From Chelativorans sp. AA-79 (lineage in GTDB: Bacteria; Pseudomonadota; Alphaproteobacteria; Rhizobiales; Rhizobiaceae), in NCBI RefSeq assembly GCF_029457495.1, contig NZ_CP120361.1, forward strand, positions 186,001 through 250,000: a DNA stretch of 64,000 nucleotides, written 5' to 3'. The notes beneath the pieces are model-generated. The model was not told the origin of the DNA and searched no databases. It worked only from the letters and a program-made list of their open reading frames with translations. The position numbers and the translations under genes are program-made. Of the stretch, positions 1 to 64,000 are shown piece after piece; position 1 is the first letter of the stretch; each line of letters starts with the position of its first letter.

Positions 1-255
1 GTGCTTCCCAATTTCCTGAGCTACGCGCTTCTGCGCCTGGAGATCAATGTCCGCGCCTCCACCATCATCGGTGCGGTTGGGGGAGGCGGCATCGGCGAAG
101 CGCTCCGGCTCTCCATCAGCCAGACGCATGAGGCCAAGACGCTGGCGATCGTTCTCCTGCTCTTCCTGACGATTGTAGCCGTCGACCAACTCTCGGCGTG
201 GCTCCGCCGCCGCGTCGTCGGCAAACAGAGCTTCGAATTCGGACGCGGAGGCTGA
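1..255 (+). CDS. phnE: Phosphonate ABC transporter permease PhnE, C-terminal part (gene starts before the window)
   Basis: Inner-membrane permease of a phosphonate import system. Only the last 84 codons are present; the GTG at base 1 is simply the window edge, not a supported start. The visible part has the cytoplasmic-loop motif RASTIIGAVGGGGIG that contacts the ATPase, then a hydrophobic helix (AIVLLLFLTIVAVDQL) and a basic C-terminus. The next gene has a nearly identical loop motif (RSATIIGAVGAGGIG), so the two are paired PhnE subunits. The stop is one base before the next ATG, so the genes are in one operon. The PhnC ATPase and PhnD binding protein would be expected upstream, outside the window. 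Confidence 0.85.
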   Translation: MLPNFLSYALLRLEINVRASTIIGAVGGGGIGEALRLSISQTHEAKTLAIVLLLFLTIVAVDQLSAWLRRRVVGKQSFEFGRGG

Positions 256-256
256 G

Positions 257-1801
257 ATGGCTGTTTTGACGGAAGCCGAGGCTCAGGCGATCGCCGAACG
301 CCACCCGCAGGTCTTTGCCGCGTCGGTGCGCAAGCGGTTGACCGCATTTCTGGTCGGTGCGAGCATTGTCGCCTATCTCGTCTTCGCGTGGTGGTTCTTC
401 TCGATCGGGCAGGTGTTCTCCGGCGGGAACTGGGGCATTGCCGGCGCCTATATGGCTGACTGGGTTTCGTATGAAGTCCGGCCGGACATCGGGTTCCGCG
501 AGAACCACCTGGAGATCACCTATCCGCGTTTTTCGCCCCTGGGAGAGCACCCCGACCCCGATTGGGTGACCAAGGAGACTGCTATCGTCGCGATACGCGA
601 GCAGGCGGGGACCGCCTCGGGCGGTGCAACTAGCGGCGCGGGTTTCCTCGGCCCGCTGGATAATGCGAACGCCAAGGGCGGTGAAGACAGCTTTCTCGGC
701 TCCCTGGGCGCGGGGGCCTCCGGTACGCCGTCGGTGGAGTCCTCTCCCGCCGATGGCGTGCCGGAGACGGTTCGGCGGGAAGAAGCAGTCGTGGAGGCCA
801 GCATCCGGTTCGGCGCAGGAACCCGCGTGGATGTCCGCCCCGGTCTCGTGCGCATCGAACGCGGCGGCGAGGCACTGACGCTCGACGTCGAGGAGGGCGC
901 GGGCGTGATCGCCCGCGAACCCCTGCCGCGATGGGCCTCGCAGCGTGAGCCCGGAGCCAAGGTGATCGCCTATTTGGGATTTGCCGGGCGTGCCGAGATC
1001 GAGGACGACGAGGTCAAGATCCGCCGCCGCTTCCTTGGCTGGGAAAACTTCCTCTTCGACACGCGCTCGGCCTTTTTCGGCCGTCCGCTCGGCGAGGTCG
1101 CTTCGCTCATCCTCTTCGGCGAGCGGCTCGATCCGGGTGTATCCAACGCGGCGCTCGCCTGGAGCGATTTCGTGAACAACGCCGAATGGCAGCACGGCGA
1201 CGTCTGGGTGAAGCTTCTCCAGACCATCGTCATGGCCTTTGCCGGCACGGTGCTGGCGACCTTGGTGGCGTTCCCGCTTTCCTTCATGGCCGCCCGCAAC
1301 ATCTATCCGAACCGCGTCGGCAATTTCCTTCTCAAGCGCTTTTTCGATTTCCTGCGCTCGGTGGACATGCTGATCTGGGCCCTGTTCTTCACGCGCGCCT
1401 TCGGCCCGGGGCCGCTTGCCGGCATTTCTGCCATCTTCTTCACGGACACCGGTACGTTCGGGAAGCTCTATTCCGAAGCGCTGGAGAATATAGACGACAA
1501 GCAGCGCGAAGGCGTCCGCTCCGTCGGCGCGGCTCCGGCGGAGGTCCAGCGTTACGGAGTCATGCCGCAGGTCCTGCCCGTCTTCCTGAGCCAGGCGCTC
1601 TATTTCTGGGAATCGAACACACGCTCCGCCACCATCATCGGCGCCGTCGGCGCAGGCGGGATCGGCCTGAAGCTCTGGGAGGCGATGCGGACCAATTCCG
1701 ATTGGGAGAACGTGGCCTATATGGTGCTGCTCATCCTTCTTGTGGTTTTCATCTTCGATAATATATCCAACATGCTGCGCCGCCGACTGATCGGCCCTTA
1801 G
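257..1801 (+). CDS. phnE2: Second phosphonate ABC transporter permease PhnE, with a long extracytoplasmic insertion
   Basis: Permease subunit of the phosphonate importer, 514 aa, clearly longer than a typical PhnE of roughly 260-300 aa. One N-terminal membrane helix (about residues 30-55) is followed by about 250 hydrophilic residues, including a Gly/Ser/Ala-rich stretch near residues 120-165. The usual permease domain starts at about residue 310 and carries the loop motif RSATIIGAVGAGGIG near residue 455. The insertion probably lies in the periplasm; its function is unknown. The permease assignment is firm, and the pairing with the preceding PhnE fits rhizobial phn loci with two permease genes. 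Confidence 0.88.
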   Translation: MAVLTEAEAQAIAERHPQVFAASVRKRLTAFLVGASIVAYLVFAWWFFSIGQVFSGGNWGIAGAYMADWVSYEVRPDIGFRENHLEITYPRFSPLGEHPDPDWVTKETAIVAIREQAGTASGGATSGAGFLGPLDNANAKGGEDSFLGSLGAGASGTPSVESSPADGVPETVRREEAVVEASIRFGAGTRVDVRPGLVRIERGGEALTLDVEEGAGVIAREPLPRWASQREPGAKVIAYLGFAGRAEIEDDEVKIRRRFLGWENFLFDTRSAFFGRPLGEVASLILFGERLDPGVSNAALAWSDFVNNAEWQHGDVWVKLLQTIVMAFAGTVLATLVAFPLSFMAARNIYPNRVGNFLLKRFFDFLRSVDMLIWALFFTRAFGPGPLAGISAIFFTDTGTFGKLYSEALENIDDKQREGVRSVGAAPAEVQRYGVMPQVLPVFLSQALYFWESNTRSATIIGAVGAGGIGLKLWEAMRTNSDWENVAYMVLLILLVVFIFDNISNMLRRRLIGP

Positions 1802-2022
1802 AGGGCCTTTCGACCAAGGCGACGGCATCACTTGGCGTTGCACAAATACGGCAAGAACAATCGGAACGCCTGCGGATGTGAGCGCCTTCCCAGGCTTCCG
1901 AAGGCGGCTGACGGGCGCTGCACGCCCCCAGCCGAGAAGAACCCGGCAGATGCTTTTCTGTGGCGGCTTCGTTAATCTGTCATGCAAATCACTTAATCCA
2001 TCGCGATCTGCGAGGACCGACC

Positions 2023-2730
2023 ATGCGATACGCGATCTATTTTACACCCGAGAAGGACGATCCGCTGGCCCGTGTAGCCGAGCGGTGGCTGGGGCGCAGC
2101 GCGTTTGGCGGTCAAACCCAGGCACCGTCCGCCGCCGGCCCTTTTTCCGCCGCCGAGATCGCCTTTCACACAGCGGCCGCCCGCCGATATGGTTTTCACG
2201 CTACGCTCAAGGCGCCGTTCCGGCTCGTGGAGGGCAAGAGCGAGGCCGAGCTTACGGCCGCCCTCTCGCGCTTTGCCGCCGAGCGGGAGCCATTCGCCGT
2301 CGAGCGCATCGAGCTTGCGCGGCTGGATGGCTTCTTCGCTCTCGTTCCGGCCGTTCCTTCTCCGCAACTCGATCGCCTCGCCGCTGATGTCGTGACCTTT
2401 TTCGAACCTTTCCGTGCTCCGATGACGGCGAAAGAGATGGAGCGGCGCAATCCGGACGGCCTCACGCCCGCGCAGCTTAAAAATCTCCACAAATGGGGCT
2501 ATCCTTACGTGTTCGAGGAGTTCCGCTTCCATATGACGCTTACGGGGCGTGTCCCGGCGGCTGAAGCCGCGCGCATGGAGGCTGCGATCGACGAGTTCTT
2601 CGGGCCGCTGCTCCTGGAGCCGCTCGAGATCTCTTCTCTCGCGCTTTTCGCCGAGCCCGAGGCGGGATCTCCCTTCCATGTGAAATCCTTGCATGCCATT
2701 GGTGGCGCGAGGGAAAGAAAGTTCGCTTGA
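2023..2730 (+). CDS. DUF1045 phosphonate-operon protein, 2H phosphoesterase fold
   Basis: A 235-aa member of the family found in bacterial phn operons (DUF1045). Two H-x-T motifs are visible, FHATL at residues 58-62 and FHMTL at 169-173. They are the paired catalytic signature of the 2H phosphoesterase superfamily, so a cyclic-phosphate or phosphoester hydrolase role is inferred; the substrate is not known from sequence. The ATG at 2023 has a purine-rich site (cgagga) upstream. A reading frame extending back to 1960 exists but lacks a ribosome site. The stop overlaps the TTG just before phnM, which points to translational coupling. Confidence 0.82.
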   Translation: MRYAIYFTPEKDDPLARVAERWLGRSAFGGQTQAPSAAGPFSAAEIAFHTAAARRYGFHATLKAPFRLVEGKSEAELTAALSRFAAEREPFAVERIELARLDGFFALVPAVPSPQLDRLAADVVTFFEPFRAPMTAKEMERRNPDGLTPAQLKNLHKWGYPYVFEEFRFHMTLTGRVPAAEAARMEAAIDEFFGPLLLEPLEISSLALFAEPEAGSPFHVKSLHAIGGARERKFA

Positions 2731-2732
2731 AA

Positions 2733-3872
2733 ATGCCCAGTGAATTGATTCTCAAGAACGCCCGTATCGTTCTGGCCGACGAGGTGATCGGCGGCAGCGT
2801 CGCCGTCCGGGATGGCCGGATTGCCGAACTGTCCCGAGGCCAGATGGATGCGGGTGAGGATATGGAGGGCGATTTCCTCATCCCAGGGCTCGTCGAACTC
2901 CATACGGATCACCTCGAGCGGCACTATGCGCCGCGTCCCAAGGTCCGCTGGAACCCCGTGGCATCCGTGCTGGCCCATGATGCGCAGATCGCCGCGTCCG
3001 GCATCACGACCGTCTTCGACGCGCTGCGCATCGGTCTCGACGAGGATGCGGACGTGGAAGCCGAGGACATGCGCCGCCTGGCGGATGCGATCGAGCAGAG
3101 CATCGCGGCCGATCGGCTTCGCGCCGATCATTTTCTGCATCTGCGCTGCGAGGTTTCCGCACCCGACTGCTTGTCCGGGTTCACCCTCTTCGAGAATGAC
3201 CCGCATGTGAAGCTCGCATCCCTGATGGACCATTCTCCGGGCCAGCGGCAGTTCACCAATCTTGACGCTTATGCCACTTACTACAAGGTCAAGATGAAGC
3301 TCTCGGACGACGATTTCCGGCGCTTCTGTGAGAGGCGCATGGCGGAATCGCAGGCGAATTCCGGTCCAAACCGGCGTGCCATTTCCGAAGCGTGCCGGGT
3401 TCACGACATCATCCTGGCGAGCCACGACGATGCCACGACGGAGCATGTAAAAGAGGCGGAAGCCGACGGCGTGCGCGTGGCCGAATTCCCCACCACGGCC
3501 GCTGCCGCGCGTGCTTCCAAGGATGCGGGCATGGCGGTCCTCATGGGCGCGCCGAACGTGGTGCGTGGCGGCTCGCATTCCGGCAATGTGTCCGCGCGCG
3601 AGCTCGCCGAGGCGGGTGATCTGGACATCCTGTCTTCCGACTATATCCCCTTCAGCCTCGTCCAGGCGGCGTTTTTCCTCGACGAGGTGGTGGAAGGCAT
3701 CAGCCTGCCGGAGGCCGTGGCCAAGGTTTCCAGGAACCCCGCCGAATCCGTCGGGCTCACCGATCGCGGCGTGATCGAGCCGGGCCGGCGTGCCGACCTC
3801 GTGCGCGTCCGGCTTGATGACGGCATCCCGGTGGTGCGTACCGTCTGGCGTGAGGGGCGCCGCGTCGCGTGA
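2733..3872 (+). CDS. phnM: Alpha-D-ribose 1-methylphosphonate 5-triphosphate diphosphatase PhnM
   Basis: Amidohydrolase-fold metal enzyme of the C-P lyase pathway. It removes pyrophosphate from ribose 1-methylphosphonate 5-triphosphate to give the substrate of C-P lyase. The protein is 379 aa, a normal length. The metal-binding H-x-D-H motif (ELHTDHLERHY) is at about residues 55-65, and a second metal-site region has the motif ASHDD further on. The ATG at 2733 is preferred; a TTG two codons earlier overlaps the DUF1045 stop. The stop overlaps the phnN start. A complete pathway needs phnGHIJKL, which must lie elsewhere. Confidence 0.93.
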   Translation: MPSELILKNARIVLADEVIGGSVAVRDGRIAELSRGQMDAGEDMEGDFLIPGLVELHTDHLERHYAPRPKVRWNPVASVLAHDAQIAASGITTVFDALRIGLDEDADVEAEDMRRLADAIEQSIAADRLRADHFLHLRCEVSAPDCLSGFTLFENDPHVKLASLMDHSPGQRQFTNLDAYATYYKVKMKLSDDDFRRFCERRMAESQANSGPNRRAISEACRVHDIILASHDDATTEHVKEAEADGVRVAEFPTTAAAARASKDAGMAVLMGAPNVVRGGSHSGNVSARELAEAGDLDILSSDYIPFSLVQAAFFLDEVVEGISLPEAVAKVSRNPAESVGLTDRGVIEPGRRADLVRVRLDDGIPVVRTVWREGRRVA

Positions 3873-4501
3873 TGTTTTCGGCCACCATCGAGCGGGCGCA
3901 GGACGAGGCGCCGTTTCCCATCCGGCAGGGCGTGTTCGTCGCCGTAGTCGGTCCATCCGGCGGAGGCAAGGATTCCGTCATCGGCTATGCCCGCGAACGG
4001 CTTGGGCGGCTCGAAGGGGACATCGTCTTCGCGCGGCGCGTCATCACGCGCCCGATGGAGCCGGGCAGCGAGGAGCACGACACGCTCGACGAGGCGGCTT
4101 TCGAGCAGGAGAAGGCCGCCGGCCGTTTCGCCCTTTCCTGGCACGCCAACGGCCTGAGCTACGGCCTGCCGGTGAGTCTCGACGATGCAATGCGCCAGGG
4201 CAAAGTAGTGGTGGCGAACGGCTCGCGCGCGGTGATCCCGGAAATCAGGGCTCGTTATGCCCATGTCCTGCCGCTGGTCGTCACCGCCCCGCGCGCGGTC
4301 CTGGCGGAGCGTCTTTCCCGCCGCGGTCGGGAGACGCGGGAGGAGGTGCTTGCGCGGCTCGCCCGGGGCACGGCAAGCGAGCTGGCCGTGCCCGACGCCC
4401 TCGTCATCGACAATTCCGGCCCCCTCGAACAGGCGGGAGAGCGCCTCCTGGAAGCGCTGCGCAAGGCGGCTGCCTGGAGCGACGTTTGTGATATGGTCTG
4501 A
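3872..4501 (+). CDS. phnN: Ribose 1,5-bisphosphate phosphokinase PhnN
   Basis: Converts ribose 1,5-bisphosphate, a product of C-P lyase degradation, to PRPP with ATP, feeding phosphonate-derived ribose into nucleotide synthesis. The 209-aa protein has a guanylate-kinase-like P-loop ([10 protein letters not shown], about residues 26-35) and the motif RRVITRP in the substrate region. The ATG at 3872 overlaps the phnM stop; a GTG one codon earlier is an alternative. PRPP is also the co-substrate of the nearby upp product, so this gene links the phosphonate operon to the salvage genes downstream. Confidence 0.9.
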
Positions 4502-4512
4502 TCCCGAAAGGG

Positions 4513-5502
4513 ATGGACCACATGGTGCTCAAGGCCGAACTGCACTGCCATATCGAGGGTGCGGCTTCGCCCGCCCTGGTGGAAGCACAGGCGCGGAAAT
4601 ACGGGGTCGACATCTCCTCCTTCATCCGCAACGGCGCATACTACTGGCACGACTTCACCAGTTTCCTGCTTGCCTATGACCGGGCGGCGAGTCTTTTCCG
4701 CTCACCGGAGGACTATGCGCTGCTCGCGGAGTCCTATCTGACGGAGCTTGCCGCCCAGGGTGCAATCTATTCGGAATTCTTGACCTCGCCGGACCATGCG
4801 GAGCGGGCGGGACTTTCGCCGCAGGCCTACACGGAAGCGCTCGGCGAGGGCATGGCCCGGGCGAAGGCCGCGACCGGCATCGAATCCCGCATGATCGTTA
4901 CCGGCGTGCGCCATTTCGGCCCGGAGGCCATCGAGAAGGCCGCACGCTTCGCCGCAAGTTGCGGGCATCCGCTGGTGACGGGTTTCGGCGTGGCGGGCGA
5001 CGAACGGATCGGGCACCCGAGGGATTTCGTCCGAGCCTTCGCCACCGCCCGCGAGGCGGGACTCGGCGTTACCATCCATGCGGGTGAATTCGGCGGGGCC
5101 GACAGCGTCGCGGCGGCGCTCGACCATATCCACCCTTCACGCATCGGCCATGGCGTGCGTGCGATCGAGAGCCTCGATCTCGTGCGCCGCATCGCGGATG
5201 AAGGCGTGGTACTGGAGGCCTGCCCCGTTTCGAACGTGGTGCTGAGGGTCTTTCCCGATTTTGCGCGGCACCCCTTCCCGCAGCTTCGCGCCGCCGGCTG
5301 CCGCGTAACGCTCAATTCCGACGATCCGCCACATTTCCACACCAGCCTCGCCCGTGAATACGCGGTGGCGGCGGAGCATTTCGGTCTCGGCGACGCGGCT
5401 CTCGCCGCCATCACGCGCACGGCCATCGAGGCGGCTTTCATGGACGAGAAAACGCGCGCCGTCCTCCTTGCCCGTCTGGCGCGGGAGGAGAAGGCCGCCT
5501 GA
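4513..5502 (+). CDS. add: Adenosine deaminase
   Basis: Zinc hydrolase that deaminates adenosine or deoxyadenosine to inosine in purine salvage; 329 aa. Visible active-site elements are H11-x-H13 (AELHCHIEG), the HAGE motif at residues 189-192 (H189, E192), a histidine in GHG near 213, and the Asp pair in LNSDDP at about 270-271. The alternative that it is an adenine deaminase of the same superfamily cannot be fully excluded. It starts 11 bases after phnN, so it may be co-transcribed with the phn genes. Confidence 0.85.
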
Positions 5503-5605
5503 AGACGCGAGGCGACAAATCTGTGGCCGGAACCTGCGCGACGGTGGCGGCGCTACACATAAGCGGTATTGTTATCGGCTGTTGAGAAGTTTCGTGGAGC
5601 AGATC

Positions 5606-6235
5606 ATGCAGGGCGTGACCGTCGTGGGCCATCCGCTTGTCCAGCACAAGCTCACCATCATGCGCGACAAGGAGACGTCGACGGCTGGTTTTCGGCGGCT
5701 CCTGCGCGAGATCTCGCTGCTCTTGTGCTACGAGGTGACGCGCGACCTGGAACTGACCACGCGCAGGATCGAGACCCCGCTCACTCCCATGGAGGCCCCG
5801 ACGCTCGAGGGCAAGAAGCTTGTCTTCGCCTCGGTGCTGCGCGCCGGCAACGGCCTTCTGGACGGCATGCTTGACCTCGTGCCGGCTGCGCGCGTTGCCC
5901 ATATCGGGCTCTACCGCGATCATGAGACGCTGGAAGCGGTGGAATATTTCTTCAAGGCGCCGAGCGATCTGGAGAACCGGCTGGTGATCGTCGTCGATCC
6001 GATGCTGGCGACGGCCAATTCGGCCGTTGCGGCGGTCGACAAGCTCAAGTCGCGCGGCGCCACCAATATCCGCTTCCTATGCCTCCTCGCCGCGCCCGAG
6101 GGCATAGAGCATTTCCGTGCAGCGCACCCCGAAGTGCCGGTCTTCACTGCCTCGATCGACGAGCGCCTCAACGAGCAGGGTTATATCGTGCCAGGCCTGG
6201 GGGATGCGGGCGACCGGATGTACGGCACGAAATAG
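5606..6235 (+). CDS. upp: Uracil phosphoribosyltransferase
   Basis: Makes UMP from uracil and PRPP (pyrimidine salvage, cytoplasm). The 209-aa length is exactly that of the family. The N-terminus ([19 protein letters not shown]) is typical, as is the PRPP-binding loop [12 protein letters not shown] near residues 130-141 and the C-terminal [12 protein letters not shown]. The ATG at 5606 is chosen because family members start just before the VGHPL motif; an in-frame extension back to 5354 lies inside add and is spurious. It forms a salvage pair with add. Confidence 0.95.
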
Positions 6236-6336
6236 CTTCACCCGTCCTTAACTGCGCTCGGTAAAACCGCGCGGCGGTTAAAGCTCCGGTCATCATGATA
6301 CCGCCAGGATGGCGGCGGTGGAACGGGGCGGACTCC

Positions 6337-6891
6337 ATGCTGGGCAGGCTGATCTTTCTTGGCGCGATCGCGGCGGCCGCCGCCGTTTGCATTCCTCCGC
6401 TCTACCAACAGAACGCAGACGCGTTCCGCAGCGTCCTGCGGGTGGCCGACGAACAGGCCGCAGCGCGCTCGTCCAAGGACGCGACCGCGCCGATCAGCGA
6501 GCCGCCGGATCAATTTCTCGGCAGAAAGGTGCGGATCGCGGCGGACGCGCGAGGCCATCATGTCGCCGATTTCAGGCTCAACGGCCGTACCGTGGAAACC
6601 CTTGTCGATACCGGCGCGACCTATGTCGTGATCAACCGGTCGACCGCCAGCCATATCGGCCTGAAGCTCGCGCCATCGGATTTCCGTTACGAGGTCAGCA
6701 CGGCGAACGGGACTGCCCGGGCCGCCTCCGCGACGCTCGAAAGCCTGCAGATCGGCGGGATATATGTAGAGGATGTACAGGCTGTGGTGCTCGAGGATCA
6801 GGCGCTCGGCTTCGCGCTCGTGGGCATGAGCTTCCTCAACCGGCTTGCGCGATTCGAGGTGGAAGACGGCTCGCTGCTCCTGGAGCAATAG
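6337..6891 (+). CDS. Membrane-anchored clan AA retropepsin-like aspartic protease (TIGR02281 type)
   Basis: A 184-aa protein with one N-terminal hydrophobic helix (residues 1-20) that would anchor it, facing the periplasm. The active-site motif is LVDTGATYVV, with catalytic Asp91 in D-T-G-A, as in single-domain bacterial retropepsin-like proteases that act as dimers. Substrates are unknown. The ATG at 6337 places the helix at the very N-terminus; an ATG at 6295 would add 14 residues. It stands alone on the + strand with a long non-coding stretch downstream. Confidence 0.82.
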   Translation: MLGRLIFLGAIAAAAAVCIPPLYQQNADAFRSVLRVADEQAAARSSKDATAPISEPPDQFLGRKVRIAADARGHHVADFRLNGRTVETLVDTGATYVVINRSTASHIGLKLAPSDFRYEVSTANGTARAASATLESLQIGGIYVEDVQAVVLEDQALGFALVGMSFLNRLARFEVEDGSLLLEQ

Positions 6892-7631
6892 GCGTGCCTC
6901 ACCATTGCCACGCCCGGTTTGCACCGTCTGGCCATTGTCAAAGAACTTGGGAAGCGGGGCGCACCGTTCGCGCCACAAAATTAAAAAAGGCGCTCCCTTT
7001 GGCCCTCCGCTTTCGCTCCGGGCGTTCGTTCGCTCGAAAAGCCAAATCGTTGGCTTTTCGTCCGCTGCGCGGACCGCTCCTCACCCCCGCCGGAGTCTGT
7101 CCCGACCTCGGCCGATCACTCGGACCCTTCTCCTTCCCGGCTGCACCCGATGAAGGGGGTGGTCTCTGCCGGGCCGAAGGAGAGCCCTAGCGGCTTCTCC
7201 GCGGTTTCCGCGATGCCGTCTCTCACCCAGCATCCGTTTTTCCGGAAACGGCGTCTCACACCCACCGCCCCGGCACCGCCGGCCTGTCGCGGGCCCTCGG
7301 ATCCCCGGGTTCCGATCCTGGGGAGGGAGGTTTCCGCCGCCCTCCCGAACACCCGGTGCGCATCCGGTTCCCGCGAGAGCGATGGGGAAAGAATAAACCG
7401 GCTGGAGGAAGTGGGGAGAAAAAGAGTGCAACGAGCGAATGACGAAACAGCGAATAGCGAGTGGGAACAGAGGGTTGGCGGGCGAGAAAAATTCCGGAGG
7501 GGCGGATTTTATCCCCGCCGAGCGGCATCGTGCTGGACAGGGCCAGCGTTGATGGCTTTTTTCTTCCGCCGCCGCATTGCAAGTGATGGCCACGCAGAAG
7601 CCCACGCCTATCGTGTCAGCCGGCTATACAC
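6892..7631. other. 740-bp intergenic stretch without a convincing gene
   Basis: Open frames exist on both strands here, but their translations are low-complexity and have no family features, initiation context or neighbours to support them. The stretch contains a strong hairpin (7035-7060, listed separately), a second small perfect stem right after it (tccgc/gcgga, 7061-7073), and a segment near 7435-7470 with repeated gcgaat-like words. It may be a decayed or repeat-derived spacer, but nothing can be identified with certainty. Confidence 0.5.
7035..7060. repeat. Perfect inverted repeat, 11-bp arms with a 4-base loop
   Basis: cgaaaagccaa at 7035-7045 pairs perfectly with ttggcttttcg at 7050-7060 across the loop atcg. 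No T-run follows on either strand, so it is not a standard intrinsic terminator. It lies about 145 bp after the aspartic protease stop. It could be an RNA processing hairpin, a factor-dependent 3' end, or the core of a dispersed palindromic repeat. Confidence 0.7.
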
Positions 7632-7997
7632 CTATCCAGGCATTGTCTCCTGTAGAGAGTAGTGGATGCTCTGGAAGACGATCTTGCCGTCCTGAACAAC
7701 GAAGCTGTCGGCGCCGTCCTCCACGCTGCGGCCCGGCTCGCGCGCCCGCCATTCGATGAAGGCGAAGGGGCCTTCGATGAGTTTCATCGGAAACTCGTAG
7801 CCGGGCGGCACGTGGCCAACCAGCATCTTTGCGAAGTCACGGACGGCCGCATGCCCCTTCTTCATGCCTTTCGCGGTCATCACCACCACGTCGGGCGCAT
7901 AATTCCGCTCGATATCCTGCTCGACCTCTCCGGCGATTCTGCACCGCAAATGATCCGCCAGGACCTCTGCGGTCGATCGTTTGGACAGATCCGGCAT
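7632..7997 (-). CDS. NTF2/SnoaL-like protein
   Basis: A 121-aa protein with the size and pattern of the NTF2-like cone fold: an N-terminal helix with acidic residues (AEVLADHLRCRIAGEVEQDIERN), then YAPDVVVMTAKG, then beta-strands ending in VVQDGKIVFQSIHYSL. Such proteins act as small-molecule isomerases, polyketide cyclases or binding domains, so no specific function can be given. The ATG at 7997 has a good ribosome site (gaggagagag). A frame extending to 8129 has an Arg-rich low-complexity N-terminus and is not supported. Confidence 0.7.
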   Translation of the reverse strand: MPDLSKRSTAEVLADHLRCRIAGEVEQDIERNYAPDVVVMTAKGMKKGHAAVRDFAKMLVGHVPPGYEFPMKLIEGPFAFIEWRAREPGRSVEDGADSFVVQDGKIVFQSIHYSLQETMPG

Positions 7998-8145
7998 CTC
8001 TCTCCTCGCCAAATCCACTCCCATCGCGGAAGCGGCATCACCGCCATTCCGGACGGGGCGGCGCCTGCGCGACGCGGGCCGCCGCCCCAACGGCAATGCC
8101 GGGCGGGTTCGCACCCGGTTGCAGATCACCGGGCCTCGCCTCCAG

Positions 8146-8655
8146 CTAGCGCTTAGCGGCGCCCGAGTCGGTCGCCTCCCGCATGAGATAGGCCTGCGTG
8201 ACCTGCGGAATATGATCCTGAAGCCAGGAGGCCATGGCTTCCTCTTCGCGGCAGATCTCCTCGCACACGCGCGCCGTCTCCGCGTCGCCCGCGGCCTCCG
8301 CCGCCGCCACCAGGATGCGATAGGAGACGATCTCCAAATGCTCGAACGTGTAGCTCGCCATCGAGCCCTTCACCACCTCGTCGCCGGCAAACATCCCGCC
8401 TGCCGCCTGCATCAGAGCAGAGAACTGGGCCGCAAGGTCCTTCATGCCGGACCAGGAGGTGCCGCGTTTTTCCATGCAGGCTTCGAGGCGCTGCTTCTGC
8501 GACCGCGTCTCGGAGATGTGCTGCTCTATGCGCGCCTTGAGTTCGGGATAGTTCTCGATCCGGCGCGCCTGGGCATCGAGCATCTGCTCCGCCTGCTCTT
8601 CCATGGCGTGCGCATCGCGCAGCCATTGGTTCAACCTGTCGTTCATGTCGGTCAT
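8146..8655 (-). CDS. Ferritin-like DUF892 (YciF/YciE-type) protein
   Basis: A 169-aa all-helical protein of the DUF892 family, which has a ferritin-like four-helix bundle and is commonly stress induced. The pattern starts with LRDAHAMEEQAEQML and has the conserved E-x-x-H pairs of the diiron site (for example IEQHI in the second helix, FEHLEI in the third). It lies 15 bp downstream of the DUF4142 gene on the same strand, so the two probably share the stress promoter described at 9276-9300. Confidence 0.85.
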   Translation of the reverse strand: MTDMNDRLNQWLRDAHAMEEQAEQMLDAQARRIENYPELKARIEQHISETRSQKQRLEACMEKRGTSWSGMKDLAAQFSALMQAAGGMFAGDEVVKGSMASYTFEHLEIVSYRILVAAAEAAGDAETARVCEEICREEEAMASWLQDHIPQVTQAYLMREATDSGAAKR

Positions 8656-8670
8656 TCGTCTCTCCGTCGG

Positions 8671-9237
8671 CTATTGCTGAGCGATCTCTTGAATGCGGTC
8701 GAGGTGCTCCTGCAGGGTGGGGAGCGTCTTCTCGGCGAAATCCGCCAAAGCGCCTTCCTGCTCCGCATAGCTCGAAAAGAGCGCCACCGCCTGCTGATGC
8801 GCCGCGACCTGCATCTGCACGTACTGGCTGTCGAACTGATCGGCCGAGGCGTTCTCAAGCTCGGTGATCTGCTGCTGATGGGCCGCATCGAGCGTTTGCG
8901 GGACGTCATTGACGCCGTCGGCCTCCGCTGCCGCCTTCATTTCCTCCGCGGCCATGGTGTGATCGTCCACCATCCGCTGCGCGAACTGCCGGACTTCGTC
9001 GCTCTGCGCCTTGTCCAGCGCGATTCGGCTCGATTCGATTTCGAACATATTGGAATGCGCCGCCATGGTCGCGAATTCCTGCGGCGTGGAAACCGTGACC
9101 TCGCTGCCCGCAGGCAGATCGTTCCTGTCCGAAAGCTCCGGTTCGGTTGGTGATGTCGGGGTGGTATCCTGTGACAGAGCAGGGCCGGTAAACGCCAGTG
9201 CAAGGGCGCCGGCGGCCAACAGAAGACTGCGATGCAT
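8671..9237 (-). CDS. Secreted DUF4142 protein
   Basis: A 188-aa exported protein. A signal peptide with cleavage after ALS is visible (MHRSLLLAAGALALAFTGP). The mature part is a helical bundle with the family motif FAQRMVDDHTMAAEEM and late helices rich in Gln and Glu. DUF4142 proteins are periplasmic or outer-membrane associated and are often linked to stress; the molecular role is unknown. The ATG at 9237 is chosen because it begins the signal peptide. It heads a two-gene unit with the DUF892 gene. Confidence 0.85.
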   Translation of the reverse strand: MHRSLLLAAGALALAFTGPALSQDTTPTSPTEPELSDRNDLPAGSEVTVSTPQEFATMAAHSNMFEIESSRIALDKAQSDEVRQFAQRMVDDHTMAAEEMKAAAEADGVNDVPQTLDAAHQQQITELENASADQFDSQYVQMQVAAHQQAVALFSSYAEQEGALADFAEKTLPTLQEHLDRIQEIAQQ

Positions 9238-9275
9238 CGATGTTACTCCTCGGAAGTGGTTATGTTCGAGGCTCC

Positions 9276-9300
9276 AACATCGGAGCGGCACCCATGTTCC
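9276..9300 (-). promoter_or_regulatory. Putative EcfG-type general-stress promoter of the DUF4142-DUF892 unit
   Basis: On the minus strand GGAAC (9300-9296) is followed after 16 bases by TGTT (9279-9276). This fits the alphaproteobacterial EcfG/RpoE2 consensus GGAAC-N16/17-CGTT except for one base. The -10 element is about 39 bases before the start codon. Confidence 0.55.
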
Positions 9301-9317
9301 CCGCAAACCCGGAAGAA

Positions 9318-10568
9318 TCAGGTGTTCCCCAATTCCAGCACGAGACCACTGTTCGGGAGCGTTGGGAGGCGGTTCATCGGAATGTGGAGGTCCTGCTCGG
9401 GAACGGCATAGTCCATCGCGAGGAGTTGCCGGACGGCCTCGCCCATCAGGGCTATTGTGAGCCATTCGCCCGGACAGCGATGACCGGAGAGGAACCCGCC
9501 GCCGCCTTGGGGGACGAGGGTGCAGCCATCGCCTTGCCAGCCACGGAAGCGCTGCGGATCGAAGGTCTCCGCGTCGTGCCAGGCATCGGGATGGTGGTTG
9601 GTGCCGTAGAGATCGAGGAGCACCCAATCGTCCTTGCCGAACTGATGGCCGGCCCAGGAGAACGGTTCCAGCACGCGGCCGCCGACCATGGGGAAAAAAG
9701 GATAGAATCGGCGAACCTCCTGAACGAACGCTTCCAAATCCGCGTCAGCGGCGTTGGCCGAGAGATGCGCTGCCGCATCACGATGGACATGGAGGGCATG
9801 TCCGATGAAGGTGACAAAGCGGGCGATCGCCACCAAGGGACGCAGAAGGTTGAGGAGTTCCACCGCGGCAATCCCGGGCGGAAGCTCTTCGCCCGAAAGG
9901 CCCCGATGGAGGGCGATCCGCTGCGCGGGGCTGTCGGACCTTGCCTGAAGAGCGCCGTCGCGGATCGCCTCAATGGTCTGCCGCGCCCAATGCTCGCAGC
10001 GACGGCGCATCAGGCGGGCGCGTATATGGCCTAGACCGAAGCTGCCCGCGCCTTCAATCATGGCTGAGAGTTCGGCCGTTCTGCGCTCCGGCTCCGCCTC
10101 TTCCAGCGGCAGCGCGCACCAGAGGATCGCCGTCCGCCCGAGAGCCTCGCGCGCCAGGTCATGCAGCCTGACACGCCGCGGCGCCCGATCAAGCGTCGCC
10201 CCCCATTCCGCTCGGAAGATCGATATCGCACGCCCGATCCCCGCCGCATCCATCATATCCATGAACATCTGCTTGCGGTGACGGTGCGCCTCGCCATCCA
10301 GCGTCTGCACGCTGCCCCAGTCCTGCAGGAGTGCCAGCGCGGTGCGCGGGATGGCGCGACGGCGCGTGAAGCGGCCAGGCATATAGAACTGCTCTGCCGC
10401 CGCAGGTCCGCGCATGCAGACCACGTTCCGCATCATGATGCGCGTGCGGAAGGCGTCCGTGCCCAGGCCATCGCAGCGACTGCGCACAAAAACATAGCCC
10501 TCGCGCCAGAGCGCAATGCCGCTGTCCAGCGCGGAGATGGAAGGGATGGCGGCGGGAGACCCGGACAT
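9318..10568 (-). CDS. Cytochrome P450 of the CYP152 peroxygenase type (fatty-acid hydroxylase)
   Basis: A 416-aa heme protein. The heme ligand is Cys365 in GGGGFLSGHRCPGEW, the variant seen in CYP152 enzymes. The E-x-x-R motif is E284-R287. An Arg243-Pro244 pair lies in NLLRPLVAIARF, where CYP152 family members have the Arg-Pro that holds the fatty-acid carboxylate and helps peroxide activation. Such enzymes hydroxylate or decarboxylate fatty acids with H2O2 and need no reductase. The ATG at 10568 gives the family length. It lies 50 bp downstream of a type II NADH dehydrogenase on the same strand, probably in the same transcript. Confidence 0.88.
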   Translation of the reverse strand: MSGSPAAIPSISALDSGIALWREGYVFVRSRCDGLGTDAFRTRIMMRNVVCMRGPAAAEQFYMPGRFTRRRAIPRTALALLQDWGSVQTLDGEAHRHRKQMFMDMMDAAGIGRAISIFRAEWGATLDRAPRRVRLHDLAREALGRTAILWCALPLEEAEPERRTAELSAMIEGAGSFGLGHIRARLMRRRCEHWARQTIEAIRDGALQARSDSPAQRIALHRGLSGEELPPGIAAVELLNLLRPLVAIARFVTFIGHALHVHRDAAAHLSANAADADLEAFVQEVRRFYPFFPMVGGRVLEPFSWAGHQFGKDDWVLLDLYGTNHHPDAWHDAETFDPQRFRGWQGDGCTLVPQGGGGFLSGHRCPGEWLTIALMGEAVRQLLAMDYAVPEQDLHIPMNRLPTLPNSGLVLELGNT

Positions 10569-10618
10569 GCCATCCAACGCACGACCCGAGCCCCCGTTCC
10601 GCGCCAACCCGGCGCGGC

Positions 10619-11965
10619 TCAGCCGGCGCGGCGCTTGGCCGTGGAGGGGGCATGCGCCCCCTCGGGCGGACCTTCCAGCGAATCGTCGGTGATCACCCGG
10701 GCGCCCCGCTCGAAGGTGAGGTAACGCCAGAGCCATTGCAGCGAGACCATGAGGCGGTGCTGAAAGCCCACGAGCAGGTAGACATGGATGATCGCCCAGG
10801 AAAGCCAGGCGACCCAACCCGTGAGTTTGAAGCGGCCCTGCTCGAAGACGGCGGCATGGCGCCCGACAATCGCCGTGTTGCCGCGGCCATGATAGGTGAA
10901 GGGCGCGAGCGGCGACCCGTCGAGGAGATGGCGGGAGAGGCTGCGGCCGAGATGCCGGCCCTGCTGCTTGGCGACCTGGGCGAGGCCCGGAAGCGGCTTC
11001 CCGTCCTCGCCGGTGAAATTGGCGGCATCGCCCACGACGAAGACATTCCGCAGACCCTTTGCCTGCATCGTCTCGTCGACGACGACGCGGCCCGCATCGT
11101 CGGTCTCGGCACCGAGCTGGGCGGCAAGCGGCGAGGCGGCGACCCCTGCCGCCCACAGGACGAGACCCACCGGGACGGTCTGACCGCCGAAGGTGATCCT
11201 GTCCTTCTCGATCGCTTCGACGGGGGTGTTGGTGTGCACCTCCACGCCGAGCTTTTCGAGGCGTTTCAGCGCATAGCCGGAGATCTTCTCCGAAAACGCC
11301 GACAGGATACGCGGCCCGGCTTCGATCAGCATCACCCTAGCCGCTTCCGGGCGGACGCTGCGGAAATCCCGCGCCAGGGTGAAGCGGCTAAGTTCGGCCA
11401 GGGACCCGGCGAGCTCGACGCCGGTCGGCCCGCCGCCGACGATGGCGATCGTCATCTGGCGGGCCTGCTCTTGCGGATCGACGGTACGCTCGGCGCGCTC
11501 GAAGGCGAGCAGCGCATTGGCGCGGATGCGGCGCGCGTCAGCCAGGGTTTTCAACCCCGGAGCGAAACGCGCCCAGTCATGGTGACCGAAATAGCTGTGA
11601 GTGGCTCCGGTGGCGAGGATCAGATAATCGAATGCCAGGCAGGACCCGTCGGTCAGGTCGAGCGAGCGGCTGGTCATGTCGATCCTTTTCACCTCTCCCA
11701 TAAGGACCTGCACGCTCTCATACCGCCTGAGAACCTTGCGGATGGGCTCGGCGACGTCGGGCGCGGACAGCGCCGCGGTGGCGACCTGATAGAGCAGGGG
11801 CTGGAAGAGATGATGGTTCTGGCGGTCGAGCAGGATAACCGGAACCCCGGCCTTGCCCAATTCCTTTGCCGCCTCTAGACCGGCGAACCCCGCGCCGACG
11901 ATGACGACGCGCGCAGTGCGCGGGGTGACAGGATCGGCTACAGGCATGTCGTCTCTGGCAATCAT
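10619..11965 (-). CDS. ndh: Type II NADH:quinone dehydrogenase (NDH-2)
   Basis: Single-subunit FAD enzyme that passes electrons from NADH to quinone without pumping protons, bound to the inner face of the membrane. The 448-aa product has the FAD-binding motif VIVGAGFAG (about residues 21-29), the NADH-binding motif IVGGGPTGVELAG, and a C-terminal amphipathic segment (WAIIHVYLLVGFQHRLMVS) typical of NDH-2 membrane attachment. ATGs at 11965 and 11947 are both possible. The gene probably forms an operon with the P450. A GGAAC-N16-CGTT promoter lies upstream. Confidence 0.88.
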   Translation of the reverse strand: MIARDDMPVADPVTPRTARVVIVGAGFAGLEAAKELGKAGVPVILLDRQNHHLFQPLLYQVATAALSAPDVAEPIRKVLRRYESVQVLMGEVKRIDMTSRSLDLTDGSCLAFDYLILATGATHSYFGHHDWARFAPGLKTLADARRIRANALLAFERAERTVDPQEQARQMTIAIVGGGPTGVELAGSLAELSRFTLARDFRSVRPEAARVMLIEAGPRILSAFSEKISGYALKRLEKLGVEVHTNTPVEAIEKDRITFGGQTVPVGLVLWAAGVAASPLAAQLGAETDDAGRVVVDETMQAKGLRNVFVVGDAANFTGEDGKPLPGLAQVAKQQGRHLGRSLSRHLLDGSPLAPFTYHGRGNTAIVGRHAAVFEQGRFKLTGWVAWLSWAIIHVYLLVGFQHRLMVSLQWLWRYLTFERGARVITDDSLEGPPEGAHAPSTAKRRAG

Positions 11966-12023
11966 GCGCGCTATCTCTCGCTGGATGGGCTGCCCCCGGA
12001 CATCAACGGCGAACCCGAACCGG

Positions 12024-12048
12024 AACGCGGCCCCTGCAGGCTTGTTCC
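12024..12048 (-). promoter_or_regulatory. Putative EcfG-type promoter of the ndh-P450 unit
   Basis: The minus strand reads GGAAC (12048-12044), 16 bases, CGTT (12027-12024), an exact match to the alphaproteobacterial general-stress sigma consensus. The -10 is about 59 bases upstream of the proposed ndh start. Confidence 0.6.
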
Positions 12049-12086
12049 GCCCGCAAGCGGACACGAAGACGGCCGCGATTGCAAAT

Positions 12087-12111
12087 GGAACTGGCGGCGG
12101 TTTCGACGGTT
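12087..12111 (+). promoter_or_regulatory. Putative EcfG-type promoter of the small membrane protein gene at 12131
   Basis: GGAAC (12087-12091), 16 bases, GGTT (12108-12111). It faces away from the ndh promoter, so the 165-bp gap would hold two divergent stress promoters. The -10 lies about 20 bases before the start codon. Confidence 0.55.
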
Positions 12112-12130
12112 CGCGCAGGAACGGGTTTTG

Positions 12131-12598
12131 ATGGAGCAGCGCATGGGCACGGCACGATATGCACTTTTCAGCGGCACAGCGGCGGGCCTTGCCGCGCTGC
12201 TTGCCGTCATGGCTTCAGCCATGGCGGAAGGGCGCGGCGTGCTCGAGCCGGTGAGTGCGACGAGCCATTGGCTGCATGGCGACAGCGCCGGCAGGACGGC
12301 GAAGGCCGATGCGAGCCATACGGGCGTGGGACTCGTCACCAACGCCGCTTCGGCAATGTTCTGGGCCTTGCCTTTCGCGTTCTGGGCGTCGCGCGGCGGT
12401 CCGCGCAGCCTGACGCACCTCCTCTGCGGGGCGTCCGTGCTCTCGGCACTGGCCGCACTCCTGGACTACGGACTGCTGCCACGCCGGCTGTCGCCGGGAT
12501 GGGAGTTGGCAGTTTCGAAGCGCGCCGTCGCCGGCGCATTCGCGGCCATGGCGGCGGGGCTTGCTGCCGGGGCGTGGGCGGCCCAGCGGAGGCATTAA
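12131..12598 (+). CDS. Hypothetical four-helix membrane protein
   Basis: A 155-aa protein with hydrophobic segments near residues 10-30, 72-88, 95-115 and 130-150. No motif was recognised. A hydrophilic loop with a His (SATSHWLHGDSAG) separates helices one and two. It may be an uncharacterised integral membrane protein of Hyphomicrobiales. The ATG at 12131 follows aggaacg; a later ATG (12143) would still keep all helices. Gene assignment rests on the promoter-like site upstream, codon pattern and membrane topology. Confidence 0.65.
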   Translation: MEQRMGTARYALFSGTAAGLAALLAVMASAMAEGRGVLEPVSATSHWLHGDSAGRTAKADASHTGVGLVTNAASAMFWALPFAFWASRGGPRSLTHLLCGASVLSALAALLDYGLLPRRLSPGWELAVSKRAVAGAFAAMAAGLAAGAWAAQRRH

Positions 12599-12630
12599 CA
12601 GCCATGGGCGGCGGGCCGGACGCACCCACG

Positions 12631-12655
12631 GGAACTTGTGGCGGGTTTGCGGATT
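12631..12655 (+). promoter_or_regulatory. Weak EcfG-like promoter before the gene at 12686
   Basis: GGAAC (12631-12635), 16 bases, GATT (12652-12655). The -10 differs from CGTT at two positions, so support is weaker than for the other sites, but spacing and distance to the ATG (about 30 bases) are right. Confidence 0.3.
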
Positions 12656-12685
12656 GAAGCTTCGCCCACAGCGAAGCACACCGCC

Positions 12686-13183
12686 ATGCAAGCACCCCCG
12701 ATCCGCAAAGACGGCCTACAGCTTGAGGAGAAACGAAAATTTCACCGGTTCTTCTGGGCGGTCGAACGTGGCGCCTGGGCGGTCTTCGCCCTCTTCCTCC
12801 TCCTTGCACTCGCCGGCCTCACAGGTTCGGGAGGCTATTTCTCCAGGATCACGGCGGCTCTTCCGACCGGCAAGGCGGATTATCCTCGTGTTGCACGGTG
12901 GGAGGCCTCGGACGAGATGCGGGCCAGCTTCGCGGGCGGTGCGGATACTCACCGCTTGATCCTCGACCCCGTCCTCTTCGAATATTTCGAGATCCAGGGC
13001 ATCCAGCCGGAACCGGAGAGGATGGTGACCGGACCGGATGGCGTGGCGATGGAGTTCGAAGCCGAGGAGCAGGCACCGGTCGAGGTGATCCTCTATCTGC
13101 GTGCACTGCATGCCGGTTTCCCCGAATACCGGATCACTCTCGACGGCGCCCAGGTGGAAGCGTCCACCCTGATCCTGCCATAG
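12686..13183 (+). CDS. Hypothetical membrane-anchored protein
   Basis: A 165-aa protein with a basic N-terminus, one hydrophobic helix (about residues 30-58, VFALFLLLALAGLTG) and a soluble C-terminal domain of about 100 residues rich in beta-strand patterns. It ends nine bases before the DUF421 gene, so the pair is co-transcribed. DUF421 proteins are often found with a small membrane partner; this protein may be one, but that is inference from position only. The ATG at 12686 is chosen over an upstream frame start at 12638. Confidence 0.65.
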   Translation: MQAPPIRKDGLQLEEKRKFHRFFWAVERGAWAVFALFLLLALAGLTGSGGYFSRITAALPTGKADYPRVARWEASDEMRASFAGGADTHRLILDPVLFEYFEIQGIQPEPERMVTGPDGVAMEFEAEEQAPVEVILYLRALHAGFPEYRITLDGAQVEASTLILP

Positions 13184-13192
13184 GAGAGAGCG

Positions 13193-13633
13193 ATGGACTC
13201 GGTGACCCGCGGCATCGTCGTCTATCTCTTCCTCCTCGTCGTCGTGAGGTTTTCGGGCCGGCGCACACTCGCGGAGATCACCGCCTTCGACTTCGTGCTC
13301 CTGCTCATCATCGCCGAGACGACGCAGCAGGCGCTGCTCGGCGATGATTTTTCGCTGGTCAACGCGGCCATCCTCGTGCTGACCCTTTTCGTGACGGATA
13401 TCGCGCTTTCCTATTTGAAGCAGTGGTCGCCGAGAACCGCCACCCTGATCGACGGGACTCCCACCGTGCTCATCAGCCTCGGCAAAGCGGACAACGAGGC
13501 GCTTACGCGGGCTCGCGTAAGCCTCGACGACGTGCTGGAGGCGGCACGGGAGCAGCATGGCCTGGAGCGACTCGATCAGATCAAGTTCGCCGTGCTCGAG
13601 ATCGGTGGCAATATCAGCATCATTCCGCGATGA
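13193..13633 (+). CDS. DUF421 (YetF/YcaP-type) membrane protein
   Basis: A 146-aa inner-membrane protein with N-terminal helices (GIVVYLFLLVVVRFSGRRTL) and the family motif ITAFDFVLLLIIAETTQQALL, followed by a C-terminal soluble domain with the TLIDGTPTVLI pattern. The family role is unknown, with reports linking it to stress and envelope functions. It is shorter than the roughly 220-aa relatives with a longer C-terminal domain. A ribosome site (ggagagagcg) precedes the ATG. Confidence 0.85.
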   Translation: MDSVTRGIVVYLFLLVVVRFSGRRTLAEITAFDFVLLLIIAETTQQALLGDDFSLVNAAILVLTLFVTDIALSYLKQWSPRTATLIDGTPTVLISLGKADNEALTRARVSLDDVLEAAREQHGLERLDQIKFAVLEIGGNISIIPR

Positions 13634-13682
13634 GCGTGCGCTTACGCCGTTTACCGCAGCCCATTGCGGACCGCGGACCACA

Positions 13683-13707
13683 GGAACTTTCCCGCGGGCC
13701 TCAGGTT
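13683..13707 (+). promoter_or_regulatory. Putative EcfG-type promoter of the SDR-DoxX gene
   Basis: GGAAC (13683-13687), 16 bases, GGTT (13704-13707), about 88 bases upstream of the start codon at 13795. Confidence 0.5.
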
Positions 13708-13794
13708 TGATTCAGCATTTCAGGTTAGGAGAGGGTCGGCGTGGAGGGTCGGCGTGGAGATCGGCGTCCCCCTGGGCACTCGAAAAGGAGGTCC

Positions 13795-15084
13795 ATGAAG
13801 GTTCTCGTCACAGGCGCCACGGGGCTGATCGGCTGTGCCGTGTGCGCTCGGCTTGCGGAGGAAGGCCATCAGGTTCTGGCAGTGGTGCGCCCGGGCAGCA
13901 GACCGCTTCCCATGGGCGCCGTCCGGGTGGTGGAGATGGATATCGCCCGCGCAACCGGAACACAGATCTGGGAACAGCACCTGCTGGGTGTCGAGGCGGT
14001 GGTGAACTGCGTGGGCGTCCTGCAGGACAGCGCGCGCGAAGATGTGGAGGGCGTGCACGTGACCGGGGCCGCCGCGCTCTTCCGCGCCTGCGAGAAAATA
14101 GGCGTGCGCCGCGTCATTCATTTCTCCGCGATCGGCGTCGATCGTGCCCAGCCCTCGGCATTCTCGGTGAGCAAGCTCGAAGGGGATCACCTGCTGATGG
14201 AGCGCGAGCTCGACTGGGTGATCCTCAGACCATCTGTCGTGCTGGGGAGAAACGTCTTCGGGGCAAGCGCGCTGATCCGCGGCCTGTCCGCCCTGCCGCT
14301 CGGGCTCAGCATGGGGCGTACCGCGCCCCTCCAAGTCGTGCAGCTCGACGATGTGGCGGCCACGGTCGCCTTTTTCATGCATCCCGCCGCCCCCTCGCAG
14401 GTGGCGCTGGAGCTTGCCGGGCCGGAGCGGCTCACCATGGATGAAGTGGTGGCGCGCTACCGGGAATGGCACGGGTGGCGACCGGCACGCCGCTTGACCG
14501 TCCCGGACCGGGCAGCGAACCTGCTTTATCGGACGGGAGATCTGGCGAGCCTGCTCGGCTGGCGATCGCCGGTGCGCAGCACTGCCCGCAAGGAAATCGA
14601 GCGAGGGGCGATCGGCAATCCCCGGCCATGGCGCTCGATGACGGGCATAGCGCCCAGTTCGCTTTCCAGCGCCTTGGTGCGGGAGCCCGCCAGCGTGCAG
14701 GACCGCTGGTTCGCGAAACTCTATTTCCTGAAGCCGATCATCTTTCTGATCCTGCCGCTTTTCTGGATAGGAACCGGCATCATATCGCTCACGGCCGGCT
14801 ATCAGCAGGGCATCGAACTGATGACGAGGGCCGGCGCGGCTTCGCTTGCTTCCCCTGGCGTCGTGGCCGGCGCCATCACCGATATCCTGGTAGGGCTTGC
14901 CATCGCGTATCGGCCCACGGCCCGTCAGGGCCTCTATGCGGCGATCGCGCTCTCGCTCTTCTATATCGTCGCGGGCTCGATCCTCTTGCCTTCGCTATGG
15001 CTGCAGCCGCTCGGACCACTCATGAAGATCTGGCCGATCCTGGCGCTCCACCTCGTGGCGCTTGCCATCCACGGGGAACGCTGA
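13795..15084 (+). CDS. Fusion of an NAD(P)-binding SDR-like domain and a DoxX-like membrane domain
   Basis: A 429-aa protein. Residues 1-290 form an atypical SDR/NmrA-like nucleotide-binding domain with VTGATGLIG at about 5-13 and a later FSAIGVD region where the catalytic Tyr of classical SDRs would be. Residues 310-425 hold four hydrophobic helices like DoxX-family proteins. Function is unknown; a redox sensor or oxidoreductase coupled to the membrane is a reasonable guess. The strong ribosome site aaaaggaggt supports the ATG at 13795. The stop overlaps the next ATG, so the two genes are translationally coupled. Confidence 0.82.
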   Translation: MKVLVTGATGLIGCAVCARLAEEGHQVLAVVRPGSRPLPMGAVRVVEMDIARATGTQIWEQHLLGVEAVVNCVGVLQDSAREDVEGVHVTGAAALFRACEKIGVRRVIHFSAIGVDRAQPSAFSVSKLEGDHLLMERELDWVILRPSVVLGRNVFGASALIRGLSALPLGLSMGRTAPLQVVQLDDVAATVAFFMHPAAPSQVALELAGPERLTMDEVVARYREWHGWRPARRLTVPDRAANLLYRTGDLASLLGWRSPVRSTARKEIERGAIGNPRPWRSMTGIAPSSLSSALVREPASVQDRWFAKLYFLKPIIFLILPLFWIGTGIISLTAGYQQGIELMTRAGAASLASPGVVAGAITDILVGLAIAYRPTARQGLYAAIALSLFYIVAGSILLPSLWLQPLGPLMKIWPILALHLVALAIHGER

Positions 15085-15557
15085 TGCTCTATTTCTTCCT
15101 GAAATATCTTCATGTGATCGGCGCGGCGGTGCTTCTGGGTACAGGCGCGGGCATCGCCTTCTTCATGCTGATGGCCCATCGCACGGGGGATGCCGCCACG
15201 ATCGCAGCCACCGCGCGGATCGTCGTGCTCGCCGATTTCCTTTTCACCGCCACGGCGGTCGTTGCCCAGCCGATCACCGGGTTCGCGCTCGCATGGCACA
15301 TCGGTTATCCTCTTGGCGAGCACTGGATCGTGCTTTCAATCCTGCTTTATCTCCTGACCGGCGCCTTCTGGCTGCCTGTCGTGTGGATGCAGGCGGAGAT
15401 GCGCAGGCTCGCGACCACATCGGTGAAGAAGGGAGCGCCGCTGCCGCAGCGCTACCACAGGCTCTTCCGCCTATGGTTCGCCTTCGGCTTTCCGGCTTTC
15501 GGCGCGGTGCTCGCCATCTTCTGGCTGATGATCACCCGACCGCCGGAAATCTGGTAA
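15084..15557 (+). CDS. DUF2269 family integral membrane protein
   Basis: A 157-aa protein with four hydrophobic helices. It begins MLYFFLKYLHVIGAAVLLG, typical of DUF2269, with conserved His residues in helix one and in ALAWHIGY that could bind heme or metal. The start overlaps the stop of the SDR-DoxX gene. Such proteins accompany SDR-DoxX genes in other bacteria, so a joint membrane redox function is plausible but unproven. Confidence 0.8.
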   Translation: MLYFFLKYLHVIGAAVLLGTGAGIAFFMLMAHRTGDAATIAATARIVVLADFLFTATAVVAQPITGFALAWHIGYPLGEHWIVLSILLYLLTGAFWLPVVWMQAEMRRLATTSVKKGAPLPQRYHRLFRLWFAFGFPAFGAVLAIFWLMITRPPEIW

Positions 15558-15612
15558 GGCTTGGAGCCGCAGTGCTTCGCTCCTATGTTGAAACCGAGCA
15601 AGGAGCACCGGC

Positions 15613-16782
15613 ATGGGCAAGGCACAAATCGTGGGCTGGGCGCATTCGCCCTTCGGAAAATCTGAGCTGGAGGACACCGAGGCCTTGATGGCCTCGGTCG
15701 CCGCGCCCGCGCTGGAGCATGCCGGCGTGGCGGCTGACGAGGTGGACGGCATCTTCGTCGGGGTGATGAACAACGGCTTTTCCAGGCAGGATTTCCAGGG
15801 TGCCCTGGTGGCCATGACGGACGAGCGGCTCGCACACGTGCCGGCCGTGCGGCTGGAAAATGCCTGCGCCACCGGATCCGCCGCGATCTACACCGCCATG
15901 GACTTCATCGAATCGGGACGCGGGCGCATCGCACTCGTGGTCGGAGCGGAAAAGATGACCGCAACGCCGACGGCGGAAGTGGGCGACATCCTCCTCGGAG
16001 CGAGCTACCGAAAGGAAGAGGCCGATATGGAGGGCGGCTTTGCCGGGCTCTTCGCCCGTATCGCGCAGAATTATTTCCAGCGCTATGGCGACCGCTCGGA
16101 GGAACTCGCCATGATCGCCGCCAAGAACCATGCCAACGGCGTGGCCAATCCCTATGCGCATATGCGCAGGGATTTCGGGTTCGAATTCTGCAACGCGGTT
16201 TCCGACAAGAACCCCTATGTGGCGCAACCGCTACGGCGGACCGACTGCTCGTTGATTTCCGACGGTGCTGCGGCGCTGGTGCTCGCAGACGAGGAGATTG
16301 CGGCCACGCTGGAGCGGGCGATCGCGTTTCGCGCACGCAAGCATGTGAACGATGTCCTGGCACTCAGCCGCCGGGACGTGCTCGCCTTCGAAGGAGCGCG
16401 GCGCGCATGGGCGGCAGCGCTGGAGGAGGGCCGGATCTCCGTGAACGACCTCTCGCTCGTCGAAACCCACGACTGCTTCACGATCGCGGAGCTGATCGAA
16501 TATGAGGCCATGGGTCTCGCCAGACCAGGCGAAGGCCACCGGGTGGTGCGGGAAGGCATCACGCGCAAGGACGGAAAACTGCCGGTGAACCCCTCCGGCG
16601 GGCTCAAGGCCAAAGGGCACCCGATCGGCGCCACCGGCGTTTCCATGCATGCGATGGCCGCCATGCAGCTGATGGGCGAAGCGGGAGACATGCAGATCCC
16701 CAATGCCCGGCTCGCGGGCGTCTTCAATATGGGCGGGGCCGCCGTCGCCAACTATGTGTCGGTGCTCGAGCGGGCAAAATGA
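15613..16782 (+). CDS. Thiolase family protein (acetyl-CoA acetyltransferase / SCP-x-like)
   Basis: A 389-aa thiolase-fold enzyme. The nucleophilic Cys is in ENACATGSAA (about residue 85), and the C-terminal GHPIGATG motif carries the catalytic His. It resembles SCP-x-type thiolases, which often condense or cleave atypical acyl-CoAs. The second Cys of classical thiolases near the C-terminus (CGG) appears replaced: the region reads FNMGGAAVANY. That is normal for SCP-x-like members. The ATG at 15613 follows aaggagcaccgg. The substrate cannot be predicted. Confidence 0.88.
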   Translation: MGKAQIVGWAHSPFGKSELEDTEALMASVAAPALEHAGVAADEVDGIFVGVMNNGFSRQDFQGALVAMTDERLAHVPAVRLENACATGSAAIYTAMDFIESGRGRIALVVGAEKMTATPTAEVGDILLGASYRKEEADMEGGFAGLFARIAQNYFQRYGDRSEELAMIAAKNHANGVANPYAHMRRDFGFEFCNAVSDKNPYVAQPLRRTDCSLISDGAAALVLADEEIAATLERAIAFRARKHVNDVLALSRRDVLAFEGARRAWAAALEEGRISVNDLSLVETHDCFTIAELIEYEAMGLARPGEGHRVVREGITRKDGKLPVNPSGGLKAKGHPIGATGVSMHAMAAMQLMGEAGDMQIPNARLAGVFNMGGAAVANYVSVLERAK

Positions 16783-16979
16783 GCCGGCTGCTGATCACCT
16801 TCGGGATCGTGCTCATAGCGGCTGGGCTTCTTTGGCCGGTGATCCAGAAGATGGGCCTCGGACGCTTGCCCGGGGATCTTACCTTCGGCGGCGAGAGCTT
16901 CCGCATCTATATCCCGATCACCACCTCGATCGTCATCAGCATTGTGCTGAGCCTTGCCCTGTGGCTCCTCAATCGGTAA
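16779..16979 (+). CDS. DUF2905 small membrane protein
   Basis: A 66-aa protein with two membrane helices, one on each side of the conserved loop GLGRLPGDLTFGGESFRIYIPI. This loop is diagnostic of DUF2905. The ATG overlaps the thiolase stop (ATGA), so translation is coupled. Function is unknown. Confidence 0.88.
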   Translation: MSRLLITFGIVLIAAGLLWPVIQKMGLGRLPGDLTFGGESFRIYIPITTSIVISIVLSLALWLLNR

Positions 16980-16988
16980 TCTTGACAG

Positions 16989-17012
16989 CCCCGGGGCGAT
17001 TCCGCTCCGGGG
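16989..17012. terminator. Strong hairpin between convergent genes, possible bidirectional terminator
   Basis: Nine-pair stem (16989-16997 with 17004-17012, one G-U pair) and loop gattcc. It sits between the DUF2905 stop (+) and the small minus-strand gene stop. No T-run follows, so intrinsic termination is uncertain. Confidence 0.45.
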
Positions 17013-17022
17013 AAGTCGCGGA

Positions 17023-17208
17023 TCAACTCTTCTGACTCGAGTTGGGATTGTGACGGTCGTCCTTCGTGATCGGGCCCTTGGAGCCCTTGGAGCCGCCGCC
17101 CCATTCCTGTGCCTTGCGAGCCTGGCTGCCGCCCTTCTTCGACGGCGCGCTCTCCTCCGTGCTGCCGCTGGTGGCCTTTTTCATCTCGTGTTCGCGCTTG
17201 GCTTCCAT
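17023..17208 (-). CDS. Small hydrophilic protein of unknown function
   Basis: A 61-aa Gly-, Ser- and Lys-rich protein without hydrophobic segments, probably disordered. It includes KKGGSQARKAQEWGGG. No family was recognised. The ATG at 17208 has gagga nine bases upstream; a TTG at 17226 overlaps the stop of the preceding gene. Both lie on the minus strand in one unit. Position next to other stress-type genes suggests a small stress-related protein, but this is inference. Confidence 0.55.
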   Translation of the reverse strand: MEAKREHEMKKATSGSTEESAPSKKGGSQARKAQEWGGGSKGSKGPITKDDRHNPNSSQKS

Positions 17209-17222
17209 AACGTGATCCTCGA

Positions 17223-17543
17223 TCAATGGCGGACGCCGACCTCTTCGGCCAGCTTCTCGAAGTCTTCGCGGCAGTCGTTCAGGGTCGGCAGATCCAGATC
17301 GCGCAGCTCGCGATGGATCTTCTGGGCAGGCTCGGAGTTAAGATCGTCCTCGAACATCTCGTAGACTTCCTTTGCCGAGCCATAATTGTGGAAGCGCTCG
17401 CGTTCGGCGCGGGTAGCCTCCTGCACATCCCTGAGCTTGTTGCGCTTGTCCTGCGGAAAGGAGTCGGGATCTGCGCCGAGTACGGGCCGGAAAGCCTTCC
17501 GCTCCAGGAAGCCCACAAGTCTCTCCTTTGCATTCTCTGCCAT
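17223..17543 (-). CDS. Conserved-looking hydrophilic protein of unknown function
   Basis: A 106-aa charged, largely helical protein starting [18 protein letters not shown], with no membrane segment. It has the composition of small stress proteins; no family was recognised. The ATG at 17543 is preceded by ggagga. A longer frame reaching 17777 overlaps the flavin oxidoreductase gene on the other strand and is not credible. A weak GGAAC-N16-GATT site lies upstream at 17583-17607. Confidence 0.65.
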
Positions 17544-17582
17544 GGTCTTCCTCCTTCTCGGTGAGACTGGATCTGAGGCCCC

Positions 17583-17607
17583 AATCATTCGGGCCGGCGG
17601 AGGTTCC
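17583..17607 (-). promoter_or_regulatory. Weak EcfG-like promoter before the gene at 17543
   Basis: The minus strand reads GGAAC (17607-17603), 16 bases, GATT (17586-17583), about 40 bases before the start codon. The -10 differs from CGTT at two positions, as in the weak site at 12631. Confidence 0.3.
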
Positions 17608-17703
17608 TGCCAGGCAGCGAAACCGGTCAAGAACAAGGCCTCTTGGGCGACCGCCCGAGCGGCACCATATGAACGGCAGCTACACCCATCCGGAGCGCTC
17701 CGC

Positions 17704-18699
17704 ATGATACCCTTTTCCGTTCTCGATCTCGCGCCGATTCCGGAGGGAGCGTCGCCTGCAGACGCCCTCCGCAACACGATCGACCTGGCCCAGCATGCGG
17801 AGCGATGGGGCTATCACCGTTACTGGCTCGCCGAGCATCACAACATGCCCGGAATTGCGAGTGCGGCGACCGCCGTGCTGATCGGGCATGTAGCGGCGAA
17901 GACCTCGACCATCCGCGTAGGGGCGGGCGGCATCATGCTGCCCAACCATGCGCCCCTGGTGGTGGCGGAGCAGTTCGGCACACTCGCCACCCTGCACCCG
18001 GACCGCATCGATCTCGGGCTTGGCCGTGCGCCGGGCACCGATATGGCCACCGCACGGGCGCTGAGACGCGGGCTCGACAATGGCGACGGTTTTCCGAACG
18101 ACGTGATGGAGCTGATCGCCTATCTCGGTGATCCCACGCCGGGGCAGAACGTGCAGGCCATTCCCGGGACGGGCACATACGTGCCGATCTGGATTCTGGG
18201 ATCGAGCCTCTACGGCGCACAGCTTGCCGCTCATCTGGGCTTGCCATACGCCTTCGCTTCACATTTCGCGCCGCCTGCCCTCGAGCAGGCCATTGCGGTC
18301 TACCGCGAAACATTCCGCCCCTCCAGGCATTTGGAAAGCCCTCGTTTCATGCTGGCCCTCAATGTCTTTGCTGCTGAGACGGACGAGGAGGGGCTGTTCC
18401 TGAAAACCTCCATGCAGCTTGCCTTCGCCTATCTCCGCACCGGCCGGCCAGGCCCGTTGCCAAAGCCGGTGCGGGATATCGCCGAGCATGTCGATCCGGC
18501 GATGATCACCCAGGTCGATCACGCACTCGCCTGCACGGCGGCAGGTTCGCCTGACACGGTGCGGGAGCAGCTTCAAGGTTTCGTCACTCGCTATGCTCCC
18601 GATGAACTGATCATCACAGGGCAAATCCATGATCATGGTGCGCGGCTGAAATCGTTCGAGATCGCCGCGGACGTGCTCGGAACGCTGGAGACGCCGTAG
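17704..18699 (+). CDS. LLM-class flavin-dependent oxidoreductase (bacterial luciferase-like)
   Basis: A 331-aa TIM-barrel flavoprotein of the luciferase-like monooxygenase family, YhbW-type: motifs [16 protein letters not shown] near residues 40-55, [12 protein letters not shown] near 77-88 and [10 protein letters not shown] near 105-115. It would use FMNH2 and O2; the substrate is unknown. The ATG at 17704 begins just before the typical [11 protein letters not shown] strand; an in-frame extension to 17386 overlaps the opposite-strand gene. It is a monocistronic unit before pckA. Confidence 0.87.
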
Positions 18700-18717
18700 G
18701 CGTCCCGCCAGACCGGC

Positions 18718-18776
18718 TTTTAAACGATTTAGCTTTGTCTTCAAATTTTTAAATCGATTAATGATTTGAAATCATT
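18718..18776 (+). promoter_or_regulatory. Cluster of palindromic elements in the pckA upstream region
   Basis: Three elements lie in 59 bases, about 90-150 bases before pckA: ttaaacgattta (18720-18731) and ttaaatcgattaa (18749-18761), both near-palindromes centred on CG as in LacI-family operators, and the perfect inverted repeat aatgattt-g-aaatcatt (18760-18776). The segment is strikingly AT-rich for this genome. In Sinorhizobium pckA is controlled by the LacI-family PckR, so an operator role is plausible. Confidence 0.5.
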
Positions 18777-18867
18777 CCGCTTTTCTGGTCCTGAAAAGAA
18801 GCTCCCCTATATGGGCGCCCGTCGGCACCGCGGCCGGCCTCGACCAACACCTGTTCTGGAGTGACTT

Positions 18868-20478
18868 ATGCAAGAGACCGGCCTCCGCAATCCCGCCAGC
18901 GGTATCGAAACCAGCGGGCTGAAGACGAGCGGGACTGTTTTCTTCAATCTCATCGAACCCAGGCTTTACGAAGAGGCGCTTCAGAGGAGAGAAGCCCGGC
19001 TTTCGGCCCATGGTGCGCTGACGGCCGATACGGGAAAGCACACGGGCCGCTCGCCGAAGGACAAATTCATCCTACGCGACACCGGCACCGAGGACACGGT
19101 ATGGTGGGACAACAACAAGCCGATCTCGTGCGAACAGTTCGAAGCCCTTTACCGGGATTTCCAGCATCATGCAGAAGGGCTTGATCTCTTCGTTCAGGAT
19201 CTCATCGGCGGCGCCGATCCGGACAACGCACTGCCGGTGCGTGTGATCACCGAATATGCATGGCATTCACTCTTCATCCGCAACCTGCTCATCCGGCCGG
19301 AGCCCGCGGCGCTCGAAACGTTCATACCGCAGATGACGGTGATCGACCTGCCCTCCTTCCGAGCCGACCCCGCGCGGCACGGTTGCCGCAGCGAGACAAT
19401 CATCGCCATCGATCTCAAGCGCATGATCGTGCTCATCGGCGGCACGTCCTACGCGGGCGAGATGAAGAAATCGGTCTTCACCGCGCTCAACTACCTGCTG
19501 CCGGCCAAGGGCGTGATGCCCATGCATTGCTCCGCCAATGTGGGGCCGAAGGGAGATGTCGCGGTCTTCTTCGGCCTGTCGGGCACGGGCAAGACAACGC
19601 TTTCGGCCGACGCCTCCCGCACCCTCGTCGGCGACGACGAGCATGGCTGGGGAGCGCGCGGCATCTTCAATTTCGAGGGCGGGTGCTATGCGAAGACCAT
19701 AAAGCTCTGCCGCGACGCGGAGCCGGAGATATTCGCCACGACCGAGCGTTTCGGCACGGTGCTGGAGAATGTGGTGCTCGACGAGCAGGGCGTGCCCGAC
19801 TTCCACGACGGCAGCCTGACGGAGAACACGCGCTGCGCCTATCCGCTGCACTTCATCTCCAATGCCAGCGAGACCGGACGGGCGGGGCAGCCCAAGAACA
19901 TCATCATGCTGACGGCGGACGCCTTCGGCGTGATGCCGCCGATCGCCAAGCTCACGCCGGCGCAGGCGATGTACCATTTCCTTTCCGGCTACACCGCAAA
20001 AGTGGCAGGGACCGAGAAAGGCGTCACGGAACCCGAGGCGACGTTCTCCACCTGCTTCGGTGCGCCTTTCATGCCGCGTCATCCATCCGTCTATGGCAAT
20101 CTGCTCAGAGACTTGATCGCGGAGCACAATGTGGATTGCTGGCTCGTCAACACCGGCTGGACCGGCGGCGCCTACGGGACCGGTCACCGCATGCCGATCA
20201 AAGTGACGCGCGCGCTGCTTTCCGCCGCCCTCGACGGATCGCTAAAGCAGGCCCCGTTCCGCACGGACCCGAATTTCGGTTTTGCCGTGCCGGTGGCGGT
20301 GCCGAGCGTCGACGGCACGATCCTCGATCCGCGGGCGACCTGGAACGACAAGGCCGCCTATGATGCGCAAGCCGAAAAGCTGGTTTCCATGTTCGTCGTC
20401 AATTTCGAAAAGTTCGAGAGTCATGTGGAGCCGGACGTGATGGACGCCTCACCGCAAGTCAGGCAGGCGGCGGAATAG
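18868..20478 (+). CDS. pckA: Phosphoenolpyruvate carboxykinase (ATP)
   Basis: Converts oxaloacetate and ATP to PEP and CO2, the entry step of gluconeogenesis from TCA intermediates. The 536-aa length is normal. The P-loop [13 protein letters not shown] (about residues 233-245) and the substrate-binding TGRSPKDKF (about 56-64) are intact, as is the NTGWTGG region. The ATG at 18868 follows ggagtgactt. The promoter region carries LacI-like operators (18718-18776). In many rhizobia chvG/chvI lie beside pckA; here they do not. Confidence 0.96.
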
Positions 20479-20569
20479 GCTTGCCGGACCGGCGCTCCCG
20501 GACCATCTTTCGGCGTGAGTCGCGGCTGGCACACGAACGGCCGCTCCTGAAACGCCGGAGCGTAAGATC

Positions 20570-21001
20570 ATGGATGGGAGCCTCCATATCCGACCGGGGA
20601 TTTTCGTCGAAGAGGACGAGCTGGAGGAGCAGTTCATCCGCGCTTCCGGGCCCGGCGGGCAGAACGTCAACAAGGTGGCGACGGCGGTCCAGCTGCGTTT
20701 CGACGCGGCCAATGCGCGGCACCTGCCCGAACGCGTGCGGGCACAGGCACTGAAGCTTGCCGGGAGCCGCGCGACCAAGGAAGGGCACATCCTGATCGAG
20801 GCCGGGCGCTACCGCACGCAGGAGCAGAACCGCGCCGACGCCCGCGCGCGACTGACGGAGCTCTTGCATAAGGCATCCGAGCCGCCCCCGAAACCGCGCA
20901 AGAAGACAAGACCTTCCCGCGGCGCCGTCGAGCGGCGCCTCAAAGAGAAAGCCGGACGATCGGGCATCAAGAAAATGCGCGGCAAGGTTTCCGCCGACTA
21001 A
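20570..21001 (+). CDS. arfB: Alternative ribosome-rescue peptidyl-tRNA hydrolase ArfB (YaeJ)
   Basis: Releases nascent chains from stalled ribosomes on truncated mRNA. The 143-aa protein has the catalytic GGQ (residues 29-31, in SGPGGQNVNK) and the basic C-terminal tail (KPRKKTRPSRGAVERRLKEK) that enters the mRNA channel. This distinguishes it from full-length release factors. The next gene on the same strand is LysM, without clear coupling. Confidence 0.93.
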   Translation: MDGSLHIRPGIFVEEDELEEQFIRASGPGGQNVNKVATAVQLRFDAANARHLPERVRAQALKLAGSRATKEGHILIEAGRYRTQEQNRADARARLTELLHKASEPPPKPRKKTRPSRGAVERRLKEKAGRSGIKKMRGKVSAD

Positions 21002-21096
21002 GCGCTGCCGATCCGGTTTGCCTTCCTGTGTTTTCTGTTCGATAAATTTGCCTGCCACACGTCGAGGGCATGCATTCAATCCGGAGGGCAGATTCC

Positions 21097-21549
21097 ATGA
21101 GCATTTTCGATTTCGTCAAATCCGTCGGCAAGAAGCTGGGCATCGGGGACGACGAACCGCCGGCCGCGGACCAACTGAAGAAGGAACTGGAATCCCACAA
21201 GCTCGGGACCGAAAAGGTTGATGTCGATGTGCAGGGGGACAAGGTGGTGCTGAAGGGCGAGGTGAAGGACCAGTCGGCCTTCGAAAAGGCCGTTATCGCC
21301 GTCGGCAACACGCTGGGCGTCTCCAAGGTCGAAGCGTCCGAGCTGAAGGTGGCGAGCGCGCCCGCCAAGGAGCCCGTTTTCCATACCGTCAAGAAGGGGG
21401 ACAATCTCTGGAAGATCGCCGAGGCCCAGTACGGCAAAGGCAAGGGCGCCAAATACACCCTCATTTTCGAAGCGAACAAGCCGATGCTGACGGACCCGGA
21501 CAAGATCTATCCCGGGCAGGTGCTGCGCATCCCCGAGCTTTCGGACTGA
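21097..21549 (+). CDS. lysM: BON-LysM domain protein (YgaU/Kbp-like)
   Basis: A 150-aa cytoplasmic-type protein without signal peptide. An N-terminal BON domain (VDVDVQGDKVVLKGEVKDQ, about residues 40-60) is followed by a LysM domain from about residue 95 (FHTVKKGDNLWKIAEAQYG). The E. coli relative Kbp/YgaU binds potassium and is induced by osmotic stress. The ATG at 21097 has the ribosome site ccggaggg. It is single-gene, followed by a strong hairpin. Confidence 0.88.
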   Translation: MSIFDFVKSVGKKLGIGDDEPPAADQLKKELESHKLGTEKVDVDVQGDKVVLKGEVKDQSAFEKAVIAVGNTLGVSKVEASELKVASAPAKEPVFHTVKKGDNLWKIAEAQYGKGKGAKYTLIFEANKPMLTDPDKIYPGQVLRIPELSD

Positions 21550-21583
21550 GCTGACAACTCATTCCAACGACGAACTGCTCTTA

Positions 21584-21609
21584 GCCGGCGCGGTCCTACT
21601 CGCGCCGGC
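21584..21609 (+). terminator. Hairpin after the lysM gene, possible terminator
   Basis: Perfect nine-pair stem gccggcgcg / cgcgccggc (21584-21592 and 21601-21609) with an eight-base loop. It is followed by atgtttt, a weak T-tract. It lies 35 bases after the lysM stop and 19 bases before the alkB start, so it could also affect alkB translation. Confidence 0.5.
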
Positions 21610-21628
21610 ATGTTTTCGGGAGGAGGTC

Positions 21629-22243
21629 ATGTCCGTTCTGCCGCGCGGCGTAAGCTATATGCCCGGCCTTTTCCCGCCGGCCGAGCAAGAGGCGCTGCTT
21701 GCCGACATCCGTGTGGTGGTGGCAGAGGCACCGCTCTATGTGCCGACCATGCCGCGCTCGGGAAAGCCCATGAGCGTACGGATGACCAATTGCGGCGCAC
21801 TCGGCTGGGTGACCGACAAGGAGCACGGCTATCGCTATCAGGACAGGCACCCCGTCACCGGAAAGCCATGGCCGCCGATCCCGCAGAGGCTGCTTTCACT
21901 CTGGAACGAGCTTGCCGGCTATCCGCACCCGCCCGAGGCCTGCCTCGTCAATTTCTATACGCGTGAGGCCAAGATGGGTCTGCACCAGGATCGGGATGAA
22001 AAGGAGTTCGCGGCACCGGTGGTCTCCGTCTCTCTCGGAGACGACTGCCTTTTCCGCGTGGGCGGCACCAAGCGATCGGACAAGACGGAGTCGTTTCGGC
22101 TCAAAAGTGGCGATGTGGTGGTGCTGGGCGGGGAGGGCCGCCTCGCCTTTCATGGCGTCGATCGGGTGTATTCCGGCACATCGGCGCTTTTGAAGGACGG
22201 CGGGCGGGTAAACCTCACGTTGCGCCGAGTGAACCTGCCTTGA
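21629..22243 (+). CDS. alkB: AlkB-type alpha-ketoglutarate-dependent DNA repair dioxygenase
   Basis: Fe(II)/2-oxoglutarate enzyme that reverses alkyl damage on DNA or RNA bases. The 204-aa protein shows the metal triad H119-x-D121 (GLHQDRDE) and H175 (RLAFHGVDR), the 2-oxoglutarate-binding R-x-N-x-T-x-R (R193 to R199 in GRVNLTLRRV) and VNFYTREAKMG before the metal site. The ATG follows gggaggagg. It is convergent with coaA, with 24 bp between the stops. Whether it is adaptive-response controlled cannot be told; no ada box was seen. Confidence 0.92.
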   Translation: MSVLPRGVSYMPGLFPPAEQEALLADIRVVVAEAPLYVPTMPRSGKPMSVRMTNCGALGWVTDKEHGYRYQDRHPVTGKPWPPIPQRLLSLWNELAGYPHPPEACLVNFYTREAKMGLHQDRDEKEFAAPVVSVSLGDDCLFRVGGTKRSDKTESFRLKSGDVVVLGGEGRLAFHGVDRVYSGTSALLKDGGRVNLTLRRVNLP

Positions 22244-22267
22244 TCGTGGGCGGTCGGCGCCTTCGCT

Positions 22268-23227
22268 CTACAGCTTCCTGAGCGCCACTTCCTCCACGAG
22301 GTGGTTCGTACCCTTGCGTAGGATAAGATCCGCGCGCGGACGGGTGGGCAGGATGTTCTCCCGCAGGTTCTTGAGGTTGATACTGTTCCAGAGCTGCTCG
22401 GCGACGGCGCGTGCCGCCCCTTCCGAAAGCTGCGAATATTTGTGAAAGAAGGAGTTCGGGTCGCGAAAGGCCGTATCGCGCAGCCGCATGAAGCGATCGA
22501 CATACCAGTGATGGATCAGTTCTTCCGGCGCATCGATATAGATGGAGAAATCGAAGAAGTCGGACACGAAGGGCACCGCCTTGCCGTCCTTGGGCAGGTC
22601 ACGCGTCTGCAGGACGTTGATACCCTCGAAAATGAGGATGTCCGGCCGGTCGATGGTGACGAATTCACCGGGCAGCACGTCGTAGGTGAGGTGTGAGTAA
22701 AGCGGGGCGCGCATATCGGGCAGGCCCGCCTTGATGCCCGAAAGGAAGCGCAGGATGCCGCCGACGTCGTAGCTCTCGGGAAAACCCTTGCGCTCCATCA
22801 GTCCTTCCTGAAGGAGGACCGCGTTGGGATAGAGGAAGCCGTCGGTGGTGACGAGATCGACCTTGGGGCTGGAGGGCCAGCGCGCAAGCAACTCCTTCAG
22901 GACGCGCGCGGTGGTGGATTTGCCGACGGCGACAGAACCGGCGATGCCGATGATGAAGGGCGTCTTCACCGCATGGTTCGAATCGAAGAAGACCTGGCGC
23001 TGGCGAAAGAGGAGCTGGCTCGCCTCGACATGCGCCGAAAGCAGCCGCGACATCGAAAGATAGATCCGCCGCACCTCCTCCAGATCGATGGGATCGTTCA
23101 GGGAGCGGAGCCGGCGCACCTCGTCCTCGCGGAGGGTGAGCGGCGTGTCGGCTCGGAATTTCGCCCACTCCTCCGCCGTGAAGAACCGATAGGGAGAGTA
23201 GCGTTCGGCGGGTACCAATTGATCCAT
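22268..23227 (-). CDS. coaA: Pantothenate kinase (type I)
   Basis: ATP-dependent phosphorylation of pantothenate, the first and controlling step of CoA synthesis. The 319-aa product has the P-loop [12 protein letters not shown] (about residues 95-106), then the motif [13 protein letters not shown], all typical of CoaA. ATGs at 23260 and 23242 are alternatives; 23227 is preferred because ggaaaag lies nine bases upstream and relatives start at this MDQL. It follows hisE at the end of the his operon. CoaE, the last CoA enzyme, lies at 35.5 kb. Confidence 0.92.
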
Positions 23228-23267
23228 CAGCGTCTTTTCCATGCCTGCTCGCAGGCCCATGATATCA

Positions 23268-23606
23268 TCATGCCCGGCTTTCCGGAGTCTTTCCGCGCGC
23301 AGCCTTTTCCGCGACGCCCGAACGGCCCGTGCGCGACTGCAGCTCCGCCATGACCTCGTCAAGCTCGACCCCGGCCATCGCCAGCACCACCAGCCAGTGG
23401 TAGAGGAGATCCGCGCTTTCGGAGACCAGAGCCTTCCTGTCCTGCGTCACTGCCGCGATGACGGTCTCCACCGCCTCCTCGCCCATTTTCTTGGCAGCTT
23501 TTTCCATTCCGGCGGAAAAGAGCCGGGCGGTCCAGGACTCTGCCGCGTCGGAGCGGGCGCGCTCGGCGATGATGGCCTCGAGAGTCGAGAGATCAAACCC
23601 GCTCAT
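23268..23606 (-). CDS. hisE: Phosphoribosyl-ATP pyrophosphatase
   Basis: Second step of histidine synthesis, hydrolysing phosphoribosyl-ATP to phosphoribosyl-AMP. The 112-aa product has the MazG-like metal-binding helices [15 protein letters not shown] and ESADLLYHW. The ATG at 23606 overlaps the hisF stop by 14 bases. HisI is a separate gene, not in this window. The longer frame to 23843 lies over hisF and is spurious. Confidence 0.93.
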
Positions 23607-24405
23607 ACTTATCCTGCCTGGTGCCTGTCTGATCGAGCCGCATGGGTATCCCGGCCGCAGCCATGTGCCGTTTGGCTTCCACGATCGTATAGGTTCCGAA
23701 GTGGAAGATAGAGGCCGCCAGTACGGCCGCCGCATGGCCCTCCCGGATTCCCTCAACGAGGTGATCCAGCGTGCCGACACCGCCCGAGGCGATGACGGGC
23801 GCGCGGACCGCATCGGAAATCGTTCGCGTGAGTGGGAGGTCATAGCCGCCCTTGGTGCCGTCGCGGTCCATGGAGGTCAGCAGGATCTCGCCCGCGCCCA
23901 GGCCGACGACCTGTCTGGCGAACTCGACGGCATCGTTTCCGGTGGGATTGCGGCCGCCATGGGTGAAGATCTCCCATCGGCCGGCCTCGCCTGGAGCGGA
24001 GACTCTCTTCGCGTCGATCGCCACGACGATGCACTGGTCACCGAACTTGTCCGCCGCACGGGCGACGAATTCCGGATCCTTCACCGCGGCCGTATTGATG
24101 GAGACCTTGTCCGCACCCGCGAGCAGCAGCTTCCGGATATCGGAGACCTGGCGCACGCCGCCGCCAACGGTGAGCGGCATGAAGCACTGCTCCGCCGTGC
24201 GGGCGACCACATCGAAGATCGTCTCGCGGTTTTCGTGGCTCGCGGTGATATCGAGGAAGCAGAGCTCGTCGGCACCAGCCGCGTCATAGGCCTTCGCGGC
24301 CTCCACAGGATCGCCTGCGTCGACGAGATCGACAAAATTCACCCCCTTTACGACGCGGCCGTCCTTCACGTCCAGGCAGGGGATGACGCGTGCCTTCAGG
24401 GTCAT
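23593..24405 (-). CDS. hisF: Imidazole glycerol phosphate synthase subunit HisF
   Basis: Cyclase subunit that uses ammonia from HisH to make IGP and AICAR. The 270-aa TIM barrel shows the catalytic Asp in [11 protein letters not shown] (residue 12) and a second catalytic Asp in VAIDAKRV. The start overlaps the hisA stop by four bases. Genes in the unit: hisB, DUF2628, hisH, hisA, hisF, hisE and coaA, all on the minus strand. Confidence 0.96.
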
Positions 24406-25136
24406 GTGCGCGCCTTTCGAAGCATTGCGAGCGCTTCCTTCAGATCTATACGGCCATCATAGAGTGCGCGGCCGGAGATCGCACCTTCGAGCTTCGCCGC
24501 ATCGGGCCGGGTCATGCGATCGATGTCCGCCATGGAGGCAAGGCCACCCGACGCGATAACGGGGATCGACACCGCATCCGCAAGGGCGATGGTCGACTCC
24601 CAATTGATACCCGTGAGCACACCATCGCGATCAATATCCGTATAGATGATCGCGGCGACGCCCGCGCCTTCGAACCGCCTGGCGAGATCGACAGCCGCAA
24701 GATCGGAGGTCTCCGCCCAGCCCTCGACGGCCACCTTGCCTGCGCGCGCGTCGATGCCGACGGCGATCCTGCCGGGAAATTTCCGGCAGGCTTCGCGCAC
24801 CAATGCAGGATCGCGCACGGCAACCGTGCCCAGGATCACGCGGGCAAGCCCTTTCTCCAGCCAAGCCTCGATGTGGTGGAGCGAACGGATGCCGCCGCCG
24901 AGCTGCACCGGATTGCTTGTCGCGCGCAGGATCGCCTCGACGGCGGCCCCGTTGACGCTCGCGCCGGCGAAGGCACCATTGAGGTCGACCACGTGCAGCC
25001 ATTCGAAACCCTGCTGCTCGAAGGTTCTGGCCTGGTTGGCGGGATCACGGTTGTAGACCGTGGCCTCGCTCATCTCGCCCAGCTTCAGGCGAACGCATTC
25101 GCCGTCTTTCAGATCGATGGCGGGGAAGAGGATCAT
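24402..25136 (-). CDS. hisA: ProFAR isomerase HisA
   Basis: Fourth-step isomerase (ProFAR to PRFAR), 244 aa, a (beta-alpha)8 barrel. The catalytic Asp8 is in FPAIDLKDG and the second Asp in YTDIDRDG. The ATG at 25136 overlaps the hisH stop by four bases (ATGA-type coupling). The longer in-frame extension to 25394 runs over hisH and is not used. Confidence 0.95.
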
Positions 25137-25783
25137 GGGCGCCACCGCAGGAAATTGGCGATCAGAGCCAGACCCAGCGCCTGGCTCTTTTCCGGGTGGA
25201 ACTGGGTGCCCGCGAGGTTGCCACAGGCGACGGCCGCAGTGACTTCGCCACCATAGTCGGTCACGGCCAGAACATCCTCGGGGCGCTTGGCGTCGAGGTG
25301 ATAGGAGTGGACGAAGTAGGCATGCAGCCCCTCCCGTCCCGTCGTGATCCCGGTGAAGAGCGGATGGGAATGTTTCACGTGAATCGTGTTCCACCCGATC
25401 TGCGGGACCTTGAGCGACGGGTCGTCGGGCGTGATCTCCTTCACGTCTCCTGCGATCCAGCCGAAGCCTTCAGTAATCGTCTTCTCAAGCCCCCGGTCCG
25501 ACATGAGCTGCATGCCGACACAGATGCCGAGAAAGGGCCTGGCATTCCCGATCGCGACCTCCTCGATGGCCTCGGTCATGCCCGGCACGGCATCAAGGCC
25601 GGCGCGGCAATCCGCATAGGCGCCGACACCGGGAAGCACGATGCGATCGGCCGTACGCACCCGGTCGGCATCGTCGGTAAGGTCGATTTCGGCAGCAATC
25701 CCCGTCTCGCGCGCCGCGCGTTCGAAAGCCTTTGTGGCGGAACGCAGATTGCCTGAGCCATAATCGATGATAGCGACACGCAT
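25133..25783 (-). CDS. hisH: Imidazole glycerol phosphate synthase glutaminase subunit HisH
   Basis: Class I glutamine amidotransferase giving ammonia to HisF. Catalytic residues are Cys88 (LGICVGMQL) and His196/Glu198 (GTQFHPEKS). Its 216 aa is normal. A ParB-site-like palindrome lies in the coding sequence (25371-25386). It starts three bases after the DUF2628 stop. Confidence 0.95.
25371..25386. promoter_or_regulatory. parS-like palindrome inside hisH
   Basis: tgtttcacgtgaatcg agrees with the parS consensus TGTTTCACGTGAAACA at 14 of 16 positions. It lies 13 kb from the putative origin on the side opposite to the main parS cluster. It could be a weak ParB site or chance, since hisH coding constraints apply. 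Confidence 0.3.
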
Positions 25784-25786
25784 GGG

Positions 25787-26278
25787 TCAATTCTTTCGCG
25801 GGTAGTCGATGAGGCCGAAGGCGGGGGACGCGGACCTTGGAGCACCCGGATGGGCGCGGGGAGCAACGGGTACCTCCGGAGTGCCGGATGCCGGCTGCCG
25901 GGCCGGCATCTCTTCCGCCTCGGCTACATAGCGCGCTTCTGCTTCATCACGACTGCCCGCCTCGACAACGCCCCAGACCTCCCACCCTCGCCTGCGGAGA
26001 GACGCTATCCTGAGCGCCTGAGCCTCAAGGCCGATAAATATGTAAAGAAACAGGGAGAGCAATGGAGCCAGCATCGTGAAGCCCGGCAGCGTGCCGAGAC
26101 CAGCCAACAACAGTGCGGCCACAAAGAAGGCGGCGGCCTCCAGCCACATCCGATGCCACAGGAACCAGAGCAAAGGTATGATCAAGGCGAAGAGCGAGAA
26201 GCCGTCGCGAACGACCACGGCTTTTTCCGCCCTGTCTGGCCTAGTGTCCGGCGGCTCCACGACGACGTAGCTTGCCAT
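25787..26278 (-). CDS. DUF2628 membrane protein in the his operon
   Basis: A 163-aa protein with two to three central hydrophobic helices (residues 28-80) and the family ending pattern VVEAGSRDEAEARY. This is DUF2628. It is common between hisB and hisH in Hyphomicrobiales, but no function in histidine synthesis is known. The C-terminal 40 residues are Pro/Ala-rich and probably disordered. It ends three bases before the hisH start. Confidence 0.85.
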   Translation of the reverse strand: MASYVVVEPPDTRPDRAEKAVVVRDGFSLFALIIPLLWFLWHRMWLEAAAFFVAALLLAGLGTLPGFTMLAPLLSLFLYIFIGLEAQALRIASLRRRGWEVWGVVEAGSRDEAEARYVAEAEEMPARQPASGTPEVPVAPRAHPGAPRSASPAFGLIDYPRKN

Positions 26279-26281
26279 GGC

Positions 26282-26890
26282 TCAGCCGCTCAGTGAGCCC
26301 TTGGTGGACGGGATCGCATTCGGCTGACGCGGATCCGGCGCCAGGGCAACGCGCAGCACACGCGCGACCGCCTTGAAGCAGGTCTCGGCAATGTGGTGAG
26401 CGTTTGCGCCATGGAGGTTCGCGACATGGAGCGTGATGCCCGCATTCTGTGCAAGCGCCTGGAAGAACTCGCGCACCAGCTCGGTGTCGAACGTACCGAT
26501 CTTGGGCGAAGGGAAAGCGACCTGCCAGACCAGGAAGGGCCGGCCCGAGACGTCCACCGCCGCCCGCGTCAACGCCTCGTCCATGGCAAGGTCGAGCGAG
26601 GCATACCGCGTGATGCCGCGACGATCGCCCAAGGCCTCGGCGATGGCCTGACCGATCGCAATGCCGCAATCCTCCACCGTGTGATGATCGTCGATATGGA
26701 GATCACCCGATGCCGACACTCTCATATCGATGAGGGAATGGCGGGAGAGCTGATCCAGCATATGATCGAAGAATCCGACGCCCGTAACGATCTCGGAACG
26801 GCCTTCGCCATCGAGATCGACCGTGACGGAGATGTCGGTCTCGTTCGTCTTGCGGTTGACTTCGGCCCGGCGCGGATTGGTGGCAGCCAT
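26282..26890 (-). CDS. hisB: Imidazoleglycerol-phosphate dehydratase
   Basis: Sixth step of histidine synthesis. The 202-aa monofunctional form, without the phosphatase domain found in E. coli HisB. Mn-binding motifs are present: [25 protein letters not shown] and [12 protein letters not shown]. It is the first gene of the minus-strand his unit and is divergent from hslV. The 165-bp gap carries both promoters; tatactcc/ggagtata near 26900-26910 may be part of the his promoter. Confidence 0.96.
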
Positions 26891-27054
26891 GGCTTTCCCT
26901 TATACTCCAAGAAGAGGCTCGCCTTTTAGAGCATGTGGACGAGGAATGCCAGAAGCCGCGGTATCGGGTTTGCCGCCGGATTTGCATTCGTTGTTCCGCC
27001 TCTTACATAAACGCTCGAACGGGCGTCCGCGAGAGGCGCCGCAGGAGCAGTTTC

Positions 27055-27603
27055 ATGAGTGACAATCATTCCATGCATGCCACCACGATCGTGACCGTCC
27101 GGAAGGGCGGAAAGGTGGTGATCGCCGGCGATGGGCAGGTGAGCCTGGGGCAGACCGTGATGAAGGGCAATGCCCGCAAGGTGCGCCGCATCGGCAGGGG
27201 CAATGTGATTGCCGGCTTCGCAGGTGCGACGGCAGACGCCTTCACCTTGCTCGAAAGGCTGGAGAAGAAGCTGGAGCAGTATCCGGATCAGCTGATGCGC
27301 GCCTGCGTCGAGCTCGCGAAGGATTGGCGGATGGATCGTTATCTGCGCCGGCTGGAAGCCATGATGCTCGTGGCCGACAAGAACGTGACGCTGGCGCTCA
27401 CCGGAAACGGCGACGTGCTCGAGCCGGAAGAAGGCGTGATGGCCATCGGGTCCGGCGGCAACTATGCGCTCGCTGCCGCACGCGCGCTGCTCGACACCGA
27501 CAAGAGCGCGGAGGAGATCGCCCGCAAGGCGATGGAGATCGCGGCAAGCATCTGCATCTACACCAACGACAACGTCGTCCTGGAATCGCTGGATGCGGGA
27601 TGA
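27055..27603 (+). CDS. hslV: ATP-dependent protease subunit HslV (ClpQ)
   Basis: Threonine protease that forms the dodecameric core of the HslVU proteasome-like complex. The 182-aa precursor would be processed after residue 9 to expose Thr10 ([12 protein letters not shown]). GDGQVSLG is intact. The ATG at 27055 is chosen because it places the nucleophile correctly; a frame opening at 26935 lacks this. The heat-shock sigma motif was not found with confidence in the gap. The unit continues with a GNAT gene and hslU. Confidence 0.95.
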
Positions 27604-28132
27604 GATCGCCGTTCACTTCGTACCGGTGACGCAGACGGATCTGCCGATGCTGCGGCGCTGGCTCGAGGAGCCGCATGTGCGGGAATGGTGGGGTGAGCCG
27701 GAGCAGGAATTGGGCTTCATCCGCGACATGATCGAAGGGCGGGATTCGACGCGGCCCTTCATCATCAAGCTTGGCGGCGTGCCGGTAGGCTATATCCAAT
27801 ACTGGTTCATCGGCCACCATCAGAACGAGGATTGGATCAAAAAGAACCCCTGGCTGACGGAGCTGCCGTCCGATGCGGTCGGTGTGGATCTTTCGATCGG
27901 AGAGCCGGCGTGGCTATCGCAAGGGATCGGCTCCAAGGCGCTTGCCGCCTTCGTCTGCATGCTGCGCAGCGAGGGCTTCCGCACGATCATCACCGATCCG
28001 GACCGTGAAAATGCCCGTGCCGTGCGCGCCTATATGAAAGCGGGCTTCAAGCCCATTCCCGATCTGGAAGGGCGCACCGGGGACATCCTGATCATGCAAT
28101 ATGACCCGAACATAAAAGAGACGACGATATGA
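27593..28132 (+). CDS. GNAT acetyltransferase related to aminoglycoside 6'-N-acetyltransferases
   Basis: A 179-aa N-acetyltransferase with [25 protein letters not shown], typical of the AacA4/Rimi-like group, and the acetyl-CoA site [14 protein letters not shown]. The ATG at 27593 overlaps the hslV stop by 11 bases and the stop overlaps the hslU ATG by four, so all three genes are coupled. This arrangement is common in Hyphomicrobiales, but the substrate is unknown. True aminoglycoside resistance should not be assumed. Confidence 0.85.
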
Positions 28133-29439
28133 GCAGTTTTTCACCCAGGGAGATCGTTTCCGAACTCGACCGCTACATCATTGGCCAGAAGGACGCGAAG
28201 CGGGCGGTGGCGATCGCACTCAGGAACCGCTGGCGGCGCCAGCAGCTCGAATCCGGGCTGCGCGAAGAGGTGATGCCGAAGAACATCCTGATGATCGGAC
28301 CGACCGGCGTCGGCAAGACGGAGATCTCCCGCCGCCTCGCGAAGCTGGCCGGCGCACCTTTCGTCAAAGTGGAAGCGACGAAGTTCACCGAAGTAGGCTA
28401 TGTCGGCCGCGACGTGGAGCAGATCGTACGCGACCTGGTCGAGATCGCCATCGGGCTGACGCGCGAGAAGATGCGCGAAAGCGTGAAGGCCCGCGCGCAC
28501 CTCAACGCCGAAGAGCGCGTGCTGGAAGCGCTCGTGGGAAAGACGGCAAGCCCGGCCACCCGCGACAGCTTCAGGCAGAAGCTGAGGAGTGGGGATCTCG
28601 ACGAGAAGGAAATTGAAATCCAGGTCACCGACACCGGCGGCGGCATGGGCAATTTCGAAATCCCGGGCATGCCCGGCGCCAATATCGGCGTGCTCAACAT
28701 CAACGACATGCTGCAAAAGGCGATGGGCGGCGGCCGCCCCAAGACGATCAAAACCACCGTCAAGGACTCCTACAAGCATCTCATCGACGACGAATCGGAC
28801 AAGCTGCTGGATCAGGACGAGGTGATCAGGCGGGCGCTTTCGTCCGCCGAGAACGACGGCATCGTCTTCATCGACGAGATCGATAAGATCGCTGCGAGTG
28901 AAGGCGGCATCGGCGCCGGTGTCTCGCGCGAAGGGGTGCAGCGCGACCTTCTGCCGCTCGTGGAGGGAACAACGGTTGCGACCAAGTACGGCCCGGTCAA
29001 GACCGACCACGTCCTCTTCATCGCTTCCGGTGCGTTTCACGTGTCGAAGCCTTCGGACCTGCTGCCGGAACTGCAGGGCCGCCTCCCCATTCGCGTGGAA
29101 CTCCGCGCGTTGGAGAAGGAGGATTTCCGCCGCATCCTGACGGAAACGGAGGCAAGCCTCATCAAGCAGTACGTCGCGCTGATGGGGACGGAAGGCGTGG
29201 AACTGGAGTTCACCGACGATGCCATAGACCGGCTGGCCGCGATCGCGGTCGACCTCAACGCAAGCGTCGAGAACATCGGAGCCCGGAGACTGCAGACGGT
29301 GATGGAGCGCGTATTGGACGAGATCTCCTTCAACGCCCCCGACCGGTCAGGCAACAAGGTGACGATCGATGCCCCTTATGTGGACGAGAACGTGGGCGAT
29401 CTCGCGAAGAACACGGATCTGTCGCGCTTTATCCTGTGA
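28129..29439 (+). CDS. hslU: ATPase subunit HslU (ClpY)
   Basis: AAA+ unfoldase that feeds HslV. The 436-aa product has Walker [10 protein letters not shown] (K63), Walker [11 protein letters not shown] and the C-terminal tail DLSRFIL that docks into HslV. The pore motif GYVGRD is intact. The length is typical. The start overlaps the GNAT stop. Confidence 0.96.
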
Positions 29440-29532
29440 CTTTGAAGACACGGAAGGAGCGGGTGATCTCGCGAGCGTGGAAATTCGCTCGACTTGAGTG
29501 CCCGCTTTCCTTAGGTTCCGGCCAATCCGAAA

Positions 29533-30516
29533 ATGTCTGGGTGGCGGATGGCTTTTCAGCGCGGCATGCTATTTGGCCTTGTCATGGTTCTGGTGGCGAG
29601 CGCTGCCGGCGCCACCACGCTCGTGCCACCGGGAAACCGCAACGCGGAACAGCCGCCCGTCCCGGGGGCTTCCGCCAGGCGCACCGAGGCTGCCAGGACG
29701 ACCTATGAAGCGAAATACGCGAAGGTCTTTGAGCTCCTGAAGAACGACCGCGCGTTGCGGGCCAAGATTCGCCGGGCGGCTGCCGCCTACAATATCGATC
29801 CGATCCATATCATCGGCGCCATCGTCGGCGAGCACACCTACAATGTGGATGCCTACGACCAGCTGCAAACCTATTATGTGAAGGCGGTCTCGTATCTGCG
29901 TAGCAGCTTCACCTTTTCCTATCGCGGCGAGGCGCTGGACGACTTCATCCACCGGCCTCAATTCACCGGCTGCGAAGAAATCAGGGAAAGCTACGCTCTC
30001 TGGGGCTGCCGCGAGGCCGTTTGGGACCGCTTCTTCCGTGGCCAAAGGGTGGATGGCCAACTCTTCCCCAACGACCGTTTCAGCGCCGTCTTCCTGCAAC
30101 CTTTCTTCGCTGGACAGACCTTCGGCATCGGCCAGTTGAACCCGCTTACGGCACTTCAGTTAAACGATATGGTGCACCGGATCTCCGGTCACGAGAAGAT
30201 CGATCATCGCGACCCGCAGCAAGTGTACCGCGCCATCATGGATCCGGACATTTCCCTCGAATATGTGGCCGCGACGATCAGAAAGGCGATCGAAGCCTAT
30301 CGGGAGATAGCCGGTTTCGACATCAGCAAAAACCCCGGCCTGACGGCCACGTTGTATAATCTCGGAGATCCCGAAACACGGGCGGAAAAGCTGGCGGCCG
30401 AGAATAGGTTGCGCCGTAAGCAGGGAATAGAGGCCAAATGGCCCGAGGAGAACTATTACGGCTGGCTCGTCAACGAGAAGCTGGAGGAACTCCGGGGGCT
30501 TGCGGCTGAATCGTAA
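29533..30516 (+). CDS. Exported DUF1402 protein
   Basis: A 327-aa protein with a signal peptide (about residues 1-27, MLFGLVMVLVASAAGA) and a lysozyme-like fold pattern: IDPIHIIGAIVGEHTYNVDAYD near residues 92-113 and AGQTFGIGQLNPLTAL near 196-211, similar to transglycosylase segments. The Glu in GEHTYN could be catalytic, but this is inference. DUF1402 is alphaproteobacterial. Either the ATG at 29533 or at 29548 may be used. Confidence 0.82.
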   Translation: MSGWRMAFQRGMLFGLVMVLVASAAGATTLVPPGNRNAEQPPVPGASARRTEAARTTYEAKYAKVFELLKNDRALRAKIRRAAAAYNIDPIHIIGAIVGEHTYNVDAYDQLQTYYVKAVSYLRSSFTFSYRGEALDDFIHRPQFTGCEEIRESYALWGCREAVWDRFFRGQRVDGQLFPNDRFSAVFLQPFFAGQTFGIGQLNPLTALQLNDMVHRISGHEKIDHRDPQQVYRAIMDPDISLEYVAATIRKAIEAYREIAGFDISKNPGLTATLYNLGDPETRAEKLAAENRLRRKQGIEAKWPEENYYGWLVNEKLEELRGLAAES

Positions 30517-30909
30517 TCAGCCGTCCGGCTTAGCCGGGTTGTCCGTCCCTGCTCTCAGGAGGTCGTGCAGCACGCGGTAGAGCTGCTCGAGATCGTCTTC
30601 ATCGAGGCTCGCGATGTTCTGCGCGAGCAGATTGGCGATTGCGGTGGCCTTTTCCGGAAGTCCAGCCGTATCCACCACCACGCGCGGGTGCGAGAGTTCG
30701 GCGAGCCGCTGGAGATCGTCCGCTTCATCCCAGATGATGTTGAAGTAGCCGATGATCTTCTGGACCATCGCCCAATTCGGGGGGCCGCGGCGCCCGTGTT
30801 CCAAGGCCGAAAGATAGGCGGAGGTCACGCCCAGCGCCGTGGCCATCTCCTTCTGGCTTACGCCGCGGGCGCGGCGGAGCGCTCGTATCCTCGCGGCAAA
30901 AGGGGTCAT
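30517..30909 (-). CDS. XRE-family helix-turn-helix regulator
   Basis: A 130-aa Cro/CI-type DNA-binding protein. The HTH covers about residues 6-60 (ALRRARGVSQKEMATALGV, then TSAYLSALEHGRRG). The C-terminal half is helical and acidic, possibly a dimerisation part. It overlaps the Smr gene stop by four bases, so it is the last gene of a minus-strand mltA-smr-xre unit. This order is frequent in Hyphomicrobiales near oriC; the targets are not known. Confidence 0.88.
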   Translation of the reverse strand: MTPFAARIRALRRARGVSQKEMATALGVTSAYLSALEHGRRGPPNWAMVQKIIGYFNIIWDEADDLQRLAELSHPRVVVDTAGLPEKATAIANLLAQNIASLDEDDLEQLYRVLHDLLRAGTDNPAKPDG

Positions 30910-31448
30910 CGGCGGTTTTCCTTGCGGCGAAGCCGAACGTAAAGTGCGCCGCCACCGCCATGATGCCGGGCGGCCTCCTCGTAACCGCCCACGATTTCAG
31001 AAAATGGTGGCGTGGAGAACCATTGCGGGACCGCGTTTCGGAGGACGCCGCCACCGCTGCTGGAGCCTTTGCCGGTTATCACGAGCACATATCGGCGCTC
31101 GCCGAGAAAAGCCTGTCTCAGGAAGGAGAGCAGAAGCGCATAGGCTTCCGACTGGGTCAATCCGTGGAGGTCCACCCGGCCCCCTATGTCAAGACGGCCG
31201 CGGGCCAGCTTCTCGCGGGTGGGAGAATCGAGGCGGCGCGGATGCGGGGTTCGAGGTTGTCTTTCCGGAACCGAAGGCGCCTGCGGTGCAACAGCCGAGG
31301 GTATAATCCGAGGCCTCTGAGATTTTTCGACAGACGAGGCATCCTCCTCGGAGTGCTTCTTTCCCGGAAGCGGTGTTGCCGTGCGGGCCACACGGCTCCA
31401 AAGAATCCTATCTTCCGCCGAAAGCGTCTTTGATCCGCCCCGCTTCAT
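30906..31448 (-). CDS. Smr-domain protein
   Basis: A 180-aa protein with a disordered, Pro-rich N-terminal 85 residues and a C-terminal small MutS-related (Smr) domain: VDLHGLTQSEAYALL and YVLVITGKGSSSGGG. Smr domains cleave nucleic acids and in YfiR/SmrB-type proteins act on mRNA at collided ribosomes. It lacks the MutS part. It overlaps mltA by four bases and the XRE gene by four. Confidence 0.88.
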   Translation of the reverse strand: MKRGGSKTLSAEDRILWSRVARTATPLPGKKHSEEDASSVEKSQRPRIIPSAVAPQAPSVPERQPRTPHPRRLDSPTREKLARGRLDIGGRVDLHGLTQSEAYALLLSFLRQAFLGERRYVLVITGKGSSSGGGVLRNAVPQWFSTPPFSEIVGGYEEAARHHGGGGALYVRLRRKENRR

Positions 31449-32551
31449 GCTCCCTCAACCAGCAACCGTGGCAGAAGGGCATAGAAATCGGCTGCATGGC
31501 GTATCGAGCCGGCAACATCGCCGGCCGCGCTTCCCGTACCGATGAAGAGGTCGCCGCGCGCGGAGCCCGTGATCGCGGAGCCAGTGTCCTGCGCGATCAT
31601 CAGCCGGCGGAAGGGCTCGCCGTTTACATGCCGAAGTTCCGGAGCATCAATGAAAAAAGGCGTGGCGAAGGTGTGGAGGAGCCGGTCGACGGCAATCGAC
31701 CGACCGGGCTGGAGCTGCACCTTGGCGGCAGCGACCGGTCCGAGATTCATTTCGCCCAGCGGGGTCTCGCGGAAGAAGATATAGGAGCGATTCTGCCAAA
31801 GGAGATCGTCTTGGCGCTGCGGATTCCGCGCGAGCCATGCGCGGATCGTCTGCATCGTCACTTCCTGAAGAGGGATTTCGCCGAAATCAGCCAAAAGGCG
31901 ACCGATCCCGGTGAATCGGTGGCCGGACTTGGCGGCGTAGGTGACGCGTTTCCTGCCACCGTCCCGCAGGCGCAACCGGGCTGCCCCCTGGATGTGAACG
32001 AAGAAAGCGTCCACCCGATCGGCTAGCCAGCAGAGTTCGAGCCCCCTTCCTTCCAGAGCGCCGCGCTCGACGGCCTGCCGATCGTGATAAGCGACCAAGG
32101 CACCAGCTTCATACCTGGCAAAGGCAAGATATGGATCGAGACCTTCGGGACGGTTCCCGTCATCCACATCGACAAGATCGTCCGGGCGGCGGTAAAGCGG
32201 CACCGAGAATACTTCGGTAGGGGTGCAGGACGCCTCAACCTCCGGCTCATAGTAGCCGGTCACGAATCCGCGCTCACCGATGTCCGGACGCACATGAAAG
32301 GGAAGAAAGTGGCGCTCGAAAAATGCCCGAGCCGCGTCGGCGGAATGGCTCATCGTCCGGGCCTCGCCATAGGCGGGTGCGAAGGCTTCGAAGCATATCC
32401 CGAGACTTCCAGAACGATAAGGCCGCGTTGCCGCCTGGTGGGCAGACCGCGTAAATGCAGCAAGCGCCTCAGCGATGCCGGTATCCTGCCGCCAGCCAGG
32501 AAGTTGGTCGTATGAAACGGGACGAAAAAACTCGGAAAGGCTCATAAGCAC
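31445..32551 (-). CDS. mltA: Membrane-bound lytic murein transglycosylase A (MltA)
   Basis: Cleaves peptidoglycan glycan strands to 1,6-anhydro products. The 368-aa protein has the MltA core (GFVTGYYEPEVEAS) and the 3D domain with AQDTGSAITGSARGDLFIGTG, where the catalytic Asp lies. No signal peptide or lipobox is visible at the N-terminus (starts MLMSLSEFFRPVSYDQ), so export is unclear. The start may be ATG 32551 or 32545. It is preceded by the Tim44-like gene. Confidence 0.9.
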   Translation of the reverse strand: MLMSLSEFFRPVSYDQLPGWRQDTGIAEALAAFTRSAHQAATRPYRSGSLGICFEAFAPAYGEARTMSHSADAARAFFERHFLPFHVRPDIGERGFVTGYYEPEVEASCTPTEVFSVPLYRRPDDLVDVDDGNRPEGLDPYLAFARYEAGALVAYHDRQAVERGALEGRGLELCWLADRVDAFFVHIQGAARLRLRDGGRKRVTYAAKSGHRFTGIGRLLADFGEIPLQEVTMQTIRAWLARNPQRQDDLLWQNRSYIFFRETPLGEMNLGPVAAAKVQLQPGRSIAVDRLLHTFATPFFIDAPELRHVNGEPFRRLMIAQDTGSAITGSARGDLFIGTGSAAGDVAGSIRHAADFYALLPRLLVEGA

Positions 32552-32585
32552 CTCTCCTCATCCGGACCCGAGGCTTCAACCAAAA

Positions 32586-33299
32586 CTATTCCTCGGCTTC
32601 GGTCGCCACCAGCTTCCAGTTGGGATCGCGCGAGCGTGTGTCCCGGGCGAAGGTCCAGACATCCTTGACCTCGGCCACCGTCTCCGGGTCGCCATCGATG
32701 ATGCTGCCAGCGCTGTCGCGCGTGGCTGAGATCAATTCGCTGACGATCCGAAGTGTTATGTGCGCTTCCGAACCCTTCATCTCAGCGCCAACGATCGAGG
32801 CCTTGTCGATCCCCACAAAGGAGGATTCTATCTTTTCAGATCGCTTTTCGCGCTCATCGATGGCCGATACAAAACCGTCGTAGACCTCGCGAGAAAGCAG
32901 ATTCTTGAGGGTGCGCCGGTCGCCATCGGCAAATGCCATGACGATCATCTCATAAGCAAGCTTGGCCCCGTCGGCGAACACCTTTGGATCGAAGGAAGGG
33001 TCGGCATCCTTGATCGCCCGCAGCCCGCGGTTGAGATCCGTGCCCGGTTGGGCCACGGTATCGATGACGGCGTAGCGCTCCGCCGCGGGCTCGACCGGGT
33101 TCTTACGGCGCGGCAGCGACACGACCGTATCCGGTTTTGCGGATTTGTCCCCTTCGGTCGGGCGGCTGCGTCCGGCCGTATAAGGATCGAAAGGCGGTCT
33201 CTCGCTGCCGGTTCTCCGACCGAGCACATTGCGCAGCTGAAAAAAGATCACGACCGCCGCGACCAGAAAGAAAATTGTGCCGAAATCAAAGAATTCCAT
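32586..33299 (-). CDS. timA: Tim44/TimA-like membrane-anchored protein
   Basis: A 237-aa protein with one N-terminal membrane helix (FGTIFFLVAAVVIFFQL) and a C-terminal Tim44-like domain (about residues 100-235, including FADGAKLAYEMIVMAFADGDRRTL). In Alphaproteobacteria such proteins resemble mitochondrial Tim44 and may link to protein transport. The ATG at 33299 is preferred to a TTG at 33311. It is divergent from fxsA, with secB nearby. Confidence 0.85.
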   Translation of the reverse strand: MEFFDFGTIFFLVAAVVIFFQLRNVLGRRTGSERPPFDPYTAGRSRPTEGDKSAKPDTVVSLPRRKNPVEPAAERYAVIDTVAQPGTDLNRGLRAIKDADPSFDPKVFADGAKLAYEMIVMAFADGDRRTLKNLLSREVYDGFVSAIDEREKRSEKIESSFVGIDKASIVGAEMKGSEAHITLRIVSELISATRDSAGSIIDGDPETVAEVKDVWTFARDTRSRDPNWKLVATEAEE

Positions 33300-33488
33300 A
33301 TTGTCCGCCAAAGCCGCTCTGTCGTGTTGCGCCTGCCGATACGGGCAGGCCTGAATGCCAGGCCACGGCGCCGCCGCGATTAGAATTCATATAGAACGCG
33401 TGAGGCGATCATTCAAATCGTCGGCTCGCTTTCCTATGTTCAGATCGGAACGGCCCGAAGGTCCAAGTGAAGAGGTTAGACCAAAAAC

Positions 33489-33968
33489 GTGCGTTTCTCC
33501 ATTCTCCCGTTTCTTCTCCTGGCTATTCCGCTCGCGGAAATCGCCGTTTTTGTGATCGTCGGACAACAGATCGGGTTGCTCTCGACATTGGGCCTTGTTC
33601 TTGCGACGGCGATCGCCGGCTCTATCCTGCTTCGCGTGCAGGGATTTGCAGTCCTTTCGCGCATGCAGCGCGAGCTTGCCGAGAACCGGCTGCCCGGACG
33701 CGAATTGGTGCATGGGATGATGATCCTGGTCGCGGGGCTTCTTCTCCTTACGCCGGGTTTCGTCACGGATAGCCTGGGGCTTCTGCTGTTTGTTCCCCAG
33801 CTACGCGATGCCGCCTGGAAATCTATCCGCAAACGTGTCGTTGTCGTTGCTCCGGCGGGCATGGGCGGCGGAGGCGCCCAACGGGGGCCGGCGGACAAGA
33901 CGATCGACCTCGACATGAGCGACTATTCCAGCTCGGACGACAAAGATTCGCCGTGGCGGGAGAAGTAG
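33489..33968 (+). CDS. fxsA: FxsA family inner-membrane protein
   Basis: A 159-aa protein with membrane helices at residues 4-24, 28-48 and 75-95 and the family motif LTPGFVTDSLGLLLFVP. E. coli FxsA overproduction relieves exclusion of phage T7 by the F plasmid; its normal role is unknown. The GTG at 33489 is the only good start. The C-terminus is Gly-rich and acidic. It is followed by secB on the same strand. Confidence 0.88.
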   Translation: MRFSILPFLLLAIPLAEIAVFVIVGQQIGLLSTLGLVLATAIAGSILLRVQGFAVLSRMQRELAENRLPGRELVHGMMILVAGLLLLTPGFVTDSLGLLLFVPQLRDAAWKSIRKRVVVVAPAGMGGGGAQRGPADKTIDLDMSDYSSSDDKDSPWREK

Positions 33969-34089
33969 GCCCGGGGCGCAGGGTGTCGACCAATCCAAAC
34001 TTGTATTGCCAAGGTCACCGTGCTAGCCAACGCCTCTATTTTTGCAACCCGCGCAGGGCGGCGCGCGACATTCCAGAGGATCGAGGCGG

Positions 34090-34596
34090 ATGGCTGAACA
34101 GCCCGAAGAAAAAGACGAGGCAAAGCAGGCGGGGAACAGCGACAACACTGTGCCGGCGAACCTTAATGTGCTGACGCAGTATATCAAGGACTTATCTTTC
34201 GAAAGCCCCGGCGCACCTCAGTCCCTGCGCGCTCGCGACAAGGCACCTTCGATCAACATCAATGTCAATGTAAACGCCAACCCGCTTGGCGGAACGGACT
34301 ATGATGTCCTGCTCACACTCACGGCGCGGGCGGAGGCCGACAAGACGGTGCTCTTCAATGTCGAGCTCGTCTATGGCGGCGTGTTCCGTATCCAGGGCTT
34401 CCCACAGGAACATATGTTGCCGCTCCTTTTCATCGAATGCCCGCGACTTCTCTTCCCGTTTGCTCGGCAGATCGTTGCCGACGCCACGCGTAACGGCGGC
34501 TTCCCGCCGCTGATGATCGACCCGATCGATTTCGCACGCATGTTCCAGCAGCGTCTCGCGGAAGAAGAGGCGCGGAGGAAAGTTCAGGTTTCCTGA
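34090..34596 (+). CDS. secB: Protein-export chaperone SecB
   Basis: Tetrameric cytosolic chaperone that keeps preproteins unfolded and passes them to SecA. The 168-aa sequence carries the family pattern [24 protein letters not shown] and [17 protein letters not shown]. The ATG at 34090 follows gaggcgg and gives the typical length; an earlier ATG at 34042 has no support. It lies in the block near oriC beside dnaQ. Confidence 0.95.
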
Positions 34597-34608
34597 GCGC
34601 AAAGCAGC

Positions 34609-34643
34609 AAAAAAAAAGACAAAAGCCGGGCTCTTCGCCCGGC
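34609..34643 (-). terminator. Intrinsic terminator of dnaQ
   Basis: Stem gccgggc/gcccggc (34625-34631, 34637-34643) with a five-base loop. On the minus strand it is followed by a T-rich run (complement of 34609-34624). It lies 25 bases after the dnaQ stop and between two convergent genes, so it may also slow secB read-through. Confidence 0.85.
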
Positions 34644-34668
34644 CTTCTCATCAAGTCGCCTCTGGCGC

Positions 34669-35400
34669 TCAGGCGATCTCGGCCTGTTCGGCCGGTTCAG
34701 CCGGAGCCAGCTTCCGCCAGAGGGCGTTGTCACCGATACCTGCCACCAACGCCTCGTGGGCTTGCCGTTCCTCTTCGGTCATCCGCGGAGGGAGGGGGCG
34801 GGGGCGGGAAGGCAGTGCGACGACAACGCGACTTTCACTTGCATCTTCAACGCGCTCCTGCGTCTCGACCTCCAGGCCAAAGGCCGCCTGCTTGCCGCCA
34901 ACCAGTTCAATATAGACTTCAGCCAAGAGCTCGGCATCCAGAAGAGCTCCGTGTTTGGTGCGACGCGAATTGTCGATGCCGTAGCGCCGGCAAAGTGCAT
35001 CCAGCGAATTTGGACCCATCGGATGCTTGCGGCGGGCGATCGCAAGTGTGTCCACCACGCGAGCGGGATCAACAAATGACTGCCCCAACCGATGGAACTC
35101 GGCATTGATGAAGCCGATGTCGAAATTGGCGTTGTGAGCTACGAGCTTTGCACCATCGATGAACTCCAGAAACGAGTCGAGGATTTCGGCAAAGACAGGC
35201 TTACCGACCAGGTCCGTGTCGGAAATCCCGTGCACTGCCTGGGCGTCGGGATGAACGGAACGTCCCTGGGGGTTGATATAGTGGTGCATTGAGCGGCCGG
35301 TGGGAAAGCGGTTCACCAATTCCACACAGCCAAGCTCAATAATCCTGTCCTCGCGCGAGTCGAGGCCGGTCGTTTCCGTATCAAAGATGATTTCGCGCAT
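34669..35400 (-). CDS. dnaQ: DNA polymerase III epsilon subunit (3'-5' exonuclease)
   Basis: Proofreading subunit of the replicative polymerase. The 243-aa protein shows Exo I (FDTETTGLD), Exo II (AHNANFDIGF) and Exo III (HGALLDAELLAEVY) with the catalytic Asp/Glu residues. The C-terminal part that binds the alpha subunit is present. The ATG at 35400 is preferred to a GTG at 35409. The unit runs PPSR-maf-aroE-coaE-dnaQ on the minus strand away from oriC. Confidence 0.94.
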   Translation of the reverse strand: MREIIFDTETTGLDSREDRIIELGCVELVNRFPTGRSMHHYINPQGRSVHPDAQAVHGISDTDLVGKPVFAEILDSFLEFIDGAKLVAHNANFDIGFINAEFHRLGQSFVDPARVVDTLAIARRKHPMGPNSLDALCRRYGIDNSRRTKHGALLDAELLAEVYIELVGGKQAAFGLEVETQERVEDASESRVVVALPSRPRPLPPRMTEEERQAHEALVAGIGDNALWRKLAPAEPAEQAEIA

Positions 35401-35478
35401 TCGAATCACTCCCCACCCGAAGCATGGGCCATGCAGCGCACGCGTTGCAAGGCAGAGATGGTTTAAAAGCCGTCAGCC

Positions 35479-36057
35479 TTATGTCAGCAGGCCGACGATT
35501 CCGCGCACCGCTTGACGCGCCGCTTCCATACCTTTGCTGGTATCGATGATGAAATCAGCCTGGCTCCGCTTTTCCGCATCCGATACCTGCCGGGCAAGGA
35601 TCTTCTGGAACTTTTCCTCGGTCATTCCCGGCCGAGCCAGCACGCGCTCCCGCTGCACCTGCGGTGGTGCCGTGACGACGACGATCTTGTCCACCCGGTC
35701 GGTACCTGCGGTCTCGAACAGAAGCGGAATGTCGAGCACGACAAGCGGCGTTCCCTTCTCGCGATGCTTTTCAACGAACCGATCCGCATCCTCGCGCACG
35801 AGAGGGTGAATAAGCCGTTCCAGCCTGTCCAACGCTTCCTGGTTGCCGACAACCGCCTTGGCCAGGCGTGCGCGATCCACCTTTCCGTTCGCGATCGCAC
35901 CGGGAAAATGCGCCTCGATCAGTGGGATTGCCTCACCCTCGTAAAGCCTGTGTACCGTGGCATCCGAATCATGCACCGGCACGCCTTCCTCTGCAAACAT
36001 ACGAGCAGTGGTGGACTTGCCCATGCCAATGGATCCGGTGAGGCCGAGGACAATCAT
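35479..36057 (-). CDS. coaE: Dephospho-CoA kinase
   Basis: Last step of CoA synthesis. The 192-aa product has the P-loop GLTGSIGMGKST, the acceptor-site HDSDATVH and the lid-region DIPLLFET. The start overlaps the aroE stop by four bases. Typical gene order with dnaQ downstream in Hyphomicrobiales. Confidence 0.95.
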   Translation of the reverse strand: MIVLGLTGSIGMGKSTTARMFAEEGVPVHDSDATVHRLYEGEAIPLIEAHFPGAIANGKVDRARLAKAVVGNQEALDRLERLIHPLVREDADRFVEKHREKGTPLVVLDIPLLFETAGTDRVDKIVVVTAPPQVQRERVLARPGMTEEKFQKILARQVSDAEKRSQADFIIDTSKGMEAARQAVRGIVGLLT

Positions 36058-36893
36058 TTTTCGTCCTCGAGATCCGCGACGACGATTTCACGCAGCCGTG
36101 TGCTGACCTGTGGCCACACGCCGAACCATCGGGCAAAGCCGGGGGCGGCCTGGTGCAAGAGCATACCGAGGCCATCCACTGTGCGCAGACCGCGTTCAGC
36201 CGCGCGCGTAAGGAGCGGTGTCTGCAATGGAACATAGACGATGTCCGTGACAATCGCGGAGGCCGGCAGCGGAGACAGGTCCAGCATCACCTCCGGCTCA
36301 CCGTGCATGCCAAGCGAAGTCGTGTTGATGAGGATCTCCGTATCCGAAAGGAGTTCCGGGACCGCCTCCCAGCCATGGGCGCTGGTACTTCCACGAAAGT
36401 GATCAACGAGCGCCTGGGCCCGCGCCAGCGTGCGGTTGACGATTCGGATTTCATTTACGCCGCGGCTCTGCAACGCATGCACGATCGCCAACGCTGCACC
36501 GCCGGCGCCAAGCACCGTGGCAGCAGATTTCTTTTCCCAATCCGGAACGGCAGCATCGAGATTTGCCGCAAAACCATAGGCGTCGGTATTCCCCCCCCAC
36601 AGACGGCCATCTTCGAGCCAAAGCGTATTGACGGCGCCAATGATCTCGGCCGCCTCGTCGTGCCGATCCGTCAGGCGGTGCGCGTGTTCCTTGTGGGGAA
36701 TGGTCACGTTCCCACCCACATAGGTTAGAGGCAATTCCCTCACGAACGCCTGGAACTCTTCCGGGGCGATGTCCAGCCGCTCATAGCTGCCCCCGAGATG
36801 ATGTTCCGCCAGCCAGTGACCGTGAATGATCGGCGAACGGGAATGGCCGATCGGGTGTCCGCAAACAAAAGCCCGTGGAAAGGGATCAGCCAT
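36054..36893 (-). CDS. aroE: Shikimate dehydrogenase (NADP+)
   Basis: Reduces 3-dehydroshikimate in aromatic amino acid synthesis; 279 aa. Shikimate-binding motif [10 protein letters not shown] near the N-terminus, the catalytic Lys in VTIPHKEHA, and the NADP loop [14 protein letters not shown] near 130-143. It overlaps maf by eight bases and coaE by four. Confidence 0.95.
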
Positions 36894-37494
36894 CGATCAC
36901 CTCGAGTTCGCGCAGCTTTGTCAGGAGCGGCAGAAGGGGAACGCCAACTATGGTGAAATAGTCCCCCTCTATCCTTTCGAACAGCTGAACGCCTTCGCCC
37001 TCGATCTGATAGGCACCAACGCTCGACAATGCCCTGTCGCCGACCCTCGAAAGATGCCGGCCGATGAAGCCCGGACCCAACGTGCGCATCGTCATCCGCG
37101 CGATTGAAACATGCCGCCAGGCGACCTCTCCGCCACGGACGAGCACCACTGCGCTGTTCAGAAGGTGCGTCTTGCCAGACAGCGCCAGGAGATGGCGACG
37201 GGCGCCCTCCATATCCTGCGGCTTGTGGAAGATTCGGTCGTCCAGAGAGAGAGTCTGATCACAGCCGATCACCCAGGCGTCCGGATGACGCTGCGAGACG
37301 TCCACGCCCTTGGCTTCAGCGAGGATGAGAGCGACTTCATCCGGGGTGACACCGGTATCTTCCAATGGTGTTTCCAGCGCCCGCTCGTCCACTTGCGGCG
37401 TGACGGTCCCTATGGAGAGACCGGCATCTTCCAGCAGCTTTCTGCGAAACGGGCTGGTCGACGCCAGGATGATGATCGAATTTTCCGTCGGCAT
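36886..37494 (-). CDS. maf: Maf-type nucleotide pyrophosphatase
   Basis: Hydrolyses non-canonical or standard nucleoside triphosphates (dTTP/UTP-type or m7GTP-type; not decided here). The 202-aa protein has the [16 protein letters not shown] start, the QVDE-type Glu, and GCDQTLSLD. The ATG at 37494 is at the normal place; a frame extending to 37608 overlaps PPSR. It is followed by aroE with an eight-base overlap. Confidence 0.9.
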
Positions 37495-37511
37495 TCTCTT
37501 CTCCCGTTTCG

Positions 37512-38330
37512 TCACCAGGGCTTGCCGCGCAGGGCCAATATGGCCGCCGCGGTTTCCTCGATGGAGCGGCGCGTGACATCGATCACGGGCCAATTGTATC
37601 GTGCGCAAAGCTGGCGTGCATAGGCGAGTTCCCGGGCAATGGCCACACGATCGACATAAGCATCGAAGTCCACGCTGATCGTGCCGAGAAGCCGGTTCTG
37701 CCGAACCTGGGAAATGCGCTCGGCGGAAGCGATAAGGCCAACGACCAACGGATGCGTTGCCTTCAACATCGGCTCCGGCAACGGCACGTCGAGAACGATG
37801 GGCACATTCGCAGTCTTGATGCCACGATTTGCCAGATAGATGCTGGTCGGCGTCTTCGATGTGCGGGATACGCCGACAAGGATGATGTCGGCCTCATCCA
37901 CATCCTGCGGAAGTTGGCCGTCATCGTGTTCCATGGTGAAATTCAACGCATCGATGCGGCGAAAATATTCGGCATCCAAGACGTGCTGGGCGCCAACCCG
38001 GCGACCTGCGGGTGTGCCCAGATAGGACTGGAACACCGTGAGGACAGGCTCTAGGACGGAGACGCTTGGCAAACCCATGGATTGGCAGCGCTCGTCCACT
38101 TCGCGAGCAAGCTTTTGATCAACAATCGTGTAAAGCACGATCCCCGGTTCTTCATCGATTTCGGCGAAGACCTTGTCGAGCTGCTTTTCCGTGCGCACCA
38201 ACGGGTAAATGTGCTCGATGGCACGCGCATTCTTGTATTGCGCGGCAGCCGCTCTTCCGGCCGCGAGCAACGTTTCGCCCGTGGCATCTGAAATCAGGTG
38301 GAGATGAAAGAAGCTCTGGGGCTTTTGCAC
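37512..38330 (-). CDS. ppsR: Kinase/pyrophosphorylase of the PPSR (DUF299) family
   Basis: Members regulate PEP synthase or pyruvate phosphate dikinase by ADP-dependent phosphorylation and Pi-dependent dephosphorylation. The 272-aa sequence has [14 protein letters not shown] near the start, [12 protein letters not shown] (P-loop-like) and LDVPLPEP. The GTG at 38330 gives the normal length; other frames open back to 38777 across the origin region and are not credible. This gene and hemE flank oriC in Caulobacter and Rickettsia, which supports the oriC call. Confidence 0.88.
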
Positions 38331-38722
38331 AGGTTCCGATTCCACTCTGTGGAGAGATGTTGATAGCGCGGCGAAACACGCTTGGCGAATTTTCGGCTCT
38401 GGAAAAACCGGGTCGTGATCCACACCCATCGGGAATGGCGCAATGCATCGCGGGGTGTGCAGAACTATGTTGATGATGGACCATGTCCACATGTCGATGC
38501 CGGGATCTGCTTCTCTCTGCATGAGAAAAGGTATTGAAAATGCGGGATTTTTTTGACCTCTGTCGCAATTTTCCACATTGTACGGATATAAGGCGCGGCA
38601 ATTTGCTCGGGCGCCGGGAATGCCTTCCGGTGGACAGGATTTAATCCACGTTCCAAACAGAGTCATAGAATCAGAAACCTTTTTTATAGAATCTTTATTT
38701 TTTGAATCCGGAGACCTGAAAC
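38323..38722. other. oriC: Putative chromosomal replication origin (oriC) between ppsR and hemE
   Basis: The gap has seven DnaA-box-like 9-mers. Two match TTWTNCACA fully: TTTTGCACA at 38323 and TTTTCCACA at 38569. TGATCCACA (38416) differs from TTATCCACA at one base, TTCTGCACA (minus, 38456) is also close, and three weaker ones lie at 38348 (minus), 38483 and 38642. An AT-rich tract (38679-38703) and five GANTC sites (38338, 38660, 38668, 38689, 38704) are present, four of them within 49 bases. The flanking genes match the known alphaproteobacterial origin context. The limits and use are inferred. Confidence 0.7.
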
Positions 38723-39763
38723 GTGGCGGAACGGAAGCTTTTGGAAGTGCTGAAGGGGCGGACAGCCTTTCCGCCACCCGTCTGGCTGATGCGCCAAGCG
38801 GGACGGTATTTGCCCGAATATCGGGAAGCGCGCCGGAAAGCCGGAAGTTTCCTGGATCTTTGCTACAATCCAGATTTCGCGGTCGAGGTGACGCTGCAGC
38901 CGATCCGTCGCTTCGGTTTTGATGCCGCCATTCTTTTTTCCGACATCCTCGTCGTGCCCCATGCGCTGGGCCGCGACTTGCGCTTCGAGGAAGGGCTCGG
39001 ACCGCTTATGACGCCAATCGGGGCGGAGGAAGCCGTGGCTCTGAGCATGGATGGTTTTCACGAACATCTGAAGCCGGTATACGAGACCGTGCGGCGGCTA
39101 CGGCAGGAATTGCCGGAAGAAGCCGCGTTGATCGGCTTCTGTGGCGCTCCCTGGACAGTTGCCACCTACATGATCGCCGGGCGCGGAACCGCGGACCAGG
39201 CGCCCGCGCGTCTGTTCAGCTACAGGCATCCCGAAGCGCTTTCCCGTCTCCTCGATGACATTGCCGCAGCTTCTGCGGATTATCTCATCCGGCAGATCGA
39301 CGAAGGAGCTGATGCGGTGCAGATCTTTGATTCCTGGGCCGGCGTGTTGGATGAGAAGAGCTTCGATCGCTGGTGCATACGGCCCGTAGCGGAAATCGTG
39401 CGGCGAGTACGGCAGAAGCATCCCACCACTCCCATCATCGGGTTTCCGAAGGGAGCGGGATGGCTCTATCGCCGCTATCGCCGCGAAACCGGTGTGAAGG
39501 GGCTCGGGCTCGATTGGACGGTGCCGCTCGATGAAGCGGGCCGGCTGCAAATGGAAGGTGCCGTGCAGGGCAATTTGGACCCCATGCGGCTCGTCGCCGG
39601 CGGCAAAGCTCTCTCGGAGGGCGTCAAGTCGATCATGTCGGCACTGAGCGGCGGCCCGTTCATTTTCAATCTCGGCCACGGCATCACACCTGAGACACCC
39701 GTTGAGCATGTACAGGCGATGATCAACCAGGTGCGGGAGGAACAATCATGGCAACCGACGTAA
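38723..39763 (+). CDS. hemE: Uroporphyrinogen decarboxylase
   Basis: Decarboxylates uroporphyrinogen III to coproporphyrinogen III in heme synthesis. The 346-aa sequence has the family signature [16 protein letters not shown], and the second motif [13 protein letters not shown]. The GTG at 38723 is the start, following ggag. In Caulobacter the hemE promoter overlaps the origin, and here too hemE is immediately next to the AT-rich tract. The stop overlaps the start of hemJ by 16 bases. Confidence 0.95.
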
Positions 39764-40284
39764 GCGTCAGCGGCGGGAAAGCCGCTGCACGGAGAGCAGC
39801 CGTGTCCCTTGCGATCTTCCTCCTCCTGACGGTTCTCCTTTTCGCAGCAGCGCCCGACGGCCTTTATCTCTGGATCAAAGCCTTTCACGTGGTTGCAGTG
39901 ATCTCCTGGATGGCAGGGATGCTCTATCTGCCACGTCTTTTCGTCTATCATTCTCAGGTCGAAGCAGGTTCGGCCCAGAGCGAGACGTTCAAGTTGATGG
40001 AAGCGCGGCTTCTGCGTTTCATCATCAATCCCGCCATGATAGCAACCTGGGTGTTCGGCCTTTGGCTTGCCTGGAAAGGATTCGACTTCTCGGGCGGGTG
40101 GCTGCACGCCAAGATCGGTCTCGTGGTTCTTCTCTCCGCTCTTCACGGTTATCTGGCGAAATCTCAGCGGATGTTCGAGAAGGATCAGAACAAAAAATTG
40201 GCACGGCACTGGCGAATCCTCAACGAAGTGCCTACCTTTCTCATGATCGTCATCGTTATCCTGGTGATTGTGAAACCCTTTTGA
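39748..40284 (+). CDS. hemJ: Protoporphyrinogen oxidase HemJ
   Basis: Membrane enzyme that oxidises protoporphyrinogen IX, used in place of HemG/HemY in many Alphaproteobacteria. The 178-aa sequence has four or five membrane helices and the motif [25 protein letters not shown] with the conserved His residues. It is translationally coupled to hemE, so two heme genes form one operon. Confidence 0.92.
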
Positions 40285-40349
40285 ACGCCCGTTGTTTAGC
40301 TCAAGTGAGCCGGGGCGCCCGAGCGGTTATTTCCATTTGGGCTGTTGAG

Positions 40350-40370
40350 GGAGTGAGAGAAAATCACTCC
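40350..40370 (+). promoter_or_regulatory. Hairpin in the rho leader
   Basis: Perfect stem ggagtga/tcactcc (40350-40356, 40364-40370) with loop gagaaaa, followed by ttgctctttt. It lies between hemJ and rho in a 230-bp leader. Rho genes are often autoregulated by leader termination, so this may be an attenuator or a hemJ terminator. Confidence 0.4.
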
Positions 40371-40514
40371 TTGCTCTTTTCCGGACGGGACGATAAAAGG
40401 GTCTTCCTTCCCTTCATGTCTGGTGCCGTTCCGTCTGAAGTTTCGGACGCTGCAGGCCCGCAAGAGCGCCCAGCCATCTCCGGTATCCCTATGCTACATT
40501 TAGAGTCCGCCCTT

Positions 40515-41780
40515 ATGCAGGAAATGAAACTCCAAGAGCTGAAGAGCAAATCGCCAACCGACCTTATTGCATTTGCAGAGTCGCTCGAGGTCGAGAACGC
40601 GAGCATCATGCGTAAACAGGAGCTGATGTTCGCAATCCTGAAGAAACTCTCGATGCAGGACATCGAGATCATCGGCGACGGTGTCGTGGAGGTCCTCCAG
40701 GATGGGTTCGGCTTCCTGCGATCCGCCACTGCCAACTATCTTCCTGGTCCGGACGATATCTACATTTCGCCTTCGCAGATCCGGCGTTTTTCACTCAAGA
40801 CCGGCGATACGGTCGAAGGGCCCATTCGGAGTCCCAAGGAGGGTGAGCGCTACTTTGCCCTGCTCAAGGTCAATACGATCAATTTCGAGGATCCCGAGAA
40901 GATCCGGCACAAGATCCACTTCGACAATCTGACACCGCTTTATCCTGACGAGCGGCTAAGAATGGAGATCGAGAATCCGACGACAAAGGATCTTTCACCG
41001 CGGGTGATCGACCTTGTCGCGCCGCTGGGCAAAGGCCAGCGAGGACTGATCGTGGCGCCTCCCCGTACGGGTAAAACGGTTCTGCTTCAGAACATCGCTC
41101 ACTCGATCACGACCAATCATCCGGAGTGCTACCTCATCGTCCTTCTGATCGATGAGAGACCGGAAGAGGTTACGGATATGCAGCGCTCGGTGAAAGGTGA
41201 GGTTATCTCCTCGACCTTTGACGAACCGGCCTCGCGCCATGTCCAAGTTGCCGAGATGGTAATCGAGAAAGCAAAGCGTCTGGTAGAGCATGGGCGAGAT
41301 GTCGTCATTCTTCTCGATTCGGTCACCCGCCTCGGCCGCGCCTACAACACTGTCGTGCCATCTTCGGGCAAAGTCCTGACCGGTGGTGTGGACGCCAACG
41401 CCTTGCAGAGACCGAAGCGCTTCTTCGGCGCAGCCCGCAATATCGAGGAAGGCGGCTCACTCACCATCATCGCCACGGCGCTTATCGACACGGGCAGCCG
41501 CATGGACGAGGTTATTTTCGAAGAGTTCAAAGGAACGGGCAATTCCGAGATCGTGCTTGACCGCAAGGTGGCCGACAAGCGGATCTACCCCGCAATGGAC
41601 ATTCTCAAATCCGGAACCCGCAAAGAGGACCTCCTGGTGCCTCGTCAGGATCTTCAGAAGATTTTCGTGTTGCGGCGAATCCTTGCACCCATGGGGACGA
41701 CAGACGCCATTGAGTTCCTCATCGATAAGCTCAAACAGACCAAGGGTAACGCCGAGTTCTTTGATTCCATGAATACTTGA
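40515..41780 (+). CDS. rho: Transcription termination factor Rho
   Basis: Hexameric RNA helicase that ends transcription. The 421-aa protein has the N-terminal RNA-binding domain ([21 protein letters not shown]), Walker [12 protein letters not shown], Walker [11 protein letters not shown] and the R-loop [11 protein letters not shown]. The ATG at 40515 fits other rhizobial Rho proteins; ATGs at 40491 and 40524 are possible. The stop is six bases before an IS630-type element. Confidence 0.96.
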
Positions 41781-41786
41781 GGACGC

Positions 41787-42836
41787 TAGAGCCTTTCAGG
41801 TTTTGACGGAAGCGTATCCTGCATTGACGAAGTAGTTGCTGCATTCACTGGGCTGGATTAAGGAGACGAGGCCGCCGATGTGCCGCCATGTCTCCTCGAT
41901 GGTCCGCTTCTGAGCCGCGCGCATCCAATGCTTGATCTTGGCGAAGGCCTGCTCGATCGGATTGAGGTCGGGCGAGTATGGGGGCAGATACCAGAGCCTT
42001 GCGCCGGCGGCTTTGATCATCTGCCGGACGGCGGCCGACTTGTGTGAGCCGAGATTGTCCATGACGACGATGTCGCCCGGTTCAAGCACCGGCACGAGCT
42101 GCTGCTCGACATAGGCGCGGAAGCACTGGCCGTTGATCGGTCCATCGAAGACGCAAGGCGCCGTCAGCCGGTCATGGCGCAAAGCGCCGAGGAAGGTCAG
42201 CGTGCGCCAGTGGCCGTGCGGGGCAAAGCCGCGCAGGCGCTTGCCGCGTGGTCCCCAGCCCCGCAGCGGCGCCATGTTGGTCTTGATCCAGGTCTCGTCG
42301 ATGAACACCAGCCGTGTCGGATCGAGACCGGACTGCCAAGAACGCCAGCGTTGCCGCCGGCGGGCGATGTCGGCACGAGCCTGCTCAAGGGCGAACAGCG
42401 TTTTTTGAACCGAAGCCCCTCGCGGCGCAGGAACCGCCACACCGTATCGTGCGACACCTTCACGCCGCGCGCCGCCAGCTCTTCCTTCAGCTTGTGCAGC
42501 GACAGATGCGGCGTCTGGCTGATCCGCTCGGCGATGAAGGCACGGTGCGGCTCCAGCACGCGCTTGCGGTGCCCGCCCATCTTGCCCGGCGCCACAGACC
42601 CGCTCGCACGGTAGCGCTGAGACCACTTCACCGCCGACGAGACGGCAACGCCGAAACGAGCCGCCACCGACCGGCAGCTCTCGCCGGCCTCGACCGCCCC
42701 AACAACACGTTCACGCAGATCATTCGAAAGAGGTCGCGTCATCCCATGCTGGCCTCCACTCCAGCCAGCATCTTGAATCACAAAACCTCCGAAATCGGAA
42801 TCCCCCTTCGATTCAGACACAACCGGAACCGCTCTA
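41787..42836 (-). mobile_element. IS630-family insertion sequence (about 1.05 kb with TA target)
   Basis: A TA dinucleotide at each end (41787-41788 and 42835-42836) fits the TA target duplication of IS630/Tc1-mariner elements. Imperfect terminal repeats read tagagcctttcaggttttg at the left and tagagcggttccggttgtg (complement strand) at the right, 15 of 19 positions equal. The transposase gene fills the element on the minus strand. It is inserted between rho and a DUF255 gene in an otherwise conserved near-origin block. Full-length, so potentially active. Confidence 0.85.
41796..42742 (-). CDS. IS630-family transposase, two frames joined by a -1 frameshift
   Basis: Frame one starts at the ATG 42742 ([17 protein letters not shown]) with a helix-turn-helix domain. 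Frame two ends at 41796 and carries the DDE motif: Asp in VFIDETW, Asp in VVMDNLGSH and Glu in [11 protein letters not shown]. The frames meet at a run of six A on the coding strand (T at 42401-42406): read as AAA-AAA, a -1 slip continues as KKTLFALEQ. Programmed slippage is usual in IS630 elements; the join would give about 315 aa. A sequencing error or decay at the A-run is the alternative. Confidence 0.82.
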
Positions 42837-42867
42837 GGCAGTCGCGAAACATTTGGGCACTAGCCTG

Positions 42868-44904
42868 TCATTGCTTCCGATCTCTGGACCTTGGCGTTAC
42901 CTTCAAAGCTGTCGCGAGCGCGGCAGGATCATGGATCGGGGGAAGGCAACTTTGCCCGATGCAGAGCCAGGCGGCACGAGCTGACCGGTCGATCTGGATT
43001 TCGGAGTGCCGTTCTGCCGCGGTTCCTCCTGCAGTGACGACAATGTCGACCCGCCGCGGGTCCGGCATCCGGTTCGCAACCGGAACAAAGTCAGTCCCGG
43101 TTGGATCACTCATCAGCAATTTCCTGGGGCGCTGGACCAACGCAGCTGCATGGACGATTCCCGCCTGACCATAGGGTTGGTTGCGAACTCGGCCCAAAGC
43201 GGCTTCAGCCATCTTCACCGCTCTTTCATACAGGCCGTGATCACCGGAGAGCGTGGAAAGCTGTGCAAGCGCGGTGATCACCTGCGCCGTGGCCGAGGGT
43301 ACCGCTTCGTCCACGTCTCCGCGGATACGCATGGGTGTATCAGCGCTGTCGGCGGCGGTGAGATAATAGCCGCTCCCCGTCTCGTCGAGGTACCAGCGGT
43401 CGAGCATCTGTGCCCAGGCTTCTGCTTGTCGGACGAGAATGTCGTCCTGTACTGCACCATGAACAGCGATGGCTGCTTGGATCATGCTTGCATAATCGCT
43501 CGCCATAGCCGGGAAGAGGCGTTTTGCGCCGCGGATGCTGTGGGGCAAACGCCCGTCCTCCATCGATTCGCATACGAAATGAAATGCGGAGGAGGCCGCG
43601 TCGACCCAATCCGGTTTTTGGAGTTGACGGCCTGCGGTCGCCAACGCCGCTATTGCGAGGCCATTCCAATCTACGAGGACTTTGTCGTCACGGGCGGGAC
43701 GCACGCGCGCTTCGCGGGCGATAAGCAGTTGATCCAGCAGCCCCCGTACGTCTCGCTCCTCAGCATCGCTCAATGCTGCGGGATGATGCAGACGGTGGAG
43801 GATGGGGTTTCCTTCCCATCCGCTCGGGTTCGCAAGGCCATAATATGCGAGCAATTTTTCCGAATCCGCTCCCAGGACCTTCTCTATTTCGTCGTGGGTC
43901 CAAAGGTAGAACTTACCCTCTTCACCCTCTGAATCTGCATCGAGGCTGGATGCGAACCCGGCGCTCTGCATACGCATTTCACGAAGAAGCCACTCAGCCG
44001 TCTCATCGATTCGGATCCGGAACAGCTCCTCACCGGTTTCCGCATAGGCGAAAGAGCAGAGTTGGATGAGCTGAGCGTTGTCATAAAGCATCTTTTCAAA
44101 ATGCGGCACCAGCCACTGCTCGTCCGTCGAGTATCGCGCGAGACCGCCGCCGACATGATCGTAGATGCCGCCCGAGAGCATCTGACGAAGCGTCAGGAGA
44201 ACCGCATTGCGATGATCCCTCTTGGCGTTTTCCAGCCAGTCGACCCAAAGCAGATTGAGGAAGGGCGCATTTGGGAATTTCGGGGCGCCGCGCAAACCTC
44301 CGAACTGCGGGTCGATCAGCGCTGCTATCTTTCCTGCAAAGTCACTCAGGGGCGGTTCGGCCGCGGGTTTGAGCGCTTCCGGCGCGAGACGCTGGTGAAC
44401 ATGGGAGGAGAGGGCTTCAGCGCTGCGCAAGATCTCTGTCTGCTTGTCCCGCCAGGCGGTATGCACCGCCTTCAAAACATCTAGGATCCCAGGCCTTCCA
44501 AAACGGGCCTCCTTCGGAAAATAGGTCCCACCCCAAAAGGGCTTCGCCTCCGGGGTTAAAAACATGGTTAATGGCCATCCGCCCTGCTCGCCCATGGCCG
44601 CAAGTGCGGCCATGTAGATCTGGTCTATGTCCGGACGTTCCTCCCGATCCACTTTGATGTTTACAAAGAGTTGGTTCATCACCTCAGCCACCCGACCGTC
44701 CTCGAAAGACTCGTGGGCCATGACGTGGCACCAATGACATGCAGCATAGCCCACCGACAGAAGGATCGGGCGGTTAAGCGACTTTGCCTCGGCCAGTGCT
44801 TCAGGTGACCATGGTCTCCAGTGCACCGGATTGTCCTTGTGCTGGAGCAGATAAGGGCTTGTTTGCTCGCCAAGCAAGTTCTTGTGAGGTAAGACCACGC
44901 GCAT
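42868..44904 (-). CDS. DUF255 thioredoxin-domain protein (YyaL / SPATA20-like)
   Basis: A 678-aa protein: an N-terminal thioredoxin-fold DUF255 domain (about residues 1-165) with CHWC in SVGYAACHWCHVMAHESF, then an (alpha/alpha)6-barrel glycosidase-like domain (with DADSEGEEGKFY and LVDWNGLAIAAL). The function is unproven; reports for relatives suggest redox or glycan roles. The ATG at 44904 has aggagag directly upstream and gives the typical N-terminus. It is divergent from mnmE, separated by 37 bp. Confidence 0.88.
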   Translation of the reverse strand: MRVVLPHKNLLGEQTSPYLLQHKDNPVHWRPWSPEALAEAKSLNRPILLSVGYAACHWCHVMAHESFEDGRVAEVMNQLFVNIKVDREERPDIDQIYMAALAAMGEQGGWPLTMFLTPEAKPFWGGTYFPKEARFGRPGILDVLKAVHTAWRDKQTEILRSAEALSSHVHQRLAPEALKPAAEPPLSDFAGKIAALIDPQFGGLRGAPKFPNAPFLNLLWVDWLENAKRDHRNAVLLTLRQMLSGGIYDHVGGGLARYSTDEQWLVPHFEKMLYDNAQLIQLCSFAYAETGEELFRIRIDETAEWLLREMRMQSAGFASSLDADSEGEEGKFYLWTHDEIEKVLGADSEKLLAYYGLANPSGWEGNPILHRLHHPAALSDAEERDVRGLLDQLLIAREARVRPARDDKVLVDWNGLAIAALATAGRQLQKPDWVDAASSAFHFVCESMEDGRLPHSIRGAKRLFPAMASDYASMIQAAIAVHGAVQDDILVRQAEAWAQMLDRWYLDETGSGYYLTAADSADTPMRIRGDVDEAVPSATAQVITALAQLSTLSGDHGLYERAVKMAEAALGRVRNQPYGQAGIVHAAALVQRPRKLLMSDPTGTDFVPVANRMPDPRRVDIVVTAGGTAAERHSEIQIDRSARAAWLCIGQSCLPPIHDPAALATALKVTPRSRDRKQ

Positions 44905-44941
44905 CTCTCCTATCCTTTCGCTAGAAGGTAGAGCGCTCGTC

Positions 44942-46270
44942 GTGCCCAATCAAATACCAGTCCGCGATACGATTTTCGCGCTATCAAGCGGTGCCCTGCC
45001 TTCGGGCGTGGCCGTGATCCGAATATCCGGTCCTGCGACCAGGAACGTGTTAGAGCGGGTGGCCGGCAGTGCTCCCAAGGCCAGGTACGCTCGATTGACC
45101 GAGATCCGCGATTCGGGCGGAGCCATCCTTGACCAGGGCTTGGTTTTATATTTCCCGGGTCCTGCCAGTTTCACCGGTGAGGATTGTGCAGAACTCCATC
45201 TGCATGGCGGGAGGGCTGTGGTGGCCGCTGTGCTGAACCTGTTGGGCAGCCTGCGGTCCCTTCGGCAAGCAGAAGCCGGAGAGTTTACAAAGCGTGCCTT
45301 TCTCAACGGGAAGGTGGATTTAACCGGCGCGGAAGCTCTCTCCGATCTCATAGGGGCCGAAACAGAGGCTCAACGCCGTTTTGCGTTGTCCAACGGCAGC
45401 GGGGCGCACCGGCGACTCTATATGGATTGGCGGCAGCGGCTTATACGCGCCAGGGCAATGATCGAGGCAGAACTCGACTTTGCCGACGAAGCCGATGTCC
45501 CAGGATCCGTTGGTGACACGGTTTGGGGTGATATCCACCTTCTCCGGGGGGAACTGGCGGAACATAAGGCGACCTACCGCACTGCAGAGATCATTCGAAA
45601 GGGCCTTGTGGTCGTCATTCTCGGCGCGCCGAACGCCGGTAAGTCAAGCCTTCTCAATGCGCTGGCCCGCCGGGAGGTAGCGATCGTGACGGAGGAGCCA
45701 GGGACCACCCGTGACATTCTAGAGGTGAGTCTCGACCTGCACGGGATGAAAGTGATTCTCGCGGACACCGCCGGCATAAGGGAGGCGAGCGGTCGAATCG
45801 AGGCGATTGGCATTGAGCGAACATTTGAGCGAGCACGAGATGCAGATCTCCTTCTGCTTCTGGAGGACATCACGTCTCCAGCCGAATTTGGCGGGATTCC
45901 GGATAAGCTCGCCCTCCGGGTAGGCAATAAAATGGATTTGGCCGGAACATGGGATGAGAAGCGCTATGACTGCGTGATATCGGCAAAGACGGGTGATGGC
46001 CTCGACGGACTTGTCGGCCTTCTCCGCAGCGTGAGCACCGGATACCATAGCCAGGCGGGCGAGACCCTGCCTTTCCGCGCTCGGCACGTCGTTCTTCTAC
46101 AGGAGGCGATCGAAGCCTTGGATGAGGCAATCGCGGGCGAAGCGGCCGGGCTTGAATTGCGTGCAGAACATCTGCGCTTGGCAGGCGATGCGCTTGGACG
46201 CATTTTCGGCGAGATCGGGACCGAGGATCTGCTGGACACGATCTTTTCAACCTTTTGCATCGGCAAATGA
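44942..46270 (+). CDS. mnmE: tRNA modification GTPase MnmE (TrmE)
   Basis: Works with MnmG to add the 5-carboxymethylaminomethyl group at U34 of certain tRNAs. The 442-aa protein has the N-terminal folate domain, the G domain with GAPNAGKSSLLNAL (P-loop) and DTAGIREASG, and ends CIGK, with the catalytic Cys. The start is the GTG at 44942. The stop codon forms part of the first parS-like site. Confidence 0.95.
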   Translation: MPNQIPVRDTIFALSSGALPSGVAVIRISGPATRNVLERVAGSAPKARYARLTEIRDSGGAILDQGLVLYFPGPASFTGEDCAELHLHGGRAVVAAVLNLLGSLRSLRQAEAGEFTKRAFLNGKVDLTGAEALSDLIGAETEAQRRFALSNGSGAHRRLYMDWRQRLIRARAMIEAELDFADEADVPGSVGDTVWGDIHLLRGELAEHKATYRTAEIIRKGLVVVILGAPNAGKSSLLNALARREVAIVTEEPGTTRDILEVSLDLHGMKVILADTAGIREASGRIEAIGIERTFERARDADLLLLLEDITSPAEFGGIPDKLALRVGNKMDLAGTWDEKRYDCVISAKTGDGLDGLVGLLRSVSTGYHSQAGETLPFRARHVVLLQEAIEALDEAIAGEAAGLELRAEHLRLAGDALGRIFGEIGTEDLLDTIFSTFCIGK

Positions 46271-46283
46271 TTCACGTGAAACA
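46268..46283. promoter_or_regulatory. parS: parS site 1
   Basis: tgattcacgtgaaaca agrees with the consensus TGTTTCACGTGAAACA at 15 of 16 positions. It overlaps the mnmE stop codon. It would be bound by the ParB encoded 3.5 kb downstream. Confidence 0.85.
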
Positions 46284-46304
46284 ACCAGGCTCGAACCAGC
46301 AGTG

Positions 46305-46320
46305 CGATTCACGTGAAACA
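46305..46320. promoter_or_regulatory. parS: parS site 2
   Basis: cgattcacgtgaaaca, 14 of 16 positions as the consensus, 37 bp from site 1, in the mnmE-mnmG gap. Confidence 0.8.
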
Positions 46321-46352
46321 TTGTCCGTGAGACAAGCCGGCCCCCTTCGGTC

Positions 46353-46368
46353 AGTTTCACGTGAAACA
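46353..46368. promoter_or_regulatory. parS: parS site 3
   Basis: agtttcacgtgaaaca, 15 of 16 positions, in the mnmE-mnmG gap, 61 bp before the mnmG start. Confidence 0.85.
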
Positions 46369-46429
46369 AGCGAAAGACTTGACTGGCTAACGCGATATAA
46401 GCATCAGAAGCCAGCTGCGAGGATCTGCA

Positions 46430-48298
46430 ATGAGCAAGAGTTTCGACGTTGTCGTTATTGGCGGTGGCCATGCCGGTTGCGAGGCTGCAGCGGCGGCGGC
46501 ACGAGCCGGCGCCAGAACGGCCCTTATCACTTTGCGCCGAGATACCATCGGTGTCATGTCCTGCAACCCGGCTATCGGCGGTATCGGTAAGGGGCAACTG
46601 GTGCGAGAGATCGACGCTCTCGACGGGCTGATGGGCCGTGTTGCAGACTTAGCGGGTATTCAGTTCCGGCTTTTGAATCGCAGGAAGGGACCTGCTGTTC
46701 GTGGGCCTCGCGCGCAAGCGGACCGAATACTATACCGCAACGCCATGCAGGCTGCGATCGACACTCAGGAGAACCTTCATACGATCGAAGCTGAAGTTCA
46801 TGTGCTGGGCATTGAAGGCGGTCGAATCACGCATGTGCTCCTATCTGACAACCGCCGAATAGGGTGCGGTGCGGTAGTCCTCACGACAGGGACTTTCTTG
46901 CGCGGCTTGATCCATATCGGCGAGAAGAAAATACCGGCCGGGCGGGTCAACGAGCCCGCTGCGAAGCAACTGTCCGCTTCCATGGAAGCGGCCGGATTCG
47001 CCCTAGGAAGGCTGAAGACAGGAACGCCACCTCGGCTGGACGGCAAAACCATCGATTGGGATCGGCTCGATGCACAAGAGGCGGACAACGACCCGGTGCC
47101 ATTTTCCCTGATGACGGACAAGATCGCCAACCCTCAGGTTACCTGCGGGATAACACGAACGACAAGCGAAACTCACCAGGTTATTCAGGAGAATCTCGGC
47201 CGCTCTGCGATGTATTCCGGACAGATAGAGGGGATCGGTCCCCGCTATTGTCCATCGATCGAGGACAAGATCGTCAAGTTCGGGGAGCGCGATGGTCATC
47301 AGATATTCCTGGAACCGGAAGGCCTCAACGACGATACAGTCTATCCCAACGGTATATCGACCTCGCTTCCAGAGGACGTTCAACATGCATTCCTGAAAAC
47401 GATACCAGGGCTCGAAAGAGCCAGCGTTCTCCAGCCAGGTTATGCAATCGAGTACGATCATGTTGATCCGCGCGAGCTCGATCCTTCTCTCGAGACGCGG
47501 CGTGTGCGCGGTCTCTTTCTTGCAGGCCAGATCAATGGAACCACTGGCTATGAGGAGGCTGCCGCCCAGGGTGTCGTCGCCGGCGTCAATGCCGCAAGGA
47601 TTGCTTCAGGCGGTGCCTTGGTAAGTCTCAGCCGAACAGAAGCCTATATCGGCGTCATGATAGATGATCTCATCTCGAGAGGCGTAACCGAGCCGTACCG
47701 CATGTTTACTTCACGTGCCGAGTTCCGCCTTTCGCTTCGCGCTGACAATGCCGACATCCGCCTCACTCCAATCGCCATGCAATGGGGAATCGCTTCCGCC
47801 GCGCGTTTGGAAAGATTTTCAACTTCAGAACGGTTGCTTGAAGAGGCACGCGCGCTCCTGCGAAGGCTTAGCCTGACGCCAAACGAGGCGGCCCAGCATG
47901 GCCTGTCCCTCAATCGCGACGGAGTCCGGCGCACTGCCTATGACCTTCTGTCCCACCCGGATATGTCACTGCGAAGGTTGGCTGGAATTTGGGCCGAGCT
48001 ATCCGCTATTGATGCAAAAACGGGCGAGCGCCTGGAGACAGAGGCTCGCTATGCCGTTTATTTAGACCGGCAGGCGGCGGATGTTGAGAGAGTGCGGCGT
48101 GAGGAAAACAGGGCAATCCCCGATTCCGTTGACTTTGATGCCGTTCCGGGACTTTCTAATGAGCTTAAGGACAAGCTTCGACGCCGCCGGCCACGGACTT
48201 TGGCGGAGGCTCAACGGATCGATGGGATGACTCCGGCCGCGCTGTCCCTCATCCTGTTGGCCCTGCAGCGCGGCAACGCACTGAAGGGTGCTGCATGA
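46430..48298 (+). CDS. mnmG: tRNA uridine-5-carboxymethylaminomethyl modification enzyme MnmG (GidA)
   Basis: FAD-dependent partner of MnmE. The 622-aa protein has the FAD-binding [19 protein letters not shown] at the start, the conserved [11 protein letters not shown] and GTFLRG motifs, and the C-terminal helical domain that meets MnmE. The ATG at 46430 follows a purine-rich site. It is flanked by three parS-like sites upstream and one downstream. The stop overlaps rsmG by four bases. Confidence 0.96.
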
Positions 48299-48927
48299 CC
48301 GGCGGACGGTTTCTTGCCTTAGAGAAGGTTGCCGGATCCGTTTCACGTGAAACATTCGAGCGCATCGAGTGCTTCGAGGCAGCATTCGTCAGGTGGTCGG
48401 CGCGGATCAATCTTGCGGCTCCCTCAAGTCTTCCGCATCTATGGGAACGGCACATCCTGGATAGCGCACAACTGCCACGGCTGGCTCCCAACGCGAGGTA
48501 TTGGCTGGATCTTGGCTCCGGCGGGGGCTTTCCGGGCGCTATCGTGGCGATCATGATCGCCGGTCGAGAAGGAGGGCATGTCGATCTGATCGAGAGCAAC
48601 CGAAAAAAGGCAGCCTTTCTTCAGACTGTTTTGGCTTCGCTCGATGCGCCAGCCTCCGTCCATGCGCGGCGAGTCGAGAAGTGTTTCGGGCATCTCGAGA
48701 CGCCGGACATCATCACGGCACGCGCGCTGGCGCCGCTGCCCGTTTTGCTGGAACTCGCAGCTTCTTGGATGAGCGAAGGAGCAAGAGCGTTGTTTCATAA
48801 AGGCCGGGATTATCGACGTGAGGTGGAAGAAAGCCGTGACGCCTGGGGATTCGATCTGATAGAACATCGCAACAAGGTTGGAGGGGACGGCGTGATTCTG
48901 GATATAAGCAATCTTCGCCGCCTCTAG
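48295..48927 (+). CDS. rsmG: 16S rRNA (guanine-N7)-methyltransferase RsmG (GidB)
   Basis: Methylates G527 of 16S rRNA with SAM. The 210-aa protein has the SAM motif [11 protein letters not shown] near residues 65-75 and a family-typical C-terminus. The ATG overlaps the mnmG stop. The fourth parS-like site lies within codons 15-20 (encoding SVSRET), so part of the palindrome is also coding. Confidence 0.94.
48339..48354. promoter_or_regulatory. parS: parS site 4, inside rsmG
   Basis: cgtttcacgtgaaaca, 15 of 16 positions as the consensus; located in the 5' part of rsmG, about 630 bp before parA. Confidence 0.8.
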
Positions 48928-48966
48928 CGATCGCTGGTTCTCGGATTCGTTGTTGGCAGGGGGCCT

Positions 48967-49761
48967 ATGAGCAAGCCTTCACGCATTATCACCGTCGCAA
49001 ATCAGAAAGGCGGGGTCGGGAAAACCACCACTGCCATCAACCTTGCCACGGCGCTGGCCGCGATCGGTGAACGTGTTCTGATTGTGGATCTCGATCCGCA
49101 GGGAAATGCAAGCACCGGATTGGGTATAGATAGACCGGCGCGGCATGTTTCATCCTATGACGTTCTCACCGGCGCATCGGATATCGATGGGGCGGCAATG
49201 GAAACCGCCGTTCCCGGATTGGCGATTGTTCCTTCTACGCTCGACCTGCTCGGTATCGAGATGGAAATCTCCACTTCCGCCGATCGAGTTCTCAAGCTGC
49301 GCAATGCCTTGCGGCAAGCGCCTTCGAAAAAGGGATTCTCCTACGTCCTGATCGATTGTCCGCCGTCTCTCAACCTGTTGACACTTAACGCCATGGCTGC
49401 CGCGGACTCGGTGCTCGTCCCTCTCCAGTGTGAGTTCTTCGCGCTCGAAGGGCTGAGCCAGCTTCTTGAGACGGTGGAACAAATTCGTGGTTCCATCAAT
49501 CCCTCGTTAACCATACAGGGCATCGTGCTAACGATGTTCGATCGACGTAACAATCTGGCGAATCAGGTGGTGGAGGACGTGCGCGCTCATATGGGGGAAA
49601 CGGTCTATGAGACCGTTATCCCGCGCAATGTTCGCGTTTCGGAGGCGCCATCCTATGGAAAGCCGGCGATCCTCTATGATTTGAAGTGCTCCGGCAGCCA
49701 GGCATACTTGCAGCTTGCTTCCGAGGTCATCCGCAGAGAACGGCGCCTTCGCGCGGCTTGA
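48967..49761 (+). CDS. parA: Chromosome partitioning ATPase ParA
   Basis: Deviant Walker-type ATPase that moves ParB-parS complexes to the pole. The 264-aa protein begins ITVANQKGGVGKTTTAINLA and has LIVDLDPQGNAS and YVLIDCPPSLNLLT, the normal chromosomal (Soj-type) form without an N-terminal regulatory domain. It starts 39 bp after rsmG and is followed by parB after 36 bp. Confidence 0.96.
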   Translation: MSKPSRIITVANQKGGVGKTTTAINLATALAAIGERVLIVDLDPQGNASTGLGIDRPARHVSSYDVLTGASDIDGAAMETAVPGLAIVPSTLDLLGIEMEISTSADRVLKLRNALRQAPSKKGFSYVLIDCPPSLNLLTLNAMAAADSVLVPLQCEFFALEGLSQLLETVEQIRGSINPSLTIQGIVLTMFDRRNNLANQVVEDVRAHMGETVYETVIPRNVRVSEAPSYGKPAILYDLKCSGSQAYLQLASEVIRRERRLRAA

Positions 49762-49797
49762 GAATTTTGCCCTAAACTGAAGAACCTGGTCACCGTC

Positions 49798-50664
49798 ATG
49801 AATGAAGACCCCTCGCGTAAACGCCTCGGCCGCGGCCTTGCTGCCCTTATTGGCGAAGTCGACAAGCCCACAACCCGCGAGGAGGAGACCGTTCGTGCCG
49901 ATCGGAGCATACCGATCGAATTCGTTTCGCCGAACCCGCGCAATCCTCGACGCAATTTTGCCGAAACGGACCTCATCGAGCTCTCGCAATCCATTCGCGA
50001 GCATGGGATTGTGCAGCCCGTGGTTGTGCGGCCGGCCGCCGCAACAGGGCGATACGAAATCATTGCCGGCGAACGTCGATGGCGCGCTGCTCAGCGGGCG
50101 GGCCTCACAGAGATCCCGGTTATTATCCGTGACGTCGATGACAAGGCGGCGTTGGAACTCGCCATCATCGAAAATGTTCAGCGAGCAGATCTCAATTCGA
50201 TCGAAGAAGCACGTGGTTATCAGCAGCTCATGGATGAGCATAATTATACCCAGGCCGACCTAGCGCAAGTGATCGGCAAAAGCCGAAGTCACGTTGCAAA
50301 CACTCTGCGGCTGCTGAAGCTTCCCGAATCCGTGGCGGAGTTCATCATCGACGGTTCCCTGACAGCGGGCCATGCGCGGACCCTTGTGACTGCCGTCGAT
50401 CCGGCAGGGCTTGCGAAGCGCATTATCGACGAGGGGCTGTCAGTTCGCCAAGCCGAAGCACTGGCCGGCGCTCAAGATGAGGAGCCATCACGGGCCAAGG
50501 AGCGAAAGGAAAAAGACGCCGATACCATTTCGCTCGAGAAACTTCTTAGTGATCACACTGGGTTGAAGGTTTCGATCAATCATAAGGAAAAGGGCGGTGA
50601 GATGCGCATTTCCTATCGCTCGCTCGAGCAGTTGGACGAATTGTGCCGCCTGTTACAGCGCTAG
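49798..50664 (+). CDS. parB: Chromosome partitioning protein ParB
   Basis: CTP-dependent DNA clamp that loads at parS and spreads. The 288-aa protein has an N-terminal ParA-contact stretch (KRLGRGLAALIG), the CTPase motif GERRWRAAQRAG, then ENVQRADLNSIEEA and an HTH region (YTQADLAQVIGKSRSHVANTLRLL) for parS binding, and the C-terminal dimerisation domain. It is followed by 100 bp without features and a convergent gene. Confidence 0.96.
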   Translation: MNEDPSRKRLGRGLAALIGEVDKPTTREEETVRADRSIPIEFVSPNPRNPRRNFAETDLIELSQSIREHGIVQPVVVRPAAATGRYEIIAGERRWRAAQRAGLTEIPVIIRDVDDKAALELAIIENVQRADLNSIEEARGYQQLMDEHNYTQADLAQVIGKSRSHVANTLRLLKLPESVAEFIIDGSLTAGHARTLVTAVDPAGLAKRIIDEGLSVRQAEALAGAQDEEPSRAKERKEKDADTISLEKLLSDHTGLKVSINHKEKGGEMRISYRSLEQLDELCRLLQR

Positions 50665-50764
50665 AGCATTAGAGAGTGCATCAGTAGCGTTGTCGGCGCA
50701 GTCTCCCGGGCATATGCCTATAGACTTGCCAAGCCGCAGCCAGGAATAGACGCGGCGAGGAAAT

Positions 50765-51931
50765 TCACACAAACGGTTTGGCGGCGGCGAATTTTCGGGG
50801 CACAAGCCGTGCGAGATATCTCAGGCAAATTTCCGATACGCGGTCTTCTTGTGGATGTAAGAAGTCACTGGGCATATGCCTTGTCTTGCCCGCCACCTCA
50901 CTGAGCGGCACCAGCCGGAATATAGTTCCGGCGCTGCTATGGTGCAGTGCCGCGGAGCCGGCGCCTTTCTCCGCAGACGCGATCGCAAAGGCGCCAGCCT
51001 CGAAAGCTTCGCGTGCGTCGTCTTCATTGATGGTTGCAATGTTGCCGCGCGGCAGATAGCCGAACGTATCGACGCGGGCGCGTGTTCTAGGAAGATCTTC
51101 AGCCAGCATGCGTTCCACGGCCTGGCCCAGATCTGTGCCCGACAGACGAATATTCCCATGCTGATCCCGTTCCTGCATTTCCGGCGGAACCAGTTCCTCG
51201 ACCAGGGAGCGCCGATTTGCGCCGACCACACCCTCGGACATCGCGACGATGCAGCGGCCGTGCCGGCTCATGGTTGCGCGGACGTCGTCAATAAAGCGTG
51301 CGCGTTCGAACGTCCGCTCCGGCACGTAGACGAGATGTGGGGCGCTATACTCGTCGAGTGACCAGGCGGCCGCCGCAGCGGTGAGAAATCCAGCATGGCG
51401 ACCCATGACAATGCCGACATAGACGCCCGGAAGCGCGCGAAAATCGAGATCAAGGCTCAGGAAAGCACCGGCTACAAACTCCGCAGCGGAGATGAAACCA
51501 GGGGTGTGATCGTTCTCCACAAGGTCGTTATCGATCGTCTTTGGTGCGTGGATGCAGGAAATCCGGCCGCTCGAGGCATCGGCAAGGATTGCCTGCGTAC
51601 CGGCGGTGTCATTGCCCCCGATATTTACGAAAGCGTCGGCACCGACCTTCCGCAGGCCGTCGAGGATGGATTCGCAGTAAGCGTCATCCGGCTTGTCACG
51701 TGTACTGCCGAGCGCTGCGCCTGGTGTCGCCGCCACTGCCCGCAACTGCTCATCCGACAGTTCGGAGAGAGTAACAAAATGTCCGTCTCGGATTCCACGT
51801 ATGCCGTGCAGCGCTCCAAGAACGCGGGCGCCTGGAAACCGCTTTCGCGCCTCAAGCGTAGCACCTACCACGGTCTGGTTGATCACCGCCGTCGGCCCGC
51901 CGCCCTGCGCAATGACGAATGTCTCGGCCAT
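50765..51931 (-). CDS. pfp: Diphosphate-dependent phosphofructokinase-type enzyme with a GGNDT motif
   Basis: A 388-aa phosphofructokinase-family protein. The start FVIAQGGGPTAVINQT, the motif PKTIDNDL (PPi-type; ATP-type has PGTIDND) and the region GGNDTAGTQ are visible. In PPi-PFK the phosphoryl donor loop is usually GGDDT; in ATP-PFK it is GGDGS. Here the first acidic residue, which in ATP-PFK is close to Mg, is Asn. So activity or donor may be changed. The strong ribosome site gggaggcg precedes the ATG at 51931; a longer frame to 52027 is not needed. Confidence 0.82.
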   Translation of the reverse strand: MAETFVIAQGGGPTAVINQTVVGATLEARKRFPGARVLGALHGIRGIRDGHFVTLSELSDEQLRAVAATPGAALGSTRDKPDDAYCESILDGLRKVGADAFVNIGGNDTAGTQAILADASSGRISCIHAPKTIDNDLVENDHTPGFISAAEFVAGAFLSLDLDFRALPGVYVGIVMGRHAGFLTAAAAAWSLDEYSAPHLVYVPERTFERARFIDDVRATMSRHGRCIVAMSEGVVGANRRSLVEELVPPEMQERDQHGNIRLSGTDLGQAVERMLAEDLPRTRARVDTFGYLPRGNIATINEDDAREAFEAGAFAIASAEKGAGSAALHHSSAGTIFRLVPLSEVAGKTRHMPSDFLHPQEDRVSEICLRYLARLVPRKFAAAKPFV

Positions 51932-52111
51932 GATCGCCTCCCGTCGGTTTTCAGGCACTGACATATTTACCCGCGGAGGGGCAGCAAACAAGCGTGCGGG
52001 ACCAACTATCGCAGGAGGTAATGCCACAGGTCGGGTTCGCCGCCCTGATCGGATCGGGCAAAGGGACCGCCAGGCATCTCGCTACGCCGATATGCAGACC
52101 TTGTCCGGCGG

Positions 52112-52939
52112 CTATCCGACGAAGGCGCGCTCAACGACGAAATCGGCCGGCTCGGCATTGGAGCCTTCTTTCAGCCCCGCCTTCTCAACGAGCGCCTTGA
52201 CATCCTTCAACATGGCCATGGATCCGCAGATCATGACGCGGTCGTTCTCGGGGTCGAACGGCTTCGTGCCAAGGGCACGGAAAAGCTCTCCGCTTTCGAT
52301 CGATGTCGTGATGCGCCCCATCTGCCGCGAGGTTTCACGGGTGGTGGACGTAAAATGATGCAGCCGCCCGTCGGTCAGCTCACCGATCAGCGGATCCTCG
52401 CGGGTCGCGGCAACCAATTCCGCTCCATAGGCAAGCTCCGCCACGTCGCGGCAGGTATGGGTGAGAATGATCTGGTCGAATTTCTCGTAGGTTTCGGGGT
52501 CGCGGATAAGACTTGCAAAGGGGGCGATGCCCGTGCCCGTCGAGATCATGTAGAGCCTCTTTGCCGATGTCAGCGCGTCGAGCACCAGCGTGCCAGTCGA
52601 CTTCTGCCGCATCAGCACGATGTCTCCTGGTTCGATTTTCTGCAGGTGCTGGGTGAGCGGGCCGTCCGGCACTTTGATGGAAAAGAACTCCAGTTCCTCA
52701 TCCCAGGCAGGGCTCGCAATCGAGTAAGCGCGAAAGATCGGCTTTTCCGCGTTGGGCAGGCCGATCATCACGAACTCGCCCGAACGGAAGCGGAAAGTTT
52801 GCGGCCGCGTGATGCGAAAAGAGAACAGTCGGTCGGTATAATGCTTCACACTGACGACGCGCTCGGCGTAGACACCGGCGGGGATGGGAAACTCCAGCCT
52901 GTCGGCGGCTTCGAGATTGTGCAGCGCGGCAGTGTTCAT
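52112..52939 (-). CDS. fpr: Ferredoxin-NADP+ reductase
   Basis: FAD enzyme that passes electrons between NADPH and ferredoxin or flavodoxin. The 275-aa bacterial subclass II type has the FAD motif RAYSIASPAW, the NADP-binding STGTGIAPFASLIRD and the C-terminal FVVERAFVG. It is divergent from soxR; a SoxR box in the 233-bp gap suggests oxidative control. E. coli fpr belongs to the SoxRS regulon, so control by SoxR fits. Confidence 0.93.
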   Translation of the reverse strand: MNTAALHNLEAADRLEFPIPAGVYAERVVSVKHYTDRLFSFRITRPQTFRFRSGEFVMIGLPNAEKPIFRAYSIASPAWDEELEFFSIKVPDGPLTQHLQKIEPGDIVLMRQKSTGTLVLDALTSAKRLYMISTGTGIAPFASLIRDPETYEKFDQIILTHTCRDVAELAYGAELVAATREDPLIGELTDGRLHHFTSTTRETSRQMGRITTSIESGELFRALGTKPFDPENDRVMICGSMAMLKDVKALVEKAGLKEGSNAEPADFVVERAFVG

Positions 52940-53135
52940 TCGGCTTTTCCTCTCAACGGGTCTTTGCCAACTTGGTTTGCTCAGCCAAGATTTGCCTATC
53001 GACCTATTTCAAAATGCTGCAGAGCAAAAGGTCTGGTATTCTCGAATTCCGGCGCACTTGAGAAAAAGAGACGCGACTTCTTGCGCCGGTAGGATCGCCC
53101 AACCACTTGCTCTGTCCCGTTGTTATCGCCTAATA

Positions 53136-53153
53136 CCTAAAGTTTAGTTGAGG
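53136..53153. promoter_or_regulatory. SoxR box in the fpr-soxR gap
   Basis: cctaaagtttagttgagg agrees with the E. coli SoxR box CCTCAAGTTAACTTGAGG at 15 of 18 positions. It ends 19 bp before the soxR start. On the minus strand a TTGACC -35-like element overlaps its edge (53157-53152), pointing to fpr; the -10 element is weak. It may serve fpr, soxR or both. Confidence 0.7.
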
Positions 53154-53172
53154 TCAAGCCCGGAGGCATGAC

Positions 53173-53634
53173 ATGGGTATGGGCAATGGTCGGCCGCTGG
53201 TGCGGGAGCTTAGCGTGGGCGAGGTGGCGCGCCGTAGCGGAGTGGCGGTTTCCGCCCTGCATTTCTATGAGGCTAAGGGCCTTATCTCCTCCTACCGGAC
53301 GAGTGGAAACCAGCGCCGCTACTCGCGCGATGCGCTGCGTCGTGTCGCAATCATCAAGGTAGCGCAGCGGCTGGGAATCCCACTTGCGACCATCCGGGAG
53401 GCATTGGGCACCCTCCCGGAAGGGCGCACGCCAAATGCTGCCGACTGGCGCAAACTTTCGGAATATTGGCGTGCCGATCTCGACGCACGTATCAACAAAC
53501 TTGTGCAGTTGCGCGATCACTTGGATGAATGCATCGGCTGCGGCTGCCTGTCGGTCGAAACCTGTCCGTTGCGCAATCCCTATGATGGACTCGCGGAGCA
53601 GGGGAGCGGTCCACGCCTGCTTGACCAGGCGTGA
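53173..53634 (+). CDS. soxR: Redox-sensitive MerR-family activator SoxR
   Basis: Senses redox-active compounds through a [2Fe-2S] cluster held by the four Cys in [12 protein letters not shown] near residues 116-127. The N-terminal MerR HTH reads [26 protein letters not shown]. The 153-aa length is right. The ATG at 53173 follows ggagg. No soxS is present, as expected for Alphaproteobacteria, where SoxR acts directly on target genes. Confidence 0.95.
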
Positions 53635-53652
53635 CCCTTGGCGCGTTCCGAG

Positions 53653-54360
53653 CTATCCCACACCAACGTAACGATGCACCATGTCCGGGTCTTCACGCAG
53701 GCGCCCGACATCGACGGTTTCCCGATTTCTGCCGTTCTCGATGAAAGATACGCGCGCGGCCACGGCAAGCACGGCGTGAAGCCTTTGCTCGACCAGCAGG
53801 ACGGAGACGCCATTGTTGTGAAGGGCGGAAACAGTTTCGTGGATCCGCTCGATCATCGACGGCTGGAGTCCTTCCGTGGGTTCATCGAGCAGCAGCACGT
53901 CGGGTTCGAGACAGAGTGCACGGGCCATAGCGAGCATCTGCTGCTCTCCTCCGGAAAGCGTGCCGGAGCGCTGGTTGAGCCGCTCACGCAGGACGGGAAA
54001 GAGACGCAGGACATCTTCGCGCGTAGCCTCGCCTTTCCGTCGTGTCATGAGGCCTATCTCAAGGTTTTCAGCCACTGTGAGATCGGCGAAGAGCCTGCGC
54101 CCTTGCGGCACATAGGCTATGCCGGTCTTGGGCACTTCGTGTGGTGCAAGCCGCGACAGTTCCGTATGGCCTTTCCTTATACTGCCTGAACTCACCGGCA
54201 CTTGGCCCATGATCGCTTTCAGCGCCGTGGTCTTGCCCGCACCGTTGCGCCCGAGAAGACAGTGCACCTCGCCCCGGCGCAATTCCAAAGTGAGGCCATA
54301 CAGCACCTGTACGGAGCCGTAGAAGCAGTCGACCTGATCAAGTGTAAGGGCCGTATTCAT
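53653..54360 (-). CDS. livF: ABC transporter ATPase, LivF type
   Basis: Second ATPase of a branched-chain-amino-acid-type importer. The 235-aa protein has Walker A GRNGAGKTT, the signature LSGGEQQMLAMARAL and Walker B VLLLDEPTEGL. It is the last gene of the liv unit; its start overlaps the livG stop by four bases. The substrate may be amino acid, amide or another small polar molecule; family membership alone cannot decide. Confidence 0.92.
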   Translation of the reverse strand: MNTALTLDQVDCFYGSVQVLYGLTLELRRGEVHCLLGRNGAGKTTALKAIMGQVPVSSGSIRKGHTELSRLAPHEVPKTGIAYVPQGRRLFADLTVAENLEIGLMTRRKGEATREDVLRLFPVLRERLNQRSGTLSGGEQQMLAMARALCLEPDVLLLDEPTEGLQPSMIERIHETVSALHNNGVSVLLVEQRLHAVLAVAARVSFIENGRNRETVDVGRLREDPDMVHRYVGVG

Positions 54361-55103
54361 GGGACACTTCCCAAATAGGCGTGCTGCACGGCCTTATCCG
54401 CGCGGATTTCCTCGGGCGTGCCTTCGGCGAGGATGCGTCCTTGTTCCATCACCGTGATGCGCCCGGCAAGTGCCATCACCACATCCATATTGTGCTCGAT
54501 CAGGAGAACCGTAGCAGACTTCCCGATTTCGCGGACGAGGGCGATAAAGCTCCTTATCTCCTCATCGGACAGCCCCTGCGTCGGCTCGTCGAGGATGAGA
54601 AGGCGTGGCTTGAGCGCAAGCCCCATCGCGATCTCCACGAGCCGTTGATGGCCGTAGGAAAGATTGCCGGCCCGAGCATCGACATAGCGCGCAAGGCCGA
54701 CCTTCTCCAAGGCCTCGAAACTCTGTCTTGCAAGTGCTTGGTGCGAGAAGCGCGCGGTTTCGTCATCGAGCAGGTGCCGCTGCACTGCGAGCGCCACATT
54801 GTCGAAGACGGTCAGATCGGAAAAGATACTGGTTATCTGAAAGGTGTAAGCGATGCCGGCGCGCACACGCTTGTGGGCGGGCAAGCGCGAAATGTCGCGG
54901 CCATCGAAGAACACGCTGCCCGACGACGCCGCAATCCGTCCGCAGATAAGGCTCACAAGCGTGGTTTTGCCTGCGCCATTGGGGCCGATAATCGCGCGGA
55001 TTTCGCCCTCAAGCAGTGAGAAATCGACCCCGTCCACTGCTTTCAGCCCGCCGAAGGAGCGGCTCAGACCTTGTGTCGCAAGAAGCGGCGCTATGGCAGC
55101 CAT
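54357..55103 (-). CDS. livG: ABC transporter ATPase, LivG type
   Basis: The 248-aa ATPase has Walker A GPNGAGKTTLV, the signature LSYGHQRLVEIAMGL and Walker B LLILDEPTQGLS, and the helical insert of LivG proteins (FQITSIFSDLTVFDNV). ATGs at 55103 or 55112 are possible; both overlap the end of livM. A longer frame to 55382 runs over livM and is spurious. Confidence 0.92.
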   Translation of the reverse strand: MAAIAPLLATQGLSRSFGGLKAVDGVDFSLLEGEIRAIIGPNGAGKTTLVSLICGRIAASSGSVFFDGRDISRLPAHKRVRAGIAYTFQITSIFSDLTVFDNVALAVQRHLLDDETARFSHQALARQSFEALEKVGLARYVDARAGNLSYGHQRLVEIAMGLALKPRLLILDEPTQGLSDEEIRSFIALVREIGKSATVLLIEHNMDVVMALAGRITVMEQGRILAEGTPEEIRADKAVQHAYLGSVP

Positions 55104-56047
55104 GGAAGCCATCTTTCGCGCGCTGTGCCGGCGATGCCTCTGGGAAAATAGAGGACGAGCAGGATCAGTGCGAGGCCCACGACCAGCATGTAGGCGCTGG
55201 TATAGCCGGAGGCGATATCCACGGCGTAGAACATGAAAAATGTGCCGACCACCGGCCCGAGCGTCGTGGCAGCACCTCCCAGCAATACCCAGAGAAGCGG
55301 GAGGATGGAATATTGGATCGAGGCGAAGCTCGAGCCGGCATAGCCGAAGAGGATGGCATATGCTGCGCCGGCGGCGGCGCAAATGAGCGCGGAAATCGTC
55401 ATCGACGAGAGTTTGTTTGTGAAGACGTCATAGCCCAGCATGCGCATACGCTCCTCACTTTCGCGGATTGCCACCAGTGTGCGGCCAAAGGAGGAGCGCA
55501 CGAGAAACAGGAGGGAGAAGAGTACGGTGGCAAACAGCGCTAGAGCCACCATGTAACGCGTCCCCGGATCAGTGAGGTTCAACTCTATGCCGGGCAATGA
55601 AAGCACGCGCGCCGATTGGGGGAGAACAAGGCCTTCTTCCCCTCGTGTGTAGGTCGTGAAATAGAGTGTGGCAAGATAGAAGACCTGGGCGAACATCAGA
55701 GTGACAATCATGAAGGCCACACCCGCGGTGCGCAAAGCTAGAAAGCTTGCTGCGACTGCCAGTATCGCGCCGGCGGTCAGCCCTGCCAGAAGGGCCGGCC
55801 AAACGCTCCAGTCCAGATGATAGATCGTAAGGCCTGCACCATAGAGTCCGGCTGCGAAGAACATTGCATGACCCAGGCTCAACAACCCCGTATAGCCGTA
55901 GGCCAGATTGTAACCCATCGCGAAGACGGCAAGCACCATCACGCGCGAGAAGATGCCACGGTGATATTCCGGCAGCACGAAGTTCAACGCGAAAAGCAAG
56001 GCAAGAATACCGAAATGCAACCACAGGGCCTTGGCGCTTATGGTCAT
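55091..56047 (-). CDS. livM: ABC transporter permease, LivM type
   Basis: A 318-aa inner-membrane permease with about eight helices and the family patterns YGYTGLLSLGHAMFFAAGLY and LLGGAATTLGPVVG. It overlaps livH by four bases and livG by 13. It forms the translocation pore with LivH. Confidence 0.92.
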   Translation of the reverse strand: MTISAKALWLHFGILALLFALNFVLPEYHRGIFSRVMVLAVFAMGYNLAYGYTGLLSLGHAMFFAAGLYGAGLTIYHLDWSVWPALLAGLTAGAILAVAASFLALRTAGVAFMIVTLMFAQVFYLATLYFTTYTRGEEGLVLPQSARVLSLPGIELNLTDPGTRYMVALALFATVLFSLLFLVRSSFGRTLVAIRESEERMRMLGYDVFTNKLSSMTISALICAAAGAAYAILFGYAGSSFASIQYSILPLLWVLLGGAATTLGPVVGTFFMFYAVDIASGYTSAYMLVVGLALILLVLYFPRGIAGTARERWLPWLP

Positions 56048-56925
56048 TGCGTCACCGTTCCGAACAGACCTTGCGGCCGGAAGACCAGAACGAGTGCCAC
56101 CAGCAATGTCGCGAGCATTTTGGCAAGGGTTGGCGAGAAGAACATGGATATAATGCCATCCGAAAGCCCGATCAGCAGGGCGGCGATAACCGTGCCGCGC
56201 AAGGAGCCCAGCCCGCCGATGATGACAACTATGAAGGACAGGAGCAACGGATCCTGGCCCATGAGATAGTGGGCCTGTCGGATCGGCACGACCAGGACCG
56301 CCGCAAGAGCGGCCAATCCTGCACCCAACGCGAAGACACCGGCGTAGACGCGGTCGACGGGTATGCCGAAAGCCTGCGCGGTCTCGCGGTCTGACTGCGT
56401 CGCGCGCATGACCAGGCCGGCCTTCGTGTGCGCAAGCAAAAACCAGGTCGCAAGCATCAAGAAGATCGAAGCACCGACAACAGCCAGTTTGTAGCTCGAA
56501 TAGCCGAACCAGGGCAGCGATAGCCGCACATCGAAAGGAGGCTGCACAGGCCGCGCCTCCGGTCCGTAGAAGGTGAGCGCCAGTTGCTGAATGATGTAGA
56601 GAAGGCCAATCGTGGCGACGATCGTGGTTTCCGGCTCATAGTTTAGCCGGCGAAGGACCAGGCGCTCGGACAGAAAGGCGACGGCGGCAACGGTCAAGGG
56701 GCTTGCCGCAAGCGCAAGCAAAAAGCCAAGGGCCGGATGCCCCCCGATGAGGCTCGCGAACCACCAGGCGAGCACCGCACCCAGCATGTAGAACTCGCCA
56801 TGGGCGACATTGACGATACGCATGACGCCGAAGACGAGCGACAGTCCCAGCGCCATCAGCGCAAGCACGGCCGCCATGACCAGACCTTCCAGGGTGGCGA
56901 GGAGGAGATAGGGGCCGAAGGCCAT
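56044..56925 (-). CDS. livH: ABC transporter permease, LivH type
   Basis: A 293-aa permease with the LivH start GLVMAAVLALMALGLSLVFGVMRIVNVAHGEFYMLGA and the ATPase-contact GGLGSLRGTVIAALLIGL. It starts 65 bp after the binding-protein gene. Confidence 0.92.
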   Translation of the reverse strand: MAFGPYLLLATLEGLVMAAVLALMALGLSLVFGVMRIVNVAHGEFYMLGAVLAWWFASLIGGHPALGFLLALAASPLTVAAVAFLSERLVLRRLNYEPETTIVATIGLLYIIQQLALTFYGPEARPVQPPFDVRLSLPWFGYSSYKLAVVGASIFLMLATWFLLAHTKAGLVMRATQSDRETAQAFGIPVDRVYAGVFALGAGLAALAAVLVVPIRQAHYLMGQDPLLLSFIVVIIGGLGSLRGTVIAALLIGLSDGIISMFFSPTLAKMLATLLVALVLVFRPQGLFGTVTQ

Positions 56926-56990
56926 AGGAATGCATCCGGGATTGTGCAGCAGGCCAGAGGCCCACGACGGACAGGGGGAAACCGTCCCTG

Positions 56991-58295
56991 TCAGAACGGC
57001 ATGGTCGTGTAATCGGCCTCCGGTTCGTACAATCCGTCTTCGATGGAGGTGCGATGCACCACCTCCAGCTTCCCGCCCTTTACCTGGCTGATGCTCTGTT
57101 CGCCGAAGACCTGATGAGTCCTGCCATTGAAAAGCTTCTTTCCCTGCGGATGCCGGCGTCCGGCTTCCATCTCCGTCATAGCCTCGGTGGCCTCGATCAG
57201 CTTGGCGCGGTCGCCCGGTCCCTCATAGCCTGCTGCCTCCATGGCGGCCTTGATGATGTAGAGCGTTTCCCAGCAGCCGAACATATGAGCCGCTGTGGAG
57301 ACATCCTTGGGATCGTTGATGCTCGCACCGTTCTCATCGATGCCGACCGTCTTCCGGTAGAATGTCACGAAATCCGGCTGATCCGGTTGCGCGTAGCGTG
57401 GCATCCCTTCCCAGAAATGGCTGCCCTCCAGGAATTCAAGCCCCGGACTGTTGATGTCGACCGCTTCGAGCGAGTCGATGAAGCCGAAGAGTTGCGGCCC
57501 GCCCGAACCGAAGAACTCGCCAAGTTCCTTCACGAAAGTCAGTACCGCTGGTCCCACCATGACGTGATAGATGACATCCGTGTCGCGCGGTATTTGCGGG
57601 AAATAGCGGGTGAAAGAGGTTTCGGTCGGCGGGATCGGCACCTTGGCGATCACCTCGCCCCCCTGGACCCGGATCGCAGGTTCGAAGAAATCACGATGAT
57701 CGTGCCCGAAAGCGTAATCGGGATAGATGAGGGTGACCTTTTTCCCCAGATTGTCCGCTATCCAGGGAGCGACGGAACGCACCTGCGCCTTTACGTCTGT
57801 GATGCCGGGCTGAACACAATAGCGGTTAAGCCTTCCGGAAGCGACGTGGTAGCCTTCGCTGACCACGTAGTAGGGTATCTTCAATTCGCCCGCCGTCGGC
57901 GCAGAGCCCACGACGACATGTGAAAACAATGTGCCATAGACAAGGTCTGCCTTGTGCTGGTTGGCAAATTTCTCGACCACCTCAGAGCCGCGTTTCGGGT
58001 CCGTGCCATCGTCCTCGATAATGATCTCCAAAGGCCGTCCGTTGATGCCGCCTTCATCATTGATGAGCTTCGCGGTTGCGGTGGTGACCCGTTCGTACCA
58101 GCGGCCGTAGGCTGCGCCGATGCCGGTCCGGTGGCACTGAAAGCCGATCTTGATGGGAGCGGACGACTGGGCCTGGGCATAGCGGACGAAGCCAGGCGCA
58201 ACCAATGTTCCGGCGGTGGTGGCCAGACCCTGGAGGGCAGCCCTGCGGGAAATTCCGTTCGCCGCCGTACCCTGGAATTTGTTTTTGTGGATCAT
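56991..58295 (-). CDS. Periplasmic substrate-binding protein of the liv-type ABC transporter
   Basis: The 434-aa protein has a twin-arginine-like signal (ISRRAALQGLATTAG) with cleavage expected after AQAQ, then the type I periplasmic-binding fold (IKIGFQCHRTGIGAAYG, DDGTDPKRGSEV, KVTLIYPDYAFGHDHRDF). It resembles urea/short-chain-amide binding proteins (UrtA/FmdD-like) more than classical LivJ, judged by eye. The substrate is uncertain. The ATG at 58295 has aggagagg upstream. Confidence 0.85.
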   Translation of the reverse strand: MIHKNKFQGTAANGISRRAALQGLATTAGTLVAPGFVRYAQAQSSAPIKIGFQCHRTGIGAAYGRWYERVTTATAKLINDEGGINGRPLEIIIEDDGTDPKRGSEVVEKFANQHKADLVYGTLFSHVVVGSAPTAGELKIPYYVVSEGYHVASGRLNRYCVQPGITDVKAQVRSVAPWIADNLGKKVTLIYPDYAFGHDHRDFFEPAIRVQGGEVIAKVPIPPTETSFTRYFPQIPRDTDVIYHVMVGPAVLTFVKELGEFFGSGGPQLFGFIDSLEAVDINSPGLEFLEGSHFWEGMPRYAQPDQPDFVTFYRKTVGIDENGASINDPKDVSTAAHMFGCWETLYIIKAAMEAAGYEGPGDRAKLIEATEAMTEMEAGRRHPQGKKLFNGRTHQVFGEQSISQVKGGKLEVVHRTSIEDGLYEPEADYTTMPF

Positions 58296-58387
58296 GACCC
58301 GTCCTCTCCTGTCGACGCGGGCGCAAAGCGCAGCGCGGAGAAGAAAACACCAAACCTTCGCAGTTGCAACAATGAGGTGGCGTGGGT

Positions 58388-59812
58388 TCAACCCGCCGTT
58401 GGTGTCGAAAGAAGCCACAGGCCGAAGAGGGTGTAACTTATCATCAGTATGGCCATCGGCAATTGACTGGCGGCGACGCGACGGTTGGTACCATAGACAC
58501 GGTAGGCGAGAGCATGGGCGAGCATCACCGCCAACACGTGACCGAGAACGATCGCGGCTGCCTGCGCATTCCATATCGCCCAAGCGGAAGCGGCGCCCGT
58601 GGTCAAGCCGGCCCGCACATGCGGGATGGCCGTGCCGAAGAGGTTCCAGCCGAGGGAGAAAGGATCCGACAGCGCGGCAACGGCATACTGGCCATTGACC
58701 AGAAGAGCCGTGAGGTAGTGGGAAAAGTGGTAAGCAAGCGCAATGGGAGTGATGGACCAAACGAGCAGTCCTGCCGCACGGTACCAGCTTCTTGCGCCAG
58801 CCAAGCGTTCGCCCAGCCACACCGCCACCGCAAAAAACGCGCCGAGCACCAGGAATGAGGCAACCAGCCCCACGCTGTTTTCCACCACCACCGCCGACCG
58901 TCCGGGGAATTCGAGCGGATTTACCCTTATCAGATCCAGCCAAACGAAACTCCGCATGAATCCGTCGAAGGAGACGGTACTCAGGGCGAGCAGGAGAAAC
59001 GCTACACCACTTAAGGGGAGCGGTTCGATATTTGCAAGCTTAGCTCCGGGGAGCCCGAGTGAAAGCTGAAAGCCTCCGGTTTCGAAGCGCGCTTGGAAAA
59101 GGGAAAGTCGCGAGAGCATCCGGAAGAAGACGGAGAGGAACTCCACCCGGCTTGTCCAGGCTTTAAAACCGAACAGGCATATGCCCATGAATGTCATTAC
59201 CCAATAAGCAAGTGCGGCTGCCGCAAGGCGGGCGGGGTCGTCCGGCGCGATATAGACGAGCTCGAACCAGGCAAAGGCGAGAAAAAGCAGAACTGCGGCG
59301 CGATAGCCGAGCTTTTCCGGGAGATGGAACCAGCCAGACCTTCCGGTCAGCCTCACGAAGAGCCGCCATGGGCCATACCACGGGTTCAGCCAAGCCCAAA
59401 GGTTGCCGAGCAAGCCCTGTACCAGAGTGAGCCCCACCCACAGCAGCGTCCAAATCGTGAGTGGAAGGGGATTCGCCAGCGGATCGCGGCTGCCGGAGAC
59501 GCCTGCATAAAGAAGACCGACGTAAAGAAGAAATGAGAGGAAGCTGGTCTGTGCGCGGCCGTCAAAGGGGACCTTGCCAAGGGAAACGCGTCGCGAGAAG
59601 AGCCGCATCAGCGGCAAAGGCGGCAGGAACGCCAATGCGAGAAAGCTCGCCGCCACGGCGATGGCGCCACCCAGCATGTAGAACTGTGTGGGCAAGAGGA
59701 GCACATGGCCGCGCTCCGAAGCATGCGCAAGGGCATGCCCGTTTTGAGAGAGAGACGCGGACAGTGTGCAGGTTAGAGAAAGAAAGACGCGGCGGATGAT
59801 CGTAGATCGCAT
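58388..59812 (-). CDS. Polytopic membrane protein of unknown function upstream of the liv-type operon
   Basis: A 474-aa protein with an N-terminal signal-like segment (VFLSLTCTLSASLSQNGHA) and about 11-12 hydrophobic helices. Conserved-looking motifs are NPWYGPWRLFVRLTG and AYHFSHYLTALLVNGQY, with several His. Similar proteins have been labelled fenitrothion hydrolase; that label is uncertain here. It ends 92 bp before the binding-protein gene, so it may be co-transcribed with the transporter. The ATG at 59812 is chosen over a longer frame to 59977 without a credible start. Confidence 0.72.
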   Translation of the reverse strand: MRSTIIRRVFLSLTCTLSASLSQNGHALAHASERGHVLLLPTQFYMLGGAIAVAASFLALAFLPPLPLMRLFSRRVSLGKVPFDGRAQTSFLSFLLYVGLLYAGVSGSRDPLANPLPLTIWTLLWVGLTLVQGLLGNLWAWLNPWYGPWRLFVRLTGRSGWFHLPEKLGYRAAVLLFLAFAWFELVYIAPDDPARLAAAALAYWVMTFMGICLFGFKAWTSRVEFLSVFFRMLSRLSLFQARFETGGFQLSLGLPGAKLANIEPLPLSGVAFLLLALSTVSFDGFMRSFVWLDLIRVNPLEFPGRSAVVVENSVGLVASFLVLGAFFAVAVWLGERLAGARSWYRAAGLLVWSITPIALAYHFSHYLTALLVNGQYAVAALSDPFSLGWNLFGTAIPHVRAGLTTGAASAWAIWNAQAAAIVLGHVLAVMLAHALAYRVYGTNRRVAASQLPMAILMISYTLFGLWLLSTPTAG

Positions 59813-59888
59813 CCGGCCAATCTGGCCGAGGATATCCCGCTTGAAAAGGCGCGCCGTGCAGACACCGCTCCAGCGCGCCTTGACGTTC

Positions 59889-60128
59889 TTACATCCCGAG
59901 CAGGACTTTGGCTTCCGCCAGGGTCGCCTCGGAGGCGGCATGGTTGCCGGCTTGGTGCTCCTGCTCGCCTCTGGCACGCAGTTCCATGACCTTTGCCCTA
60001 TCTTCTTCCGAGAGCTGGGCGTTGGGTAGGGCGGCGTCTATTTCGGCCATGAGGGCAGGGCATTGGTTGGCGAGCGCCGTCGCCGGAAAGGCGAGCAGCG
60101 ACAGCACTATCAGGGCAGAACGCAACAT
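59889..60128 (-). CDS. Small exported protein of unknown function
   Basis: A 79-aa protein with a signal peptide (MLRSALIVLSLLAFPATALA, cleavage after ALA) and a charged helical mature part (EEDRAKVMELRARGEQEH) with one Cys. The ribosome site ggaggattt supports the ATG at 60128. No family was recognised. It stands 76 bp upstream of the polytopic protein gene. Confidence 0.7.
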   Translation of the reverse strand: MLRSALIVLSLLAFPATALANQCPALMAEIDAALPNAQLSEEDRAKVMELRARGEQEHQAGNHAASEATLAEAKVLLGM

Positions 60129-60224
60129 CGGAAATCCTCCTCCATGCCGGCCGCGGTGTTCTCCGCGTTCGCAACGGCACAAAACAATATCCTGGCAAGA
60201 CGCACCGTGAAAGATGTGCGGGGG

Positions 60225-61184
60225 TCACGTTTGCGCGAGCCCCGCCGACGAGGCCTTATTGCGGTCGTGGCCGGCCAAGCGCTTCAGCCCCTCCCGTTTC
60301 AAGGCCTTGCCGATCCCAAGACGGGCGGCCAGGTCTGCTGCGTTGAAAGGGGCATGCACCTTTGCGTCATTGTCGAAATAAACATAGACGTCGCGTCCCG
60401 CCGGCTGCGGTTTCGTCGGTGAGAGTACGCGGTTGGCGTCCACAGGTTCCCTGCCTTTCACCCAAGCCTTTATTCGCGTCGCCCAACGATCGAGCGCCTC
60501 GTCGTCGTAGCCGCTCGAATAAAGGTGTTCGGACCCATGGAGGCGGCAATAGATGAAGTCCGCAGCAACGTCCATCAGCAGGGGCCAGTCCGGCGTGTCT
60601 GCACACACCAGCGCTATGTTGTAGCGGCGCAGAAGATCAATGAATGCGCCGGTGCAAAAGCTGTCATGCCTGATCTCTACCGCGTGGCGTATCGGCTGGC
60701 TGATACCGGCTTCGGTCCAGGCACGGCCCTCGAGGCGCCGATCATGCCTGCGGGCCAAGGCTGCTGCTGCTTCGGTGTCGCTCGGGAGTAGCTTGAAGAA
60801 TGCCTCGAACCGCTCCGGATCGAACTTCATGCGCGGTGGAAACTGCCACAGGATTGGCCCGAGCTTCGGCCCGAGGCGCAGGGGACCTGACGCAAGGAAA
60901 TTGGCGAGCGGCGTTTCCACACCGTTCAGCCGCTTCATGTGCGTGATGTAGCGCGATCCTTTGATGGCGAAGACGAAATCATCCGGTGTCTCGCCACACC
61001 AGCGGGCAAAGCTCTCGGGACGTTGCATGCCGTAGAACGTGCCATTGATCTCGAGAGTACGAAAATGCTCCGCCGCATAAGCAAGCTCGCGCTTCTGGGG
61101 CAGGCCTTCAGGATAGAACACGCCGCGCCAGGGTTTGTAGGTCCAGCCAGAAATGCCGATGCGGATCGTACCTTGCTTCTGCAT
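60225..61184 (-). CDS. DUF72 (YecE-like) family protein
   Basis: A 319-aa TIM-barrel-like protein with the family motifs RIGISGWTYKPWRGVFYP near residues 8-25, FRTLEINGTFYGMQRPE near 40-56 and YCRLHGS near 215-221. The biochemical role is unknown. The ATG at 61184 is used; a longer frame to 61286 adds an Arg-rich stretch without ribosome site. An exact GGAAC-N16-CGTT promoter lies 37 bases upstream. Confidence 0.85.
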   Translation of the reverse strand: MQKQGTIRIGISGWTYKPWRGVFYPEGLPQKRELAYAAEHFRTLEINGTFYGMQRPESFARWCGETPDDFVFAIKGSRYITHMKRLNGVETPLANFLASGPLRLGPKLGPILWQFPPRMKFDPERFEAFFKLLPSDTEAAAALARRHDRRLEGRAWTEAGISQPIRHAVEIRHDSFCTGAFIDLLRRYNIALVCADTPDWPLLMDVAADFIYCRLHGSEHLYSSGYDDEALDRWATRIKAWVKGREPVDANRVLSPTKPQPAGRDVYVYFDNDAKVHAPFNAADLAARLGIGKALKREGLKRLAGHDRNKASSAGLAQT

Positions 61185-61220
61185 TCGCCCGTCCGGGGGG
61201 CACGATTGCCTCCTCACCGG

Positions 61221-61245
61221 AACGACCCTGTGGCGGCTTCGTTCC
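61221..61245 (-). promoter_or_regulatory. Putative EcfG-type promoter of the DUF72 gene
   Basis: The minus strand reads GGAAC (61245-61241), 16 bases, CGTT (61224-61221), an exact consensus match, with the start codon 37 bases downstream. Confidence 0.6.
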
Positions 61246-61317
61246 AAAGGCAGTCCGCCGGGCACCTGGCCCTTTCTCATCCTCACGTCATAGCAGGCGA
61301 GCCGGCAAGCTCCACCG

Positions 61318-61360
61318 CCGGCCCGCAGGGTTAGTGCTGACGAAGTCGCTTGCGGGCCGG
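61318..61360. repeat. Long inverted repeat, 10-bp perfect arms
   Basis: ccggcccgca (61318-61327) pairs perfectly with tgcgggccgg (61351-61360) across a 23-base loop. It lies between the DUF72 promoter and the end of the degraded acyl-CoA synthetase segment. No T-run follows; terminator or transposition scar are possible. Confidence 0.55.
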
Positions 61361-61419
61361 GGAGGGAAACATCCCCGCCTGGGCTAACGCTGAGCCGAGA
61401 GCGATTCCAATACTCGCAG

Positions 61420-61753
61420 TCAGTCTCGTAGCTGTGCGTTGATCTCCGTCAGCCTCCGCTGACGTGCTTGGCCCCGCGTATCAGGCTCGGCGAAACCGGA
61501 GGCGAGAATGACGGCCGTCGTGGTTGCCGCGCGCCCAGCCTCCTCCAGTGCGCCACCGCCCGATCGGCGGCAATGCCGAAGACGGATTGGGCCTTCGGCG
61601 GATGGGAAAGATGGCCGGAAAAGCCCATCCCTATAGATTGCGCATGACAAAGCTTGACGAGGCGCCTGCCCGCTCAGTCGCGCCGACCTCGGCCACGGAG
61701 CGCGGGTTCATCAGCGCCTCATCGGCCAGTGTTTGACTCGTTGCTGGCCGCAT
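61420..61753 (-). pseudogene. Remnant of an acyl-CoA synthetase (NDP-forming, CoA-binding domain)
   Basis: Two shifted frames carry the start of a CoA-binding domain. The first has MNPRSVAEVGATERAGASSS and stops at 61631; in the overlapping frame, GGGALEEAGRAATTTAVILASG and FAEPDTRGQARQRRLTEINAQ follow and stop at 61420. These match the N-terminal pattern of acetate-CoA ligase (ADP-forming) type proteins, which are about 700 aa. So more than 80 percent is missing and at least two frame shifts are present. The rest of the 61185-61919 stretch holds no other gene that I can support. Confidence 0.55.
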
Positions 61754-61919
61754 TACGGCGTGCTCAATCGATGTCGAGGCGGACCGGAATTGTGCCGCAT
61801 TCCGGCTCGCCGAACTGAGCAGTTTCGGAGAAGGTACTGGGCCTGCATATCCGTCGGTCTTGTCCTCGATGCGTGCCAGGCTGATGGCTTGGCACCGTTG
61901 GCCGCGAGATCGTGCAAGT

Positions 61920-62138
61920 TCATCCCCGCCGGGCTTTTTCCGGTTCGAGGGGGCGTGCTTCCGAAGCAAGCATCACAGGGACGCCCTCACGGACCGGATA
62001 GGCAAGCCCTGCCCTAACGGAAACGAGCTCGCTCCTGGCTGCGTCCCACTTCAAAGAACCCTTTGTCAGAGGGCACGCCAACAGCTCCAAAAGCTTGGGA
62101 TCGATCGAAGCCCTCTCCGTTTGTCGAGCATCCGTCAT
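61920..62138 (-). CDS. Trm112-like zinc-ribbon protein (UPF0434)
   Basis: A 72-aa protein with [17 protein letters not shown] and [20 protein letters not shown], the Trm112/YcaR pattern. One Cys (ACPLT) is present; other metal Cys are replaced, as in many members. Eukaryotic Trm112 activates methyltransferases; the bacterial role is less clear. In related genomes a LON-domain gene lies between this gene and the thioredoxin gene; here only 165 bp separate them and no LON remnant was recognised. Confidence 0.85.
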
Positions 62139-62281
62139 CGGCTTATCTCACTTGTGGCCTACGCATCGAGGCCATTGGGGATCGCGGAGCGGTTCACCTG
62201 CCACTATCGACCCCGCCCGACCGCCGAGCTGGCGAGGAAATTGTTGCAGCGGGGCATTCGCTTCTGTCCGAGACGTGACCC

Positions 62282-62303
62282 GGGTTTCCGGTAGTGGAAA
62301 CCC
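62282..62303 (-). terminator. Hairpin abutting the thioredoxin-TPR stop codon
   Basis: Perfect eight-pair stem gggtttcc/ggaaaccc (62282-62289, 62296-62303) with a six-base loop, directly after the minus-strand stop TAA at 62306-62304. No T-run follows, so it may be a 3'-end-stabilising hairpin rather than an intrinsic terminator. Confidence 0.45.
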
Positions 62304-63296
62304 TTAGGAAAACAGCAGCGAAGAAAGCTTCCGTCGCGCCGCGAGCGTCTCGGGATCGGTCATTCCCCAGGCGTCGAAGAACTCAAGCAGTTTTGCCCGC
62401 GCGGCATCCTCGTTCCAGTCGCGGTCGGCTTTCACGATGGCCAGCAGATTGTCTGCTGCTTCCTGCCGCTTTCCCTGTGCGTTCTGGACCAGCGCGAGAT
62501 CGAAACGCGCCTGGTGATCGGCCGGGTCGGCCTCAAGGCGCCTTTGCAGCTGGACGGGATCTCCGAGATCTGCGACCTGCTCCGCCAGGGCCATCTTTGC
62601 CCGCACGGCCGCGACCGCCGCCGCGTTCCTCTTCGTTTCGGGAACCCGGTCGAGAACGGACCGCGCTTCTTCCGTCTGGCCTGTCTCGAAGAGCAGATCG
62701 GCAAGGCCCGCGATCGCCTCGACATGTTCCGGCTCCTGCTGCAAAACGGCAGAGTAGATCTGTGCCGCCATCTGCGAATCGCCGGCTTCCCGTGCTTCGG
62801 AAGCGGCTGCAAGCGCGTCCTCCACCTGCTTACCGCCACCGGCGGAAATCCGCTTTATGAACTCGCGAATCTGGCTTTCCGGGACTGCGCCCATGAAGCC
62901 GTCCACCGGCTGGCCGTCCTTGAAAGCGATCACCGCGGGGATCGACTGAATCCCGAGTTGGCCCGGAATGGCCGGATGCTCATCGATATTGAGCTTCACG
63001 AGCTTCACTCGGCCGCCAACTTCCCGCACCACCTTCTCAAGCGTGGGCGTAAGCTGCTTGCATGGCCCGCACCACGGCGCCCAGAAGTCCACCAGCACCG
63101 GCTGATTGCGCGACTCCTGCACCACATCAGCTGCGAAAGCGGCAGTGCTGGTGTCTTTGATAAGATCGCCCGTGGATGGCGCACTGGACAACCCTGCTAT
63201 CCCGCCGGCGGCGCCGGCATCCGCATGCGGTGCGTTTCCGAAGGTGACATTGGTTGTCATCCCGCCGCCCGCATAAGGGTTTTCACGGTCGTTCAT
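62304..63296 (-). CDS. Thioredoxin-TPR protein (YbbN/CnoX-like)
   Basis: A 330-aa protein. The N-terminal 50 residues are Gly/Ala-rich; a thioredoxin domain follows with active site WCGPC (VLVDFWAPWCGPCKQLTP, about residues 70-87), then TPR-like helices to the end. E. coli YbbN/CnoX, of similar architecture, is a holdase that protects proteins under oxidative stress. The ATG at 63296 follows ggaaggggcagag; a frame to 63338 is longer by 14 residues. Confidence 0.9.
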   Translation of the reverse strand: MNDRENPYAGGGMTTNVTFGNAPHADAGAAGGIAGLSSAPSTGDLIKDTSTAAFAADVVQESRNQPVLVDFWAPWCGPCKQLTPTLEKVVREVGGRVKLVKLNIDEHPAIPGQLGIQSIPAVIAFKDGQPVDGFMGAVPESQIREFIKRISAGGGKQVEDALAAASEAREAGDSQMAAQIYSAVLQQEPEHVEAIAGLADLLFETGQTEEARSVLDRVPETKRNAAAVAAVRAKMALAEQVADLGDPVQLQRRLEADPADHQARFDLALVQNAQGKRQEAADNLLAIVKADRDWNEDAARAKLLEFFDAWGMTDPETLAARRKLSSLLFS

Positions 63297-63383
63297 CTCT
63301 GCCCCTTCCTGGACTTCATCCTTGATGACCTTGCGCATAGCAGCCGATCATGCAAACGCAAAGCGGCTCCCGTGATGTGGCGA

Positions 63384-63881
63384 TCATTGCGATACTTTCA
63401 AGATGAGGGGCTCGTGACCCGTGGATCTGAGGAACCGCAGCAGATCAGAGCGGCGGATGGAGGTCGTGGCCTCATTGTGGAGCGGATGGGCATTGATCAC
63501 ATCGCTCTCCATGAGCTGTTCGTCGAGGACGACCGTCACCTGTCGCAGGTCATCGTTTATCACGCCGAATACCGTGACGGATCCAGGCGCCACGCCGAGG
63601 AACGCCTCAAGCCGCTCTGCGCTGCCGAAGGAGAGGCGGCCCGACGCGCCGAGCGTATGGTGGATGGCCTTGAGGTCCACGCGCGCATCTTCCGCGACGG
63701 TCAGAAGAAAATACCTGCCCTTCCTGTCCTTCAGGAAGAGGTTTTTCGTGTGGGCACCGGGAATCTTTCCGCGCAGGCCGCGGGATTCTTCGACGGTGAA
63801 GAGGGGAGGATGCCCGTAGGTGCTCACCTCGATGCCAAGCTCCGCGAGATGTCGCATCAAATCATCCGGTGTTTTAGGCAT
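63384..63881 (-). CDS. Prolyl-tRNA editing deacylase (ProX/YbaK-like)
   Basis: Hydrolyses mischarged tRNA-Pro (Ala-tRNA-Pro, or Cys-tRNA-Pro in YbaK). The 165-aa free-standing editing domain shows HPPLFTVEESRGLRGKIPGAHTKNLFLKD and a C-terminal HPLHNEATTSI, typical of PrdX/ProXp-ala. The Lys in TKNLFLKD is the expected active-site residue. The ATG at 63881 is preferred to a TTG at 63893. Nothing is seen from 63894 to the end. Confidence 0.85.
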   Translation of the reverse strand: MPKTPDDLMRHLAELGIEVSTYGHPPLFTVEESRGLRGKIPGAHTKNLFLKDRKGRYFLLTVAEDARVDLKAIHHTLGASGRLSFGSAERLEAFLGVAPGSVTVFGVINDDLRQVTVVLDEQLMESDVINAHPLHNEATTSIRRSDLLRFLRSTGHEPLILKVSQ

Positions 63882-64000
63882 ATGGCTCTCCAATCATGCT
63901 GAGGCCGGTCTACGCGTTTCGCCCGCACAGGTGCAAGCAGGAGAGCGCCCGACCACGGTGCGAGCCCTGTCTCCTGTTTCGACGCGAATTCCCTGTTGCA

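Follow-up and report, generated by a model that had tools for sequence, protein, structure and literature searches.

The gap between ppsR and hemE of Chelativorans sp. AA-79 raises two questions: whether the chromosome begins its replication here, and what the GANTC sites crowded at the hemE end of the gap contribute. We analyzed a 64-kb stretch of DNA (G000 C1:186001-250000; hereafter, the window) of a 5.76-Mb genome, in which the chromosome, C1, has 5,306,519 bases and C2 and C3 have approximately 0.2 Mb. Chromosome-wide scans covered 1.61 Mb of the 5.31-Mb chromosome. The ppsR-hemE gap is very probably the chromosomal oriC, one of the hemE-COG1806 type that Caulobacter also has, and the best explanation of the whole, a DnaA-dependent origin of the 5.3-Mb chromosome that carries a conserved core, is considered likely. 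The new part is that, as judged by comparing sequences, the GANTC cluster belongs to a conserved 20-base core in the origin, common to most of the family. The features of the locus are listed in Table 1.

Gene setting and DnaA boxes of the putative origin

The two border genes diverge around the intergenic gap (Pfam PF03618 and PF01208), and a divergent ppsR was present at 98 of the 110 hemE loci compared, which comprised the locus itself, 29 relatives, and 80 named records, some of them near-identical. The closest named loci were those of Nitratireductor, Mesorhizobium, and their kin, at no more than 74% identity (very near records may be omitted). The original prediction relied on the order PPSR-origin-hemE. 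Divergent border genes were indeed found, as reported for Caulobacter and Rickettsia, the origins of which are bordered by hemE and COG1806 in the available part of PMC1914354; DnaA boxes and an AT-rich tract are further likenesses to C. crescentus Cori and the Rickettsia origin. An IS630-like transposase in two overlapping frames (translation judged by eye) lies at 41796-42820 of the window on the minus strand, between rho and the next gene.

Seven DnaA-box-like 9-mers had been predicted, two of them full matches to TTWTNCACA. Both full matches (38323 and 38569) were recovered and are the only ones in 64 kb; however, five boxes, not seven, were found at one mismatch or fewer, and ten in the region when two mismatches to TTATCCACA were allowed. 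The five lie within 392 bases, the maximum of the 1.61 Mb scanned, in which places outside the region reach three. The single TGATCCACA box (38416), which we take to be the Caulobacter G-box, is shared with C. crescentus Cori. The AATCC of the weak box TAATCCACG (38642) is common in relatives. The sequence GTGGACAG (38630-38637), which precedes the core, is the complement of the DnaA-box-like CTGTCCAC; in relatives, it lies at approximately -30 to -23 from GANTC 1, and GG at -28/-27 is well conserved.

The AT-rich tract predicted to adjoin hemE was confirmed: at the hemE end of the gap, only one 60-mer of the window is less stable than the one starting at 38650, which has -68.1 kcal/mol against a median of -91.9 kcal/mol (nearest-neighbour values). 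From this anatomy, we infer that DnaA would load on the clustered boxes (38323-38577) together with the weak one at 38642 and then open the unstable tract (38650-38709). Unlike C. crescentus Cori, the ppsR-hemE origin has no CtrA or IHF site at one mismatch or fewer, CtrA sites appearing only at two mismatches. Since B. abortus CtrA did not bind the B. abortus origin in the accessible text of PMC2877005, we did not take these sites as origin-defining in Rhizobiaceae.

A partition locus accompanies the origin. The 1.61 Mb scanned yielded five parS-like sites with two mismatches or fewer, every one of them in the window, against 0.10 expected. parA and parB are located 10-12 kb from the origin, and four of the parS-like sites lie 7.5-9.7 kb rightward and one 13 kb leftward.

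Table 1. Features of the ppsR-hemE locus and its surroundings (positions in the window)
Feature	Position	Strand	Remark
ppsR / COG1806 (Kinase-PPPase), left origin border	37512..38345	-	GTG start 38345; Pfam PF03618, E 3e-89
oriC region between ppsR and hemE (very probable)	38323..38722		Densest DnaA-box cluster in 1.61 Mb scanned; overlaps first ppsR codons
DnaA box TTTTGCACA	38323..38331	+	Full match to TTWTNCACA
DnaA-box-like TTTTCCAGA	38398..38406	-	One mismatch
DnaA box TGATCCACA	38416..38424	+	Presumed Caulobacter G-box form
DnaA-box-like TTCTGCACA	38456..38464	-	One mismatch
DnaA box TTTTCCACA	38569..38577	+	Full match to TTWTNCACA
Weak DnaA-box-like TAATCCACG	38642..38650	+	Two mismatches; directly before core
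Putative unwinding element	38650..38709		Second least stable 60-mer of window
Conserved origin core ACAGAGTCATAGAATCAGAA	38657..38676	+	One exact copy in 5.76-Mb genome
GANTC 1 (GAGTC)	38660..38664		Intact in 91/91 distinct core windows; L103, without GANTC 1, left out
GANTC 2 (GAATC), +8 from GANTC 1	38668..38672		Intact in 63/91
GANTC 3 (GAATC), AT-rich tract	38689..38693		Position +29 rare in relatives
GANTC 4 (GAATC), AT-rich tract	38704..38708		Position +44 rare in relatives
hemE, right origin border	38723..39763	+	Pfam PF01208, E 3e-113
parS-like site	25371..25386		Two mismatches
parS-like site	46268..46283		One mismatch
parS-like site	46305..46320		Two mismatches
parS-like site	46353..46368		One mismatch
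parS-like site, inside rsmG start	48339..48354		One mismatch
parA	48967..49761	+	Pfam AAA_31
parB	49798..50664	+	Pfam ParB_N, HTH_ParB, ParB_C

Strand composition and the region of dnaA

The dnaA gene is located at C1:406, approximately 224 kb from hemE. The skew minimum, named in the original prediction as a check on oriC, points to approximately -20 kb near dnaA, approximately 245 kb from the ppsR-hemE gap, and did not bear the prediction out. The chromosomal origin might instead lie near dnaA (C1 position 1), with the hemE region as an old, now inactive or secondary origin. The codon and k-mer scores, which put the strand switch at approximately -12 to -25 kb, speak for this alternative: the codon score at four-fold sites is lowest at -12 kb and has a second minimum near 150 kb, and a classifier based on 6-mers (81% correct when cross-validated on 98 arm pieces) places the switch at approximately -20 to -25 kb. 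So does the right-arm bias from -25 to 225 kb, at approximately half of the arm strength (0.19 vs 0.35), and one full DnaA box and one near match are present within 1 kb before C1 position 1. However, the box cluster is absent near dnaA in the 1.61 Mb scanned, no parS-like site is present there (including the 1 kb before C1 position 1), all of them being by hemE, and the conserved core is intact at hemE. Furthermore, on either side of the ambiguous stretch (-180 to -25 kb and 225 to 600 kb, taken jointly), strand bias amounts to only 11% of the arm value. The orientation of GGGNAGGG flips at approximately 2.79-2.83 Mb, and its antipode at 0.14-0.18 Mb, if equal arms are assumed, is nearer hemE than dnaA. 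We consider an origin near dnaA to be very improbable.

GC skew by stretch was small and of mixed sign over several hundred kb around dnaA and hemE. When a switch was simulated at hemE, it was misplaced this far in 1 of 4,000 runs at full arm strength, in 2% of runs at 50% strength, and in 9% at 30%. Because the flanking strand bias is only 11% of that of the arms, the skew result weakens an oriC at hemE without refuting it; we concluded that skew favors an origin in the region of dnaA, but not strongly enough to exclude hemE. GC skew is insufficient for locating the origin in several Alphaproteobacteria according to the available part of PMC1914354, and the strand switch was therefore taken as a supporting rather than a defining criterion. 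GC skew, codon skew, and k-mer scores were rejected as origin locators; they are weak near the origin, and their best switch is near dnaA. The predicted oriC at hemE retains in its favor the gene order, the DnaA boxes, the unstable tract, parA/parB/parS, and a family-wide core, and the switch elsewhere counts against it.

Two side observations concern this region and dnaA. The half-strength right-arm bias between -25 and 225 kb would be accounted for by an old inversion or displacement next to the origin. A second, weaker Bac_DnaA match (35 bits) is present at G000 C2:93728-94021, on the 236-kb C2, in an open frame of 395 aa.

A 20-base core at the hemE end of the gap

The core pattern ACNGANTCNNAGAANNANAA is exact in 113 of 151 family genomes, in 108 of which it occurs once, and is absent in its exact form in the other 38. 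Exact matches were found at 118 places in these 151 genomes, against 8 for the reversed control pattern. The own genome has the pattern once in exact form and at two more places with one mismatch. The motif was read in nearly all of the 110 loci as ACA or ACC, GASTC, two bases, AGAA, two bases, and A-N-A-A. Among 110 core sequences (103 before hemE and 7 beside ppsR), the best match was exact in 99, had one mismatch in 9, two in 1, and three in 1, the template having been drawn from these loci; seven further family loci that were previously unused gave four exact matches, one with one mismatch, one with two, and one without a match. All 30 exact-core places that were fetched have hemE within the 3-kb locus, and 25 have ppsR. 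In genomes with a known place of hemE, the pattern stands just before this gene in 17 of 18; in G016, the exact core is on a contig other than that of hemE. A record titled Bacillus subtilis strain SK6B4 (L176) has a Rhizobiaceae-type hemE-ppsR origin with the core, and its title or contig looks wrong.

Outside the family but within the order, 21 genomes (a truncated locus was excluded) gave no core at one mismatch or fewer; we count this restriction as a difference from the Caulobacter and Rickettsia origins. In the same 21 genomes, the last 120 bases before hemE contain 30 GANTC sites against a control-palindrome mean of 6.1 (maximum 11), and the sites are spread over 17 of the 21 loci. Since these families are without the core, yet GANTC-enriched before hemE, we regard the 20-base core as a Rhizobiaceae feature on a wider GANTC background. 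A description of it was not found in the open-licence literature searched, and one elsewhere is possible. Sibley in 2006 is said to have described the chromosomal oriC of S. meliloti beside hemE, a likeness to the present locus, and Shaheen in 2009 reportedly compared the Caulobacter origin. The core of the S. medicae locus L197 reads CACCGACTCTAAGAAATAGAA; this locus differs in that GANTC 2 is replaced by GAAAT and one GANTC is left within 100 bp of hemE.

The position of the core, 47-66 bases before hemE in this genome, would suit a hemE promoter read by GcrA and CcrM, both of which are encoded, and the original prediction had allowed for the GANTC cluster to time hemE transcription. Genomes in which hemE has left its place decide against this. 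We checked fifteen genomes for ppsR. In the eight without a match, the hemE loci match the core with two mismatches or fewer; the seven with a match are special. In G061 and G062 (L203 and L207), ppsR, the core, hemJ, and rho remain in this order, whereas the moved hemE (L142 and L159) is without the core. G063 and G064 have duplicated hemE, the core being present at the copy next to ppsR and absent from the other. In G065, G066, and G071, hemE is displaced, with its start 168-433 bases away from the core rather than 66, and the core-ppsR distance is kept. Reckoned from ppsR match ends and core positions, the distance between the start of ppsR and that of the core is 311-327 bases in these seven genomes (312 here), and DnaA boxes lie beside the core in each. 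The core does not travel with hemE; it keeps its place beside ppsR and the DnaA boxes in genomes with a moved, duplicated, or displaced hemE, which argues for an origin element rather than a hemE promoter. A promoter function of the core and its GANTC sites is improbable, and the predicted timing of hemE transcription is contradicted by the hemE copies that lack the core elsewhere. The core could drive whichever gene comes next.

CcrM sites of the core and their possible role

The four GANTC sites in 49 bases (38660-38708) were confirmed, with starts at 38660, 38668, 38689, and 38704; one more is present in the region at 38338. The expected rate of one per approximately 256 bases did not hold, since the window has 138 sites, or one per 464 bases. 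Elsewhere in the window, no four sites lie within fewer than 173 bases, and only one array in the 1.61 Mb scanned (C1:4.0129-4.0141 Mb) has tighter spacing than the origin. In that array (G000 C1:4012915-4014145), the sites are close and several start 18 bases apart. Four GANTC within 49 bases also occurred in 33 of 200 first-order Markov windows. The cluster alone is not extreme and could arise by chance in such a window; the case rests on the comparison among relatives.

The 100 bases before hemE contain 318 GANTC sites across the 110 loci against 23.2 expected from the flanks, with at least one in 104 of the 110. For site-by-site comparisons, 91 distinct core windows were obtained from 109 of the 110 sequences; L103 was dropped for its three mismatches and its lack of GANTC 1. 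In the 50-base core windows, 272 GANTC sites were counted (91 of them the anchor) against 0-85 for seven composition-matched palindromes. GANTC 1 is intact in 91 of 91 (the template holds this site but allowed two mismatches, none of which fell in it), with C in 67, G in 23, and T in 1 at N, and zero one-letter misses. At +17, 42 of the 91 windows have an intact site, with A in 16, T in 13, and C in 13 at N, and only two windows are one letter off. Since N varies while the four fixed letters stay, GANTC 1 and the +17 site appear to be kept as GANTC, which suggests that they are under selection as CcrM sites. GANTC 2 is kept in 63 of 91, in each case as GAATC, and 12 windows miss it by one letter; it may be conserved for another reason than methylation. 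The 28 windows without it have kept the AGAA run in nearly all cases, and the core is therefore not solely a methylation target. The comparative signal for the conservation of CcrM sites concerns GANTC 1 and the +17 site of relatives; that of the other sites is presumed.

The genome encodes CcrM (383 aa; best PDB match 6pbd CcrMI, E 1e-160) and GcrA. Loss of CcrM was rejected as the cause of core loss within the family: a CcrM match is present in 36 of the 38 genomes without the exact core, although in one of these it is partial and lies at the end of a contig, and the two without a match are drafts of 350 and 930 contigs. Class-wide comparisons used upstream DNA from 89 of 121 other genomes of the class with a hemE match, G080 and G165, with partial methylase matches only, being counted as CcrM-less. 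GANTC sites near hemE numbered 59 against 17.3 in the 63 CcrM-bearing genomes and 11 against 5.9 in the 26 CcrM-less genomes. At least two sites were present in 17 of 63 and 0 of 26, respectively (Fisher 0.002, kinship ignored), and in 13 of 53 and 0 of 10 among divergent-ppsR loci only (0.105); at least one was present in 39 of 63 and 11 of 26 (0.105). CcrM-less loci are more AT-rich than CcrM-bearing loci. This class-wide link of CcrM with GANTC near hemE is suggestive only.

A core of CcrM sites at the edge of the unwinding tract might let methylation state modulate initiation. The core sites are presumably methylated, and their state would have an effect: fully methylated before firing, the core would become hemimethylated as the fork passes and stay so until CcrM reappears toward the end of the cell cycle. 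We speculate, with reserve, that the methylation state of the unwinding region modulates initiation. It is an equally tentative proposal that the Rhizobiaceae origin carries a CcrM-read switch, usually in one copy, in which GANTC methylation gates opening by DnaA and the hemimethylated origin stays closed until CcrM returns. We know of no reader of hemimethylated GANTC. The suggestion of the original prediction that the GANTC cluster could time initiation fits with the selection on the sites, but not with the effects of CcrM loss. In A. tumefaciens, CcrM depletion delayed ori2 and not ori1, and CcrM over-expression likewise left ori1 unchanged (available part of PMC11514494). In Caulobacter, ccrM deletion gave a normal DNA-content profile; CcrM over-expression, which counts in favor of the proposed explanation, is reported to lead to extra chromosome copies (available part of PMC3973325). 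The methylation step is held at this tentative level because these published results on CcrM loss, as far as the accessible text goes, weigh against a strong switch.

The core may instead be a plain single-strand or unwinding motif of DnaA, with GANTC incidental to the favored sequence. It has an invariant A at +7, +10, +13, and +16 from GANTC 1, a three-base rhythm like that of DnaA-trios, which suggests DnaA contact with single-stranded DNA; the loss of GANTC 2 in 28 of 91 windows with AGAA kept points the same way, as does the tolerance of CcrM loss by A. tumefaciens and Caulobacter at a hemE-type origin (in the available parts of PMC11514494 and PMC3973325). However, the constancy of the fixed letters around a variable N in GANTC 1 and at +17, with 0 and 2 one-letter misses, and the rarity of the composition-matched palindromes count against an incidental GANTC, and we consider this explanation rather unlikely. 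A reading of the core as DnaA-trios, attractive for its rhythm, was set aside, since the polarity is opposite to the published arrangement of the BUS (DnaA-box, spacer, DnaA-trios) as read here from the accessible text of PMC8287927, PMC7561715, and PMC10721633. The invariant A over four core triplets is a likeness to the BUS, but, for boxes located on the ppsR side, the rhythm would be expected on the other strand. The published permissive rule (16 bases or fewer from the box) singles out neither polarity: the longest trio run here is 3 in the canonical and 4 in the opposite direction, and over 103 loci, mean runs of 2.67 and 3.12 compare with 1.35 and 1.23 for mononucleotide shuffles.

Known origins offer several parallels for the CcrM-site core. 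The unwinding element of E. coli oriC has Dam sites in its 13-mers. The present origin is similar in placing sites of an orphan adenine methylase in AT-rich DNA beside DnaA boxes, but has GANTC/CcrM for GATC/Dam, with spacings of 8 and 17 in relatives, and we know of no SeqA counterpart for a GANTC/CcrM origin. CcrM sites are also found in C. crescentus Cori, several GANTC being present in the Caulobacter origin according to the available part of PMC3973325. The repABC replicon origins are likewise GANTC-rich, with CcrM sites at or near the origin (accessible portions of PMC6090056 and PMC11514494); however, they are RepC origins, whereas the Chelativorans origin has DnaA boxes beside ppsR and hemE.

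Being exact in 113 of 151 family genomes, and single in 108, the core is usable as a marker of oriC. A practical one, it can help to place the origin in draft genomes or, as in Chelativorans sp. AA-79, in chromosomes with weak skew. CcrM is seemingly essential in other Alphaproteobacteria, but not in Caulobacter, according to the available part of a review (PMC6090056). An origin core with GANTC-like conservation is a precise target for this question of essentiality, as the GANTC can be broken apart from the rest. If the methylation switch is true, it would be an alphaproteobacterial counterpart of Dam/SeqA control that uses another enzyme and is specific to Rhizobiaceae.
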